DNA of 64,000 bases from Gemmatimonadota bacterium. GTDB lineage: Bacteria > Gemmatimonadota > Gemmatimonadetes > Longimicrobiales > Gaopeijiaceae. Under the pieces are notes generated by a model, which worked only from the letters and a program-made list of their open reading frames with translations, made no database searches and was not told the DNA's origin. Where the stretch lies: positions 1 to 64,000 of the forward strand of contig JAPPGF010000036.1 of NCBI GenBank assembly GCA_028875075.1. Direction: 5' to 3'. The stretch's first letter is position 1, and every line of letters starts with the position of its first letter. A program made the position numbers and the translations under genes. Below are positions 1-64,000 of this stretch, piece after piece.

Positions 1-54
1 CCTGCCACGTCGCTGCGCCCGAAGCCCAGTCGTCCAGGTCGAGGACCCAGTGGT

Positions 55-200
55 GGGCGGCCCGCGCCGGCCCGGCCGCCGCCCACCCCCCCAAGAAGTT
101 GAGATTTAGGCCCCCCACGGCCACTACCCCCCCCGCGCCCGGCGCGGGCCCCCCCCCCCCCCGCGCCCCCCGCCCCGCCCCCCGCCCCGCCCCCCCCACG
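55..200. repeat. C-rich low-complexity tract at window start, probably corrupted assembly or sequence
   Basis: Long runs of C with occasional g/a (e.g. 'cccccccccccccgcgccccccgccccgcccccc'), unlike the rest of the window. Confidence 0.75.
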
Positions 201-994
201 ACCCGCTTTCGTACTACACGGTTCTGGCTGCGGACCTGATGGGAGAAGACTTCCGGTTGAATCTGGCGGCGGATGAAGCATCGTCCCCCGCTCCGCCCTG
301 GCTGTTGGAAGGCATCGAGCACGTGGATCTGCTGCGCGCCGCAGGGCTAGACGAGGGGGAAATGGCCGAGATCGATCGGCTCACGGCACGTGCCCGTACG
401 GACGAGGCCGCGATGTACAGTTTGGCCGAGGCTCTGATCGAACGTGACCATACGATTCTGGCCATCAACATGGGGTACCAGCTTCGTCGGGACGGGGTGC
501 CCTGGACGCTCCGCCTGGCCCGGATCATCTACCCCTGGCGGTATCGCGAAGTGTTCGAACGAGAAGCGCACGAGAACGGCCTTGAGCCCTACCTGATCGC
601 TGCGCTTGCCCGTCAGGAATCGGCGTTCGATCCGGATATCCGCTCCGTCGCCAACGCGGTAGGGCTCATGCAGCTGCTCCCGTCGACTGCGACCGAAGTG
701 GCGCGCCGTAACGGGCCCGAGGACCTTCGCGAGGAGCTGCTTGAGGTGCCTGACGTAAACGTGCACCTCGGTACTCGCTACCTTGCGGACTTGTTGCGGC
801 GAAACCAGGGCGATATCGCCCGCTTCTTGGCGGGCTACAACGCGGGCCAGCGTCGCGTGCTGCGATGGCGGGAATTTGCAGAGGCCGCGGACCCACTGAC
901 CTTCACCGAACGCATTCCGTTCGCCGAGACCCGCAACTACGTGAAGGCCGTACGCCGCAACGTGGCGATCTACCGTGCGCTGTACGGTAACTGA
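200..994 (+). CDS. Soluble lytic murein transglycosylase (Slt/MltE-like), 5'-truncated or corrupted
   Basis: SLT motif 'ARQESAFDPDIRSVANAVGLMQLLPSTATEVA' and 'GTRYLADLL...FLAGYNAG'. The frame stays open upstream of the listed ATG, reading 'DPLSYYTVLAADLMGEDFRL', an Slt70-like segment, until it enters the C-rich tract. Confidence 0.85.
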   Translation, partial: DPLSYYTVLAADLMGEDFRLNLAADEASSPAPPWLLEGIEHVDLLRAAGLDEGEMAEIDRLTARARTDEAAMYSLAEALIERDHTILAINMGYQLRRDGVPWTLRLARIIYPWRYREVFEREAHENGLEPYLIAALARQESAFDPDIRSVANAVGLMQLLPSTATEVARRNGPEDLREELLEVPDVNVHLGTRYLADLLRRNQGDIARFLAGYNAGQRRVLRWREFAEAADPLTFTERIPFAETRNYVKAVRRNVAIYRALYGN

Positions 995-1131
995 CGAGCG
1001 ATAACCGTTACTTACTTGCTCGCCTGCGGGGAAGCCCTCTAACCTGTTCTGGTCCACCTAGGTTCCGGGCGTCGCGGGGCCGTCCACGGTCCTCCTCTGC
1101 CCGCCGGTCCACCTGATTGGAGGGTGCAGGA

Positions 1132-1329
1132 ATGAAGGGTACCGTGAAGTGGTTCAACGACGCCAAGGGCTATGGTTTCATCACTCAGCCGGGCGGAGAT
1201 GACGTCTTCGTGCATTTTTCCGCGATTGTTGGCGACGGTTTCCGAACCCTTACGGAAGGCGAAGAGGTGGAATTCGAGCTCCAGCAGACCGACCGTGGCC
1301 TGCAGGCCTCGAAGGTGATTCGCGCCTGA
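1132..1329 (+). CDS. cspA: Cold-shock protein (CspA family)
   Basis: [35 protein letters not shown]1/RNP2 motifs; 'ggaggg' upstream of the ATG. Confidence 0.95.
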
Positions 1330-1351
1330 TCCATCTCCTTCTTGGCTCTTT

Positions 1352-1384
1352 CGGGCGTCCCGTGGTTCGACCGCGGGGCGCCCG
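1352..1384 (+). terminator. GC-rich hairpin downstream of cspA
   Basis: cgggcgtcccg / cggggcgcccg 11-bp stem (one G-T) with 11-nt loop; no clear U tract. Confidence 0.35.
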
Positions 1385-1686
1385 GATTCTTCCGAACGAT
1401 GAAGGAATGCGGGAAAGTCCTACCTCGAACGTCTGGACACCGGCGGATTGATTGCCCGGCGCGTCACTACGTGGGCAACCCGCCTGCCGAATCTGCTGGG
1501 CCACACGACTCGGCGTCAGACCTGCCAAGTGAATAGTGAGTCGACTGCACATATCGTGGTATCGTAGTGCTGCCATGACAGGCGCTCGGGTAGCTTCCGA
1601 AGCTGTTGGTGAACTCGTTCTTAGTTCATTCTCTCGGGAACAGCACCCACGAAGACGGTGACGCAGCCGTGACCAGAGACCGCTGA

Positions 1687-4467
1687 GTGAAAGTCCCCTC
1701 CAAGACCGTCCCTCGCCTCTTCCTGATCGACGCCTACGCACTCATCTACCGAGCGTTCTTCGCGTTCGTCCAACGTCCGCTCATCAATTCTAGGGGAGAG
1801 AACACGTCCGCGCCCTTCGGCTTCACGAACTTCTTGCTCGAAGTGCTAGAAGAATGCAAACCCGACTACTTGGCGGTTGTGTTCGACGCGGGCACAAGCG
1901 GACGCAACGAGATCTACCCCGGCTACAAGGCTACGCGGGACGCGATGCCGGACGAGCTCAAGTGGAGCTTGCCTCGCATCAGTGAGGTAATCGATGCGTT
2001 GGGCGTCCGGCGCATCGTACTGGACGGGTGGGAGGCGGACGACGTGATCGGGACGTTGGCGCAGCGCGCGGTGGAGGCCGGGGTGGAGGCGGTCATCGTC
2101 TCGGCGGACAAGGACTACTATCAGCTTGTGGGCTCTCACGTCGTACTCATGAATCCAGGTCGCGGCGGCGCGACTGGGGTCGGAGCGGAATGGGTGGACG
2201 AGACCTCCGCGCCTAGGAAGTTTGGCGTGCCTCCTGCCCGGGTAGTGGATTACTTGGCACTCGTTGGCGACGCTTCTGACAACGTGCCTGGGGCCCCCGG
2301 CATAGGACCGAAGACGGCGCTCAAGCTTATCGAGGAGTACGGCGCCGTCGAGGACATCCTCGCACACGCGACCGACGTGAGCGGTCGGCGTACACGCGAC
2401 AGTCTACTCATGCACGCGGACACGGTGAGGCTCTCCAAACAGCTCGTGACGATCCAGACCGATGTCCCACTCGGTGGGCTGGAAGTGGAACACCTCCGCG
2501 TGGGTGAGCCAGACTATGCGCGTCTGCGTGAGCTGTTTGTGGCGTTGGAGTTCCGCGCGCTCGCGAACCAGTTCACTCGACCTGCGGCCTTGGCAGGCGC
2601 CGTCGAGCCCGAGGTGTCCACTGGTCGCACGAGATACCTGGCAATCACCGAACCCGACCGGGTCGGTAAGCTAGTCGCAGGGATCCGGGAACGGGGCTGG
2701 GTGGCGATCGAGTGTGAAACCAGCGCGCCGGACGCTATGCGCGCGGGGTTGGTCGGGATTGCGCTCGCGGTGGACGCTGGGAAGGCCTACTACCTGCCAT
2801 TTGGGCATTGCTCGCCCGGCGAATTCGAGCTGGGCGCCGGTGCCCAGGGGGTCGCCAACCTCCCCATGTTTGATGACCCGAGGATCGCGCCGCTCAGGGA
2901 CCTGCTTGAGGACCCGGACATCCGGAAGATCGGCCAAGATCTGAAGCGCGACTTGATCGTACTGTGGCGGTGCGGCGTAGAGCTGGCCGGTCTTTCGTTC
3001 GACACGATGGTCGCTTCGTACGTGCTCGACCCCGGTCGGCGGACCCATTCGCTCGAGGCGCTAGCACTGGATGTCCTCGCGCACAAGACGACCTCCTACG
3101 CCGATGTGGCCGGCCGCGGCCAGAAACAGATCTCGTTTGCGCAGGTCACGCTCGATGCCGCACGGGACTACGTGTGCCAAGGTGCGGACTATTCGCTGCG
3201 CCTCCACAAGCGTTTCCGTCCGGAGCTCGAGGAGCAGGGGATGGACGTACTCTTCCACGAGCTTGAGATGCCGCTCGTTCCGGTCCTTGCGCGCATGCAG
3301 CGACACGGCGTGCGCATCAATGAGGGCTTCTTCCGCGCGATGAGCCGGAAGCTCAATGAGGAGCTGAAGCTCTTGCAGCAGGAGATATGGAAGGAATCGG
3401 GTACCGAGTTCAACCTCAATTCCACGCTCCAGCTGCGGGAGGTGCTGTTCGAGAGACTCGCGCTACCGGTGATCAAACGCACCAAGACAGGACCCTCGAC
3501 AGACGCCAGCGTTCTGGCGGAACTGGCTGGCCAGGGCCATCGTGTACCGTTGGCGCTGCTTGAGTACCGAGAAATGGAGAAGCTTCGAGGGACCTACGTG
3601 GACGCACTCCCGGCGCTTGTCAGCCCTGAGACCGGCCGAATCCACACTTCGTTCAACCAGACCGTCGCGGCGACCGGTCGGCTCTCCTCGTCGGACCCCA
3701 ACCTCCAGAACATACCGGTCCGCACCGCCCTAGGTCGAGAGATCCGCAAGGGGTTCGTAGCCGAGGAGGGCTATCAACTGCTCGCGGTCGACTATTCGCA
3801 GATTGAGCTCCGCATCCTCGCCCACTTTTCGGGCGACGCGCCCCTCGTGAACGCTTTCCGCCAGGGGATCGACGTACACCGGCAAACCGCAGCCGTCGTT
3901 TTCGACGTGCCGATCAACAAAGTGAACGCGGAGCAGCGCGCGCAAGCAAAGACCATCAACTTTGCCACACTCTACGGGCAGGGCCCGTTCGCGCTTGCGC
4001 AGCAGCTAGGCACTTCACAGACGGACGCTAAGGCGTTCATCGATGCCTATTTTGAGCGATTTAGCGGCGTGAGGCGCTACTTGGACGAGATGGTGGAGAT
4101 GGCGCGCGAGAAGGGCTATGTCGAGACCCTCCTCGGGCGCCGCCGTTTCATCCCCGAGCTGGGGAGCCGAAACTGGAACATCCGGCAGTTCGGCGAGCGC
4201 GTGGCGCAGAACACGCCGATCCAAGGCACGGCCGCCGATCTAATCAAGACGGCGATGATCAATCTGGACCGGGCGCTCGAAGCGTCTGGTTGGGGCGCCC
4301 GCCTGCTGCTCACCGTACACGACGAGCTGCTGCTCGAAGTACCCGAAGATCATGTCGACGACGTTGGTTCTATCGTGGTCGAGCTGATGAAGAACGCGAT
4401 CACGCTCGACGTGCCGGTCGACGTCGACTACGGCATCGGCGACACTTGGTACGCGGCGAAGCGTTGA
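1687..4467 (+). CDS. polA: DNA polymerase I
   Basis: Full-length 926 aa with 5'-nuclease domain (LIDAYALIYRAFFAF), Pol A motif DYSQIELRILAHFSGD, motif C VHDELLLEVPE; GTG start. Confidence 0.96.
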   Translation: MKVPSKTVPRLFLIDAYALIYRAFFAFVQRPLINSRGENTSAPFGFTNFLLEVLEECKPDYLAVVFDAGTSGRNEIYPGYKATRDAMPDELKWSLPRISEVIDALGVRRIVLDGWEADDVIGTLAQRAVEAGVEAVIVSADKDYYQLVGSHVVLMNPGRGGATGVGAEWVDETSAPRKFGVPPARVVDYLALVGDASDNVPGAPGIGPKTALKLIEEYGAVEDILAHATDVSGRRTRDSLLMHADTVRLSKQLVTIQTDVPLGGLEVEHLRVGEPDYARLRELFVALEFRALANQFTRPAALAGAVEPEVSTGRTRYLAITEPDRVGKLVAGIRERGWVAIECETSAPDAMRAGLVGIALAVDAGKAYYLPFGHCSPGEFELGAGAQGVANLPMFDDPRIAPLRDLLEDPDIRKIGQDLKRDLIVLWRCGVELAGLSFDTMVASYVLDPGRRTHSLEALALDVLAHKTTSYADVAGRGQKQISFAQVTLDAARDYVCQGADYSLRLHKRFRPELEEQGMDVLFHELEMPLVPVLARMQRHGVRINEGFFRAMSRKLNEELKLLQQEIWKESGTEFNLNSTLQLREVLFERLALPVIKRTKTGPSTDASVLAELAGQGHRVPLALLEYREMEKLRGTYVDALPALVSPETGRIHTSFNQTVAATGRLSSSDPNLQNIPVRTALGREIRKGFVAEEGYQLLAVDYSQIELRILAHFSGDAPLVNAFRQGIDVHRQTAAVVFDVPINKVNAEQRAQAKTINFATLYGQGPFALAQQLGTSQTDAKAFIDAYFERFSGVRRYLDEMVEMAREKGYVETLLGRRRFIPELGSRNWNIRQFGERVAQNTPIQGTAADLIKTAMINLDRALEASGWGARLLLTVHDELLLEVPEDHVDDVGSIVVELMKNAITLDVPVDVDYGIGDTWYAAKR

Positions 4468-4486
4468 GCGTCGACCCGACCGCGCT

Positions 4487-5149
4487 TCAGTCGGCGGCGA
4501 AGCAGTAGAACAAACCAGCGCCACCAGATCCGGCGAGATTCTCCTGTGAGCAGCCTCGGCTCGGATGCGCTTGGTTCCACGGTGAGCCGGGAGTCTGGAA
4601 GGTGAAGCGGTCGTGGTGACCGACCATCGCGCTTCCCTCGGCGCTACTCGTCCAGTTGTTACAGGTCCGGTCATCTCCGGTTGGGAAGGCAGTTCCGTCG
4701 AGCTGCGTCCCCGTCAAGATGTCATGCATGTTCGGGGAGTCGCCGTTGGCACCCGAGTTCACCGGTTGGCCGTTCTCGTTGAGAGCGTTCTCGTAGTTGA
4801 TCGCCGCATTGTTGTAGTGTAGGTCGTCCACACCGGCCGCTATCCGGAGGCCTGCAGCGTTGAACCACGGCCCCTCGCCGATACGGTCTCGAGCGTTGAC
4901 AGCGGGTTGTTCCCCTGTGGCCTGTGTGCTCAGGTAGGCCCGCCAAGTGCGGTCGCGCTCTCCCGCTGCCTGAGCCAACGCTTCACAGTGGGTGTCGGCC
5001 CCGTCGAGACCACCGAGGTCAGCGCCGTTTCCCAATCCGACACTCGTGATGAAGAATCCAAGCGGCTCTTCCTGCGCGAAGCCACGGCTCGGAAGCGCAA
5101 TCGCGCAGGTCAGCACCACGGCCGTTAGGATCCACTTTGTGCTCATCAT
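4487..5149 (-). CDS. Secreted lectin/endostatin-fold-like protein
   Basis: Signal peptide MMSTKWILTAVVLTCAIALPSRGFAQ, then 'GADTHCEALAQAAGERDRTWRAYLST...DRTCNNWTSS...GCSQENLAGSGGAGLFYCFAAD' with conserved Cys/Trp pattern. Confidence 0.65.
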   Translation of the reverse strand: MMSTKWILTAVVLTCAIALPSRGFAQEEPLGFFITSVGLGNGADLGGLDGADTHCEALAQAAGERDRTWRAYLSTQATGEQPAVNARDRIGEGPWFNAAGLRIAAGVDDLHYNNAAINYENALNENGQPVNSGANGDSPNMHDILTGTQLDGTAFPTGDDRTCNNWTSSAEGSAMVGHHDRFTFQTPGSPWNQAHPSRGCSQENLAGSGGAGLFYCFAAD

Positions 5150-5298
5150 CGTCGCTCCTCGCACGGGGGCAAGCACTCGTTCGGGGACCAAGCGCAAAAT
5201 GGCATCCGCGAACGCGGTGGACCAGGGCGAGGTCCTAACCTGGCTTCGTCTGCCTAGATCACTGCGCAGGAACTGACCATACGGGAGCCCTCTGGCTG

Positions 5299-7323
5299 TC
5301 ACAGCCATCTTCGGAACCGACGATCCACCGAGACGACCCACTCCCAGTGTCCGTTGTTCAGCCCGCGGCCTAGGTCGAAGTGCACGACGTTCCAACCGAG
5401 TCCGAGGCCGGGCCCGGCCGACGCTAGGACGGAACCGTCCCTCACCGCTCCCGCAGCGGCGAACATGCGCAGGGCCACCCAAGGATCAAAGAGCGCAAAG
5501 GTCGCTTCGGCGCTTGCTAGCCAGAAGCCGTTCCCCGACTGCGCACGGAACGGATGACCGGGGAGGGTTCCCCGTCCGCCGAGGTAGTACAGCTGTTGGG
5601 GCGGTACGTCACCGAACGCGAAGCCGGCATGCACGCTTGCTCTTAGGTCGACGTCCGTCCCTAACCCGACACGTTCCCACTGCAGAACACCGTGAGTTTG
5701 ACCCACAGCGTTGACGTCTTCGTAGCCGTCCGGGTCGAACCAGCCGAGCTGACCGACAACGTCGAGCGCAAGGGCGTCAGTGAGCGCCTTTGAGTGCGAA
5801 AGCTCGATTGTGCCCAACCATCCTTTGGCGACGCCGGGCAGCGGTCGGTACCGACGTGCGTCATGGGGATCGAGCGCGGTGCGCGACGGGTCGTGCCGCT
5901 CCCACGTCAGCGACAGCCGGGTGGAAGCGTCGCTTGGTGCACTGCCCAGGAAGATCGAGAAACCCGAGCTGACCCAAGGGTCAATCCAGTCGCCTTCCCC
6001 AGTTAGCGCCAGAAACGTATTGAGGCCGTGGGACAAGCTGGCCAGTGGACCTAGATCGCGAAGCTCTCTCCAAAACGCTCGTATCCCCGTGCGCCCGCTT
6101 GCGTTCTCGATCGCTACGGTCGCCGAGGGGCGGCCAGCCCCGAACCCCCAGCCTCCGTGTGCCTTCACAACCCGGTCGCCACTGGGGCGCCAAGCGAGTC
6201 CAAGGCCTACGAAGGCTTGCTCGCCCCTGTTCCAACGGAAGACGTGGGAGACAGAGGGCACATACAGCCGGAGGGGCGCGAGCCCGCTCAAATAGCGTCC
6301 GGCGGTGAGCTCCAGCGCGCGCGCACGAATCTCCCGCAGGGATGGGGTTTGAGCAAGCTCCGATGCCTCCGCCTCGGGAATGAGCGATTCACCGAACGGG
6401 TAGCGTTCACGCTCCGCTTGAGGAGCGGCGGTGACCGTTGATCCCAAGAACAAGTGGTCGGGCAGCTCAACGTTGAACTCGTAGTCGCTAATCTCGAACC
6501 GACCACGAATCACACTTCCAGCCAGGAAGTCGAACAATGGCATCTCACGCCGAATCTCAACTTCCTGCCGATACGGAAGCCACCAGCGTCGTCTCCAAAG
6601 CGAATTGTCGAGCGAGATCCGTATGTAGTCCAAGTACCGGTCCACATACGAGGCCGGAGTGAAGGTGAACGTCATACGTACGATCGCTGCGGTTGCCCGA
6701 TCCAAGAACACGCTGCCGACAAAGCCGGGCTCTGCCAGACGCTTGGGCCGAACCTGCACTTCGTTCACCCGGACCATGAACTCCGTGCCCGGGGAAGCGA
6801 TCGCGAGGGAGTCGCCCAACCGGTAATCGTATACCGTTTCGGCTCCAGGTGCGGCAGGGTGGAGCACGGCTTCCACCTCGTCGCCGTCACCTAACCGGAT
6901 CCGATCGGCGAAGTCATCCTGTACGACAGTAAGGTGGTCGAGGTGGTAGCGAATATTGGTAGGAAGCAGCTTCTCGTCGCGCAGGCCAACAATGCGTTGT
7001 CGGGTGCCACGCGGGGCACGCCAGTAGACCTCGAGCGCGATCTGGTCAGCCTTCACCAGCATGCGTCGATCCGTATCAGGACGATCGATCAGGAAGAAGA
7101 TCCGGCCCGTTGCATTCGACCGATAGGTGCGCAGACCGGGGTCACTGGCCAGACCTTGGCGTACGTCACGCGCCCGCCGGATAAGTTCTAGGGCCGTGTC
7201 CGTGTTCCATCCGTCCCGTTCCGTGTCCTGCGATTGTGCCGTCGCGGGCCGTAACGCAAACAGGAACATGAGCCCCATGGTTTGCCGCCAGCGGGGTCGC
7301 AGCCTTCGGAAGCCAGTAGACAT
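5299..7323 (-). CDS. Outer-membrane protein with BamA/surface-antigen-like C-terminal beta-barrel
   Basis: Signal-like N-terminus; C-terminus 'YLGGRGTLPGHPFRAQSGNGFWLASAEATFALFDPWVALRMFAAAGAV' resembles Omp85-family barrels. Confidence 0.6.
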   Translation of the reverse strand: MSTGFRRLRPRWRQTMGLMFLFALRPATAQSQDTERDGWNTDTALELIRRARDVRQGLASDPGLRTYRSNATGRIFFLIDRPDTDRRMLVKADQIALEVYWRAPRGTRQRIVGLRDEKLLPTNIRYHLDHLTVVQDDFADRIRLGDGDEVEAVLHPAAPGAETVYDYRLGDSLAIASPGTEFMVRVNEVQVRPKRLAEPGFVGSVFLDRATAAIVRMTFTFTPASYVDRYLDYIRISLDNSLWRRRWWLPYRQEVEIRREMPLFDFLAGSVIRGRFEISDYEFNVELPDHLFLGSTVTAAPQAERERYPFGESLIPEAEASELAQTPSLREIRARALELTAGRYLSGLAPLRLYVPSVSHVFRWNRGEQAFVGLGLAWRPSGDRVVKAHGGWGFGAGRPSATVAIENASGRTGIRAFWRELRDLGPLASLSHGLNTFLALTGEGDWIDPWVSSGFSIFLGSAPSDASTRLSLTWERHDPSRTALDPHDARRYRPLPGVAKGWLGTIELSHSKALTDALALDVVGQLGWFDPDGYEDVNAVGQTHGVLQWERVGLGTDVDLRASVHAGFAFGDVPPQQLYYLGGRGTLPGHPFRAQSGNGFWLASAEATFALFDPWVALRMFAAAGAVRDGSVLASAGPGLGLGWNVVHFDLGRGLNNGHWEWVVSVDRRFRRWL

Positions 7324-7366
7324 TCGATGTCGTACCGGGGCCCTAGGAAGCAGTTCCTGAAATGTG

Positions 7367-7399
7367 AAGGCCCTGTCTGGCGTAACTGGACGGGGCCTT
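7367..7399 (-). terminator. Hairpin downstream of sigma factor gene
   Basis: aaggccctgtc / gacggggcctt 11-bp stem (one G-T), 11-nt loop, just past the stop codon at 7422. Confidence 0.5.
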
Positions 7400-7421
7400 G
7401 ACCTAGTGCAGGAGGCGACTG

Positions 7422-8282
7422 TTAGTTGGAGACCCAGAATCCTGAGAGCGATTCTCCGTGCGGACTCTCCCGCAGCTTCTCGAACGCGCGATTACGGATT
7501 TGTCGAATGCGCTCGCGGGTAACACCCAGCAGCGATCCGATCTCCTCGAGCGTACGCTCCTCGCCGTCGTCTAGGCCGTAGTAGAGGTAGAGGATCTTGC
7601 GTTCCCGCTCGGTCAAATAGGACTCGAACATTGATTCCAGAAAATCGCGGCGCGCGATTGCCTCGACATCCTCTTCAATGTCGGCTCCATCCACGCCGCC
7701 GAATCTCTCGCCGAAGCTCGCGCTGTCTCGATCGCTCCGGTCGATGGGAGCGTCCAGGGAGAGCTCGCTGGCTGCCACCCGTCGCAGGGCGCGAATCGTT
7801 TCGACAGGTTCGCACATTTCCTCGGCGATCTCTTGGTCGGTTGGCGAACGCCCGAGCTGCTGTGTAAGCAGGGTGTCGGTGCGGGCCAGCTTGGCGAGGT
7901 TGGAGTTCTGGTTGAGCGGGATTCGGACTGAGCGGGTCTGCTCGGCGAGGGCTTGAAGAACAGTCTGGCGGATCCACCAAACAGCGTACGAGATGAACTT
8001 CACGCCCTTATCGGGATCAAACTTCTTGACTGCTTTGAGCAGCCCCTCGTTGCCGATACAGACTAGTTCGGCCAGACCGAGCCCGCGGCCCTGGTACTTC
8101 TTCACATAGGAGATCACGAAGCGGAGGTTGGCCGTTACGAGGCGCTCAGCGGCTTCCTTGTCACCAGTGCGTGCTCGTCGAGCCAGCGCTCGCTCTTCGG
8201 CGGGGTCTTGAATAAGAGGATATTTTTCGACGTCTTGCAGGTATTGATCGAACGAGTCTAGACCGCGGGAGGGGGAGAACAT
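7422..8282 (-). CDS. RNA polymerase sigma-70 family factor (RpoD/RpoS-like, short)
   Basis: Region 2 'LVTANLRFVISYVKKYQGRGLGLAELVCIGNEGLLKAVKKFDPDKGVKFISYAVWWIRQ', region 4 'LEEIGSLLGVTRERIRQIRNRAFEKLR'. Confidence 0.95.
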   Translation of the reverse strand: MFSPSRGLDSFDQYLQDVEKYPLIQDPAEERALARRARTGDKEAAERLVTANLRFVISYVKKYQGRGLGLAELVCIGNEGLLKAVKKFDPDKGVKFISYAVWWIRQTVLQALAEQTRSVRIPLNQNSNLAKLARTDTLLTQQLGRSPTDQEIAEEMCEPVETIRALRRVAASELSLDAPIDRSDRDSASFGERFGGVDGADIEEDVEAIARRDFLESMFESYLTERERKILYLYYGLDDGEERTLEEIGSLLGVTRERIRQIRNRAFEKLRESPHGESLSGFWVSN

Positions 8283-8429
8283 CCGTGTAATCTGCCTCGC
8301 ACCAATAGGGTCAGACGGAGCTTGCTACCGTTCTCAGTCCAGAAACCGCGTGTCCCAACTGTCGATCGGCGGGTCGCGTACACGAAGACAACTTGGCCGC
8401 GAGCGTGCGAAGGGCTCGCAAAGCTATAA

Positions 8430-8517
8430 ACCTCTGTTTCCAGAGTAAAGGTTCACGTTCCGTGCGATTGAACGGTTGCGAAGCTTTGGTTCGCGGGACT
8501 GAAACAGGGTGAACCTT
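8430..8517 (-). ncRNA. Candidate structured leader RNA upstream of sigma factor gene
   Basis: Minus strand: AAGGTTCAC...GCGAA-ccaaagc-TTCGC...CGTTC-aatcgcacg-GAACG...GTGAACCTT, then CTCTG-GAAA-CAGAG (GNRA loop). By-eye pairing only. Confidence 0.3.
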
Positions 8518-9005
8518 GATCTGCTAAGTCCGGGTCAGACGGCGAATACCACTTCTAGATTGTCGATTCCTGGGGTCGCTCCCAGGGAAAGCAGAGCACG
8601 TAGGTACGCCCCTGTACGTTGTCGAGTTCCATCCACTTGTGAATGAGTCGATCGAGAGCCGTTCGGCGTGCGCGGCACGGGAGTGTACTGCGCGGGCGGG
8701 GAAGTGCCTGCGGTAGAGGGAACGGGAGCGAAGCGTTGCAGGCGGGATCCGACCGCAACGGGGAAGCGTCCTGGGTGCGACCGAGCGCGGGACTCAACCC
8801 GCCCGGGACTCAGATCATCTAGAGTTCCGCCGCGGCCAACGTAAGCGTGACCCGGTGCGCCGAGGCCGATGGGCGCGAGGTCGTCGACGTACGCCGTGAT
8901 CGCAATGCAAGAGGGGGGAGATAGGGGTGACGGGCGCGACGGAGAGTCTCGTGGAATCGTCCAGCGCCGATGCCGAGCGGGCGATCACATCTGCCCTGCT
9001 TCCGG

Positions 9006-9485
9006 TCATCGACAGCGGTGTCTGCGTTCAGCTTCCAGTGCGACGCCGACGAGGGTCCGCTTCGCGATCGCTCGCACGAAAACGGGACCGATCACCCAGT
9101 CCGCTGCCAAGCGACCGATGAGCGGCCAGGCTGGGCCACACCACTCGTACAAGACGCGGATGCGTGAGGTGTCCGCGCCGATTGGCGTCATCTCCCACAG
9201 TACGTTCATGCCGCTCGTGATCCCGTAGACATGCTGGAATATGACCCTGTGTTGTTCGACATCATGGTGCATCTCGGAGAGCCACCACACGGGCCATCCG
9301 ATCGGTATCGGACCTAGGGGACGCCACGCCGCCATTTCCAACAGCCCCGTCGCGAAGCCATCCCTGCGAAGGAATCGGGCTCTCCGATAGTGGCGGAGGA
9401 TGTCGGGCCAGCACTCGACGTTCGCAGCCACCCGGAAGCAAAGGCCGGTCGGAGCAGCCGCTTCGTATTCGTAGACTGTCCTCAC
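9006..9485 (-). CDS. SRPBCC/polyketide-cyclase-like protein
   Basis: VRTVYEYEAAAPTGLCFRVAANVECWPDILRHYRRARFL typical SRPBCC N-terminus; GTG start 22 nt downstream of the CDF gene stop. Confidence 0.6.
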   Translation of the reverse strand: MRTVYEYEAAAPTGLCFRVAANVECWPDILRHYRRARFLRRDGFATGLLEMAAWRPLGPIPIGWPVWWLSEMHHDVEQHRVIFQHVYGITSGMNVLWEMTPIGADTSRIRVLYEWCGPAWPLIGRLAADWVIGPVFVRAIAKRTLVGVALEAERRHRCR

Positions 9486-9507
9486 GGCTCGGCAGTCTAT
9501 GCCATTC

Positions 9508-10398
9508 CTATGCAGGCTCCACGTGCACAACCACCTCGCGTGCACCCAACTCGTCGCTGACTTGTCGTTCGACCTCGTCAGCGACCTCGTGAGAACGTGT
9601 GACGTCAAGCTCGGGTGCCACCGCGATCGTCAATTCAGCAAACATCTGACCAGGACGTCCACGTGACCGGATCTGGTAAACCGCGTCGACCTGCGCTACC
9701 GCCTCAGCTAATCGCTGGATGCGTATGGGATCCACGGCCCGCTCGTCCACGAGCACCGGTACTGTCTCTCGGACGATGACTAGCCCCGTGCGGGCGATGA
9801 TGATCGCGACTGCGATGGTGATCCAAGGGTCGACAGCACTGTAACCGGCGTGCACCGCGATCAGGCCACCTAGCACGGCAGCGGTTGTCAGCACGTCGGA
9901 GCGAGTGTGGGCAGCATCGGCAAGCAGGATATCGGAGCGGAGCTGCCGGCCACGGCGCGCTTCCCAGACGGCGACACCGAAACCCACCAACACTGAAACA
10001 GCCATGACCCCCATCGCGAGCGGTGTGCCTCGAACTTCGGGCGGTTGGTCGGAGAGGAGGCGGAGGATGGCGCGTTGCATGAGTTCGAACACGGTGATCG
10101 AGAGGAAGCCGACAAGCACCAGGGCTCCAAGCGTCTCGAATTTTGCGTGTCCGTAGGGGTGATCATCGTCCGGTCCGCGCACGGCCACGCGAGCGATCCA
10201 GAGGGCGAACACGTTGTTGGACGCGTCCAACGCAGAATGGACGGTCTCAGCGACCACCGAGAGCGCATTGGACGACACGTACGCGACTAGCTTCAGCGCT
10301 ACCACACCGAGGTTGATCCACAAGACCCCGCGGAGTACACGCGTGACTTCGGCGCCGCGGGCACGCTCCTGATCCGTTGGCGTGCCTTGAGCCTTCAC
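9508..10398 (-). CDS. Cation diffusion facilitator family transporter
   Basis: Multi-TM; HSALD and HTRSD metal-site motifs (HxxxD), 'DDDHPYGHAKFETLGAL'. Confidence 0.92.
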   Translation of the reverse strand: MKAQGTPTDQERARGAEVTRVLRGVLWINLGVVALKLVAYVSSNALSVVAETVHSALDASNNVFALWIARVAVRGPDDDHPYGHAKFETLGALVLVGFLSITVFELMQRAILRLLSDQPPEVRGTPLAMGVMAVSVLVGFGVAVWEARRGRQLRSDILLADAAHTRSDVLTTAAVLGGLIAVHAGYSAVDPWITIAVAIIIARTGLVIVRETVPVLVDERAVDPIRIQRLAEAVAQVDAVYQIRSRGRPGQMFAELTIAVAPELDVTRSHEVADEVERQVSDELGAREVVVHVEPA

Positions 10399-12254
10399 GG
10401 TTGCTGCACTTGGAACAGGTCAGGACCAATCGGCAGGCGGCGGCTACGCGCCAGCTGGTTGTCGACGAGCCCCCGCGTTAGCCCGATCGGATCGCCGAAC
10501 GTGATCCGAAAATGCGGGTTGCCGAGTCCCTCTGCTCGCACGGGCCAAGCGAGGTCAACGCGAGCCACACTCCGCGAGCCGGCGGGAAAACCCACGCGAA
10601 GTCCGGTGCCGAGTGTTCCTCGCCACCCCGTATCTTCGCCGAATGGCACACCTCCTGCCCATCCAGCGCCAATGTCGGAAAAAATGGTAACGCCGAGATC
10701 AAGGAGATCGGGCCAAGGCCAACCGAGGTACATTCGATCCTCAATACTGAAAACGATGCGGCGTCCCACGGGCAAGGCGCTCCGGTCGTAGCCGCGCACG
10801 CCGCTGGCTCCCCCCAGGGTTAGCTGGAATGGCTGGGTCGCGTTCCATCCGCCGACCCCCGTCGCCCGCGCGAAGAAGGTGTGTCGAGACGAGTCGGCGG
10901 GCTGCCAGTAGAACATCAGCGCCAGCTCCGAGAGCAAGTCCTTCCATCCGTGACTGGTTGCATCCCCGGACGAGATCCGGTGGCCCTCGATTCCCCCGGC
11001 GAGCAGGATCAAAAAGGCGCCAGGAGCCACACCGGCACCCGCCCGAAAGCGAAAGTAGAAATTCGCGGGAGCCTCCCGGCCGCTCAGCGCTGACGTTGAC
11101 CCGAAACTGCGGCCCAAGGTGAACGCCAAATCGGTCCCGAGCGCGACGTCCTGTGTACCGCGTAGGGCATCCAGCCCCAGAAACCGCTCGAAGCGCACGT
11201 TGCGTTGTCCGATCAGCAAGTTGACGCGCATGCCGGGCGAGTGCAGCGTCTGATGGCGCACACTCTCGATGGCCATCGAATCACCAGGCTGGGGATCGTC
11301 AAAGTCCTCGTCCAGCGCGATCTCGACGGCCTCAGGGAAACCGGGAAATACGAGCGACTCGTTCGAGAAGCCGAGCCCGAAGATCGTGAGGTTGCCGGGC
11401 CGCCCTAACCGACCGGCCACCGTAAGCTCGAAACGCTGTTCGTCCATCGGGAGCAGTACATGGGTGGGAGTCTCCGGCGTGCGGTTTGGGCTCGATCCTA
11501 GCGAATACGGGAATGAAGTCTGACGCCGAACGAACTGCTGACGCCCTGCCACGCGGCCGATCTCCCCAATGAATGGATACTGGAAACCCTGCTCAAAGAA
11601 CTCTCCCGTGCGTGTGCGACCCCAACTGAGCCTGGTGTCCGTTCGTGAGCCGCCTATGCGTGGCAGCTCAAGGCTCAACCCGAGCTCGCGCTCCCGGTCG
11701 CGTTCACGAATGAAACCACCCAGTAGGATTCCGCGGCCAAGGAAGTTCTCCTCGGTCAGTGCCAGCTTTTCGAACCGGACCGATCCACCATCCCAGCGCA
11801 GACCCAGTGTTAACTTGGTCGTCCATTCGTCTTGGGTTTCCACAACGACGCGCCATGTCCTGTCTGTTTGGAGCAGTCCGAAGACGTTGGCCTGAGCGAT
11901 GAAGGGATAGCCTCTGAGCAGGCGCTCGGACTCCGCTAGCAGGAGCGGGTCGTAACAGCTGTTTGGCCCGAAGAGAAGCTCCCGGCGAATGAACCGGGGT
12001 CGAGTCCGGACGTGGAGCGCGTTGACGAGCCGGTACGCCCAGTCGAAGCGCCCCGAGATCTCTGCGGGGTCGAAGATCGAGTGGTTGTCGATGAGCACTT
12101 GTGAGATGCGGCCATCCGGGCACGGCTTGGGATCGGCTGCTGACTGGCCCGGGGAGGGCGGGGGCAGTGTGTCTGGCAGGCTCTGTGCCCGAACCTCTCT
12201 CGGCTGGACGGAGGCTGCAGCGAGGAACAGGACGAACCATAATCGGCGGAACAT
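10395..12254 (-). CDS. BamA/TamA (Omp85)-like outer-membrane protein
   Basis: Signal peptide MFRRLWFVLFLAAASVQPREVRAQ, POTRA-like 'FIRRELLFGPNSCYDPLLLAESERLLRGYPFI', C-terminal barrel. Confidence 0.7.
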   Translation of the reverse strand: MFRRLWFVLFLAAASVQPREVRAQSLPDTLPPPSPGQSAADPKPCPDGRISQVLIDNHSIFDPAEISGRFDWAYRLVNALHVRTRPRFIRRELLFGPNSCYDPLLLAESERLLRGYPFIAQANVFGLLQTDRTWRVVVETQDEWTTKLTLGLRWDGGSVRFEKLALTEENFLGRGILLGGFIRERDRERELGLSLELPRIGGSRTDTRLSWGRTRTGEFFEQGFQYPFIGEIGRVAGRQQFVRRQTSFPYSLGSSPNRTPETPTHVLLPMDEQRFELTVAGRLGRPGNLTIFGLGFSNESLVFPGFPEAVEIALDEDFDDPQPGDSMAIESVRHQTLHSPGMRVNLLIGQRNVRFERFLGLDALRGTQDVALGTDLAFTLGRSFGSTSALSGREAPANFYFRFRAGAGVAPGAFLILLAGGIEGHRISSGDATSHGWKDLLSELALMFYWQPADSSRHTFFARATGVGGWNATQPFQLTLGGASGVRGYDRSALPVGRRIVFSIEDRMYLGWPWPDLLDLGVTIFSDIGAGWAGGVPFGEDTGWRGTLGTGLRVGFPAGSRSVARVDLAWPVRAEGLGNPHFRITFGDPIGLTRGLVDNQLARSRRLPIGPDLFQVQQP

Positions 12255-12453
12255 ATTGCAAAACAGTAGCTTAAACACTCTCGCGCCTCGGGTCGAGCCA
12301 GAACGGATCCGTTCCGCTAGATTGCGCGGCTCCGGAACTGGCCAGCACGGGTCCTTCGCGGGCCATCGGCTCCAGTCCCAGCAATGGTGGATTCCTACAC
12401 CGGACCCGGTCATGATTGCTGCGACAGTATCGGGCACGAGAGCTCGAAAGTAG

Positions 12454-14721
12454 ATGGACGCAAACACAAGAGCTGCCCTCGAGTACCATTCCGAGGGGCG
12501 GCCGGGCAAGGTCGAGGTGGTGCCCACGAAGCCAGTGGCCACTGCCCGGGAGCTCGCGCTCGCCTACAGCCCCGGCGTAGCAGAACCATGCCGGGAGATC
12601 CACGAGGATCCGGCCAACGCGTTCAAATACACGGCGCGGGGGAATCTGGTCGCTGTGGTGTCGAATGGCACTGCCGTACTGGGCCTCGGTGACATCGGCC
12701 CGCTCGCGGCCAAACCCGTCATGGAAGGCAAGGGCATCCTCTTCAAGCGTTTCGCAGGGATCGACGTGTTCGACATCGAAGTGAACACCAAAGATCCCGA
12801 GGAGGTCATTCGCTTCTGCCAACTGCTCGAGCCCACCGTAGGTGGTATCAACCTAGAGGACATCAGTGCTCCAGCTTGCTTCCGCGTCGAGGCCGAACTC
12901 AAGCGGTCGCTCAACATCCCCGTATTCCACGACGACCAACACGGTACTGCGATCATCGGCGGCGCTGCGTTGCTCAACGCGTGTGAAATCGCGGGCAAGA
13001 AGCTTGATCATATCCGTGTGGTCTTCAACGGGGCCGGGGCGAGCGCGATCTCGACCGCAGCGCACTTTGTGCGACTCGGGGTTAAACGCGAGCATATGAT
13101 CATGTGCGACTCTAAGGGAGTGATCTACGAGGGCCGCACTGTGGCCATAAACGAATACAAGGCAGCATTTGCAACCGACACCGATCTGCGGACACTCGAC
13201 CAAGCGATGGAGGGTGCCGATGTGTTCGTGGGCCTTTCGGTCGCCGGTCAGGTCACACCCGACATGGTTACCACGATGGCGGAGAACCCGATCGTGTTCG
13301 CACTTGCCAATCCAGATCCGGAGATTCTCCCCGAAGCCGTTCTCGCGGTGCGTAACGACGCAATTTGCGCTACTGGGCGATCTGACTATCCCAATCAGGT
13401 CAACAATGTGTTGGGATTTCCGTTCATCTTCCGCGGCGCACTCGACGTGCGATCGAAAGCGGTGAATGAAGAGATGATGCTTGCGGCCACACGTGCGCTG
13501 GCTGAATTGGCGCGAGAGGACGTGCCAGACTCGGTGCGCACTGCGTACGCGGGCGAACACATTCGTTACGGCCGCAACTATCTGATCCCCAAGCCGTTCG
13601 ACCCGCGCGTCCTCTACCATGTGGCGCCCGCGGTCGCCCGTGCAGCCATCGAGAGCGGCGTCGCCCGAGTGACGCTCGACATGGAAGAGTACCGGGATCG
13701 GTTGCGCGCCAGCTTGGGGCCCGCACGTGAAGTGATGCGCTGGATGATGCACCGTGCGCGCCAGCAGCCGGCCCGTGTGGTCATCCCGGAGGGCCACAAC
13801 GATCGTGTGATTCGGGCAGCCGCCGAAATGGTAGAGGAAGGCGTGGCGAAGCCGATCCTGATGGGACGGCCGGACACGGTGCGGGACAAAGCGAAGGCGA
13901 TGGGGGTGAACCTTGAGGGCATTCGGGTGACCTTCGCAGTGGAGGAGGAGGAAGCGCGCGAGCGTTACGCTCAGGATCTCTACAGCCGGCGTGCCCGCAA
14001 GGGTCTCACCTTGAACGAGGCTAGGCAGGACATGCTAAAGCCTCTGTTCTTCGCGCTCCAAATGGTTCGTTCGGGCGAAGCGGATGCCGTGCTTGCCGGG
14101 ATCGAGTCGAATTATCCCGAGGTCATACGACCGGCGCTTCAGGGGATCGGAGTCGCGTCCGGAGTCGACCACGTGGCCGGTCTCCATATGCTTGCCTTCC
14201 CGAATCGTGAGTTGCTCTTCTTCGCAGACACCACGGTCAATATAGATCCCGACGCATCCACCTTGGCGGATGTCGCGCTCTTGTGTTCGCGGTTCGTGCG
14301 CGATCTCGGTATCGAGCCGCGTGTCGCGATGATTTCCTTCTCCAACTTCGGATCGTCGCATCACTCCGAGGCCGAAAAGACTGCACGCGCCGTACACTTG
14401 TTGCGGCGGCGTGACCCGCACTTGACAGTGGACGGAGAGATGCAGGCCGACACTGCTGTCGATATGCACAAGCTCAAGGAAGTCTACGACTTTAGCTCCC
14501 TGAAGGAACCTGCCAATGTATTGGTTTTCTCGAACCTGAGCGCGGCCAATGCGGCTTACAAGCTGCTCGATCGCTTGGGGGGTGCCGAGCTGATCGGCCC
14601 CGTCCTCCTCGGGATGGCCAAGCCGATCCACATCTTGCAGAGAGGGAGCACCGGACAGGACATGCTCAACTTAGCGACCATCGCTTCGGTGGACGCCCAG
14701 AGTAGAGACGTCCAAGATTAG
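12454..14721 (+). CDS. maeB: NADP-dependent malic enzyme with C-terminal phosphotransacetylase-like domain
   Basis: [56 protein letters not shown]-terminal PTA domain. Confidence 0.95.
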
Positions 14722-14793
14722 ATCTCTCGACGAGGAGATGTGCGGACTTGGACACGCCGCAACCTCATCTTCGCACAGGACACGGAATTATAG

Positions 14794-16416
14794 ATGGCGA
14801 CCAAGGTGAGTGATCGGGCGGGCACGAGAGGCAAGAGCCGCCACGGCCTTGAGCAGCAGGGCCTTGATCCGCGAGGGGACACGCACCTGAATCTTTCCCC
14901 GGCGGCTCTGTATGAACACGCCCTCGCCCAGGGTGAGGGGTGTATCGCCGCCGGAGGAGGCTTCGCCGCCGTGACGGCACCACATACTGGCCGCTCTCCA
15001 GACGACAAGTACACTGTGCGAGACGAGGCCACCGAGGCCACGGTAGATTGGGGAAAGGTCAACGCGAGCATCAGTGCGGAAAAGTTTCGGCTCCTCAAGG
15101 CGGACGTGATTACACACCTAAATGAACAGGACACACTATTCGTTCGCGACGCGCGTGCTGGTGCAGACGAGACTTATGGGATCAGCGTGCGCGTGATTAC
15201 ACCGAACGCGTGGCAGAGCCTGTTCGCGTACAACATGTTCATCCGACCGCAAGCACACGAGTTGACCCGCCAGCCTGACTTCGTAGTGCTACACGCTCCG
15301 GAGATGCAGGCTTGCCCAGATCGCCACGGTACGCGGTCCGCTACGGCGATTGTGCTTAGCTTTGCGCAACGTATTGTTCTAATCTGCGGGACTCGCTACG
15401 CAGGTGAGATCAAGAAGTCAATTTTCACAGTCCTCAACTTTATTCTCCCCGAACGTGGTGTTTTCCCGATGCACTGCTCGGCCAACGTCGGTCGTGATGG
15501 CGATGTGGCTTTGTTTTTCGGATTGTCCGGGACGGGCAAGACAACACTGTCGGTCGACCAGGACCGCGGCCTGATTGGCGATGATGAGCACGGTTGGAGC
15601 GACCACGGCGTGTTCAACTTCGAGGGTGGCTGCTACGCCAAGACCATCGCTCTCTCACCCGAAGGTGAGCCTGAAATCTACGCGGCCACCCAGCGGTTCG
15701 GAACGATCTTGGAGAACGTCGTTCTGCGTGAGGATACTCGAGAGATCGACTTCACCGACTCCTCGATCACCGAGAACACGCGTGCTAGCTACCCGATCCA
15801 CTACATCCCCAACGCGGTGCTATCGGGTGTCGGTGGACATCCACACCAGGTCGTGTTCCTGACCGCCGACGCGTTCGGCGTGCTACCGCCGATCGCACGG
15901 CTCACGCCGGAGCAGGCGATGTACCACTTTCTGTCCGGATACACGGCCAAAGTGGCTGGCACGGAGCGCGGAATAACGGAGCCAAAGGCGACGTTCAGCA
16001 CCTGCTTTGGGGCGCCGTTCCTTCCGCGCCATCCATCGGTCTACGCGGAGATGCTAGGAGAGAAGCTTCGCAAACACCGAGCACAGGTCTGGCTAGTGAA
16101 CACGGGCTGGACCGGCGGTCCCTATGGAGAAGGGACCCGCATGAGGCTGAGTCACACGCGTTCGATTGTGCGGCATGCAGTCGCCGGCGACCTCGATGAT
16201 GCCGAAATGGTTGCCGATCCTGTGTTCGGCGTGGAAGTGCCCGTGGAGGTCTCCGACGTGCCGTCCGAACTCTTGCGACCGCGCAACACGTGGAACGATC
16301 CAACTGCCTACGACGCACGTGCAGCCCGGCTCGCGCGCATGTTCGAAGACAACTTCGACAAGTACAGATCCCACGTCCCGAAGACGGTGGCCGCGGCCGG
16401 ACCCAAGCTGGGCTAG
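14794..16416 (+). CDS. pckA: Phosphoenolpyruvate carboxykinase (ATP)
   Basis: P-loop 'FFGLSGTGKTTLS', 'HGVFNFEGGCYAKTI', 'NTGWTGGPYGEGTRM'. Confidence 0.97.
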   Translation: MATKVSDRAGTRGKSRHGLEQQGLDPRGDTHLNLSPAALYEHALAQGEGCIAAGGGFAAVTAPHTGRSPDDKYTVRDEATEATVDWGKVNASISAEKFRLLKADVITHLNEQDTLFVRDARAGADETYGISVRVITPNAWQSLFAYNMFIRPQAHELTRQPDFVVLHAPEMQACPDRHGTRSATAIVLSFAQRIVLICGTRYAGEIKKSIFTVLNFILPERGVFPMHCSANVGRDGDVALFFGLSGTGKTTLSVDQDRGLIGDDEHGWSDHGVFNFEGGCYAKTIALSPEGEPEIYAATQRFGTILENVVLREDTREIDFTDSSITENTRASYPIHYIPNAVLSGVGGHPHQVVFLTADAFGVLPPIARLTPEQAMYHFLSGYTAKVAGTERGITEPKATFSTCFGAPFLPRHPSVYAEMLGEKLRKHRAQVWLVNTGWTGGPYGEGTRMRLSHTRSIVRHAVAGDLDDAEMVADPVFGVEVPVEVSDVPSELLRPRNTWNDPTAYDARAARLARMFEDNFDKYRSHVPKTVAAAGPKLG

Positions 16417-16717
16417 TCGTTCGGGTCTCGACGGCTGCGAAGAGGATGTGCACGGCCGGTTTTGCAACGGCGGCCCTCGCTAGGCGCGCACCAGGTGCCC
16501 GTGCCGGGCGAGGTGGCTGGACTCCGGCGCTGAATCACGGAGAGCACCTACGCTACTGCGCGGTCGAGCGGTTGTGGTTGACAGCCCAGCCTGTGCTCGC
16601 GGTGCGCGTCCAGCAGGCCAGGCACGCCGCTGGCGTGGACGTGCTTGCGGGCTGATCTTCCTGGGGCTCGTCAAGACAGCGGCATTGAACCTTCCAATCC
16701 CAGCACGAGCGTGACAC

Positions 16718-17194
16718 GTGGCCCACCACTATTGGCTCATGAAGAGCGAGCCGAGCGTTTACTCGATCGACGACCTGTATCGTGACCAGCGCACGGCGTG
16801 GGACGGCGTACGAAACTATCAAGCCCGCAACCACATGCGTGCAATGGCGAAGGGTGACCTAGTGCTCTTCTATCATTCGAGCTCGAACCCGACCGGAGTA
16901 GCGGGCGTCGCCGAAGTGCTCACGGCAGCCTATCCGGACCCGACTCAGTTCGACCGCGGGAGCAAGTACTTCGACGCGAAATCTCCGAAGGACGAGCCCC
17001 GCTGGTGGCTTGTGGATGTGGGGTTCGTGGACCGCTTCAATGAGCCGGTCTTGCTTTCCACCATCAAGACCGATAAACGCTTGGCCGAGATGGTACTCGT
17101 CAACAACTCGCGCCTTTCCGTGCAACCGGTGACCGAGCGTGAGTTCGAGCGCGTCATGGAACTGGCGGGATCCAACTCGAGGGATGAGCCCTGA
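16718..17194 (+). CDS. EVE domain protein (THYN1-like)
   Basis: HYWLMKSEPSVYSIDDL...TAWDGVRNYQARNHMRAMAKGDLVLFYHSS; GTG start. Confidence 0.92.
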   Translation: MAHHYWLMKSEPSVYSIDDLYRDQRTAWDGVRNYQARNHMRAMAKGDLVLFYHSSSNPTGVAGVAEVLTAAYPDPTQFDRGSKYFDAKSPKDEPRWWLVDVGFVDRFNEPVLLSTIKTDKRLAEMVLVNNSRLSVQPVTEREFERVMELAGSNSRDEP

Positions 17195-17550
17195 AGAATA
17201 TTCCGCGTGGAACCGAGCCTTCTCATCGCCGTCGTAGAGGTCGACGAGCTACTCCGGCGTCTCAGCTTAGGTGGCGTGGAGGTAAGTCGACCGTCCCCTT
17301 CAAGCGATGTTCGGGCTTGCGCGCGTGTCTGTGTCAGCAGCAGCGAGTGCGGGACACACCCGTCACGAACAAGATCTCCGTGGCGGCATTGCGTTTGAGG
17401 CGTGTTCGGATCTGAGGGTGCTCGCAGGTCACCCTGCGTGACCCCCGCTCGCACCCTACCATGCGTTGCACCCGCCCGTGCGTGGTCGGTATGCCCGGGC
17501 GTGAGCTGCGTCGGACTTCTCGGCTGGCATGACTTCGGCACCTGCCTCAA

Positions 17551-18837
17551 GTGACGGAGGCCGGCGCGCGGATCGTCCGCGACCTCGTCTGGAACACGAT
17601 CCGCCTCGATCCCGCCGCCGCGCGGATCGTCGACACGTCAGCATTTCAGCGCTTGCGCTACATCCGACAGCTGGGCCTCACGCATCTGGTCTATCCGGGT
17701 GCATCGCACACGCGTTTCGACCACGCCCTCGGTGTCTATCACCTGGCAATGACGGCGCTTCGTCTCCTCCGCGAGCGTGGATCCGCTCCACCTGAAGCCT
17801 TTGAAGGAGAGGAGGTCGTACCGTACGCCGCACTACTCCACGACATCGGGCACTACGCTTTCTCGCACGCACTTGAGGAGCTGGAGCCGGAACGCATTCC
17901 CGCCCATCACGAGGTCGCGGCGGAGCGCTTCTTCCAATCCCCTGAATTGCGCGAAGCACTGGCACCGCTGGGTATCGGTGTAGAACATCGGATCTATGCC
18001 CTGATTCGGGGCGAGGGTGAGGAGCCGCTCCGCGGTCTAGTGAGCGGGTCGCTCGACTTGGACAAGATGGAGTACCTGCGGCGCGACGCGCACTTCTGCG
18101 GAGTCCCCTACGGCGAGGTGGATGTGGATCGACTCCTGCAGGGACTCGTCCTGCTGCAGTCGCCGATGACGGGCCAGTGGGAGGTGGGTCTCCACGAGAA
18201 GGCGGTCGCGGCACTCGAATCGCTGCTGTTCGCAAAATACCAGATGTTCCGGAACGTATACTGGCACCACGCAGTGCGCTCAGCGACGGCGCTCTACAAG
18301 CGGATCGTAGAGGAAGCAATGAGCGGAGGGCTGCTTGACCCGGAGGAGTTAGTTGGCCCGACCGACGAACAACTACTATATGAGATCGAGCGGCGCGCGC
18401 TCGAGGACGACGGAGAGGTTGCCGAACGACTTGCGTCGCGTTGGATTCCGGCTCTCCGTCATCGCAGGCTTCCTAAGCGTTCTCTTGAACTTACTGCCGC
18501 CGACCTGCAGGGGCAGCACGTGCCAGAGTGGGCAGTAAACGACACTTCGCGAAAGCGTGCTGTCGAGGACCAGCTTGCCTTCGAACTCGAACTCGAGAGC
18601 GGGGAGGTGATGATCGACTTTCCTCGCAAGCGCACGATGTTCCAGCTCGACTTGTTGATCGAGCGCCGTAGCGGAAGAGTGGAGCGCCTGGGCCCAACCG
18701 GTCTGCCCGGATTGCTCGACTTACCCAAAGTGGCCGAGGAGCTCTACCGCGCGGCGCGTGTGCTTCGAGTGTTTACCTTCCAGAGGCGCGAAGTGGCGGC
18801 TGAACGGATTCTCGAGATGATTACCCGGGCTGCCTAA
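17551..18837 (+). CDS. HD-superfamily phosphohydrolase (dNTPase-like)
   Basis: FQRLRYIRQLGLTHLVYPGASHTRFDHALGVYHLA...YAALLHDIGHYAFSHALE. Confidence 0.92.
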   Translation: MTEAGARIVRDLVWNTIRLDPAAARIVDTSAFQRLRYIRQLGLTHLVYPGASHTRFDHALGVYHLAMTALRLLRERGSAPPEAFEGEEVVPYAALLHDIGHYAFSHALEELEPERIPAHHEVAAERFFQSPELREALAPLGIGVEHRIYALIRGEGEEPLRGLVSGSLDLDKMEYLRRDAHFCGVPYGEVDVDRLLQGLVLLQSPMTGQWEVGLHEKAVAALESLLFAKYQMFRNVYWHHAVRSATALYKRIVEEAMSGGLLDPEELVGPTDEQLLYEIERRALEDDGEVAERLASRWIPALRHRRLPKRSLELTAADLQGQHVPEWAVNDTSRKRAVEDQLAFELELESGEVMIDFPRKRTMFQLDLLIERRSGRVERLGPTGLPGLLDLPKVAEELYRAARVLRVFTFQRREVAAERILEMITRAA

Positions 18838-18849
18838 GCCCAGGAGCTT

Positions 18850-19460
18850 CTACCCGTCCGGCAACACGTCGGTGAGTGTGCACTCCAGTTCCAGATCGGC
18901 GAGCATGTTGGTGAGCCCATCTGTGCAAAGCAGGTACACCTGTCTGGTGTCGACGACACACTCAACCAACGTAGGCCCCGATCTGCTCCCCACGCCCGCC
19001 GCGTGCGTGAGAAAATGCGGAAAACGATGTTGACGCGCCTGCTCCGGAGTGAGTCGGCCGGCGGCTAGCTGTTGGGCCGCCCAAGTGTGGTCGCGTGTCA
19101 ACCGGCGGCAGCGTCCGTGTTCGTGTGCGTATGCCCGGCCGTCTCCCAAGTGTGCGATCATGACCACACTATCACTTGGTCTCGCGATCAGCGCAGTGAG
19201 CGTGGTTCCCGTGCCCTGCCGCGATGGGTTCACAGCGGCCAACTCGCGGACGCGAACGTCGACCCTCTGTACTGCCTCGAGCCTCCGCTTGCCAATCCGA
19301 GGGGACTCCTCCCCGTCCCTGGAGTTCAGCGTGCCAACAAGTCCTGCCCGGTCGAGGTGGTACGCCACTTCCTCGACGGTGCGTGCGCTCGCGACGTCCC
19401 CTGCAGGATGCCCTCATGCCGTTCGCGAACACGAGCAGACCCAACCGGCTGTCCACTAGG
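18850..19460 (-). pseudogene. PP2C-type Ser/Thr phosphatase remnant (frameshifted, N-terminus missing)
   Basis: 'LGLLVFANGM' in one frame continues as 'HPAGDVASARTVEEVAYHLDRAGLVGTL...GTGTTLTALIARPSDSVVMIAHLGDGRAYAHEHGRCRRLTRDHTW...VYLLCTDGLTNML' in another. Confidence 0.7.
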
Positions 19461-20124
19461 CGGAGTACTTGAGGCGCGAATCACCGCAAGGAACCACGTA
19501 AGTTAAATCAGGACTGCACGATCTGCGCTGAACAGGTGCCCGATGGCCACGGGCAGACGCAACACCCCGTAGCACTGGCCGCGCGGGAAGCGCGGATCCA
19601 CGCGGGGAAGGCATGGTCTGCGGGGCCGATCGGAGAGGTGCGCCGGCCTGCCGGTTCCGCCCTCACCGGCGGTGGTGCCGGTGGCCTCTTCATCTGGCCC
19701 TCTGCGAACAGCCGGCGGCCGGTGCGCCGGATGGCGGACGCCGGAGAGTATCCGCGGCCAGGCGGCCGACAGCCTGCAGCCCCGGGGTCCGCCGTACCGT
19801 CCGTCCGCTCTAGGGGCTCTTCACGGCCGGGACCTTCCCCGGCAGGGCATGGCGGAGCGGAACGCAACCTTGGGGGGGCAGTGCCCGTCCCGTACGCAGG
19901 CAGCCAGAGTGTGTGGGGCTGATTCGAAGGGGGATCCCCTGCCGCGTCGCACGCGGGAACCGGGGCGCCGCCGGGGCCGCGCGACACTTCGGGGCTGAGA
20001 GTCGGCCGGGTGGACGGGTAGCGGCGCCTTTCCGGGGCATTGTAAGATGCGCACCCGGTAGCGGGACCCGGGTCCGGCCCGGTCCGGCAAAGAATCGTTG
20101 GACTGTCCTGTCAGGGAGGATCCC

Positions 20125-21654
20125 GTGTCCGAGGCAGATACCGTACTCGCGCTCCTGGCCGGGGGCGCCGACGCATCAACGGCCGTTGCTGCTCCCGGGC
20201 GGGAGCCCCTCGACTATGCGGGGTTCCGCGACCACATAGGGCGGACCATCGGTCGGCTGAACGAGCTGGGGATAGGGAGGGGCGACCGTGTCACCATCGT
20301 CCTCCCGAACGGCCCGGAGATGGCGTCGGCGTTCGTCTCGGTCGCCGCCGCCGCGACGACCGCCCCCCTCAATCCGAACTACCGCCGGAAGGAGTACGAC
20401 TTCTACCTCGAGGATCTCGGCGCGAAGGCGCTCCTCGTCGAGGCCGGAAGCGAGTCGGAATCGGTCGAGAGTGCGCGGAGTCTCGGGATCACGGTGCTCG
20501 AGCTCCACGTCCCCGCGGACGCGCGGGCGGGTGAGTTCGAGCTCGCGGCGGACCTTGACGGCCCGCCCGCCCCGGTGGCCTCGCCGGGTGCGGCCGGGTC
20601 CGGCGACATCGCCCTCATGCTCCACACCTCGGGGACCACCTCGCGACCGAAGCTCGTCCCCCTCCTTCAAAGCAACCTCGCGGCCTCGGCGGGCAACATC
20701 CGACGGACGCTCCGGCTCACACCGGAGGACGTCTGCCTCAACGTCATGCCGCTCTTTCACATCCACGGGCTCATAGCGCCCGTCCTCGCCTCGCTCTCGG
20801 CGGGAGCGGCGGTCTCATGCACCCCGGGCTTCAACGCGCTCCGCTTCTTCGGGTGGCTCGACGACGTCGCCCCGAGCTGGTACTCCGCGGTGCCGACGAT
20901 GCACCAGGCCGTCATCGCTCGCTCCTCGCGGAACCGCGAGTCGGTCGAACGCGCCAAGCTCCGTTTCATCCGTTCCTCCTCCGCCTCGCTTCCCCCGCAA
21001 GTGCTCCACGAGCTCGAGGACACATTCGGCGCGCCGGTGGTCGAGGCGTACGCGATGACCGAGGCCGCCCACCAGATGACCAGCAACCCCCTCCCTCCGG
21101 ATGAGCGGAAGCCCGGCTCGGTCGGACCGGCCGCCGGCCCCGAGGTCTCCGTCATGGACGAGGCCGGGACGCTCCTCGATGCCGGCGAAGTCGGCGAGGT
21201 CGTCATCCGGGGGCCGAATGTGACGCCGGGCTATGAGAACAACCCCACGGCGAACGCCGAGGCGTTCACGCACGGGTGGTTCCGGACCGGCGACCAGGGG
21301 GTCATGGACGCCGACGGCTACCTGACGCTCACCGGGCGGCTGAAGGAGATCATCAACCGCGGGGGGGAGAAGATCTCGCCGAAGGAGGTCGACGAGGCGC
21401 TGATGGACCACCCCGCCGTCGGGCAGGTCGTGACCTTCGCCGTCCCGCACGCGAAGCTCGGCGAGGAGGTCGCAGCCGCCGTCGTCCTCCGCGAGGGGGT
21501 CGAGGCGGCGCCCGCGGAGATCCGCGCCTTCGCCTCCGAGCGTCTCGCCGACTTCAAGGTCCCGCGGAGGGTCCTCGTCCTCGACGAGATCCCGAAGGGA
21601 CCGACGGGGAAGCTCCGCCGGATCGGGCTTGCCGAGCAGCTCGGCATCGCCTGA
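20125..21654 (+). CDS. AMP-forming acyl-CoA synthetase, Pcs60/AAE3 (oxalate-CoA ligase)-like
   Basis: 'LMLHTSGTTSRPKLVPL', 'EAYAMTEAAHQMTSNPLPPDERKPGSVG', 'LTGRLKEIINRGGEKISPKEV', 'PTGKLRR'; GTG with 'agggagga' RBS. Confidence 0.88.
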   Translation: MSEADTVLALLAGGADASTAVAAPGREPLDYAGFRDHIGRTIGRLNELGIGRGDRVTIVLPNGPEMASAFVSVAAAATTAPLNPNYRRKEYDFYLEDLGAKALLVEAGSESESVESARSLGITVLELHVPADARAGEFELAADLDGPPAPVASPGAAGSGDIALMLHTSGTTSRPKLVPLLQSNLAASAGNIRRTLRLTPEDVCLNVMPLFHIHGLIAPVLASLSAGAAVSCTPGFNALRFFGWLDDVAPSWYSAVPTMHQAVIARSSRNRESVERAKLRFIRSSSASLPPQVLHELEDTFGAPVVEAYAMTEAAHQMTSNPLPPDERKPGSVGPAAGPEVSVMDEAGTLLDAGEVGEVVIRGPNVTPGYENNPTANAEAFTHGWFRTGDQGVMDADGYLTLTGRLKEIINRGGEKISPKEVDEALMDHPAVGQVVTFAVPHAKLGEEVAAAVVLREGVEAAPAEIRAFASERLADFKVPRRVLVLDEIPKGPTGKLRRIGLAEQLGIA

Positions 21655-21666
21655 GCGGGGGCGGCC

Positions 21667-22671
21667 GTGCGGATCTGCATCTACGGGGCTGGCGCAGTCG
21701 GCGGCTACTTCGGGGTCAAGCTCGCGCTCGCCGGCGAGGAGGTGAGCCTCGTCGCCCGGGGCGCCCACCTGGAGGCGATCCGCCGGGACGGGCTCCGGCT
21801 CCGGATCGGGGGCGAGGAGTTCGTCGCCCGCCCGCCCGCGAGCGACGATCCTGCCGAGCTCGGCCCGCAGGACTATGTGATCGTCGCCGTGAAGGCCCAC
21901 TCGGCACCCCGGATCGTGGCTCCGATGCAGCCGCTACTCGGACCCGAGACGGCCGTCGTCACCGCGATGAACGGGGTGCCGTGGTGGTATTTCTACGGGC
22001 TTGAGGGCCCGTGGCGCGACCGCCGGCTCGCGAGCGTGGATCCCGGGGACGCGCAGTGGGAGGGAATCGGGCCCGGCCGGGCGATCGGCTGCGTCGTCTA
22101 CCCGGCGACCGAGATCGCCGAGCCCGGCGTGATCCGCCACCTTAGCGGGAACCGCTTCACCCTGGGCGAGCCCTCGGGGGAGAAGACCCCCCGGGTCAGG
22201 GCGCTCGCCCGCGCCCTCATCGGGGCGGGGTTCAGGGCCCCGGTCCGCTCGATCCGGAACGAGATCTGGGTGAAGCTCTGGGGGAACCTCTGCTTCAACC
22301 CGATCAGCGCGCTCACCGGGGAGACGCTCGACGTGGTCGCGAGCGATCCCGGTACCGTGGACGTCGCCCGCGGCATGATGGAGGAGGCGCGCCGGATCGG
22401 GGAGCGGCTCGGGATCCGCTTCGCCGTGGCGGTCGACCGGCGGATCGCCGGCGCGGCCGCCGTGGGGGCCCACCGCACTTCGATGCTCCAGGACCTCGAG
22501 CGCGGCCGCTCCCTCGAGATCGATGCCCTCGTCACGGCGGTCCAGGAGATGGGCCGGCTCGTCGGCGTCGAGACGCCGACGATCGACGTTGTCCTCTCCC
22601 TCGTCCGCCAGCGCGCCCGCCGCGAGGGGCTCTACGCCTACCCGAAGACCGGCACCCAGACCGTCCAGTAG
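21667..22671 (+). CDS. Ketopantoate reductase-family oxidoreductase
   Basis: Rossmann 'MRICIYGAGAVGGYFGVKLALAGEEVSLVARG', 'NEIWVKLWGNLCFNPISALTG'. Confidence 0.9.
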   Translation: MRICIYGAGAVGGYFGVKLALAGEEVSLVARGAHLEAIRRDGLRLRIGGEEFVARPPASDDPAELGPQDYVIVAVKAHSAPRIVAPMQPLLGPETAVVTAMNGVPWWYFYGLEGPWRDRRLASVDPGDAQWEGIGPGRAIGCVVYPATEIAEPGVIRHLSGNRFTLGEPSGEKTPRVRALARALIGAGFRAPVRSIRNEIWVKLWGNLCFNPISALTGETLDVVASDPGTVDVARGMMEEARRIGERLGIRFAVAVDRRIAGAAAVGAHRTSMLQDLERGRSLEIDALVTAVQEMGRLVGVETPTIDVVLSLVRQRARREGLYAYPKTGTQTVQ

Positions 22672-24149
22672 ATCGAGACGAGCGTCATCCCTGTGAAGAC
22701 GATGATGCTCGTCGTCGCGAAGAAGCGCGCGAACGGCGAGGGGTAGAAGTGCGGATCATCCTTCGGGATGACGAGGAGACAGTAGCGGAAGTTCAGGTAG
22801 AAGATCACCGGGGCGACGAACGCGGCGAGCGCGGAGGCGACCAGTACGAGGAAGACCGGGCGTTCGAGCCCCGCGATGATGAGTACCGAGGCGACGAGCG
22901 AGTATAGCATCGTCGCGCGGTAGATGTTGTACTCCGAATACCAGCGGCTCCGGTGTTCGGGGGTGAGCGCGTCCGGGTCGAGCCCGCTCAGCCGCGCCGT
23001 CCTCGGAAAGAGATTCCGGCAGCAGGCTCCGACGATCCTCGGCCACCCGTCGAAGTAGTTGAACGCCGTCGAGAACGTCGCAGCGAAGGCCCCGAGCATG
23101 AAGATGGTCATCATCCCCGGGCCCAGGCTCTCGGTGAAGATCCCGGCGATCTCGCCCATGACCGCCTGCCCCTCGACGGCGCTCGGATAGAGCCATACGG
23201 CGGCGAGAAGGACGAAGATCGCCGCGAGGATGAAGGAGATCAGGTGTCCCTGGCGGAAGTCCAGCGTCCCGATCCTGAACCAGCTCCGGCAGTACTCCGA
23301 CGCGTTCTCCGGGAGCCGGCTCGTGTCGACGGCGAGTTTCCCCCGGTCGGGCGCGAAGGGATCGAACGGCTCGGCGATCCCGAGCCCCTCGAGTTGCTCG
23401 CGGATCCGGCTCATCCCCTTCTTCTTCGCCTTGCCCCACTCGGATGCCTGGAGCGAGACATCGATCCCCGTGGGAAGGAGCCCGAGGAAGGCGGCGATGA
23501 TGAGCCAGGAGCCGTCCGGGATCTCGACGAGGAAGAAGCGGCCCATCTCGGCGAGCGGGGCCGGCTCGGCCAGATATACGGCGAGCGTCGAGACCACGAG
23601 GATCGCGGCGAGGATCTTCGCCGAGACCTCGACCGCCTTGTAGCGCCCCCGCAGTATGATGGCCACCGAGACCACGGCGAGGATGAGCCCGTAGACGGTG
23701 AGCGAGATGGGAAGGCCCATCGCCTCGGTTCCCACGTAGTAGAGGACGGCGGCTGCGGCGATGAGGCGGCCTGCTTGGCCCAGCGCGCACTGGATGATCG
23801 TGGTCACGAGCACGTACCAGAGCGGCCATTTCCGCCACGCGGTGCTGTAGGCCTCGATCATGCTCTTGCCGGTCGCGTTCGTGAAGCGGAAGGCCATCTC
23901 GAACCCGTAGTACTTGAAGATGTAGGCCAGCGGGAGGCACCAGAGGAGCGCGTACCCGAAGCGCCCGCCGGCGGTGGGCGCGGTGACGAGGTGGCTCGTG
24001 CCGATCCCGGTCATCATCAGGATGACCCCCGGGCCGAAGTGGCCGAGGAGCCCCCGGAGCGACATGTCCGGCATCTCGAGGTCGGTGAATGTGCTCTGGT
24101 TCGGGGCGTCCGGAGCGCGTCGGCTCTTCGGCTCGGTGCTCATGGGCAT
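22638..24149 (-). CDS. Nramp-fold transporter, divergent (lacks DPGN and MPH motifs)
   Basis: Multi-TM 'GHFGPGVILMMTGIGTSHLVTAPTAGGRFGYALLWCLPLAYIFKYYGFEMAFRFTNATGKSMIEAY'; 'LLPTGIDVSLQASEWGKAKK' in the TM6 position; start uncertain. Confidence 0.75.
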   Translation of the reverse strand: MPMSTEPKSRRAPDAPNQSTFTDLEMPDMSLRGLLGHFGPGVILMMTGIGTSHLVTAPTAGGRFGYALLWCLPLAYIFKYYGFEMAFRFTNATGKSMIEAYSTAWRKWPLWYVLVTTIIQCALGQAGRLIAAAAVLYYVGTEAMGLPISLTVYGLILAVVSVAIILRGRYKAVEVSAKILAAILVVSTLAVYLAEPAPLAEMGRFFLVEIPDGSWLIIAAFLGLLPTGIDVSLQASEWGKAKKKGMSRIREQLEGLGIAEPFDPFAPDRGKLAVDTSRLPENASEYCRSWFRIGTLDFRQGHLISFILAAIFVLLAAVWLYPSAVEGQAVMGEIAGIFTESLGPGMMTIFMLGAFAATFSTAFNYFDGWPRIVGACCRNLFPRTARLSGLDPDALTPEHRSRWYSEYNIYRATMLYSLVASVLIIAGLERPVFLVLVASALAAFVAPVIFYLNFRYCLLVIPKDDPHFYPSPFARFFATTSIIVFTGMTLVSIYWTVWVPVFG

Positions 24150-24439
24150 CTTCGGGTGCGGCGTCGCTCTCGTCTTGGCCCCCTCGGGGGCGGAACGGAC
24201 CATATTGCGGGCGGGCCCCGGGGGTGGGCAATGGACGGGCGAGGGGGCGATGCACACTTCAGTGCCCCGACGATGCGCACCGGTGGGGCTCCGGAAGCTA
24301 CCGCACGCGAACGTCTTACGCCTCCGCACCTCGACCGGCCGGTGCCGATCGGGGTGCTCAGGCGGTGCTGGGAGCGACCCGGCAGTCCGGGGGCCTGCTG
24401 CGGGTTGGGGGCCGGGTGTGTTTGCGCACTCCTGTCCCT

Positions 24440-24701
24440 CCCCCTCGGGTCGCTCCCAGCCAGCAATCCCTTGCGGGAAGGCCTCCAGGCGCCGCTTCGA
24501 GGCGGTGGATCACCGGCCCCAGTAGTGGGCGCTGGCGCACGCCTCCATCGCCACCGTGCAGGGCGGCTGCGAGGCGAGAAAGCCCAGCAGCTTCTCACGG
24601 CTCAGCTTTCTACGGTACGCAACCGATCCGTCCGCTCTCGCCCCGTGCATCTGAAAGCTGCGCTTTGCCAGATCGATCCCGATGAGGCCAACCTCGTCCA
24701 T
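24440..24701 (-). mobile_element. IS110-family transposase remnant (N-terminal, truncated and frameshifted)
   Basis: 'MDEVGLIGIDLAKRSFQMHGARADGSVAYRRKLSREKLLGFLASQPPCTVAMEACASAHYWGR' then stop; 'VIHRLEA' continues in another frame before homology is lost. Confidence 0.8.
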
Positions 24702-24814
24702 GTGGATGCCTCCTCCCTCAGATGGTCGACTAAATCGCTTCAGTACCATCTTGGCACATCGCGATGCCGTCGGGAGGGGGCGTCCACTCCATCGGGAATC
24801 CGACCCCGTGAATC

Positions 24815-24882
24815 CCCTAAATTCAATGGGTGCTGCAGGATTCGGACCCACGCCCTCCTGCCCACTAGACAGGCAGGACCCA
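24815..24882 (-). other. tRNA-3'-half-like / IS110 end non-coding segment
   Basis: Minus strand TGCCT-GTCTAGT-GGGCA (anticodon-arm-like), GTGGG-TCCGAAT-CCTGC (T-arm-like), AGCACCC; no D-arm. Confidence 0.25.
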
Positions 24883-25213
24883 GGACGGGGGCCATGTGGC
24901 AGTTTCATCTCTCGAAGTCGGCTTGACAACGGCGGCCAAGACTCGGCTACCCAGAGGAACACGTCTTGTTGGCCGGGTTAGGACAGCGCGGCGTCACCAC
25001 GTTGCGAGCCCATCTACATCGACAGACCACGCCGCGGCCGTCGGCTGTTGCCGGAACCTGTGAGTCGGGAGAGTGTTGTACCAAGTACCAACGGCCCTTG
25101 ACGGCTATGTGTTCCAACCCAATCTTTAAGGGCTATTGAATTCTCATAAGTTCATCTTCACGCCGGTTTTCCTAGTGGTTTCTGGCCGGTGCTCTGGAGT
25201 CAAACCCGAGACC

Positions 25214-26152
25214 ATGGTCACTGCCACCAAGTCGAGAAACAAGACGGGCGCCACGGCTACGTCCCGAGGACGCAAGGGAAAGAGCGGAGGGCGCAATCTG
25301 CTCTCTGGCTTCGACGCGACTCTCGATGAGCAGACTGTCCTAGACCAGTATCTGCACGACGTGAGCCGTCACGAGCTAATCACGCCGGAAATGGAGAAGG
25401 TTCTCGGGGCTCGCGCGCAGAACGGGGACGAACGGGCAGTCCAGGAACTCGCCAAGGCAAACCTGCGCTTCGTCATCAGCGTAGCCAAGAAGTATCAAAA
25501 CCGTGGGGTGTCCCTCACCGACCTGATCCAAGAGGGCAACGTCGGCTTGGTAACGGCGGCCCGCAAGTTCGATCCGGAACAGGGCGTGAAGTTCATCTCC
25601 TACGCGGTTTGGTGGATTCGTCAGGCCATTCTCGCGTCGCTCGCCAATCACGGCCGAGCGGTACGGGTGCCGCTTAACCGGGCGAGCGATCTCGCGCGCA
25701 TCTTCCGTGAGAAGGAACGGCTCAAGCAGGATCTGGGGCGCGATCCCACGCCGGACGAGCTTTCCAATGCTACCGACCTGACGCCGGAGCTAATCGAGTC
25801 GCTGCAGACGCTTAATGCCGCCGAGATTCGACTCGACGCGCCGATCGGCGACAGTGAGGACTCGCAACTTGTGGAGCGGTTCATCACCGAAGAGGCCGCG
25901 GAGCCAGAGTTCGAAGTCGAGAACCGACTACTTTCCGAGTCCGTGAGCGAGGCGCTCGAGTCGCTTGAGCCCCGTGATGCGAAGGTGCTGAGGCTCTACT
26001 TTGGCCTCGAAGGCGAGCGCGAACACACGCTTGAAGAAATCGGCAATCTGCTCGGTGTGACGCGCGAGCGAATCCGCCAGCTCCGGGACCGCGCACTGCG
26101 ACGGTTGCGTGATGGAAACAAGGGTGCCGCCCTAGAGTCCTTCGCGGCGTGA
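25214..26152 (+). CDS. RNA polymerase sigma-70 family factor (RpoD/RpoS-like, second copy)
   Basis: 'KANLRFVISVAKKYQNRGVSLTDLIQEGNVGLVTAARKFDPEQGVKFISYAVWWIRQ', 'LEEIGNLLGVTRERIRQLRDRALRRLR'. Confidence 0.95.
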   Translation: MVTATKSRNKTGATATSRGRKGKSGGRNLLSGFDATLDEQTVLDQYLHDVSRHELITPEMEKVLGARAQNGDERAVQELAKANLRFVISVAKKYQNRGVSLTDLIQEGNVGLVTAARKFDPEQGVKFISYAVWWIRQAILASLANHGRAVRVPLNRASDLARIFREKERLKQDLGRDPTPDELSNATDLTPELIESLQTLNAAEIRLDAPIGDSEDSQLVERFITEEAAEPEFEVENRLLSESVSEALESLEPRDAKVLRLYFGLEGEREHTLEEIGNLLGVTRERIRQLRDRALRRLRDGNKGAALESFAA

Positions 26153-26319
26153 CTTGGGACTCGTGAACCGAGCATGATGTCGAGCCACCCATTGGTGGCC
26201 ACTTCGAAACTGATCGCCGCCTCTCCGTCTTCCCAGCTGTGGATGTGGAGGGGCGGCATGGTTTCGTCCGCCCAAGTGCTCTGGGCCGAGCCCGTCGGGG
26301 GATTAGCCGACAGTCTTTG

Positions 26320-27231
26320 ATGCGGGGCCAAGTGATCGCGGTGGCCGGCGGCACCTACACGCTTCGGCTTGAGAGCGGGCGTGAGGTCTCCGCGAAGCTC
26401 CGTGGGCGTCTCAAGCTGGGTGCGCGTGTGCGTGCCGAGGCGCGCGTCGTGATCGGCGATCATGTCGAGGTTTCGGAGCGACTTGACGGGATCGTGACGA
26501 TCGAGGCCCTGCGCACCCGTTCCAGCGTCGTCGTTCGGAAGGTACGGGGTGGTAGGCCCAAGCTGCTTGCAGCCAACCTCGATCGGGTTTGCGCGGTAGT
26601 CGCAGCCCAGCCTCCACCCCCGCCGCAACTAATCGACCGACTCCTAGTTATGGCTGAGGCCAACCGTATTCCATCTTTACTCGTGCTCAACAAGATCGAC
26701 CTCCCAGGAACAGCCGAGATAAAGACTAGACTGAGGGCGCGCTACTTGGGGATAGGCTATCCGGTGTTTGCCGTGAGTGCCCTCGAAGGGACCGGTATAG
26801 AAGCGCTCAGGGAGCTCCTCTGCCAGGGCATCTCGGCGCTGATGGGGCCGAGCGGGGTCGGAAAGTCCGCGCTGCTGAATGCGATGGAGCCGGAGGCCAG
26901 ACTGCGCACGGGCCCACTGTCGACCAAGACGGGATCAGGACGTCACACTACCGTATCGTCGCGGCTGATCTCGCTGTCGTGCGGCGGGTGGGTCGCCGAC
27001 ACTCCGGGCTTCAGCGATGTCGGCATCTGGCAGTTGCATCCCACCGAGCTCGGCCGCTGCTTCCCAGAGCTGGGCAGGCTGGAGTGCGGTTGCCGCTTCG
27101 CGGGTTGTACGCATCTGAAGGAGCCGGACTGCGCCGTCCGAAAGGCAGTCGAGGAAGGGCAAATCGCGCCCCAGCGATACGACAGCTACGCTGCACTACG
27201 TGCCGAAGCTGAGACGACGCGCGCTCGCTGA
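26320..27231 (+). CDS. rsgA: Ribosome small-subunit-dependent GTPase A
   Basis: Circularly permuted GTPase order: NKIDL, GPSGVGKSALLNA, DTPGFSD, then zinc-binding CGCRFAGCTHLKEPDCAV. Confidence 0.95.
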   Translation: MRGQVIAVAGGTYTLRLESGREVSAKLRGRLKLGARVRAEARVVIGDHVEVSERLDGIVTIEALRTRSSVVVRKVRGGRPKLLAANLDRVCAVVAAQPPPPPQLIDRLLVMAEANRIPSLLVLNKIDLPGTAEIKTRLRARYLGIGYPVFAVSALEGTGIEALRELLCQGISALMGPSGVGKSALLNAMEPEARLRTGPLSTKTGSGRHTTVSSRLISLSCGGWVADTPGFSDVGIWQLHPTELGRCFPELGRLECGCRFAGCTHLKEPDCAVRKAVEEGQIAPQRYDSYAALRAEAETTRAR

Positions 27232-27235
27232 GACC

Positions 27236-28033
27236 TCAGCCGGGCCTCCCGGGAGGCGGGTCGAGCGGCACCACTCTCGGGGCGCCCACCACGGGGTCGC
27301 AATCCACGTGCAGTGGCCACCGATACACGCTCTCCATTACTTCTTCGCGCAGGACCTTCCGCGGAGGGCCCTGTGCGGCCACACGACCGCGATGCAGGAG
27401 CACGACACGGTCGGCGAATCGCGCAGCGAGATTGAGTTGGTGAGTAATCAGTAGCACGGTCATACCGCGGTCGGCCCACCGGCGGAGCAGGCCGACAATC
27501 GTCATCTTGTGACTGATGTCGAGGCTCGCGGTTGGCTCGTCTAGCGCGAGCACGCGCGGTTCCTGGGCGAGCGCCCGCGCAATACGCACGCGCTGCAACT
27601 CACCGCCTGACAGCGTCGTTACACGGCGTGCCGCGAGCTCCGTGACGTCGCAACGCTTGAGCGCACGCTGGATTACCCTGCGATCGTGGGGGCGCTCGGC
27701 GCGGAGCGGCCCTTGGTGCGGATAGCGGCCCATCGCCACGAGCTCCCGCGCGGTGACCGGGAACGCGGTCGCCTCGTTTTGCGAAACGACGCCAACGAGG
27801 CGTGCTAGCTCGCGACGGTTCCAGGCCCGCGCGTCGGTGCCGTCCACGGTTGCCCTCCCTGCGCTAGGCGCCATGACGCCCAGCAGTGCGCGCAACAGAG
27901 TAGACTTGCCCGACCCGTTCGGTCCGAGCACAGCCGTGAACGACCCAGTGGGTACTTCAAGCGTCACCCGGTCCAGGGCCGGCCTCCGTCTGCCCGGGTA
28001 ACCGGCGGAAAGGTTCTCGGCGGCCAGCTTCAC
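27236..28033 (-). CDS. ABC transporter ATPase, FecE/BtuD-like
   Basis: GPNGSGKSTLL, LSGGELQRVRIARAL, LALDEPTASLD; operon with FecCD permease. Confidence 0.94.
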   Translation of the reverse strand: MKLAAENLSAGYPGRRRPALDRVTLEVPTGSFTAVLGPNGSGKSTLLRALLGVMAPSAGRATVDGTDARAWNRRELARLVGVVSQNEATAFPVTARELVAMGRYPHQGPLRAERPHDRRVIQRALKRCDVTELAARRVTTLSGGELQRVRIARALAQEPRVLALDEPTASLDISHKMTIVGLLRRWADRGMTVLLITHQLNLAARFADRVVLLHRGRVAAQGPPRKVLREEVMESVYRWPLHVDCDPVVGAPRVVPLDPPPGRPG

Positions 28034-28097
28034 GGCTGTCCACCAACGAGGTCGGGTAGAAGCCGGATAGGGTGGTGTGAGCCGAAATCGAACCAGA

Positions 28098-29099
28098 TCA
28101 CTGGTGGCTACGTCGCAGTAGGAGCAAGAACAGCGGTACGCCGACGAACGCCGTGACCACTCCGATCGGAATCTCTGTCGGTGCAAGCGCGACTCGGGCA
28201 ATCAAATCGGCCAACACGAGGAAAACGGCGCCGGCGAGAAAGCTCAACGGAAGAAGCTTGCGGTGAGCGGAGCCGACAGAGAGACGCACAGCGTGCGGCA
28301 CGATCAGCCCGACGAAACCAATCACACCGGCCATGCCGACGCCGGCTGCGGTAACGAGCGACGCGACGCCGAGAGCCGTACGCTTCACGCGCTCGACGTC
28401 TGTGCCCAAGAAGCTCGCGGTTTCCTCACCGATCGCCATGAGATCAAGCGAGCGCGCGAGTGCAATCAGCACTAGCCCTGCCGGAAGCGTGTAGGTCGCG
28501 CCGACGAGGACGGTCCGCCACTGGGCGCCTCCTAGACTTCCCATCATCCAGAGCATGGCTCCACGTACTGCGGGGGCATCCGATAGGGCAAGTACGAGTG
28601 CGATCACGCCGGTGAAGAACGTGCCCACGACGACCCCGGCCAGCAGCAGCACACGGACATCGAGCGAGTGATCCACGGCAGTTGCGACTCCGAACACGAG
28701 CGCGATCGCTACAAGAGCGCCTACGAACGCAGCTGCTGGGAGCACCCACGAGCCCGCCGCGACCAACCCCAACCCGAGCGTCAGCACGGCCGCAGCCGCG
28801 GCGCCGCCGCTGATACCCAGGATGTACGGTTCCGCCAGCGGATTACGTAGCAGCGCCTGTAAGGTCGCACCGGCCAGAGCGAGACCACCGCCGACTACCA
28901 CAGCAAGGAGTGCTCGCGGCAGGCGGAGCTGTACTACGATCTCACGGTGGATGGGGTCACCCGTACCGCTCAGGGCACCGAGCACCTGCGCGCTCGACAG
29001 GGGCACCGAACCGAATCGAACTGCCGTCAGCACGGAGGCCACGACAGCGACTCCGAGTAGCAATACGGCAGTCCACTGGCGACCGCCGGCCGGACTCAC
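28098..29099 (-). CDS. ABC transporter permease, FecCD/BtuC family
   Basis: 'VVVGGGLALAGATLQALLRNPLAEPYILGISGGAAAAAVL', 'GFVGLIVPHAVRL'. Confidence 0.95.
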   Translation of the reverse strand: MSPAGGRQWTAVLLLGVAVVASVLTAVRFGSVPLSSAQVLGALSGTGDPIHREIVVQLRLPRALLAVVVGGGLALAGATLQALLRNPLAEPYILGISGGAAAAAVLTLGLGLVAAGSWVLPAAAFVGALVAIALVFGVATAVDHSLDVRVLLLAGVVVGTFFTGVIALVLALSDAPAVRGAMLWMMGSLGGAQWRTVLVGATYTLPAGLVLIALARSLDLMAIGEETASFLGTDVERVKRTALGVASLVTAAGVGMAGVIGFVGLIVPHAVRLSVGSAHRKLLPLSFLAGAVFLVLADLIARVALAPTEIPIGVVTAFVGVPLFLLLLRRSHQ

Positions 29100-29974
29100 G
29101 GTAATGCCCCAGGGTGGAGTGCACGAGCGAGCTCACGTGCGGATGTCCCCAGCGTGAGCCCGGGTGTTTCGATACCTCGCGAGACCTGGTACACCGGGGC
29201 GTGTGCGCGGAACCGCTCGTCCACTGCTGTCCCCTCGGCGACTACAAATGCGTCTGGAGCGCGCATTAGGATGCCTTCGATGCTAACGGGAGCGTAGGGA
29301 CGACCTAAGTCGCCGAACACGTTCTCGGCGCCGGCGATCTCAAGAATTTCCCCGAGGTACGTATCGGACCCAACCACCCACGGCGGGTCTCCGGGAAGGA
29401 GGTAAGCGGCACGCACAGCGGGCCGCTTCGCCACGCGCTGGCGCACCTCCTCCAGCTCGACTTCGAATCGCTCGACAAGTTCCCCTGCTTGTGCTTCGCG
29501 CCCCATGATCCGGCCGAGCTGGACGAGGATCGCAGCCACGTCCTCGATCCGGTCGGTGCGCACACCCATGTGTGGGATGTCGCGAGCGTCCAGTGCTGGT
29601 CCGGTCGACGGGTCCTGCGGTCCCTCGTAGCGAATGACTAGGTCGGGCTCGAGTATCAGCAGATGTTCCAGGCTCGGCCGGAGTCCGTCGCCGACCGAGG
29701 GTAGCGCGAGTACAGCTGAAATTGTGTCGAAGTCGGTCCGACCGGCCAGATCGTTACCGGCACCCAGTGACACGAGCATGCTGGTGACTGCGGGAACGAG
29801 TGACACTACCCGCTTCGGTGGCTCTGTGAACCGGAGCGTGCTGCCCGACCAATCGGCTACTGTGACACCCGAGTCGGGGAATACATCGATCACTTCGCCG
29901 GGGGTGCCCGCCTGCGCGCATGAGGCCAGCACGACGGCTGCCACGCTGCCGAGCAGGGAGAGGGGCAAACCCAT
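29096..29974 (-). CDS. Periplasmic substrate-binding lipoprotein, BtuF-like
   Basis: Lipobox VVLASC; 'PPKRVVSLVPAVTSMLVSLGAGNDLAGRTDFD'; overlaps permease start by 4 nt. Confidence 0.9.
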   Translation of the reverse strand: MGLPLSLLGSVAAVVLASCAQAGTPGEVIDVFPDSGVTVADWSGSTLRFTEPPKRVVSLVPAVTSMLVSLGAGNDLAGRTDFDTISAVLALPSVGDGLRPSLEHLLILEPDLVIRYEGPQDPSTGPALDARDIPHMGVRTDRIEDVAAILVQLGRIMGREAQAGELVERFEVELEEVRQRVAKRPAVRAAYLLPGDPPWVVGSDTYLGEILEIAGAENVFGDLGRPYAPVSIEGILMRAPDAFVVAEGTAVDERFRAHAPVYQVSRGIETPGLTLGTSARELARALHPGALP

Positions 29975-30551
29975 CAACGGCCATCTGTTCAGCGCAGTGA
30001 ACGAGCCTTGCGTGTAGCTCAAGCAACTCTGGTCAAGACATCGATGTCGATCAGATACGCGGACTAGATCGAAACGCGACGATGCCCGTGCCGATGCCGT
30101 GGCCGGGGTGGTGCCAGCGCACCCACTTGGGAAACCAGGGTGCCCAACAGCGCTCTGCAGGTTGGGCCTAACCCGCTCCTCCAATGGTCATGCCTCGTCG
30201 ACGGGCAACCCCCCGCCAGCCGTCCACGCCCCTGATAACTGTCAAGGACAGGAAAGAATTGCAGTCAGACCTCAACACCACCCCGCTCCACGTTGTCGCG
30301 CACCGAAGCAGAGATTAGTATGCCGAAGCCTCGTCAATACGCAAAGCGCCTGTCCTGACACGAGATGCAGGGATCCCACGAGGGCGTTCTGGTGGCCTAG
30401 GGCCGCCTTCTATCCACAACCGAATAAGCTATTCCTGCTTACCGGCGGGCGCAAAGGAAGATGCCGGGCGCGTACTACTTCCGTTACGCATGACACGCCT
30501 CGCCGCGGCAGTGAGGGTTGGCACTTGGTCTGTCCCCGGACGATCGACCTA

Positions 30552-30734
30552 GTGGCCTCAGGGACGGGCGGAAGCCTCGTGCTCAAGGGTATGCTCGCGT
30601 GGTGCGACTCCCGCGAGCAGGACGTCCGTCGAGCGGGCGAGCACTCCATCGTAGTCGGTGAGGGCGTAGCCTGTGACGTGTGCAACGACGACCCGCTCGA
30701 ATTCCGCAGTGAGTACGGAGGGATCACTACGTGA
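30552..30734 (+). CDS. Small hypothetical protein (60 aa, CxxC) coupled to downstream membrane protein
   Basis: GTG start; stop overlaps the next gene start as GTGA; 'GTGGSLVLKGMLAWCDSREQDVRRAGEHSIVVGEGVACDVCNDDPLEF'. Confidence 0.45.
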   Translation: MASGTGGSLVLKGMLAWCDSREQDVRRAGEHSIVVGEGVACDVCNDDPLEFRSEYGGITT

Positions 30735-31348
30735 GGAAATGGTCCTCTAGGATCGCTTGGATTCCAGCGCTCTTGGTCGGGGCGGCGGCGGCCGCGACTG
30801 CGGAGATGGCGCTCGGCCTTCTATTGTACATGCGTGCCGGGGTGCTGACTGCGCTGACCCTCGTCCTATGTATCCAGGCGTCAGCCCTGGGATGCGGGCT
30901 CTGGTTGGCACCACGTGACTCGGCACCTCCCTGGGCGGGCGTGCGCCGGGCGTGGATCTTCCTGGTGCTTGCGTACGTCGGAGGCACGGTGCTTGCAATC
31001 AGCTGGGAAGCCCTAGGCGGGCTCGCGTCAACATGGGTGCAACGCGGGCTCGGACTCGCGATGCTCACCGCGTTGCCGCTCTACGCAACAGGTCTCGTGC
31101 TCGGTGCGCCGGCGTTGAGCCAGAGAACGGGAGTCACGGGACCGGTCGCCGCGTTAGGAGCTGCTATCGGATTTGCAGGTATAGGACTAGGGGGTATTGA
31201 TCTCCATGTGGCCGCGTCGGCCTACGTAATGGGCATCACCCTGGCTTCCGCTGCCGCACTCATTCACGGCTCCGTGCTCGAAGCTCGTGCACGTCGCTGG
31301 CAGGAGTGGGCGGAGCCGCCGCTCCCTCCGTCGAGTCCTGTTCCTTGA
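30731..31348 (+). CDS. Multi-TM membrane protein of unknown function
   Basis: Several hydrophobic helices; overlaps both neighbours' start/stop codons. Confidence 0.7.
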   Translation: MRKWSSRIAWIPALLVGAAAAATAEMALGLLLYMRAGVLTALTLVLCIQASALGCGLWLAPRDSAPPWAGVRRAWIFLVLAYVGGTVLAISWEALGGLASTWVQRGLGLAMLTALPLYATGLVLGAPALSQRTGVTGPVAALGAAIGFAGIGLGGIDLHVAASAYVMGITLASAAALIHGSVLEARARRWQEWAEPPLPPSSPVP

Positions 31349-32520
31349 TACTCGCCCATCTAGCCGACCTGCATCTCGGTTTTCGGGCATACCCACGCGC
31401 GGCACGGGGTCACAACGTGCGAGAGGGAGACGTGTGCGATGCGTTTCTGCGGGCGGTCGACGAGCTCACTCGATTGGCTCCGGACGCGGTGCTGATCGCG
31501 GGCGACGTGTTTGACCAACCCGACCCTCCTCCCCGAGCGTTGGTTACGCTCACGCAAGGGATCCGGAACCTCCGTGACGCGCTTCCGAGCACGCCGGTGC
31601 TGATCGCAGCCGGACCGCGGGACATGCCCGTTCAGTTCGGCGACCGTTGTGTGCTGAGCGCGCTCGACGCGATCCCGGGCGTGACCACGGCTGTGGAGAC
31701 GCCGCGCGCAGTGCGCGTGGGCGATGCCAACGCGGTGCTGTTGCCGCACCGTGCCAGTAGCGCTGCTGCCACTGGAACCGCGGGTGGTAGTGAGCCTGAC
31801 GCCAGTGCCCGCTGGAACGTGCTCGTAACGCACGCGCTGGCGGCGTCGGCAGCGTCACCCGCACGCAAACATGCATCTAGTTGGCCTCGGTCCGCGAGGG
31901 GCCGAGCCGACGATCCAGCCTCGCCTGATCGAGCACCGCTACGTACTGAGATCGACCCCGGAGTATGGGACTATGTTGCCTTGGGGGGAGAGCATGTGCA
32001 GAGAACCCTTCTCTCGCACGTGCGCTGGGCGGGCTCGCTCGAGCGCGTCGGTTGGCGACCCTGGAACGAAGCGCTAGAGGAAAAGGGGTTCCTCACCTAC
32101 GACTTAACGCGCAAGCGCGCGCGCTTCCATCCCGTGCATGTTCGGGCCGTGGTTTCGCTTGCGCCGATTCGTGTACTCCCTGGTCAGTCGGATCGCCTGC
32201 GTCTTCGCATGCGCGAGGTTATCGACGAGGTGCCGGGAGGGATCGACCAGAAGATTGTGCTTGTGCGAGTACGGGGTGCCGAGCCGCCCGATCTCGCTGG
32301 AATCGTCGAACCCCTCGTGTCGGCCCTGCGCCAGCGGGCCTTGCACCTCTCCGTCGTCCTGGAGGATGTCGATGTCCGAGCCCCTGTGGCACTGCCCGGG
32401 GGTCCGCTGTACCCGCGTTTGGCTGAACTGCTTGTTGAAGAGGGTGTCCCGAGCGATAAGGCACCTGGTCTTGCGGGTGCGCTATTGGGCGAGATGCCCA
32501 GCGAAGCGGAGACGCCATGA
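31345..32520 (+). CDS. Mre11/SbcD-like metallophosphoesterase with degenerate active site
   Basis: 'ILAHLADLHLGF', 'VLIAGDVFDQ' kept; GNHD replaced by GPRD; GHxH replaced by 'YVALGGEHVQ'; TTG start overlapping upstream TGA. Confidence 0.75.
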   Translation: MILAHLADLHLGFRAYPRAARGHNVREGDVCDAFLRAVDELTRLAPDAVLIAGDVFDQPDPPPRALVTLTQGIRNLRDALPSTPVLIAAGPRDMPVQFGDRCVLSALDAIPGVTTAVETPRAVRVGDANAVLLPHRASSAAATGTAGGSEPDASARWNVLVTHALAASAASPARKHASSWPRSARGRADDPASPDRAPLRTEIDPGVWDYVALGGEHVQRTLLSHVRWAGSLERVGWRPWNEALEEKGFLTYDLTRKRARFHPVHVRAVVSLAPIRVLPGQSDRLRLRMREVIDEVPGGIDQKIVLVRVRGAEPPDLAGIVEPLVSALRQRALHLSVVLEDVDVRAPVALPGGPLYPRLAELLVEEGVPSDKAPGLAGALLGEMPSEAETP

Positions 32521-33872
32521 AAATCATGGCGCTCACGGGCCTGCGGGCCGCGGATCTGCCACCCCTTGAGGCGGAGTTGGGTGACGGCATGGTGGCGCTG
32601 ATAGGGACGTCGGAGGATGCGTCTGAAGCACGGCGCGCGTTGCTCTGCGCGGTCACCATGGAAGAGCCGGGAGTGCGCGTGTCGGGACGAGTGTCCGGCG
32701 CGGGAGCCGAGCTGCTGTGGGGGGGCTCGGGCGGAGTCACGGAGGCGGTCGAAGCAGCGGCAGCTTGGATCGCCGGGCCTGCGCTCGAGCGGGTCCACGC
32801 CGCGCGCACTGCCCTCGACTCACTTCCGCCCGTTGGTGGGCCCAGCGATTCCGGAGACAAGAAGCACGACAAGGCCATGCGTCGGCTAGAAGGCGCTTCG
32901 GAGGAGCTGCGTGCCGACGAACTGGCCGCGCGTGAGCTGCGCGCCGAATGGGCCGTGGTCACGGGCGACACCGAACAGGCCACCATGGAGTGGCTGCGCG
33001 AAAGGCAGGACGCCGAGACCACCCTACAAGCGTACAGAGATCACGCGCGTGAGCTCAGAGCGCGGCTCGGACAGCTCGATACAGGCGGTGCGGAAGCACC
33101 GTGTCCGACATGTGGGAGACCCCTGGCGGATCACCTGAGCGACGTACGCATTCGGCTTCGGGAGGAGTGGGAGTCCATCGTGCAGGACGGCAGCTGGTGG
33201 AAGCGCCGGCGCGAACAACTAGAGGACAAGCCCGAGCAGTTGCGGACGCTTGAGGAGCGCACGCTTCGGCTGCATGCCGCGATGCAGGAGGCCACGGAGC
33301 GTCTTGAGATTGCTCGGAGGCGTCTGCGCGAGGGGGAAGCGCTCCACAAGTCCGCTCAGCCTGAGCCCCACTGTCCGGAGGGACGGGCACTCGCACGTTT
33401 GGCTGCTGAGCTTCGCCACCGGGCGCTCGCGACCGTGCTCTGTGAGGCCGGACGGCTCGCCGAGCGGATCACAGCCAGTCGCGTACTTTGGATCCGATTG
33501 GGCGAGGAAGGGCCCATTGGTGAGGGTACCTCCCACGCGGGCGCGCCGGCCGCGCACGACCGAGCCGCAGTCGATCTCGCCTGTCGGGTAGCGGCAGCGA
33601 CGCTTGCCAGGGGTGCGGGGGCACCGCTGGCTGGAATGATCGTCGGAGAGGCGCTGGAGGCGCTGGATCCCCAGGATCGGCTGCGTGCTGTTGACGTGCT
33701 CGGCGAAGCAGCTGATGTGCTGGGCCAGGTTGTGATCGTCACGGGGACCGATCTCGTGCACAGCCGGCCGGAGGCCTTCGCGGTCGCCTATTCGTTACGA
33801 GGGGACGCCCGGGAAACGGAAGCGCTCCAACCTCTCGCCGTCGGCGCGGCGACGCTTGAGCTAATCGCCTAG
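32517..33872 (+). CDS. Rad50/SbcC-like coiled-coil protein with degenerate ATPase motifs and CPTC zinc hook
   Basis: Zinc-hook 'APCPTCGRPL' between coiled coils; Walker A position 'LIGTSEDASEARRALL'; Walker B/D-loop 'GMIVGEALEALDPQDRL'. Confidence 0.7.
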   Translation: MKIMALTGLRAADLPPLEAELGDGMVALIGTSEDASEARRALLCAVTMEEPGVRVSGRVSGAGAELLWGGSGGVTEAVEAAAAWIAGPALERVHAARTALDSLPPVGGPSDSGDKKHDKAMRRLEGASEELRADELAARELRAEWAVVTGDTEQATMEWLRERQDAETTLQAYRDHARELRARLGQLDTGGAEAPCPTCGRPLADHLSDVRIRLREEWESIVQDGSWWKRRREQLEDKPEQLRTLEERTLRLHAAMQEATERLEIARRRLREGEALHKSAQPEPHCPEGRALARLAAELRHRALATVLCEAGRLAERITASRVLWIRLGEEGPIGEGTSHAGAPAAHDRAAVDLACRVAAATLARGAGAPLAGMIVGEALEALDPQDRLRAVDVLGEAADVLGQVVIVTGTDLVHSRPEAFAVAYSLRGDARETEALQPLAVGAATLELIA

Positions 33873-33885
33873 CACCGGGGCACGT

Positions 33886-34275
33886 CTAGTTCTTGGCGGC
33901 CACCACCTGCATGGTCGCCGCCTCCCGTCCCACGAAGTATCCCCGGATGAAGACCGGGAGCACGTCGCTAGCAGCTGAGAAGCGGGCGAGTCCCACGAAG
34001 ACCTCGTCCCAGAGGATCCCACCTTCCGTCCCCGGAGCTACCAGTTGGAAACGGATCCCGTCCGACTCGCTGTCCGTCCAGCGGACGGACCAGGTGAGAT
34101 CAAACGCGTGTCCCGAGTGCGTCATCTCGAGGGCGATCTCCCATGTGTGGCGTCCTTCCTCGCTGTGCGGTGGGAGCACCCGGCATTGAACCCCATCTTC
34201 GTAATTGAGAGTGTACGCCCGTTGGGCGACAGCCTCTTTGACCTCGTCGACCCAGGCATTGATCGCTTCGCTCAT
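33886..34275 (-). CDS. Conserved hypothetical protein
   Basis: Intact 129-aa ORF in a gap between annotated genes; plausible composition. Confidence 0.55.
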   Translation of the reverse strand: MSEAINAWVDEVKEAVAQRAYTLNYEDGVQCRVLPPHSEEGRHTWEIALEMTHSGHAFDLTWSVRWTDSESDGIRFQLVAPGTEGGILWDEVFVGLARFSAASDVLPVFIRGYFVGREAATMQVVAAKN

Positions 34276-34437
34276 GGTCTTCGTCAGTACTCGGGTGGAA
34301 CCATGACCCCGGACCGGGCCGAAACTAGTATACCGACTCGTGTTGGCTCGTGTTTCGCCGTCTCATTGCGCGTTCTTGCGTCCCCGTGTGATTGTTAGCG
34401 CCGCCGCACCTAAGTCGCTTCCCTGGCCGAGACTGCG

Positions 34438-35349
34438 ATGTCCGGCAGACCATTCAGGATTGGGCTGATCCAGCTCTCGGCGGGCTACGACAAGGATACC
34501 GTCGTCGCCACGCACGAGCACAAGGTGCGCGAGGCGGCGGGCCGCGGAGCGCAGGTCGTATGTCTCCAAGAGCTCTTCGACTTGCCCTACTTCTGCAAGG
34601 TGAATGACACGGACCACTTCGACCTCGCCGAACCGATCCCAGGCCCGACAGTCGAGCGTATGCAGGCGTTGGCCGAGGAGCTGGGCATAGCGATGGTTGT
34701 TCCGATCTTCGAACGGCGCGCGTCTGGAGTCTACCACAATTCCGCCGTTGTGGTGGACGCCGATGGCTCCGTGCTAGGCGTCTATCGCAAGATGCACATT
34801 CCGGACGATCCGTTCTACTACGAGAAGTACTACTTTACGCCCGGCGAGATCTATCGACGCGGGACGGGTGCGGCGGAGACTGGGTTCCGCGCGTTCGACA
34901 CGCGCTTCGGGCGGATCGGAGTGCTAATCTGCTGGGATCAATGGTACCCTGAAGGAGCTCGTATCACGGCTCTGATGGGCGCGCAGGCGCTCTTCTATCC
35001 CACGGCAATCGGTTGGCATCCAAGTGAGAAGGAGGAGCTGGGTGCCCAGCAGGTCGATGCATGGCGTACCGTTCAACGGGGCCATGCGATCGCCAACGGT
35101 GTGTATGTGGCAGCGGTTAACCGGGTGGGCTTCGAGGCCGAATCGGGCACCGACGGGATCGAGTTCTTCGGCCACTCCTTCGTGTGCGATCCATTCGGCC
35201 GGGTGATCGCCGAAGCAGGCACGGGCCCGACTGTGTTAACCGCCGACGTAGACCCGGCCCGGATTGAAGACACGCGCCGCAACTGGCCCTTCCTGCGCGA
35301 CCGCCGAATTGACGCTTACGGCCCGATCCTTAGTCGTTGGCTGGCGTGA
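34438..35349 (+). CDS. aguB: N-carbamoylputrescine amidase
   Basis: Nitrilase fold: 'VVCLQELFDLPYFC', 'YRKMHIPDDPFYYEKYYFTPG', 'IGVLICWDQWYPE'. Confidence 0.95.
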   Translation: MSGRPFRIGLIQLSAGYDKDTVVATHEHKVREAAGRGAQVVCLQELFDLPYFCKVNDTDHFDLAEPIPGPTVERMQALAEELGIAMVVPIFERRASGVYHNSAVVVDADGSVLGVYRKMHIPDDPFYYEKYYFTPGEIYRRGTGAAETGFRAFDTRFGRIGVLICWDQWYPEGARITALMGAQALFYPTAIGWHPSEKEELGAQQVDAWRTVQRGHAIANGVYVAAVNRVGFEAESGTDGIEFFGHSFVCDPFGRVIAEAGTGPTVLTADVDPARIEDTRRNWPFLRDRRIDAYGPILSRWLA

Positions 35350-36404
35350 GCAGGCGGTGGCCTGCGGAATGGGAGCCGCACGCAGCTACGTGGCTCGCGT
35401 GGCCTCACCAACACCACGATTGGCCCGGCAAGTTCGAAGCGATCCCGTGGATGCTCACCGAGCTAGTACGGCAACTGCATCGCTACGAGCGCGTAGAAAT
35501 CCTCTGCGATTCCGAGCAAGCCCGTGCCGAGGCCTGCCGCAGGTTGGCCTCTCACGGTGTGGACACCGCAGCCTGTGGCTTCCACATAGTACCGACCGAC
35601 CGCGCCTGGCTGCGCGATTCAGGGCCGACCGGTGTCCTAGGAGCGAACGGCTTGGAGTGGATCTGCTGGGCCTTCAACGGTTGGGCGAGATACGAAGACT
35701 ACGCGAAGGACCAGTGTGTTGCGGCTGCGCTCGCCGAGCTCTCCGTGCGCCCCGCCGTGGAGGCGGTTCGGCCCGACGGAGCGGGACCGCTGGTCCTGGA
35801 GGGGGGAGGGATCGAGGGGAACGGGGTTGGAACACTGTTGGTCACCGAAGAGTGGCTGCTCTCGGACGTCCAAGTACGGAATCCCGGGATGACAGCTGCA
35901 GACTATGAGCGAGCTTTCGCCATATACCTAGGAGCTTCGAGAACCATCTGGCTGGGAGAGGGTGCCCTAGGCGACGATACACACGGACATGTCGACGATG
36001 TCGCGCGGTTCGTGGACCCGAACACTGTAGTGCTGGCCTGGGAGCCTGACCCAACCGAAGAAAACCATCGCCGGATGGTCGACAACCTACGTCGCCTCCA
36101 GCTCGCGTCCCGCTCGCATCCGAGCAGCCTTCGCGTGGTGAAGCTTCCGTTCCCGCAACCGTTGGTAATGGACGGTGAGCGCTTGCCCGCGAGCTATGCC
36201 AACTTCTACATCGCGAACGGACTGGTGGCAGTGCCGACGTTTAACGACCCTGGCGACCGTATCGCGTTGAACACGCTAGCGAAGCTATTCCCCACACGCG
36301 CTGTGGTAGGAATCCATTCGGTCGACCTAGTCTGGGGCCTCGGGGCACTGCACTGTCTGGCCCAACAGCAGCCTATCGAGCTTGTAAAGGGTTGGGCGGA
36401 TTGA
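35346..36404 (+). CDS. aguA: Agmatine deiminase
   Basis: 'RRWPAEWEPHAATWLAWPHQHHDWP', 'LLVTEEWLL', 'GDDTHGHVDDVARFV', 'HCLAQQQP'; GTGA overlap with aguB. Confidence 0.94.
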   Translation: MSRRWPAEWEPHAATWLAWPHQHHDWPGKFEAIPWMLTELVRQLHRYERVEILCDSEQARAEACRRLASHGVDTAACGFHIVPTDRAWLRDSGPTGVLGANGLEWICWAFNGWARYEDYAKDQCVAAALAELSVRPAVEAVRPDGAGPLVLEGGGIEGNGVGTLLVTEEWLLSDVQVRNPGMTAADYERAFAIYLGASRTIWLGEGALGDDTHGHVDDVARFVDPNTVVLAWEPDPTEENHRRMVDNLRRLQLASRSHPSSLRVVKLPFPQPLVMDGERLPASYANFYIANGLVAVPTFNDPGDRIALNTLAKLFPTRAVVGIHSVDLVWGLGALHCLAQQQPIELVKGWAD

Positions 36405-36450
36405 AGCGGCGCGTTTGCCGCGACGTAGTAGCTGTCTCCGACTCTCCGCT

Positions 36451-37104
36451 TCAGAACACGCGCCTATTGAGTTGACCGATGCTGAATTTGGCTGTGCTGG
36501 CCACCGCCATCACGGTCATGACACCGGCCTGGACCGGATCCGTCACTACCAGATCGGCGGCCTCGGGCACGTTCCCCGCCATGTTCAAGGACACAACGAT
36601 CAGCCCCTGCTCGCGCACCTCGCGCACAGCGCGCTCAATGTCGCCGCCCATGATCACCCCGGCTAGCACGAGTGCGCGGGCTCTGGACAGGCGAGCCACG
36701 CCCCGCACGGCGTCGGCGATCGGCGCCTCACCCACCAACGGGATCGTGTCCACCGAAATGCGCTCACCGCGGATGTTGTGGCGATCCGCTTCGGAAATGG
36801 CGCCGAGGGCGACCTGACCGACCTGAGCACCTCCGCCTGCGATAATGATGCGCGTGCCATAGATGGCCTGGAGCGTCTTGACCAACGCGGCTTCGCGCAC
36901 AATCGGCAGCGTGGCTAACTCGTCCACCAACTCTTGGGGGTTCGCAGTCATTTCGATCTCGAAGAACGTGCGGGCCTCGCCCGCTACCTCTCCCTGGATA
37001 TCGACGGAGACGATGTTTCCGCCCCTTCGCGCGATGACACCGGTCAGCTCGTGCAGGATACCGATGCCCTCGGCGGTGGCCACCATCAGCCCGAACGTCT
37101 GCAT
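36451..37104 (-). CDS. ACT domain protein, DUF5612-like
   Basis: ACT-like 'GIGILHELTGVIARRGGNIVSVDIQG' plus C-terminal 'ALVLAGVIMGGDIERAVREVREQGLIVVSLNMAGNVPEAADLVVTDPVQAG'. Confidence 0.65.
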   Translation of the reverse strand: MQTFGLMVATAEGIGILHELTGVIARRGGNIVSVDIQGEVAGEARTFFEIEMTANPQELVDELATLPIVREAALVKTLQAIYGTRIIIAGGGAQVGQVALGAISEADRHNIRGERISVDTIPLVGEAPIADAVRGVARLSRARALVLAGVIMGGDIERAVREVREQGLIVVSLNMAGNVPEAADLVVTDPVQAGVMTVMAVASTAKFSIGQLNRRVF

Positions 37105-37529
37105 CTGCACCTCCTCCCCGAGTGTCGGCCGCTCCGGTGGGCGTCGAGGCTTTACGACGTGGCAACACGCCAAGTCGTGGTGAGCCCGCCGGCCGCGCGA
37201 GTAGCCGCACGCACGTGCCGGATCCGATCAGCCTGTGAGGCTATGCGGGCTTTCCGGGTCGGGCAAGCTCCCTCCCGTAGAGCACGACGGCGTCGAGAAC
37301 GAGGATCACTTGCCTATGCCGGCCGCAGACTTTCGCCACACGCCGCTTGGAACACTACGGAGTCGCTCAAGTCTCACGCACATAGCGCAGTGGACTCTGG
37401 CGGTGGGTGGAAGCGATTAGGTTAACTCGGCGAGATAACGTGCACGAGACCTCCGGCAGCCCGAGCAAGGGGAGGCACTGCGGCATCGGTGATTCGCTGC
37501 ACGGACCACCTTCTGGACGGATTCGAGCT

Positions 37530-38504
37530 TCAGCTGGTAGTGCACGCTAGCACTAGCTTACCCGCGGTGGCCCGGCCCTCGAGGAGGCGGTGCGCTTCGG
37601 CGGCGGCTTCCAGCGGCAGTTCCCGATCGATTCGTAACGACAGCTGGCCAGCGGCGAGCCAGGCGAACAGGTCCCGGGCACGGCCCAGGAGTTCGGCACG
37701 ATCGGCCGCATAGTGTGCGAGGGACGTGCGCGTAAGAAACAGCGATCCGAACTCGGACAGTCGGTTAGGGTCGAACGCGGGGACGGGACCGCTCGACTGG
37801 CCGAACAGCACGAGCGTGCCGCGGGCTCGGAGGCAATCCAGGCTGGCCGTGAATGTGGTCTTGCCCACGGAGTCGTACACGACGTCCACACCCTGTCTGT
37901 CCGTCAAGCGCCGCACAGCTTCGCGGAAGTCTTCCTTCGTGTAGAGGATCACGTCGTCTGCGCCGGCCGCGTGCGCGAGCGCGGCCTTCTCCTCGGTCGA
38001 CACTGTGCCGATGATCCGGGCGCCTGCTTGCCGGGCGATCTGGCACATGAGCAATCCGACGCCCCCCGCGGCAGCGTGCACTAGCGCGACGTGGCCCTGG
38101 TGGAGAGGGAACGCGCTGTGAGTCAGATAGTGCGCGGTCATGCCCTGCAGGAGCACTGACGCGGCGGCAGCAAGCTCTAGCCCGTCGGGCACGGGGACCA
38201 GTCGCCACCCGTCTACCACGGCGTGCTGGGTATAGCTGCCAGTTTGCATGGCCCAGGCGACGCGCTCACCGGGGCGCAGGTTCACGCCGTCGCCGACGGC
38301 CTCAACTACACCAGCTCCCTCCGAGCCGGGGATGAAGGGAACCGGCTTGGGATATGTGCCGGTTCGGTGATAGATGTCGATGTAGTTTACGCCAGAGTAG
38401 GCGACCCGCACGCGTGCTTGGCCTGGCCCGGGCTCCGGGGTGGGAAGTTCTTCAAGCTTCATCTGTTCGGGACCGCCGGTCCGATAAACGCGGATCGCGC
38501 GCAT
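37530..38504 (-). CDS. qor: NADPH:quinone oxidoreductase (zinc-independent MDR)
   Basis: 'MRAIRVYRTGGPEQMKLEELPTPEPGPGQARVRVAYSGVNYIDIYHRTGTYP', 'VHAAAGGVGLLMCQIARQAGARIIGTV'. Confidence 0.94.
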   Translation of the reverse strand: MRAIRVYRTGGPEQMKLEELPTPEPGPGQARVRVAYSGVNYIDIYHRTGTYPKPVPFIPGSEGAGVVEAVGDGVNLRPGERVAWAMQTGSYTQHAVVDGWRLVPVPDGLELAAAASVLLQGMTAHYLTHSAFPLHQGHVALVHAAAGGVGLLMCQIARQAGARIIGTVSTEEKAALAHAAGADDVILYTKEDFREAVRRLTDRQGVDVVYDSVGKTTFTASLDCLRARGTLVLFGQSSGPVPAFDPNRLSEFGSLFLTRTSLAHYAADRAELLGRARDLFAWLAAGQLSLRIDRELPLEAAAEAHRLLEGRATAGKLVLACTTS

Positions 38505-38654
38505 GCAGCCAGTATCTGCTAGAGGATGGTCACGACGTAACCGGCACCATCGCGGGCAAGCGTCGCGGGGTCAAGCTGCAGCCGGAGATCCTTCCGGTCA
38601 GCATTCTCTCGTTCCACCTTGACGGCACCACTCCGTTTCCGGCAGCATGTGCGC

Positions 38655-39500
38655 ATGGAAGTCACAACTTGGCCCAATTCGAGCCGTCCGGGCGTAGGGC
38701 GGAGGCCACACCGGGAGAGCTTGCGTCCGCTCCTGCCGCAACACGCCCGCCACTGTCCAGTCCTTGAAGCGGGCAGCAGCCTCGGCCTGCTCGTGTATCC
38801 ACCGCTGGAGTCCAGCGAATCATTTCTAGTGGAGTATCAAGGCGATGGTCGCTACAAGTTCATGTATTTTATCGCGGATGCTGCGGCAAAATGGACTACG
38901 CTCTTTCAGGTCATCATCAGTCTTCCGGTTGGCAGCGTCGGTTTAGTGAAAGAAGAGGCCACGTTATTGGTACCTGATCCTCCGATTGATGAAGCGGGTG
39001 CAAAGCGCATCATGCGAACCTTCATCGTCGCGGAAGACATTCATACGCCTCCCGGAGCGGTCACCCTCCGGGGTGCTACGAACTTCAAGACGCCCGCAGG
39101 ATGGGACAGCGTGTACGTCCCGGTGCTTAACCAGATCGACCGGCCCATCGCACCGATGCTTGTGGTACGCGTGGAAACCGACTGGTACGCGCATGAGAGC
39201 GAGTTCCGGTATGTGCTGCAACCGGGCCAGGTGATTCCTGGTGCGCATAACATGCCTATCGGGCAGGTCTTCTTCGTGCCTCAGGAAGACGTGTCCCTTC
39301 GCGATGCGACGGAAGATGAGATCGATGGCCTCAAGCGGAACCGGGAAGAGTTCGTGCAGCACAAGAGTGAGACCAAGCTCACTACGCGTTATGGTCTCCA
39401 GTATAGTCCGCAGTACGTACGCCAGAGCCGTGCGGTCAAGGCTGTCGCCGCAAAGACGATGCAGGGCGGCAGCAGTAGCGAACGGGCCGGGAACAGCTAG
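38655..39500 (+). CDS. Conserved hypothetical protein
   Basis: Long ORF 'LGLLVYPPLESSESFLVEYQGDGRYKFMYF...' in a coding gap; family not named. Confidence 0.6.
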   Translation: MEVTTWPNSSRPGVGRRPHRESLRPLLPQHARHCPVLEAGSSLGLLVYPPLESSESFLVEYQGDGRYKFMYFIADAAAKWTTLFQVIISLPVGSVGLVKEEATLLVPDPPIDEAGAKRIMRTFIVAEDIHTPPGAVTLRGATNFKTPAGWDSVYVPVLNQIDRPIAPMLVVRVETDWYAHESEFRYVLQPGQVIPGAHNMPIGQVFFVPQEDVSLRDATEDEIDGLKRNREEFVQHKSETKLTTRYGLQYSPQYVRQSRAVKAVAAKTMQGGSSSERAGNS

Positions 39501-39675
39501 TTTCCGTAGGTTCGTTGGCTTGTGTTCGGCGGTTCACGACACCGGCGCTGTTCCCGCTTCAGTGGGGCCGCTTGTCACCGGGAAAGCCCCTGGGAACGAT
39601 CGCGCTTCTTCGGAGGCTACGACAAGGCAACCGCGGCACGGTTGGCTGCTACGGCCTCCCGCGTGGAGCGGAGTG

Positions 39676-41046
39676 TTATAGCACGGCCGATGTTGTGGGC
39701 ATACCATCGAGGAGGTCGAAGATGCCCTCCTCTCTCAACACGCGCATGCCAAGGCGCTGCGACGATATTCCGTCGCGCAAGACGTACTCGAAATGCAGGC
39801 GCTCATCGTCCTCACTTGCCTCGAACAGCCGACAGTCGACGTTTCCAGTCGTGGCCATGTGCTCACCTAGCTCGATCAGGTGTGATGCCACCATGAACAG
39901 GTTGTCTGGCCTCTCAGCGAGTCGCTCGAGGATTTCCCGGGACGCGTCGAGCGCGTCCTTGAGGTTGGTGCCCTTGAACGGTTCATCGAGAAGTGCGACG
40001 ACCCGAGCTCCCTCGGCCACCGCCTTTGCGACGGCCTTCATGCGCAACGCCTCGGCCCGGAAGAAGCTCACACCCGTGCGGATGTCGTCAGTGATCGTGA
40101 TGGATGTGAAGAGCCGCTGGCAGGGGGCGAAGCAAAACGAGCGGGCCGGCACTCCCATTCCCAGGTGGGCGAGGTACATCGCCATGCCGGTGGCGCGAAG
40201 GTACGTCGTCTTCCCGGCCATGTTCGGGCCGGTCAGAAAGAGCATTCGTTTGCCCTGATCGAGCTCGACGGGGTTCGCAATCGCGTGCTCGATGAACGGA
40301 TGGAAGACGCCCTCAGCCACGACGTGGAGTGACCCTTCCCGAATCTCGGGCATGACGAATCCATGTTTTGCCACCGTATCGGCCATGGCCACCAGCGCGT
40401 CCAGCTCGTGGACGAGGCGGAGGAGGCGCTCCACCGTTTCACGTCCGTGTCCCCGGAAGGCCTGGTCGTAGGAGAGCAGGCGCCAGGGCGAGATGTCGTA
40501 ACGCTCCTCAGCGGGCACGTTCGCAACATCGGGGTTGGTGAGCAGGCTGCGGGTGTCGGCCATCAGTTCACGTATCTCTCCACGGCCATCGGTTGACCCA
40601 AGCGCCTCGAGCACCGAGCGCAGGTGCCGAATCATCGAGAACGTACTAAGCACGCCACGCATGACACGCCCATAGTTCCGCGCGTCGCTGAACCGCAACT
40701 CGAGGGCTGCGATAAGAAGACCAAGCCCCCTGGCGTCCCGCGCTACCGGCCCGCCACGTCTGAGATAACGCTCCACCACGCCGGTGACTGTGTCCCATGG
40801 CAGCCGGTCGAAGGCGCTCCGATGCTCATTCACGAACCTGATCGAGTCCTGGACTCCGCGTATACGTTCGGGTGTGGCCCATGGTTTCTTCATGCGACCA
40901 CGCAGTCGCTTCGCACCCCCTTCGGTACGCGTCTGGTTGCACAAATCGTAGACGCAAGGTCCGGTGGTAGCCTTGAAGATCTCCAGGTCGCCGAATGTTT
41001 GTGGGTCCATCTGCATCTGGTCGGGATGGATCGGAGGTGGCGCCAT
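39676..41046 (-). CDS. MutS-family ATPase lacking the N-terminal mismatch-recognition domain
   Basis: 'LFLTGPNMAGKTTYLRATGMAMYLAHLG', 'ALLDEPFKGTN', 'FMVASHLIEL'; about 456 aa. Confidence 0.85.
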   Translation of the reverse strand: MAPPPIHPDQMQMDPQTFGDLEIFKATTGPCVYDLCNQTRTEGGAKRLRGRMKKPWATPERIRGVQDSIRFVNEHRSAFDRLPWDTVTGVVERYLRRGGPVARDARGLGLLIAALELRFSDARNYGRVMRGVLSTFSMIRHLRSVLEALGSTDGRGEIRELMADTRSLLTNPDVANVPAEERYDISPWRLLSYDQAFRGHGRETVERLLRLVHELDALVAMADTVAKHGFVMPEIREGSLHVVAEGVFHPFIEHAIANPVELDQGKRMLFLTGPNMAGKTTYLRATGMAMYLAHLGMGVPARSFCFAPCQRLFTSITITDDIRTGVSFFRAEALRMKAVAKAVAEGARVVALLDEPFKGTNLKDALDASREILERLAERPDNLFMVASHLIELGEHMATTGNVDCRLFEASEDDERLHFEYVLRDGISSQRLGMRVLREEGIFDLLDGMPTTSAVL

Positions 41047-41544
41047 CGGCTCATTGGAGAGGTAGTCACTGCGTATGCGGAGCCGGAGCACGGGGATCTC
41101 CCGGAAGTCAGGTTTGAGCACGAAAACAAGAAATCGTAGGGGGACCAGGAACCGTACGCCATGCCGAGCTTCCGGCCTTCCCCAATCGTGTGCAGGGGGC
41201 AAGGCGCAGCCGGGCTCAGGTCTGCCGGGGTGGCGGGCGCGGTCTCGACGGCCACCGGGTCAAGGGTAGGGCGCCCTTGGTGGCCGGCTGGCACCATGGC
41301 TGTCTCATCAGCCAAAGCGTAACTGACGAGTTCTACTCGTCTATGAAAGTCTCCCGAGCGCAGCTTCGCCTCGTGTTGCACGAGCGTACTGTGTTGGCGA
41401 GGCCGGCCAGCACGTTGTTCGGTCGGTCGCGCGCCTCAGGCTTGAGCGTGATGGCGAACTAGAGGCCCGGCACCGGCAGCGTGCCCGCAGCCCCGCACCG
41501 CAATAGCCCGGCGATGTTTCGGCGGTCGGCCAGCCGAGACTTCT

Positions 41545-41802
41545 TTATCCGGACCGGTAGACATCACCTGTGATCGCCAGCTTTTGATCCTCATACGGTC
41601 CCGCAAGCCGACGATAGAGTTCGAGCTTCGCACACTCCAGCGCGCCGATCACTTCATTGAGATGACTATACCGGATTCCCCCACGATACGACAGAAAGTC
41701 GTCGATCAGGCGGGTGAACGCATAGTTGAGTTCGCCCGTCGTCTCCGGCGCACCTCCGCTGTCGATCCGCTTCCTGGCATTCACATCGATGTACGGCATC
41801 AC
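41545..41802 (-). CDS. Small conserved protein, DUF6899-like
   Basis: 'GELNYAFTRLIDDFLSYRGGIRYSHLNEVIGALECAKLELYRRLAGPYEDQKLAITGDVY'. Confidence 0.75.
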   Translation of the reverse strand: MMPYIDVNARKRIDSGGAPETTGELNYAFTRLIDDFLSYRGGIRYSHLNEVIGALECAKLELYRRLAGPYEDQKLAITGDVYRSG

Positions 41803-42089
41803 GTCTCCATTCCGGGTTTCTTTGATAGCGCTAGGCAGGGAGTATGAGGGTCAAGGTCCACAGCTGACCGACGTCTCAGCCCTGCACGGGTGGGTACCAG
41901 ATCATGAGTAAGGGTTCTTGGTCAAACCTGTCCGCCATCTGGCCTGGTTCTTCAAGCAAACCCGACAGAGGTGCTATGAAGAACTACGTTCGGTTCACGA
42001 CGGGGCGGTCCAATTAACCTATCGTAGACCTTCAGCGTCATCCGTACCTCATGCTGTATCCGGCTCATTTGGTTTCAGCCCGGTGTGCC

Positions 42090-43139
42090 TTAGCCTTCCG
42101 GCGGATTCGTGCACGCCGCCGGGCGATTACCAGGCCGTGCCCGGAATCCGGACGGGACTACACGCTCTCCGAGCCAGTCCTCCAAAATTGCCGACGTTAT
42201 CGGTGACAGCGTGTGCTGAACACGGCCGGGAAGCAAACACACTGTCACGTCTTCTGTTGATGCCTCCGCGAGACCAAGCTCGATGGCCGGAAGGTGGGCC
42301 TCGTAGGGCAGGAGCGGGTCGTCCATTCCCAGGATAACGATTATCGGGGAGCGCATCCGCGCCAGAGCGTCGGTTGGCGTGAACAGGAAAAAATCACGCC
42401 ACCAAGTGCTCGCGAAGAACCGGATCTGGTCTTCCGGATTGGGGGGAAACGCCGCGTTGACGGGCAGTACGACGTCGGATTCCGCCATCAGCGCCCTAGT
42501 CCGGAAGGCCCGAATGCCGGGGGAGGGCTCTGACATCATGATCTCGCTCAACCGCAGCACGTAGTCGTCCAGCGCTGCTAGCGCGTCGGCGTCGTAGCTG
42601 CGCGCCTCGGCGATCCTGCGTTGTTCTATCCGGAACGCTTCGTCTCCGGGCAGGCCGGTGGTGGAGAGCAGGGCAACGAAGGCCGGGGTTGGCGATTCGA
42701 TCGCCGCAAGCACGCCGGCCATCGTTTCGCCACCCTGCGCCACCAGACCCACGGTCATCGCGTCTATCTCCGGACGCGAGCGGAGATAACGAAGGGCCGC
42801 GCGCACGTCGTTCGCCATGTCATCGAAGCTCGCGCGGAGTAGGTGCTCGATCGTGGCGATCCCTCGGCGCTCGGGAAGGAGCACCGCCCAGCCAAGCCCC
42901 GTAAGGCGGCCGATCATCTCTTCTACGCCGGCCAGGGAGAGAAGAACCATACCCGGGAACGGTCCCTCGCCGGCCGGCAGCGCGAGTCGGGCGGCGAGAG
43001 GCATCCCGTCAACCGTGTTCAAGAACGTCACGGCCTCGTAGTCGGCGTACGACGGGTAAGATTGGCCGACTACCCCGGCCGGTCGCAGCACAAGCAGGGC
43101 GCATACGAGGGCGGCCGTAGCGGCTGCAGTCATGCGCAT
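42090..43139 (-). CDS. Secreted alpha/beta-hydrolase-like protein
   Basis: Signal peptide; 'VRAALRYLRSRPEIDAMTVGLVAQGGETMAG', 'SPIIVILGMDDPLLPYE'. Confidence 0.65.
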   Translation of the reverse strand: MRMTAAATAALVCALLVLRPAGVVGQSYPSYADYEAVTFLNTVDGMPLAARLALPAGEGPFPGMVLLSLAGVEEMIGRLTGLGWAVLLPERRGIATIEHLLRASFDDMANDVRAALRYLRSRPEIDAMTVGLVAQGGETMAGVLAAIESPTPAFVALLSTTGLPGDEAFRIEQRRIAEARSYDADALAALDDYVLRLSEIMMSEPSPGIRAFRTRALMAESDVVLPVNAAFPPNPEDQIRFFASTWWRDFFLFTPTDALARMRSPIIVILGMDDPLLPYEAHLPAIELGLAEASTEDVTVCLLPGRVQHTLSPITSAILEDWLGERVVPSGFRARPGNRPAACTNPPEG

Positions 43140-43598
43140 TAGGCTCCGTCCTCCCGTTATTTCGCTGTACCACTTGTCGAGGATGGCCCGGCGGCGCCGA
43201 TCCCGCGCTCTGTCGCCGAAGACCTGCCTTTGGAAGGCGACGGCGGTGGCAGGGTCGCGGCACGCAAGTCTCGAAGTGCAGACGATTGGGTCTTCGAGTG
43301 TCATCCCGCTGGAGTTATCTATTCTACTCCGGTGCCGCCACTCTGCCTTGTCCGTACCGCCAGCGGATCCTGATCACAGGATCCGAGCAGTACCGGCCGA
43401 TTGAGGCTACTGTCCGGAGTGGTTCCTCGTTGTCAGCCTCTTCGCAATCATGTCTCCATTGGTCTCGGGGCTGGCTGGCCGCTGCTGCGGGGCGGGCGCG
43501 GTAGCTCTACGGGCAGCGACATTGGACGCTAGATCGTTGCACTGTAGATGACGAACTAAGACCGCGGCTTTTCGCTCGATTCTTGCGGAAAGTGGGTG

Positions 43599-44021
43599 CT
43601 ACAGGTATTGGCCCGCTCTGCACGGGGGACGATAGGGCCGGCAGTTTCCGTCTGGACAGTCCGGCTCGGGAACGAGCAGGAAATCGTAGCGCAAGGGCTC
43701 CACACCCACTTCGAGTGTGATGGAATCGCCGGCGAACCCGTTGTTGCCAACGGTCAGCGCATACGACTCGCCGGTTCGGACCCGCAAGCGATATCGTCCG
43801 GAGTTGTTCGTGACCGCTGGCTCGGCTTCGCCCTCGATACGGACGACGGCGCCCGCGAGTCCGCACGAATACAGGTCCGTGACATATCCATAGATAGCTG
43901 TCTGTCCAGCTGAGTATGTATCGAACGGGACGAAGTTCGGGCGCGGGCCGCATCCGGCGGCAAGCAGGCAGATTGCTAGTGCCGCAACTTTCGGCTCGTT
44001 GCTACCGAACGAGATAGGCAT
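43599..44021 (-). CDS. Lipoprotein with carboxypeptidase-regulatory-like domain
   Basis: Lipobox LLAAGC; 'AIYGYVTDLYSCGLAGAVVRIEGEAEPAVTNNSGRYRLRVRTGESYALTV'. Confidence 0.65.
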   Translation of the reverse strand: MPISFGSNEPKVAALAICLLAAGCGPRPNFVPFDTYSAGQTAIYGYVTDLYSCGLAGAVVRIEGEAEPAVTNNSGRYRLRVRTGESYALTVGNNGFAGDSITLEVGVEPLRYDFLLVPEPDCPDGNCRPYRPPCRAGQYL

Positions 44022-44091
44022 CTCCTTGACTCCTGTATGGGCGTGGCTGCGGCTGCAAGTTCGACCGCGAACACGTCATTTCTAGGCCTCG

Positions 44092-44790
44092 TCAAGGCGG
44101 GGTCGCGAGGGAGCGAGCGACTGCGGCTCGCGCGTCGCTCAGAGTGACGCCCAGACCGCGGAGCGCCTCGCCCGCTGGTCCTCCCTCAGCGATCAGGCCC
44201 AGCAGGACGTGCACCGGGTCAATCTGTCGATCGCCTCGCACGTTCGCCTCCTGAATGGCCCGATCAAGCACGCTCCGCGTCGAGGCAGCATCGCCGAAGC
44301 TATCCGTGTGAGTGTGGGGTTCGGCCGAAGCCAGGAACTCCAGCACTCGCCGCCTGAGCTCATCGAGACCCACGTCAAACCCGGCCAACACTTCTGTGGT
44401 CCTGCGGTCCCTTTCGAGGGCAAGTGCCAGGAGGAAATGCTCCGGTCGGACATATGCATGCCCCAGGCGAGTCGCTTCCGAATCTGCCCGTCCCAGCAAT
44501 CCTTGAGCCGCCTCGCTGAAGTAGTCCCCGGCTACGGGCAGTAGCGCCCTCGTGACTCCCGGTTGGGAGACTCTGCGTCCGGTTACTGATAGCACGACGT
44601 CGCGGGCACTCTCGCCCAGGCGTCGTCCGAGTGCGGGGAGCATCCTTCCGCCCATGAGGAGCAGCACGACGACAACAAACAGGATGAGCTCGGTCGTGCC
44701 GATTCCACCGAACGGAAGCACCGCCGCTTCGCTCACTGTTTGCACGTTGACACACTCACCCCCCGCCCGCACGAGCCCACGTACTCTCAT
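44092..44790 (-). CDS. TatA-like N-terminus fused to double Clp N-terminal (Clp-N) repeat
   Basis: 'GGIGTTELILFVVVVLLLMGGRMLPALGRRLGESARD' followed by 'LGHAYVRPEHFLLALALERDRRTTEVLAGFDVGLDELRRRVLEFL' and 'LDRAIQEANVRGDRQIDPVHVLLGLI'. Confidence 0.8.
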   Translation of the reverse strand: MRVRGLVRAGGECVNVQTVSEAAVLPFGGIGTTELILFVVVVLLLMGGRMLPALGRRLGESARDVVLSVTGRRVSQPGVTRALLPVAGDYFSEAAQGLLGRADSEATRLGHAYVRPEHFLLALALERDRRTTEVLAGFDVGLDELRRRVLEFLASAEPHTHTDSFGDAASTRSVLDRAIQEANVRGDRQIDPVHVLLGLIAEGGPAGEALRGLGVTLSDARAAVARSLATPP

Positions 44791-45021
44791 GATTGACCGT
44801 TCCCTCGAAAGCCAGTGTGAAGCGACAGGTCACCAACTGGTCCGGTGGAATGGATGCTCTTCCAGCGCTACCGACGCTCTCATCCGGCGCGGATCCCGCC
44901 CAGCGCGTCCTGCAGTTGCACCCCGAATTCCTTGTCATGAGCCGTAAGGTGAGTGTCTCCCTCTGGGCCGACTCGCTCAGCAGAGGATGTCCGGGCTAGT
45001 CCCGGTGAAGATCAGTGGCGC

Positions 45022-45662
45022 TCACATGCCCGCGGGCAGCCGGACGGAGTGCAAGATATCGTGTACCATGCGGGGATCGAAGGTCGAGCGGCTCAGGGAA
45101 ACGGCGAGCGTGAGCAGGAGTCCTCGGGAGGGAAGCATGGCTACTGTACGCACGATGTCGATGGCAGAACCAGGCACGAGCGCTTCCTGCTCCAGCACGA
45201 GGACATCGCGATCTTCGATGAACTTCGTTTCGTGCCAAACGCACTCGCCCATCCCGCCGTACGTTCCGCCTGGTCGGCGAAGTCCTCGCAGACGTGGGTG
45301 ACGACTGCCTGGACATCTTCCGGGTTCACGAACGCGTCGATCGTCATGGCCGGAGCGACCGAGGCGTTCATCTGAGTCGAATTGCTGCGAACGCCTGGGT
45401 CATTAGCGCGGAACAGGAAGGCATCGTCACCGTTCGCGGCCATTTCGCGGAACGCTTCGAGGGTTGGTTTGCGAACTGCCATCGGAGCACGTTCGAGGAT
45501 CGTGATCAGCTCTTCAGCGTTGGTAAGAACCCAGGAGGCCGGCACGCCGACCCGAATGTCCAAACCGACGTCGTACATGACCAGATCGGTCTGAGCCGAG
45601 GCTTCGATGGCTAGGCAACCCAGAGTGCCGAGCGCAAGAAGTGCCGGTCTTGGAGACATCAA
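45022..45662 (-). pseudogene. Secreted hypothetical protein with a frameshift near 45250
   Basis: N-terminal frame ends in low-complexity 'TKRSSSKIAMSSCWSRKRSC'; adjacent frame has plausible continuation 'MGECVWHETKFIEDRDVLVLEQEALVPGSAIDIVRTVAMLPSRGLLLTLAVSLSRSTFDPRMVHDILHSVRLPAGM'. Confidence 0.55.
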
Positions 45663-45759
45663 GCCTCCTTCGTCCGGGTGGGCTCGGTGTTCGGTGGAGT
45701 TACCCCCGTCATGTGTTCTGGTCGAGGGCTCCTAGGGAGCAACAAACCTTCAGACGGCC

Positions 45760-46008
45760 CTACTGGGCATCGGTGCTTCTTGTGCCTTCCGAATTGCCCG
45801 CCTCTCCTAACAGCGTTCGAGCGTACTCCGCGTCGTCGCCGTGGACAAGAATCCGGATTGGCCCGGACAACGAAAGACCTGCATACGCTCCACCTGCGTC
45901 ATCTGCCAGGAGCATCGCACGGATCCCGGCGGTGCGGAGTGTCTCGAGCGCGAACTCCGCCTCGTGACGGTAGGAGAAGGTTGCTACGACTACCACATCA
46001 TCAGCCAT
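45760..46008 (-). CDS. DUF2007-like putative signal-transducing protein
   Basis: 'MADDVVVVATFSYRHEAEFALETLRTAGIRAMLLADDAGG'. Confidence 0.65.
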   Translation of the reverse strand: MADDVVVVATFSYRHEAEFALETLRTAGIRAMLLADDAGGAYAGLSLSGPIRILVHGDDAEYARTLLGEAGNSEGTRSTDAQ

Positions 46009-46510
46009 CTGTCCGGAGATGTTCAATAGGCATGTTCATCTCGGTTTACGGTCAACCTACCAAGGGCAGAGCCAAGCAAGTCTGCCCTAACACGTCACGC
46101 TGGCTCACCTGAACGGCCAACTGCCACACTGGGGCCGCCTTGAGCGTTGCCTGTCCCGGTTGTGTCCGTGATGCTCCATTCAGCACGAGTTCAGCTTAGT
46201 CTGCACGCTACTATAGCCCCAACCCAGGGATACTTCCCTGAGACCCATTGACGCAACGTCAATTGTTCGAGTCAGCATCAGCCTGGTTCGGCACTCTGGC
46301 CATCGAGTCACTGGAGTCGCCAAGCCTCAAGTGACAGGCCTCTCCTCTGCTCGCCGGATACAACAGCCGCCACACGACGATCGGTCCCCACCGCGAGGGC
46401 AGGGTGTGGCCAGGATATCCGGAACCCTAGCCGGGGGAGCTGTCAGGCCCCAATGTGCCACCGGTCGGATTTCCACAATTGACCCCCGACGAAGAGGGAC
46501 AGGAGGCATC

Positions 46511-47734
46511 ATGGGAGTTCTGCGCACAGGGCTTGCGCTTGTGCTCACGGCCGGGCTCTCCGGCTGCGTCGCCGAGAACCCTCAACCGGCAGGCGAGATG
46601 GTAAAGGGCGGATCGGATGAAACCGGCGAGTATACTGTGGCTCTGGACTGGTGGAAACCGGCGCCGGACCATACTGACCGGGCCGCCTGCCCGAGTCCGG
46701 GCCCCGGTGGTGGCAACGGTGAGGCCAGTGCAGGCCCTTGCTGGGTGTGGGGAGAGGTCTCTGGCATGGCGGCTGACAGCCCGAACCGGATCATCGTTGC
46801 GGCGTGGGGCGATCGGGATGAGGTGTCCGGTCAGCCGCGGCCCGGCGGAAGCAACTACGTACTTGAGGTGGACGGCGACGGTAACCTTATCCGCAACTGG
46901 GCCCAGTGGGATACGCTCTTCAACACGCCTCACCAAGTCTACATCAACCCCTACGATTCCGACCGTGCTATCTACATCGTCGAGCGTGGGGGCAGGCAAC
47001 CCGGCCCCGACGGTGTCGACGTGCACGAGGCCGTCTACAAGTTCAGCAATGACGGCGAGACACTGCTCTGGGCACTTCAGGATCCGGTATCGAAGATGAG
47101 TCGGGACGAGCAGCGGGCGATGGCCGAACTCCGGCCGACCGACTTCGGTGACCCTTCGGTGCTGACTTTCCTGCCCGATGGTCAGCACTTCCTTCTCGCT
47201 GACGGTTACCAAAACGGTCGCGTCCAGACGTGGACGACGGACGGAGAATGGGTGAGTGAGTTCGGCGAGGTTGATTACGATCCGAACGTCGAGGTCGCTC
47301 CCCCCGGAGCGTTCGATCTCATGCACGGCATCGCGGTAGACGACGTCGGCCGCATCTACGTAGGCGACCGCCGCAACAGTCGTATCCAGGTCTTCACTTC
47401 TGCGGGCGAATTCATTGAGGAGTGGCCCGGCGTGATCGATCCGGTGGGCATCTACATCGACCAAAGCCAATCCGTCTGGGTTGTTTCGGCGGCCCTCAAC
47501 CGTTTGATCAAGTACAATACCGAAGGCCAGCTACAGTACCACTGGGGCGCCCACGGACGGACGTCCAGCGGTTTCCCAGGCGGCTTGGCTCGACCGCACC
47601 AAGTCGACGTCGATCCGGAGGGCAACGTGTACATCGCCAGCTGGGATTGGCCGGGCCATATTAGCAAATTCACACCGAGTCCGAACGCGGATCCGGCCAA
47701 GCTTATCGGTCGAAAGCAGGGCGACGGCACCTGA
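46511..47734 (+). CDS. NHL/beta-propeller lipoprotein
   Basis: Lipobox LTAGLSGC; repeated propeller motifs 'GIAVDDVGRIYVGDRRNSRIQVFTSAGEFIEEW', 'VDVDPEGNVYIASWDWPGHISKFTP'. Confidence 0.85.
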   Translation: MGVLRTGLALVLTAGLSGCVAENPQPAGEMVKGGSDETGEYTVALDWWKPAPDHTDRAACPSPGPGGGNGEASAGPCWVWGEVSGMAADSPNRIIVAAWGDRDEVSGQPRPGGSNYVLEVDGDGNLIRNWAQWDTLFNTPHQVYINPYDSDRAIYIVERGGRQPGPDGVDVHEAVYKFSNDGETLLWALQDPVSKMSRDEQRAMAELRPTDFGDPSVLTFLPDGQHFLLADGYQNGRVQTWTTDGEWVSEFGEVDYDPNVEVAPPGAFDLMHGIAVDDVGRIYVGDRRNSRIQVFTSAGEFIEEWPGVIDPVGIYIDQSQSVWVVSAALNRLIKYNTEGQLQYHWGAHGRTSSGFPGGLARPHQVDVDPEGNVYIASWDWPGHISKFTPSPNADPAKLIGRKQGDGT

Positions 47735-47764
47735 TTGTTGCGACTCGTGGTATTGTCCGGACTT

Positions 47765-47801
47765 GATGGAGCCCGCGGCGGGAGGCGCTGCGGGCTCCAT
47801 C
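47765..47801 (+). terminator. Strong hairpin downstream of the NHL gene
   Basis: gatggagcccgc / gcgggctccatc perfect 12-bp stem, 13-nt loop, 31 nt past the stop; weak T tract. Confidence 0.5.
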
Positions 47802-48027
47802 TTGAGTCCGGCGAGTGCTTCCCCGTATCGAGCAGGCTAGTTGTTCGAGATCGGTTCATTCTGCGACGAGAGACGTCCGCCGGACGCGTGCCTGGTAGTT
47901 AGAAGTGCGCGCTCGGCCAACGCTTGCTCTCGTGGCGTGCGGACCGCGTATCTGAGCACTTGGTGTTCGCGTGACGATCGCGAACGGACAGGGTCCAGGG
48001 CGTTCTGTTCGCCAACTAGGAGGGGAG

Positions 48028-48714
48028 ATGACCAGGAAGATCCTGGTGGAGGGGCTAGGGACGTTCTTCCTCATGCTGACCGTCGGCCAGGTCGTGCTCA
48101 GTCCTGGAGCGGGAGCGTTCGGCCCGCTCGCGGTGGGCGGCGTGCTGACGGCTATGGTCTACACCGCGTACCACATCTCGGGCGCCCACTATAACCCCGC
48201 CATCACGATCGCCGTTTTCGTCCGGGGCAAAGCCACGGTCCACGAACTGATCGGATACATCATCTGCCAGCTCGTGGCGGCGTCGGTCGCCGCGCTGATT
48301 GTTCTGTGGATGAAGCAAGGAGGGCCGCTCACGCTACCGGATCTCGACCTCCCGCGCGCACTCGCAGCTGAATTCATCTTCACGTTCGCACTTGCGTTGG
48401 TCGTGCTGAACGTGGCGTTTGCGCGTGGGATCGAGAGCAACACGTACTACGGACTCGCGATCGGCGTCACCGTGATGGCCGGGATGTATGCAGTGAGTTC
48501 GATCAGCGGTGCGGCTTTCAACCCAGCGGTCACTGTGGGATCGTACATCCTCGGAGGGCTCGGCGGAATGGACGCCGTGCTGTACGGAATCGTGCAGCTC
48601 GCAGCCGGTGTGGCTGCGGCGGCCGTGTTTGGCATACTCGACATGGTGGACGACGAGCCGACCGCTAGAGGCGTGTCCGAACAGCCGGGATTCGAACCGC
48701 CAGCAAAGCCGTAG
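48028..48714 (+). CDS. MIP-family channel (aquaporin)
   Basis: Two NPA boxes: 'SGAHYNPAITI' and 'SGAAFNPAVTV'; aggaggggag RBS. Confidence 0.95.
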   Translation: MTRKILVEGLGTFFLMLTVGQVVLSPGAGAFGPLAVGGVLTAMVYTAYHISGAHYNPAITIAVFVRGKATVHELIGYIICQLVAASVAALIVLWMKQGGPLTLPDLDLPRALAAEFIFTFALALVVLNVAFARGIESNTYYGLAIGVTVMAGMYAVSSISGAAFNPAVTVGSYILGGLGGMDAVLYGIVQLAAGVAAAAVFGILDMVDDEPTARGVSEQPGFEPPAKP

Positions 48715-48908
48715 CAGCAGGGGGGGCGTCGAGACAGTGCACTCGCGCCGTCAGCCGTGGCCTCACGCTCGCGACGGCGACGGCTCTAACGGAGACTAAT
48801 CCCAAGACAGAGAAAGATACTTTGCCCCCGCTGGAATCGTGCCGTCGGTTCGGCCAGGCATGGCAACAGGTTTCGAAGCGCAGGTCCCGCTCGGCGACGC
48901 TGCGGTGT

Positions 48909-49994
48909 CTACACCATCTCCCCATCGAAGCCCTTGCTGGCAAAGCGCATACCATCTTTCGAGACGACGATCCCCCGAATGTCGTCCAACTTGTCAAGAA
49001 AGGTCACCCCTGCTTCAGGTCCCAGGACAAACGCAGCAGTCGAGGCAGCGTCTGCATCGAGCGCGCTTGGCGCCAGCACAGTGGTCCCGCTCGATCGCTC
49101 CGGCGAGCGGCCGGTGCGGGGGTCAATGATGTGGTTCAGGCGCCGGTCGGGGGTGAACGCCTGCATGTAGTCTCCCGAGCTTGCGACCGAGCCGTGTAGA
49201 TCGACGATTCCGAGCACGCCCTCAGGGTCGTGCGGGTCCTGGATCGCAATCCGCCATGGCTCGTCGGTCGTATCCGCAGTCGAGGCGTCGCCGCCCGCCT
49301 GCACGATCACGCGGTCCGCTCCGCGCTCGACTAGCGTGCTCACGGCTCTGTCCACCACGTAGCCCTTAGCAATGCCGTCGAGCGTGATCGCCATGCCACG
49401 CCGAGCGAGCGCGACAGATTTGTCATCGACAGTGAGGTCGCGCCAGTTGACGAGCGCATGGGCCCGGGCCACTTCGGCCTCGCTCGGTTCGGGCAGTCCG
49501 TCGCGGAAGCGTTGCGTGTAGAGGTTGAGCAAGGGCGCGACAGTTATGTCGAATGCACCATCGGACAACCGCGCATACTCGTGGGCCCGCGAGACTACGT
49601 GCACGAGCTCGGGCGGTGCAGGCCGTAGGACCCCGTCCCGATTGAGGCGCGCGACCGCGCTCTGTTTGCGGTAGCGGCTGAGTAGGCGCTCCAGATGCTC
49701 GATCTCGGCAAACGCACTGTCCACCAAAGTGCGCCCCTCAGCAGGATCAGCGTCCAACACGGTCACTGTAACGGCAGTGCCGAGCTGCGTTCGGGTGACG
49801 CTCACGCGATGGAGCGTGGCGCGCTCAATAAGTTCCCGGAGTGCGGCTGCGCCCACTGCCACACCGAGCCCAGCCACGGCTGTGATGCGCAGTGCGTCAC
49901 GCCGCGAGGGCGACGCATGGCGGGTGGAAGAGGGATCGTACGTCGATTGGTCAGTCACCGAGCGGCTCCGGGGTCGCGCCGCGTTGGGGCTCAA
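48909..49994 (-). CDS. apbE: FAD:protein FMN transferase
   Basis: 'DGAFDITVAPLLNLY', 'ITLDGIAKGYVVDRAV', 'VQAGGDAST', 'HIIDPRTG'; Tat-like RRDALRI signal. Confidence 0.93.
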   Translation of the reverse strand: MSPNAARPRSRSVTDQSTYDPSSTRHASPSRRDALRITAVAGLGVAVGAAALRELIERATLHRVSVTRTQLGTAVTVTVLDADPAEGRTLVDSAFAEIEHLERLLSRYRKQSAVARLNRDGVLRPAPPELVHVVSRAHEYARLSDGAFDITVAPLLNLYTQRFRDGLPEPSEAEVARAHALVNWRDLTVDDKSVALARRGMAITLDGIAKGYVVDRAVSTLVERGADRVIVQAGGDASTADTTDEPWRIAIQDPHDPEGVLGIVDLHGSVASSGDYMQAFTPDRRLNHIIDPRTGRSPERSSGTTVLAPSALDADAASTAAFVLGPEAGVTFLDKLDDIRGIVVSKDGMRFASKGFDGEMV

Positions 49995-52146
49995 GATGCC
50001 GGCCCCGCCTGATCTGTACGAGTCGGTAAACTCTGTCGAAGTCGTGCCGGCAAACGCCCGCTCTCCGTTGGAGCCTCACCTCGCACACGTTGCAGCGTAC
50101 GCACTCGTGGAAATCAATGCTCTGGCGCCGGATGGCCCCGGTGGGACAGGTGTGCTCGCAAACCGTGCAAAGCGTACAGTGCGGCACACGTCTGATGCGG
50201 AGTGGCGAGAGCACGGATGCGATCGCGAGCGCGGCGCCCAACGGGCACATGTACCGACAGTAGAACCGGGGGATGATAACGCTCGCGACCAGAATCGTGC
50301 CCGTGATGACCCAGAGCAGCGTTGACCGACTCCAGAAAAACACCGTGCCAAACGGCTCGAAGTACTGGAAGATGCTGACATCGCTGCCGGCCATCGCTGG
50401 GACCAGTATCACGCCCAGCACCCCGTACTTGACGTACTGTCCGCTCTCGTGCACGGGACGGGGGAGCCGCCGGCGCAGCTTCTTCGGGATCAGGTGCTCC
50501 ATGAAGTCTTGGAGAGCACCGAACGGGCAGAGGTATCCGCAAAAAACGCGTCCCCAGCAGAGCGTGGTTACGACCGTGAAGACGACAAGCAAGAGCAGTG
50601 GGATGTCCTCTAGGAAGATGCTCGGCCCCACCTTGATGGCTGCCGTGATGTGCGAGACCGACAGAAAGTCGCCGCCCCAGAAGCCCAGTAGGACAAGAGT
50701 GAACCCGAGCGCGACCCAGCGGAACCAGACGATCTTGGCAAAAAAGGCGATGCTCGCGAGCGCTAGCATGCCCGCCATCAAACCGACCAGCAGCCACGAC
50801 GTTGTTTCGAACGTACGAGCGAGTACGCTCTGACGCTCCTCCTCGAAGTCGAACAGCATCGGGTCTAGAGCGGGAGTGAGCGCAGTCTCGGAGCCCACGG
50901 CACTGCCCGTGTCGATCGAGGGCGCGGGCGGCCCCGCAGAGGTCGGGCTAGATGGGGGGCTGTCCGGTGCTGTGCCCGGTGTCGCTCCTTGCTTTGCTCC
51001 CTCGTCGATCGCCGCGACTGCCGCGGAGGAATCCGATGTGGCAGCTGCAATGGTATCGGCTACCGCGGTGCCGGCCTGCTGCTGGGCGGACAGCTCCGGG
51101 TTCCCGACATGTCTGGTCTGGTAGACGGGGAAGCCGGTGCCGAGGTTGATCTCCCACACGAAGTTGTCGTCCGGATCGAGTGCCGGATCCGTCAACAGGA
51201 GCCCCACGCTCCGATAGCGCCCGGCCACCTTGCCGTCCCTCGGGTCGCCGACGAGCGCGAAGTCGCGCATCTCGAAGTTGAGCGTGTCGCGGTCGCGGAG
51301 TACGTAGAGTTGTGGTCCTCGGAAGAACATCATGAGCGAGCCGTCGACTCCCACTAGCCACTGTCGCATCTCGCGGGCTCGCTGCCGTCCCACCCGGCCC
51401 AACGCACGGCGATAGGAGCTGCCCATGAACATTGCCCCCATCGCAGAGTCCGCGATGGGGGCAATGTTCAGACGGATCTTGAGGTCACCGTCTTCAAGGC
51501 CAACGAGCTGGTCCGTGAATCCCCGCATCTCCAGCATAGGCCAGGGAAGGTCCTCGATCTCTTCACGCGTGATGTCGGCGTCCGGTTCGACCAAATATGC
51601 GGCGAAGACTCTAAGGGCCGCGTTCCGGATGCCGCGGGCAGCGGCCGCCGCTGAGATGGTCGCGCCCGACACTGTCTCGATGTCGCGGCGGACCAAAAAC
51701 CGGTCGGTCATCCGCTTGCCCGCGAACTGCTCCTGGTAGAATCCGCGGAGAAAGTCGCCCCGGCTGCTCCGCAGAGACTCGAAGTATTTTGTGATACGAG
51801 TGCCCGTGATCTTCCCCTGAAGGTCCATTCCGACCAACACCTCGATCGGGGCCGTGTAGCCGTTCTCTTCGGGTGGAAGGTCAGAGGTTAGGAAAATGAA
51901 CCCGGCGAGTCGCTCCTCGCCTGTCTCGGCGTCAGGCGTGTAGGCGCGCCATACCGGCGGAGCACCGGACCGCGTGCCTACTCGTGTCGCTGCGGGGAAG
52001 ACGTCGGGGAACAGCTCTTCCAGCTCTTCGAGAGCCATGCCCGGATCGGCGTACGGCTTGTCCTCGACTTGGGCGGAGGCGGGGGGCGCTAGGCTGATGA
52101 GCAGGCCGAGAGCCAGGACCGCACGATGAAAGACGTACTCCCGCAT
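49951..52146 (-). CDS. NosR/NirI-like membrane protein with FMN-binding domain and 4Fe-4S motifs
   Basis: FMN-binding 'ETVSGATISAAAAARGIRNA', multi-TM 'CWGRVFCGYLCPFGALQDFMEHL', 'CTLCTVCEHTCPTGAI', 'CVRCNVCEVRLQRRAGVC'. Confidence 0.85.
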   Translation of the reverse strand: MREYVFHRAVLALGLLISLAPPASAQVEDKPYADPGMALEELEELFPDVFPAATRVGTRSGAPPVWRAYTPDAETGEERLAGFIFLTSDLPPEENGYTAPIEVLVGMDLQGKITGTRITKYFESLRSSRGDFLRGFYQEQFAGKRMTDRFLVRRDIETVSGATISAAAAARGIRNAALRVFAAYLVEPDADITREEIEDLPWPMLEMRGFTDQLVGLEDGDLKIRLNIAPIADSAMGAMFMGSSYRRALGRVGRQRAREMRQWLVGVDGSLMMFFRGPQLYVLRDRDTLNFEMRDFALVGDPRDGKVAGRYRSVGLLLTDPALDPDDNFVWEINLGTGFPVYQTRHVGNPELSAQQQAGTAVADTIAAATSDSSAAVAAIDEGAKQGATPGTAPDSPPSSPTSAGPPAPSIDTGSAVGSETALTPALDPMLFDFEEERQSVLARTFETTSWLLVGLMAGMLALASIAFFAKIVWFRWVALGFTLVLLGFWGGDFLSVSHITAAIKVGPSIFLEDIPLLLLVVFTVVTTLCWGRVFCGYLCPFGALQDFMEHLIPKKLRRRLPRPVHESGQYVKYGVLGVILVPAMAGSDVSIFQYFEPFGTVFFWSRSTLLWVITGTILVASVIIPRFYCRYMCPLGAALAIASVLSPLRIRRVPHCTLCTVCEHTCPTGAIRRQSIDFHECVRCNVCEVRLQRRAGVCRHDFDRVYRLVQIRRGRHLEPQRGATPEPLGD
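51426..51470. repeat. Perfect 19-bp inverted repeat, 7-nt loop, inside the NosR-like CDS
   Basis: tgaacattgcccccatcgc agagtcc gcgatgggggcaatgttca. Confidence 0.97.
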
Positions 52147-52347
52147 GGCCTCTCGGGGTAAAGGCAAAGCTTGGACCCCTCGTCGAGATTCCTCGAATGG
52201 GGAGGCTAGCAATATTGGTCTAGAGGTCTGGCCCGCAACTGCTTGCCCGGATACGGACGACTTCCACATTCCCTGCGGCAACGGAGAGATAGCGCCCTAG
52301 GGGCGGGTATGTTTGTGACGACCCGTCGCAGAGGACACGCTAGGTCC

Positions 52348-53110
52348 TTAGGGATTCAGCCAGTAGCTCAGCTTAACCAGGAAGATGTTGTTCGCGTCCA
52401 GACCAAAGAGGCCTCCAGCATCTCGACCGAAGTCGAAGTTGCCTGCCCGGTTATAGCCAGAGTCCGGAACAGACGCCACGAGACGGTCCGAGCGCGTCTG
52501 CTGCCAGACTAGGAACAGCGTCGAGCCTGGTCGCCACTCCCACCGGAATACTGCGTTAGAGCGTAGCGAGCGCACGTTGAAGTCGCGGTTGCTCACGGTG
52601 AACATGCCTGCGGGGCCGATACCGTCCGGATCGATGTCGTAGCTGGTGCCTCCTTCCAGCGGAGTGATAGTCCCCACATCGGTCCCGAACCGGTTGAATT
52701 GGAAGGCGAGTGACGATTTGCCCGTCGCCATCGTAGAGCCACGCACCGACGTAGATGGCGTCATCGTCGTAGAGAAAACGTACTTCGGTCGGGTCTGAGA
52801 CGGGTGCTCTTTCGTCGGGCTGGACCTGCCATAAGTCGGTTACCGGCGGGGCGGTCATCCAGACAGGCTCGTCCAGCTTGCCGTCCACCTCGATCTCAGA
52901 TTCGGTGCGCACCGCACGGGCCGTCGGCTCTTCGTCGTGAGTGGAAGCGATCGACGCGCGAGCCTGGGAAGTCGTCATCGGCCCCTCAGCCTGGACGGGA
53001 CCGGACTGGCCCGGCCCTTGCAGGCCCACAGCGTCAGAAGTCGGCACCAGTAGGGCAATCGACAGCCTGAGCACCCGGCTGGTCGCACGAAGAAGCCGAG
53101 GGTTGATCAT
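52348..53110 (-). pseudogene. DUF5916-family protein remnant with large internal deletion
   Basis: N-terminal 'EIEVDGKLDEPVWMTAPPVTDLWQVQPDERAPVSDPTEVRFLYDDDAIYVGAWLYDGD' joined in another frame to C-terminal 'SLRSNAVFRWEWRPGSTLFLVWQQTRSDR...FGLDANNIFLVKLSYWLNP'. Confidence 0.75.
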
Positions 53111-53690
53111 GGAGGAACTAGCGGAGCGGGATGACGACTATCTGGAGGGTCGACCAATGATAGTGGCTTTGCCTTGGTCTCGCCTTCTCGTTTCCGGGGG
53201 GTGCGTCCAGTGCGGGAAGGCTCGCGAGGACACAGGCGGGCGGTACATAGCCCTCGGCTCGCCCTGGTTGGTGTCGTCGACGCGTATGCGACCGGGCTCA
53301 CCATCGGGCGGGGGCTCGCGGCGCGCACGGATAGAGATCCGCTCCAGTGCCACGCGATGAGGGTGCAGACCCCGCGGTAGGTCGAGGTGGATCTCGACCA
53401 CGATCATGCCCCACGATCACTACAGTCCGCCCTTCGGTTTCATTCTTCGCTTGAGGCCGACTCGCTCTTCAGTCTCATTTGTAAATGTGGACAAGCCTGT
53501 TCTCTTGACGCCCTCCGAAGGCATCCTTACCCTAGTTCGGTTTTTCGCCCCGCGGCGCCCAACACCCTGATTTTCAAGTGGTGTTTCCGTGGTTGTGCCA
53601 GCTGCCGTCGGTGCCCGACGCGCACTCTGCTGGCCATGGCGGCTGAAGTAGTGCCTCGCCCCCCCGACCTTTCAGATGAGGAGCTAGCAG

Positions 53691-53975
53691 ATGAACAAGT
53701 CCGATCTCACGGACTCGCTCGCGGACGCAACAGGGATTACAAAGGCCCACGCGTCTCGGGCTGTGGAGGCACTCTTCGGCGCTGACGACGGGATCATCTC
53801 GCGTGCGCTAAGGAGGGGCGAGCGTGTGCAGATTACCGGTTTTGGAACGTTCGAAGCCCGGAAACGGAAGGCTCGCATCGGCCGCAATCCGCGCACCGGG
53901 GAGACTATCAGGATCGCCGCGTCGAAATCTCCCAGCTTCCGTGCCGGCAAGGGCCTCAAGGACGGCATCCGCTAG
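53691..53975 (+). CDS. HU-family DNA-binding protein
   Basis: 'MNKSDLTDSLADATGITKAHASRAVEALF...RVQITGFGTFEARKRKARIGRNPRTGETIRIAASKSPSFRAGKGLKD'. Confidence 0.95.
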   Translation: MNKSDLTDSLADATGITKAHASRAVEALFGADDGIISRALRRGERVQITGFGTFEARKRKARIGRNPRTGETIRIAASKSPSFRAGKGLKDGIR

Positions 53976-54052
53976 GCCGGTACAGCCACCAGCCAAGTGT
54001 AGAGTACTTGCCGACGTGCGGTGACGAGATCCTCGGAAGACCTTGTCAGTGA

Positions 54053-54355
54053 CTAGGTCGGCTCGCCCGATCCCGGTCCGCCGCGATCGAAGGGCTCGTA
54101 TGGAAGGTGGTTCAGGAACCTCTGAATCTCGTAGTCCACGCGAGACGTGCGGAGTCCGTCAGTGTTCGCCACGACCTCGGTGTAGGCCCCATGCCGATGC
54201 ACGTTGAGGACGACTGTACCTTCGGCTCCCGCATACGTCGCACCTCGACCCGAACTCTTGGCCCGGCTGAGACCGATCCTCTCTGGCAGCATATCCTCAG
54301 CTACCGAAAGCACCTCTGCTGGGCTGAGTGCAGTCTTGCGTTGATATCCGGCCAC
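54053..54355 (-). CDS. Small conserved hypothetical protein
   Basis: Intact 100-aa ORF with folded-domain-like composition. Confidence 0.5.
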   Translation of the reverse strand: MAGYQRKTALSPAEVLSVAEDMLPERIGLSRAKSSGRGATYAGAEGTVVLNVHRHGAYTEVVANTDGLRTSRVDYEIQRFLNHLPYEPFDRGGPGSGEPT

Positions 54356-54394
54356 TCTGGTCGTCCCGTTCGTCGAACTGTCTCAGATGACAGG

Positions 54395-54988
54395 CTATCC
54401 CTGCGTCTGATCGCGTAGGAACGCGAGGAGCGTATCACTGTCCTGGAGGCCGACCAGCCACCGATGACCCGCCAAGAGCGCAGGAACCCCGGGAATACCG
54501 AGGCGTTCCGCTTCCGCGCGGGTTTGCTCAACGGCGTGTGCAAAGCGATCTGCGTCTAGCACTACCTTGGTGCGCGTGAGATCCATTCCGTGGTGCACGG
54601 CGATCTGAAGCAGGACATCGACACGTCCGAGATCCCGCCCTTCCAGATGAAAAGCCTCGAAAAGCGCACGGTGCACGGAATCAAAGCGTTGCTGTTCGCG
54701 CGCTAGCAGGGCAAACTCGTGGGCCTTGCGAGTCCAAGGCACGAACCGGGGCATGGCGAGCGAAATGCCCGCCGATTCCACCTCGGTACCCGCTTGTTGC
54801 CAGCGCGAACGCCAGGGCGCAGTTGCCGGATCAATTAGGTCCTTCGGCGGCGGGCACAGTTCGAACGGAACACGGTCCACTCCGACCGGCACTTCGTCGT
54901 CGAGCGCCGTTAGGTGCCGCTCGATCAAGAACGACCCCGGATCGACGTAGTCAAAATAGAAGCGGGGGGGCGATGCCGTCGGCGACAT
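54395..54988 (-). CDS. DsbA-family / 2-hydroxychromene-2-carboxylate isomerase-like protein
   Basis: 'FYFDYVDPGSFLIERHL' (no CxxC) ... 'RLGIPGVPALLAGHRWLVGLQDSDTL'. Confidence 0.75.
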   Translation of the reverse strand: MSPTASPPRFYFDYVDPGSFLIERHLTALDDEVPVGVDRVPFELCPPPKDLIDPATAPWRSRWQQAGTEVESAGISLAMPRFVPWTRKAHEFALLAREQQRFDSVHRALFEAFHLEGRDLGRVDVLLQIAVHHGMDLTRTKVVLDADRFAHAVEQTRAEAERLGIPGVPALLAGHRWLVGLQDSDTLLAFLRDQTQG

Positions 54989-55177
54989 GACGGGTGAAGC
55001 TCCTGTCTAACTCGCCGGGTAGCAAGCCGGGTGGCTTCCCCGAACCCGCATGCCATAGCCCGGAGGTCAGCGCTTTCAAGCGCCGCCGGTCACCGATGCC
55101 TCCAGCTTCCGGACGTCCCGCCTATATTGGTGCACCCGGTTCCATAGTCCTCTCGAGCGCACCTGGAGGTGAGTGCC

Positions 55178-56374
55178 ATGTCGTTCAGCATCAACGTGGA
55201 GAAGATCAAGCCTTCCGCAACCATGGCTGTGAGTGCGCTGGCGAAGCGCCTCAAAGCGGAAGGACGTGATGTGATCGACATGAGCGCTGGCGAACCAGAC
55301 TATGACACGCCGGCGCATATCGCGGAGGCCGGCATCGAAGGGATCCGAGCTGGGAAGACCCGATACACTCCGGCACCCGGCATGCCCGAGCTCCGACAGG
55401 CCATCGCGCGTGCCCTTTCGGATCGTACGGGGCACGAACTCGATCCAGCTGGGATCGTCGTTACCTCGGGTGCTAAGCAGGCTCTGTTCAACTCGTGCTT
55501 CTGTCTGTTCGGACCGGGTGACGACGTGCTCATCAGCTCACCCTACTGGACCAGCTATCCCGAGATCGTGTCGCTGGCGCGCGCCAATCCGGTGCCCGTC
55601 GCCGGCGCCGAGGAACGGGACTTTCGACTGACACCCGACGACCTGGACAGGGTGGCCGGGCCCAGCGCTCGGGGGCTCATCTATTCATCCCCCTCCAATC
55701 CGACGGGTACGGTCTATCCGCGCGAAGAACTTAGGCGTCTCGTCGAATGGGCTCGCCACCGCCGGATCTGGTTGATTGCGGACGAGATCTACCGCGCGAT
55801 CAACTTCACGGGTGTGGAAGGGCAACCGGCGCCGGGCCTCCTCGATCTGCCCGTAGACTCCCTTGGGAACTACGTCCTGATCGATGGAGCCTCGAAAGCA
55901 TTTGCCATGACGGGCTGGCGGCTCGGCTTCTCGTACTGTGAGACTAGGGTGGCCAAGGAGCTGGCGGCGGTGCAGAGCCATGTGTCGTCCAACGCCGCCA
56001 CGCCCTCACAAATGGCCGCGCTCGCCGCGTATACCGATCGCATCCGTACGGACCGAGCGGTCAAAGAGATGGTGGCCGCGTTTCGCCGCCGCCGCGACCT
56101 CATCGTGCGACTAGTGGACGAGCTGCTCCCGGACTTGACGTATGTGAAGCCTCACGGTGCGTTCTACCTCTTCTGCCGGGTGGACTCGACGTTTGACGAC
56201 GGTGTCCCGGACTCCACCGCCTTCTGCAACTGGGTACTTGAGGAGACTGGCGTGGCGCTAGTACCGGGCGTGGCGTTCGGCGATGACCGTTATGTGCGGA
56301 TGAGCTATGCTCTGTCAGACGCGCTTATCGAGGACGCGATCAAGCGGCTGGCCGACGCATTGGCGCGCCGTTGA
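55178..56374 (+). CDS. PLP-dependent aspartate aminotransferase family
   Basis: 'DVIDMSAGEPDYDTPAHI', 'YSSPSNPTGTVY', 'DGASKAFAMTGWRLGF'. Confidence 0.95.
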   Translation: MSFSINVEKIKPSATMAVSALAKRLKAEGRDVIDMSAGEPDYDTPAHIAEAGIEGIRAGKTRYTPAPGMPELRQAIARALSDRTGHELDPAGIVVTSGAKQALFNSCFCLFGPGDDVLISSPYWTSYPEIVSLARANPVPVAGAEERDFRLTPDDLDRVAGPSARGLIYSSPSNPTGTVYPREELRRLVEWARHRRIWLIADEIYRAINFTGVEGQPAPGLLDLPVDSLGNYVLIDGASKAFAMTGWRLGFSYCETRVAKELAAVQSHVSSNAATPSQMAALAAYTDRIRTDRAVKEMVAAFRRRRDLIVRLVDELLPDLTYVKPHGAFYLFCRVDSTFDDGVPDSTAFCNWVLEETGVALVPGVAFGDDRYVRMSYALSDALIEDAIKRLADALARR

Positions 56375-56740
56375 AGAACCGACTCACCCGAGACTAGGCG
56401 TGCCGAGAACTCAGCAAGACAGCTCGCTTTGGAGGGATCCGAACAGGTTGACGTGGACGAGCGGGTCGTAGAGCGGGTAGAACTACACGTCGAAGTGCTT
56501 GGTAGCCGGAAGGAGTCCACGCTCCCTGCTGGCAGCGCGGTCGGCCACGGGAAATCCTAGGGACTCGGTCAGTACCAGGTCTGCCCTGCGATAGCTATGA
56601 TAGACCGCTGGATCGATATGCATCAACTCGCCGCCTTTGCGTAGCTGCTGCTCCAAAATGGCCGTGCGGGAGCCCAGTGCCATCCGCGACGACGTGGGCC
56701 TGCAGCGCTGCCGTGCAGAGCTTGCCTAGTAACCAGCCAT

Positions 56741-57244
56741 TCACGCCCTATCGATGGTTCCAGTCCGCTTCTTCTCCAGGTACGTCAGCAGCGCGGAGCA
56801 AGAGCGAAGCACCATATCATAGACGCGGTCGAATCCGTCAGCATCACCGAAGTAGGGATCGGGCACCTGCGTGTCGCCCGGATTGGGGTCGAATTCGCGC
56901 AGCAAGTGAAAGCGGGGGGGACCGTTGTGGGAGTGCGACAGGGCAAGGAGATCGGCGAGGTTCTGCCGGTCCATCGCGATAATATAGTCGAAGTTGACGA
57001 GGTCGAGCGCCTCGACTTGCCGTGCGCGCCCGGTAAGTCGAACTCCGTTGCGCCGTCCTACCTCGACGGAGCGGCAGTCTGGGCGCTGTCCGGCGTGCCA
57101 TGCGCCTGTGCCTGCGGAATCTACCTTGTAGTGCAGGCCTAAGCCGCGCGCTTGGACAAGACGCCGGAACACAGCTTCAGCGAGCGGCGAACGGCAAATG
57201 TTGCCCAGACAGACGAACAAGACGCGTATCGCAGACTGTTCCAC
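56741..57244 (-). CDS. Low-molecular-weight protein-tyrosine phosphatase
   Basis: 'VLFVCLGNICRSPLAEAVF' (CX5R), 'VPDPYFGDADGFDRVYDMV'. Confidence 0.94.
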   Translation of the reverse strand: MEQSAIRVLFVCLGNICRSPLAEAVFRRLVQARGLGLHYKVDSAGTGAWHAGQRPDCRSVEVGRRNGVRLTGRARQVEALDLVNFDYIIAMDRQNLADLLALSHSHNGPPRFHLLREFDPNPGDTQVPDPYFGDADGFDRVYDMVLRSCSALLTYLEKKRTGTIDRA

Positions 57245-57465
57245 GGCGGCCTCTGCCTACACCCGCCCTCCGACAGGGTGCCCGGCTCAAGTTCGGGAGC
57301 TTCGATGCGGTAGCCGAGCCGTCGCTGTGCGAACCAACAGTCCACGCTTACGTTTCGCGGCGTCGCGAGGATCTCGGACGGATGCCTTCGGCGGTCTACG
57401 AACAAATAGAGCAGGAGCAGAATGACGACGGAGGTGCCAGGAGATGCTACGGCAGGGGAGGATCC

Positions 57466-58716
57466 ATGACCGAAGGCAGGACGTTCGAGGGGCTCGGGCT
57501 TTCGGAGTCGTTACTCGCTGCGGTCGAAGCGCTCGGGTGGGAGCGGCCTACGCCAATACAATGGCAGGCGATACCAGCGGCGCTCGATGGCAGCGACGTC
57601 GTTGGGATCGCGCAGACCGGCACCGGTAAGACGGGGGGGTTCATGATCCCCGCGCTGGAGCGAGCGCGTTCAGGGGTCGGGCTCCAAGTGCTGGTCCTTT
57701 GTCCCACGCGTGAACTAGCTCAACAGGTGGCCGACGATACGCGCACGTTGGCCACTGGCACCCGAATCCGTTGCGCCGCTGTTTACGGAGGGGTGGGATA
57801 CGGACGCCAGATCGAAGCGCTCGAGCACCACTGGGAGGTCATCATCGCCACTCCGGGACGTTTCCTCGACCATATCGGTCGCGGACGTGTGGATTTGAGT
57901 TGCGTGCGTTCCCTGGTCCTCGACGAGGCAGACCGGATGCTGGACATGGGTTTTCGGCCGGATATCGAGAAAATCTTCAAATCGCTGCCCGCAAAGCGGC
58001 AGACCATGCTTTTTTCGGCTACTATGCCCAGCGGCGTTCACGACCTCGCGCTGCGCGTCACTCGGAAGGCGCGCTGGATAGAGGCGGCGCGCTCGGGAAC
58101 GACTGCCAGTGGCATCACGGAGGTCGTGTACTCGGTCAAGCCGGACAAGAAGCCGGAACTGCTCGTACATCTCCTACGTAGGGAAAGCTGGGATCATGTG
58201 CTGGTGTTCAGCCGCACCAAGGTTGGGGCCGACGTTCTCGTGGGTCGGCTGGGTCGGGAAGGAGTCAAGAGCGACGTGCTGCATTCGGATCGTCAGATGC
58301 GGGACCGCACGCGGGCGCTCGACGGTTTCGCCAGTCGAAGGGTTCACGTTCTCGTGGCGACGGACATCGCGCAACGGGGCCTCGACGTGCAGGGGATCTC
58401 GCATGTCGTCAACTATGACGTCCCGCTGGATCCCGAAGACTACGTCCACCGTGTTGGACGAACCGCACGCGCGGGCGCTTCGGGTCACGCCGTGACGTTC
58501 GTCACCGCTGGAGACCTGGCTGCACTGCGCACGTTGGAGCACCACCTCGGCAGATCTCTGCGACGGGAGCGCGTGGAAGGCTTCGACTACTCGGGCACGT
58601 TGCCCGGAGACGACGGGAGTGAGCGCAAGCATGCGCGCTCGGTGCGTGGCGTGGGGTCGAAGAGCCCCAACAACCTCTCTCCCGAGGAGCTCGGGAAGCT
58701 GCTCCGCCACGGTTGA
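57466..58716 (+). CDS. DEAD-box RNA helicase
   Basis: 'AQTGTGKTGGF', 'LVLDEADRMLDMGF', 'LFSATMP', 'YVHRVGRTARAG'. Confidence 0.95.
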   Translation: MTEGRTFEGLGLSESLLAAVEALGWERPTPIQWQAIPAALDGSDVVGIAQTGTGKTGGFMIPALERARSGVGLQVLVLCPTRELAQQVADDTRTLATGTRIRCAAVYGGVGYGRQIEALEHHWEVIIATPGRFLDHIGRGRVDLSCVRSLVLDEADRMLDMGFRPDIEKIFKSLPAKRQTMLFSATMPSGVHDLALRVTRKARWIEAARSGTTASGITEVVYSVKPDKKPELLVHLLRRESWDHVLVFSRTKVGADVLVGRLGREGVKSDVLHSDRQMRDRTRALDGFASRRVHVLVATDIAQRGLDVQGISHVVNYDVPLDPEDYVHRVGRTARAGASGHAVTFVTAGDLAALRTLEHHLGRSLRRERVEGFDYSGTLPGDDGSERKHARSVRGVGSKSPNNLSPEELGKLLRHG

Positions 58717-58841
58717 AGGGTGTCCGGGCACCTTGACGCCTCGGCCGCGGCTCCTCTCGTTACTCTCTATCCGTGTGCGCTGCGAGCCCGATTCGGATCG
58801 ATCGCTGCTGTTGCCGCCGCAACCGGGCTCCCTTTCCGCTC

Positions 58842-59255
58842 ATGATCCTTCGGCGTTACGGAACCTCGGTGCAAAGTGTCGATCTCAACTTCGACTCGAG
58901 GGCCCTGACCGAGATTGGTTTCCGAAGGAACAAGGAACACTCCGAGCCAGTTGACGCATTCATGATCAGGTGCGAGCGCGTCGGCGGCCACGACTTCTCT
59001 GGCCAGGCAGACGGGAGTGTTCAGAGCGACGTGGAGCGGCGGCTCCTCAAGGATATGGAGTCCGAAATATGGCGGATCCACGGCGGACTGGGGCTTGACG
59101 AGGTTCTGTTGATCGAGAGTGAGCAGGGCATTGACTATCCGAAGACACGTACACGTACCGTCATAGTCGACGGCGAGAATCAGCTTCGGTTCACCGCCAG
59201 GGTGCACCCCCCGCTCCGGGTCGGGGTCTACCGGAAGCGGAGCGCGTCGGGATGA
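58842..59255 (+). CDS. Conserved hypothetical protein
   Basis: ORF in operon with 4-nt overlap to downstream gene. Confidence 0.5.
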   Translation: MILRRYGTSVQSVDLNFDSRALTEIGFRRNKEHSEPVDAFMIRCERVGGHDFSGQADGSVQSDVERRLLKDMESEIWRIHGGLGLDEVLLIESEQGIDYPKTRTRTVIVDGENQLRFTARVHPPLRVGVYRKRSASG

Positions 59256-59773
59256 GGGGCTGCGCTTGGGCGACGGCACTGTGCCTGTTCCTTGGAACGA
59301 CATCCGCTTGCCAGTTCGAACGGCGCCCCGATCTCGCCGGGGAACTCGTCACCGAAACCCCGTTAGCGTTGCCTTCGACATCGCTAGAAGATTCTGTGCG
59401 CATGACGGTTGAAGCCATGATCGACGCGTTCGCGGCCAGCGACAGCGCGTTGGTAGTCGCGCTCACCACGCCGGATGCAGTACTGATCGACCACGCTGGG
59501 GGGCTGCGCTGGACGCGCGCGGCGGGAGGCCTCCTTCCCGGTCCGCTGCGCGACCCCGGCAACGGGCTCACGTGGAGCGTCGAGGATCTCGCAGTCGCCG
59601 CGCTTACGGACGGCTTTGCACTCTTATCCAGTCGATTCACGGTTCCCGACGCGGCAGAGGATGTCCCCCCATCTGCGGTCGAGACTTGGCTGGTGATCCG
59701 GACTGACAGCGGTTGGCGAGTACATTACTTGCATCGGAGTCAAGGAGCGGGACGGCACGGGCCAGCGCCGTGA
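59252..59773 (+). CDS. SnoaL/DUF4440-like lipoprotein
   Basis: N-terminal lipobox-like 'LGTTSAC'; 'MTVEAMIDAFAASDSALVVALTTPDAVLIDHAGG'; ATGA overlap upstream. Confidence 0.6.
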   Translation: MRGCAWATALCLFLGTTSACQFERRPDLAGELVTETPLALPSTSLEDSVRMTVEAMIDAFAASDSALVVALTTPDAVLIDHAGGLRWTRAAGGLLPGPLRDPGNGLTWSVEDLAVAALTDGFALLSSRFTVPDAAEDVPPSAVETWLVIRTDSGWRVHYLHRSQGAGRHGPAP

Positions 59774-60993
59774 GCGAGGAGGTTCTGAGCCTCGCCGACG
59801 TCCGCGCCGCTGCCTCGCGCATCGCGGACGGCGTGGTGCACACCCCCTGTCCGCTCTCCCTCGTCTTCGGCGATCTCGTGCCCGGTCGCTTGTACGCTAA
59901 GCTGGAAAACCTCCAATACACCGGTTCGTTCAAGGGGCGGGGTGCCCTCAACAAGCTCCGGCAGCTTGATGCGGCTGCCCGCCGCCGCGGTGTGATCGCC
60001 GCCAGCGCCGGCAATCACGCCCAGGCTCTCGCCTATCACGCGGGTCAACTGGGTGTTGCCACTACGGTGGTGATGCCGGAGAACACGCCGTTGATCAAGG
60101 TGGGCAACACTGAACGGCACGGTGCGCGGGTGGTCCAGAAGGGCCATGTGTACGAGGAGGCCGCGGCAGAGGCTGAGCGACTGTGCGCCGAGGCGGATCT
60201 CGCCATGATCCATCCCTTCAATGACCTGCAGGTGATGGCGGGTCAGGGGACCGTCGGGCTCGAAATCGTCGAGCAGGTTCCGGATGTCGACCTCGTGGTT
60301 GTTCCCGTAGGTGGCGGTGGCCTTTGCTCGGGCATTGCGGTGGCGGTGAAGTCCCTGAGGCCCCAGGCGCGCATCGTAGGCGTGGAGAGCGCCGCCGCGC
60401 CCTCGGCCAGCGCATCCCGAGCTGCGGGCCGGGTAGTATCGATCGATGTTGCCGACACTATCGCCGAAGGGATCGCGACTAAGCAGGTAGGCGACCTCAC
60501 GTTCGCCCACATAGAGCGCTGGGTAGACGAACTAGTAGTGGTGAGCGAGGAGGACATCGCCGCGGCTATCCTTTTCCTTCTGGAACGGGAGAAGACCGTA
60601 ACGGAGGGAGCCGGTGCAGCCGCATGTGCCGCACTGCTTACCGGCCGAGTCCCAGTGGCCGATGCGCAGACGACTGTCATGGTTCTCTCGGGCGGCAATA
60701 TCGATGTCAACGTTGTGGCCCGAGTGATTGAGCGCGGGCTAGTGGCCGACGGCAGGCTACTCCACTTGCGCGTGATCGTGCATGACCGGCCAGGCTCGCT
60801 TGCAGCGCTCACTCGGACCGTAGCAGAGCTGCGGGCGAACGTGCTCGAGATCAGCCACCGTCGCGCGTTTGCGGAGATTTCTGTTGGTGACGTTGAAATA
60901 CAGGTGGCGCTCGAAACGAGGGGCCGGGCGCACGCCGAACAGATTATCGCGGCGCTGTTGGCCCAGGGACTCGTGGTCGAGGAGGAGCGCTAG
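59770..60993 (+). CDS. Threonine ammonia-lyase with ACT domain
   Basis: 'LENLQYTGSFKGRGALNKL', 'VPVGGGGLCSGIA', 'VLSGGNIDVN', C-terminal ACT; GTGA overlap upstream. Confidence 0.94.
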   Translation: MSEEVLSLADVRAAASRIADGVVHTPCPLSLVFGDLVPGRLYAKLENLQYTGSFKGRGALNKLRQLDAAARRRGVIAASAGNHAQALAYHAGQLGVATTVVMPENTPLIKVGNTERHGARVVQKGHVYEEAAAEAERLCAEADLAMIHPFNDLQVMAGQGTVGLEIVEQVPDVDLVVVPVGGGGLCSGIAVAVKSLRPQARIVGVESAAAPSASASRAAGRVVSIDVADTIAEGIATKQVGDLTFAHIERWVDELVVVSEEDIAAAILFLLEREKTVTEGAGAAACAALLTGRVPVADAQTTVMVLSGGNIDVNVVARVIERGLVADGRLLHLRVIVHDRPGSLAALTRTVAELRANVLEISHRRAFAEISVGDVEIQVALETRGRAHAEQIIAALLAQGLVVEEER

Positions 60994-61164
60994 GTCCCTG
61001 GGAGCTATTCCGAGCCTCGGTACGGACTTGCGCCGCGAGTCGCAGGATTGCCCCCTGCGGCGGCAGCAATTCCCGAACGGCGGTAATCCTGCCAAGGAAG
61101 GCCTCGCCCCCGCCGAAAGGAGGTACTTGGACTTCCAGCCGTAGCGTAGTAAGCTTTCGTTGCG

Positions 61165-61815
61165 ATGCGTACCCGTCCGAGTGCACCAAGATCGCCGCTT
61201 CCTCGACCCCCAGTGGCGCTGGTGGCCGTGCTGGCTGTCATGGCGTCCGAGCTAGCTGGCCAAGAGAGAATCCGGCCCCGCACGTCGTTGGCCGACTCGC
61301 TCGCTTACAGGATCGCCACGTTCTCTCCGTCCAGTGGTCCTCCGGGTACCACGGTCAACGTGCGGTGGGAGCGCCTGCCAGCAATCACACCGATGAGGAT
61401 CGGCGTCGGCGCGCAGCGCGTGGGGTTCGAAGTTCTCAAGGAAGTGTTGTCGGATAGGAGGGGTGAGTTCACCGAGACGATCACGATTCCTGAGTGGGCC
61501 GGTATCACACGCCCGGTGGTGCTCATCGTGTTCGACTTCTACTTTAATCCACTCGCGATCTCTTCGCAGTTCCAAGTGACCGACACCGCTGGTAACCTCG
61601 TGCGCACGGGCCGGCTCCAGGAGTCGACGGGGCGTTGCGCCGAGCTGGTAAGCGACGAGAACCAGCGTTACTGGCTGACCGGCGACATTGGCTCCTTCCA
61701 GCCCGGCGATCGGGTTGTCGTACAGGCCAAGCTTGCGACGCCGTCGGACTGCGGGCTCGGCGAGCGCGACGTAGTGCTCAGAGCTACCGGCGTACGCCGC
61801 GCGATCGGAAGCTGA
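61165..61815 (+). CDS. Secreted hypothetical protein, IPT/TIG-like
   Basis: Signal-like N-terminus; 'IATFSPSSGPPGTTVNVRWERLP'. Confidence 0.5.
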   Translation: MRTRPSAPRSPLPRPPVALVAVLAVMASELAGQERIRPRTSLADSLAYRIATFSPSSGPPGTTVNVRWERLPAITPMRIGVGAQRVGFEVLKEVLSDRRGEFTETITIPEWAGITRPVVLIVFDFYFNPLAISSQFQVTDTAGNLVRTGRLQESTGRCAELVSDENQRYWLTGDIGSFQPGDRVVVQAKLATPSDCGLGERDVVLRATGVRRAIGS

Positions 61816-61821
61816 GCAGCC

Positions 61822-64000
61822 CTAGCTCACTTTCTCCGTCAGCTTCCCCAGAGCGCCGACCAAGTCGGGAGTCTCGGAGAGCAGCCGAACCATCGGGTCA
61901 CCGCCCTTCATTTTCGCCATCCGTTCCGCAACGGTGTCGATCGTGTAGTCTACGAGCGAGAGGCCCCCGTGCACTTCGCTCCAGTCCAACGGCGTGGACA
62001 CAGTCGCGTCCGCCTTCTCGCGCACGCTGAAGGGCGCCGCCATCAACTGGCCGTAGCGATTCTGCAGGTAGTCGACGTACACTTTGCCAGCGCGCTTTCG
62101 CACCGTTCGCTCAACCGTGGCCAAATCCGGCAGATCGCGCACCGTCATGCGAGCGATCAGCTGTCCCAGAGTTACAGACTGCTCGTAGCTTACCCTGCGG
62201 CCGAGTGCAATCAGCACATGAAGTCCCGACGAACCCGACGTCTTGACATAATGCGGCAGGCCAAGCTCCTCGCAGAGGGTGTGCAGGAAGAGCGCGATCT
62301 CGATCACGTGTGTGAATGGTGCGCCCTTTGGGTCGAGGTCTAGCAGGCACCAATCCGGCTGCCCTAGGGTGGCTGTGCGGCTGTGCCAGACATGCAGAGG
62401 GATAGTGCCGACGTTGGCGAGGTAGACGAGAGTGTCGACGTCCTCCGCCACGAAGTACTTCAGCTCGCGGCCCGAGCTCTCGCTCCACACCTTCACCGTG
62501 CGGATCCAGTCCGGTACCCAGTCGGGTGCGTGCTTTTGGTAGAACGACTTACCCGCGATCCCGTCGGGATAGCGGGTAAGAACGAGGGGGCGATCGGCGA
62601 GGTAGGGTAGCAGCCACGGCGCAATGGCGCGGTAGAACTTTATGAGGTCGCCCTTGGTATGGCCCGAGTCAGGCCAGAACACCTTGTCCAGATTGGCGAG
62701 TTTGGGGACGCCAGTGGATACCCCAACGGTCTGGGGTCTGCTCACAGTCTGAGCGTCAGCGGGGTCTAACTCCTCGGCTTCGGCATGGCACTCCTCCGGT
62801 CGCTTGTCGTCACGAAGGCGCAAGAACGAACCGTGTCGGATCATGCCGTCGGCGGTGATCTCCTTGAAGGACACTTCTGCCACGAGCTCCGGCCGGACCC
62901 AGTGGTTCGTCCGCGCCGAGGGTGCTCCGGCGACCTGCTCTCCCACGCTGGACTCCTCCAGCGTATCCAGAATCTTCCGGAGTTCGTTGAGCTGGGCCTC
63001 CGAATATCCGGTGCCGACGCTGCCTGACCACGTTAGAGTCTGGCCGACGTACCGCGCCATGTGAAGAGCGCCGAAACCCGGCCGGCCGGCGGCTGGATCA
63101 GTGAAGCCGATCACGACGAAATCTTCTGTATTGCGCACTGAGATCTTGTACCAGGCGCGGGACCGGCCGGCTCGATAGGACGAGTCACAGCGTTTGGCTA
63201 CGATGCCCTCGGACCCCAACGCCTCGACCTGAGCCATCATGTCTTCGCCCCGCTCCGCTATGTGGTCGGAGTAACGAATGGGGCCAACCGTCGGCAACAC
63301 GTCCCGCAGCAACGCTTTTCGTTCCAGAAGCGGTAACCTGCGGAGGTCCGCGCCGCCGATCGCCAGTAGATCAAAGGCGTAATACGTGGCGGGCAGCCCG
63401 AGCACCGCATTTGCGATGTCCTCGCGGTTCCTGAAACGCCCGCGTTGCTGGAGTCGCCCGAACGAGGGCAGGCCCCGCTCGTCGTTCACCACGACCTCGC
63501 CGTCCAGCACCAGCCCGTTGTAGGGTAGCCCGCGCACGGCGCGTGCGATTTCGGGGAAGGTCGATGTCAGGTCCATCCTGTTCCGGCTGATCACCACGGC
63601 GTCACCCCCCTCCGTGCCTGCGATCAGTCGATAGCCGTCGTACTTGATCTCAAACACCCAACGAGGGTGCGAGAACGCCGTCCTGCGCCTAGTCGCCTGC
63701 ATGACGTTGACGTCTCCGGCCCGCAACTCGCGCTCCGTGGCCCCCAGCTCAAGCGCACGGTCGCGCAGTTCGGCCTCGATCTCGCCGGCGAGGGGCAGCT
63801 CGTCGACCTCGAGGCCCGAGTAAATCGAGTCGTCCGGATAGACGGCAGTTCCACCTGAGTCGACGTGCGCGTCCCGCTCTTTGATGAGGAGCCAGTAGTC
63901 AGAGCCAGCCTTGGGTGTACGGATCAGCGTCCAGCGCCCTCTGACTTTGTAACCCCACAGTTCGAACAGGAGCTTCCCCTTGTCGAAGCCCTCTCTGACG
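61822..64000 (-). CDS. ligD: DNA ligase D (ligase plus polymerase domains, PE-domain tail), runs off the window edge
   Basis: 'VFEIKYDGYRLIA' ligase motif I, 'YVKTSGSSGLHVLIAL' PolDom; the frame stays open upstream of the listed ATG: 'VREGFDKGKLLFELWGYKVRGRWTLIRTPKAGSDYWLLIKERDAHVDSGGTAVYPDDSIYSGLEV'. Confidence 0.93.
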   Translation of the reverse strand, partial: VREGFDKGKLLFELWGYKVRGRWTLIRTPKAGSDYWLLIKERDAHVDSGGTAVYPDDSIYSGLEVDELPLAGEIEAELRDRALELGATERELRAGDVNVMQATRRRTAFSHPRWVFEIKYDGYRLIAGTEGGDAVVISRNRMDLTSTFPEIARAVRGLPYNGLVLDGEVVVNDERGLPSFGRLQQRGRFRNREDIANAVLGLPATYYAFDLLAIGGADLRRLPLLERKALLRDVLPTVGPIRYSDHIAERGEDMMAQVEALGSEGIVAKRCDSSYRAGRSRAWYKISVRNTEDFVVIGFTDPAAGRPGFGALHMARYVGQTLTWSGSVGTGYSEAQLNELRKILDTLEESSVGEQVAGAPSARTNHWVRPELVAEVSFKEITADGMIRHGSFLRLRDDKRPEECHAEAEELDPADAQTVSRPQTVGVSTGVPKLANLDKVFWPDSGHTKGDLIKFYRAIAPWLLPYLADRPLVLTRYPDGIAGKSFYQKHAPDWVPDWIRTVKVWSESSGRELKYFVAEDVDTLVYLANVGTIPLHVWHSRTATLGQPDWCLLDLDPKGAPFTHVIEIALFLHTLCEELGLPHYVKTSGSSGLHVLIALGRRVSYEQSVTLGQLIARMTVRDLPDLATVERTVRKRAGKVYVDYLQNRYGQLMAAPFSVREKADATVSTPLDWSEVHGGLSLVDYTIDTVAERMAKMKGGDPMVRLLSETPDLVGALGKLTEKVS

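Follow-up and report, generated by a model that had tools for sequence, protein, structure and literature searches.

We describe a Mre11-Rad50 (MR; SbcD-SbcC) pair in a Gemmatimonadota bacterium that is best read, with a probability of roughly 0.6, as a retired MR complex that persists as a scaffold, dimerised by its hook, independent of ATP and probably associated with the membrane. The pair lies in a 64,000-nucleotide stretch of DNA (the window) from a genome of 2.6 Mb that is 92% complete. A sequence-only reading of the window had proposed a non-catalytic, possibly membrane-linked MR-like complex, and this proposal is supported by what we find: motif loss across the family, purifying selection, an MR fold and coupling of the genes. 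Mre11-Rad50 is among the most conserved DNA-break machines. In the openly licensed literature that we searched we found nothing on point about a catalytically dead MR complex or about Gemmatimonadota SbcCD, and no earlier account of an MR complex whose catalytic centres are degenerate throughout a lineage; MR fusions as such are already known.

Results

The Mre11-like partner keeps the ligands of one metal site

Both partners are encoded on the + strand. The Mre11/SbcD-like protein (MPE; 31345..32520, 391 aa, TTG start) was assigned from profile matches to Mre11 and its orthologs, and the Rad50/SbcC-like protein (RAD; 32517..33872, 451 aa) from AlphaFold2, Foldseek and profile matches. The two ORFs are joined by an ATGA overlap (32517-32520), so that the window carries the split form of the pair, and further start/stop overlaps lie upstream (GTGA at 30731-30734, TTGA at 31345-31348); the ORFs, motifs and overlaps that had been listed from the sequence were all borne out by the coordinates read in the window. 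MPE consists of a phosphoesterase domain, a capping-like domain and then a C-terminal helical segment. It matches the NCBIfam Mre11/SbcD models at E=2e-10 to 3e-10, and a family profile, which took in six intact orthologs, finds M. jannaschii Mre11 in the PDB (3auz) at E=1.6e-32. Together with a Foldseek match of a fused relative to 3av0_A (E=4e-15), this places MPE in the Mre11-type calcineurin-like phosphoesterase fold.

We scored the catalytic motifs by aligning 72 dereplicated relatives against 18 intact orthologs from other families, which are intact (18/18) at every MPE motif position scored. Motif I, DLHLG (31366..31380, +), with the Asp and His that are metal-1 ligands, is kept in 72/72 members of the degenerate family, and the bridging Asp of motif II, GDVFDQ (31501..31518, +), in 71/72. 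Motif III reads AGPRD for AGNHD (31609..31623, +, with GPRD at 31612-31623): the metal-2 Asn and the catalytic His are each found in 0/72, with Arg at the position of the His in 70/72. Motif V reads GGEH for GHxH (31984..31995, +), the first His lost and the last kept; across the family the first (metal 2) is present in 4/72 and the second (metal 1) in 69/72. The motif IV His is present in 51/72. With these few exceptions the relatives have the DxH and GDxxD motifs of Mre11/SbcD and are without GNHD and GHxH. In P. furiosus Mre11, D8, H10, D49 and H208 bind metal 1, N84, H173 and H206 bind metal 2, and H85 is catalytic; part of this scheme is also given in PMC3175470. Read through this ligand scheme, the degenerate MPE keeps the predicted ligands of metal 1, while those of metal 2 and the catalytic His are removed. 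The sequence-only reading had MPE keeping DLHLG and GDVFDQ with GNHD and GHxH altered, as we also read them; its wider statement, that both partners have lost their catalytic motifs, holds for GNHD, GHxH and the Walker motifs but is slightly too strong for MPE, because DxH, GD and the last His, which are the ligands for one of the two metals, are near-invariant.

Near-invariant metal-1 ligands, together with an Arg for the catalytic His, could signal altered but real catalysis. Because these ligands (69-72/72) and the new Arg (70/72) are so strongly kept, under more constraint than a scaffold needs, the main rival to a scaffold is a re-tooled one-metal phosphoesterase, in which the Arg would replace the charge of metal 2, the substrate would be altered or not DNA, and the Rad50-like part would act as a dimerising arm. 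We consider such an enzyme unlikely, since the motif IV His is relaxed, both other metal-2 ligands are lost, and no substrate-linked neighbour gene was found at the loci.

The zinc hook is the best-kept part of the Rad50-like partner

RAD is laid out as a shortened and degenerate ABC head with an antiparallel coiled coil. Its zinc hook, CPTC (33102..33113, +), is identified in the window sequence and in the family alignment, and of the 21 columns that are invariant when RAD is aligned, 20 fall in the conserved hook block (residues 142-246; 32940..33254, +). CxxC is present in all 68 aligned family members, a set that was picked on the motif, and is invariant also in two alignments, of 33 and of 37 sequences, that were not. 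Within the degenerate family the pairwise identity is 0.61 in the hook against 0.21 and 0.33 in the two head lobes; in intact orthologs the hook stands at 0.45 and the lobes at 0.63/0.67. Conservation along RAD is thus inverted relative to its intact relatives, with the hook as the best-kept part.

Upstream, and overlapping MPE through TTGA, is the gene of a 205-aa membrane protein with 6 hydrophobic segments (30731..31348, +). It is found 5' of MPE in 60/72 family loci, where as a rule it overlaps or abuts the start of MPE, and is missing in 12/72. The membrane protein of many relatives (for example L045 1688-3013 and L051 1745-3013) has an extra C-terminal domain that resembles spermidine synthase; the Pfam match is weak and the glycine motif looks degenerate. 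The protein in the window is without this domain. A flavin-reductase gene is found upstream in 52/72 loci and was not found in 20/72. In the window (30439-30734) it is cut to its C-terminal third, and it is full-length in congeners. The remnant (30552..30734, +) is the ORF that had been described as a 60-aa CxxC protein; it is 60% identical to residues 111-155 of a congener's 165-aa flavin reductase, so that its CxxC is incidental. Of the four overlapping genes in the sequence-only reading, the start/stop overlaps stand and the 60-aa protein is rejected as a component of the complex. Neither the membrane-protein nor the flavin-reductase gene was seen beside intact orthologs (0/18, many of these loci having short flanks). 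A HerA gene seemed by eye to lie beside intact relatives (L129/L130), but an NCBIfam scan of the gene gave no match and we do not claim this linkage.

A hook that is the most conserved part of RAD, and a flavin reductase upstream in 52/72 loci, would also be expected of a zinc or redox sensor, in which the hook cysteines sense zinc or oxidation and are tied to the flavin reductase and the membrane protein; a bacterial tRNase, RloC, is described as zinc-responsive (PMC2610378). We find a sensor less probable than a re-tooled enzyme, given that the flavin reductase was not found in 20/72 loci, that the window's own copy is truncated, and that no output domain can be made out.

A predicted ABC-head fold that lacks its catalytic motifs

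Walker A is present in 18/18 intact orthologs and in none of the degenerate family members examined; in the window the former P-loop position reads GTSEDASEARRALL (32604..32645, +). The former ABC signature region, GAPAAHDRAAVDLA (33540..33581, +), aligns to SGGEED of intact orthologs, and the former Walker B/D-loop, MIVGEALEALD (33636..33668, +), to LLILDEVFGSLD. In many relatives SGGEED, LLILDEVFGSLD and ITH of the intact C-lobe have become SEEDLA, EEPFDRLD and SRGD, and in the window these three elements are eroded further than this. The aligned C-lobes are without the signature SGGE, the Walker B DE and the switch His of Rad50/SbcC, and the earlier description of RAD as having no P-loop, signature or Walker B and a CPTC hook matches what is read in the window. 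RAD is also short, 451 aa in the window against about 800-835 aa in intact orthologs.

Family scans of RAD gave weak coiled-coil matches only. An anti-phage system was considered and rejected, the PADLOC hits being weak coiled-coil matches to LmuB only. The profile of the degenerate RAD family finds P. furiosus Rad50 in the PDB on the C-terminal lobe (E=3e-7). The AlphaFold2 model of the window's RAD (pLDDT 89.9, pTM 0.63) matches SMC/Rad50 heads in Foldseek with E to 4e-9, consistent with an ABC-head fold, and the model of one fused relative (pLDDT 87.7, pTM 0.85) gives Mre11/SbcD matches. Whole-length TM-scores are low and rmsd high, as expected because the coiled-coil geometry differs, and the models support the predicted fold class rather than detailed geometry. 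An MR fold, which the sequence-only reading had named as something that structure prediction ought to recover, was obtained in the predictions.

The kept MR fold is what one would also expect of a canonical SbcCD nuclease that still works through displaced catalytic residues, but with the P-loop absent, the signature and Walker B lost together with the switch His, and RAD only about half as long as in intact orthologs, we regard this as very improbable.

Loss of the catalytic motifs is shared across the window's family

An MPE homolog is found in 52/59 good genomes of the window's family. Close relatives with intact motifs were sought, and none was found among the members of this family that we examined; the intact homologs come from families elsewhere in the order and class, and orthologs in sister families are 18/18 intact. 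In a tree of 88 MPE sequences, with the second SbcD of the window's genome (intact motifs) as outgroup, the degenerate set falls on one side of a single branch (100/96), which amounts to one change. Because the degenerate clade is monophyletic and the outgroup has intact motifs, the simplest reading is that the motif loss arose once, in the ancestor of the window's Gemmatimonadota family. In pairwise comparisons dN/dS lies between about 0.05 and 0.45 (at dS <0.7, unsaturated), which indicates that the degenerate pair is under selection. The motif table and the dN/dS values bear out the expectation that motif loss would be shared by the sampled relatives under purifying selection, and on this evidence the loss is a lineage trait and not decay. 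Common descent of the degenerate pair from an intact MR pair is established at the level of sequence.

The pair is a single ORF, typically of about 830-840 aa, in 44 dereplicated family loci. In relatives that are not fused the MPE and RAD ORFs adjoin, and the intact orthologs are two separate genes. A viral origin of the fusion was rejected, since a scan of viral contigs gave no close relative and only MPE matches of 25-26% identity. Two cases sit oddly in their genomes: a degenerate fusion (L154 in G187, family f4, and L062) on a lone 3.8-kb contig of an other-family genome, which is likely mis-binned, and a degenerate pair labelled Gemmatimonas phototrophica (L089/L040), whose species label is probably misassigned because it groups with the window's genus and has the degenerate pair.

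Constraint may be weaker in the window's own genome, as its MPE branch is among the longest in the tree and its flavin-reductase neighbour is broken. This is qualified by the identity of the window's MPE and RAD to their congeners (58-60%), which is in line with the surrounding genes (73% for the conserved amidase, 69% for the conserved agmatine deiminase, 50-52% for other flanking genes). The same long branch and broken neighbour would favour a decaying pseudogene pair or an assembly error, a barely credible reading that we reject, since the same motif loss recurs family-wide across dozens of genera with open frames, dN/dS is well below 1 and the hook is sharply conserved.

Canonical SbcCD in the genome and the family

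A separate canonical sbcCD, which the sequence-only reading had suggested looking for, is present in the window's genome (G000) on contig C7 (locus L056, about 2149-6511, minus strand). It is intact, with GNHD, GHIH, Walker A, SGGEQ, LDEGFGSLD and ISH; it shares SbcD/SbcC homology with the degenerate pair, and it alone of the two has intact motifs. This second SbcCD was not found in two sampled congeners nor in most of the family. Its closest matches are in genera g23, g26 and g27, at 45-48% identity. It is possibly a horizontal acquisition, or else a matter of binning. Among 81 genomes at least 90% complete, about 40 have the degenerate pair only, 25 have both, 11 have canonical SbcC only and 5 have neither; the counts are approximate, as the genomes are mostly drafts and were sorted by hand with TIGR00618, the cut between SbcC and SMC being judged from E-values and positions.

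Discussion

The kept genes and the best-preserved hook point to a new, non-cutting structural job for the degenerate pair. In the scaffold reading, an intact MR pair would, on a single occasion in the family ancestor, have lost the two-metal nuclease chemistry as well as ATP binding and hydrolysis. In the MPE part, where Arg stands in for the catalytic His, one metal site would remain and serve in structure or in ligand binding, and the ABC head would retain its fold with its catalytic motifs gone. Dimerised by the zinc hook, the protein would then form a scaffold, V-shaped or ring-like, that does not depend on ATP, and the upstream membrane-protein partner would probably position it at the membrane. 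The motif losses suggest that ATPase and nuclease activity are absent. Hook dimerisation, presumably zinc-dependent, is inferred by analogy with MR complexes in which the zinc hook is reported to be a constitutive dimerisation module (PMC6969161). The adjacency of the membrane-protein gene suggests membrane association, and a scaffold role would be in keeping with these features.

The degenerate pair resembles bacterial and archaeal Mre11-Rad50 (SbcD-SbcC), which is ancestral to it and survives as intact orthologs in sister families, in its domain order, in its Mre11 phosphoesterase and Rad50/SMC head folds, and in its antiparallel coiled coil with a CxxC zinc hook. It differs in the absence of Walker A, of the signature and of the switch His, in the loss of the metal-2 site and the catalytic His, in its shortened protein, and in a hook that is better conserved than the head. 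With its N-terminal MPE and C-terminal Rad50-like part in one polypeptide, the fused form at the 44 family loci resembles Mimivirus R555-type fusions. Such Mre11/Rad50 fusions have a sporadic distribution that takes in viruses, plasmids and a small number of cellular organisms, and in R555 Walker A/B are retained along with most of the catalytic residues of MPE (PMC3175470), whereas the fusion described here is inherited vertically within a single bacterial family and is degenerate in both catalytic centres.

For the family as a whole we suggest, more tentatively and at somewhat less than even odds, that MR has been turned into an enzymatically dead, hook-centred membrane scaffold, leaving about half of the members without a catalytic MR complex. 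Such a lineage raises the question of how DNA ends are processed without the canonical MR nuclease, and the degenerate pair would be a natural separation-of-function experiment, in which hook and coiled coil are kept without ATP or nuclease activity.
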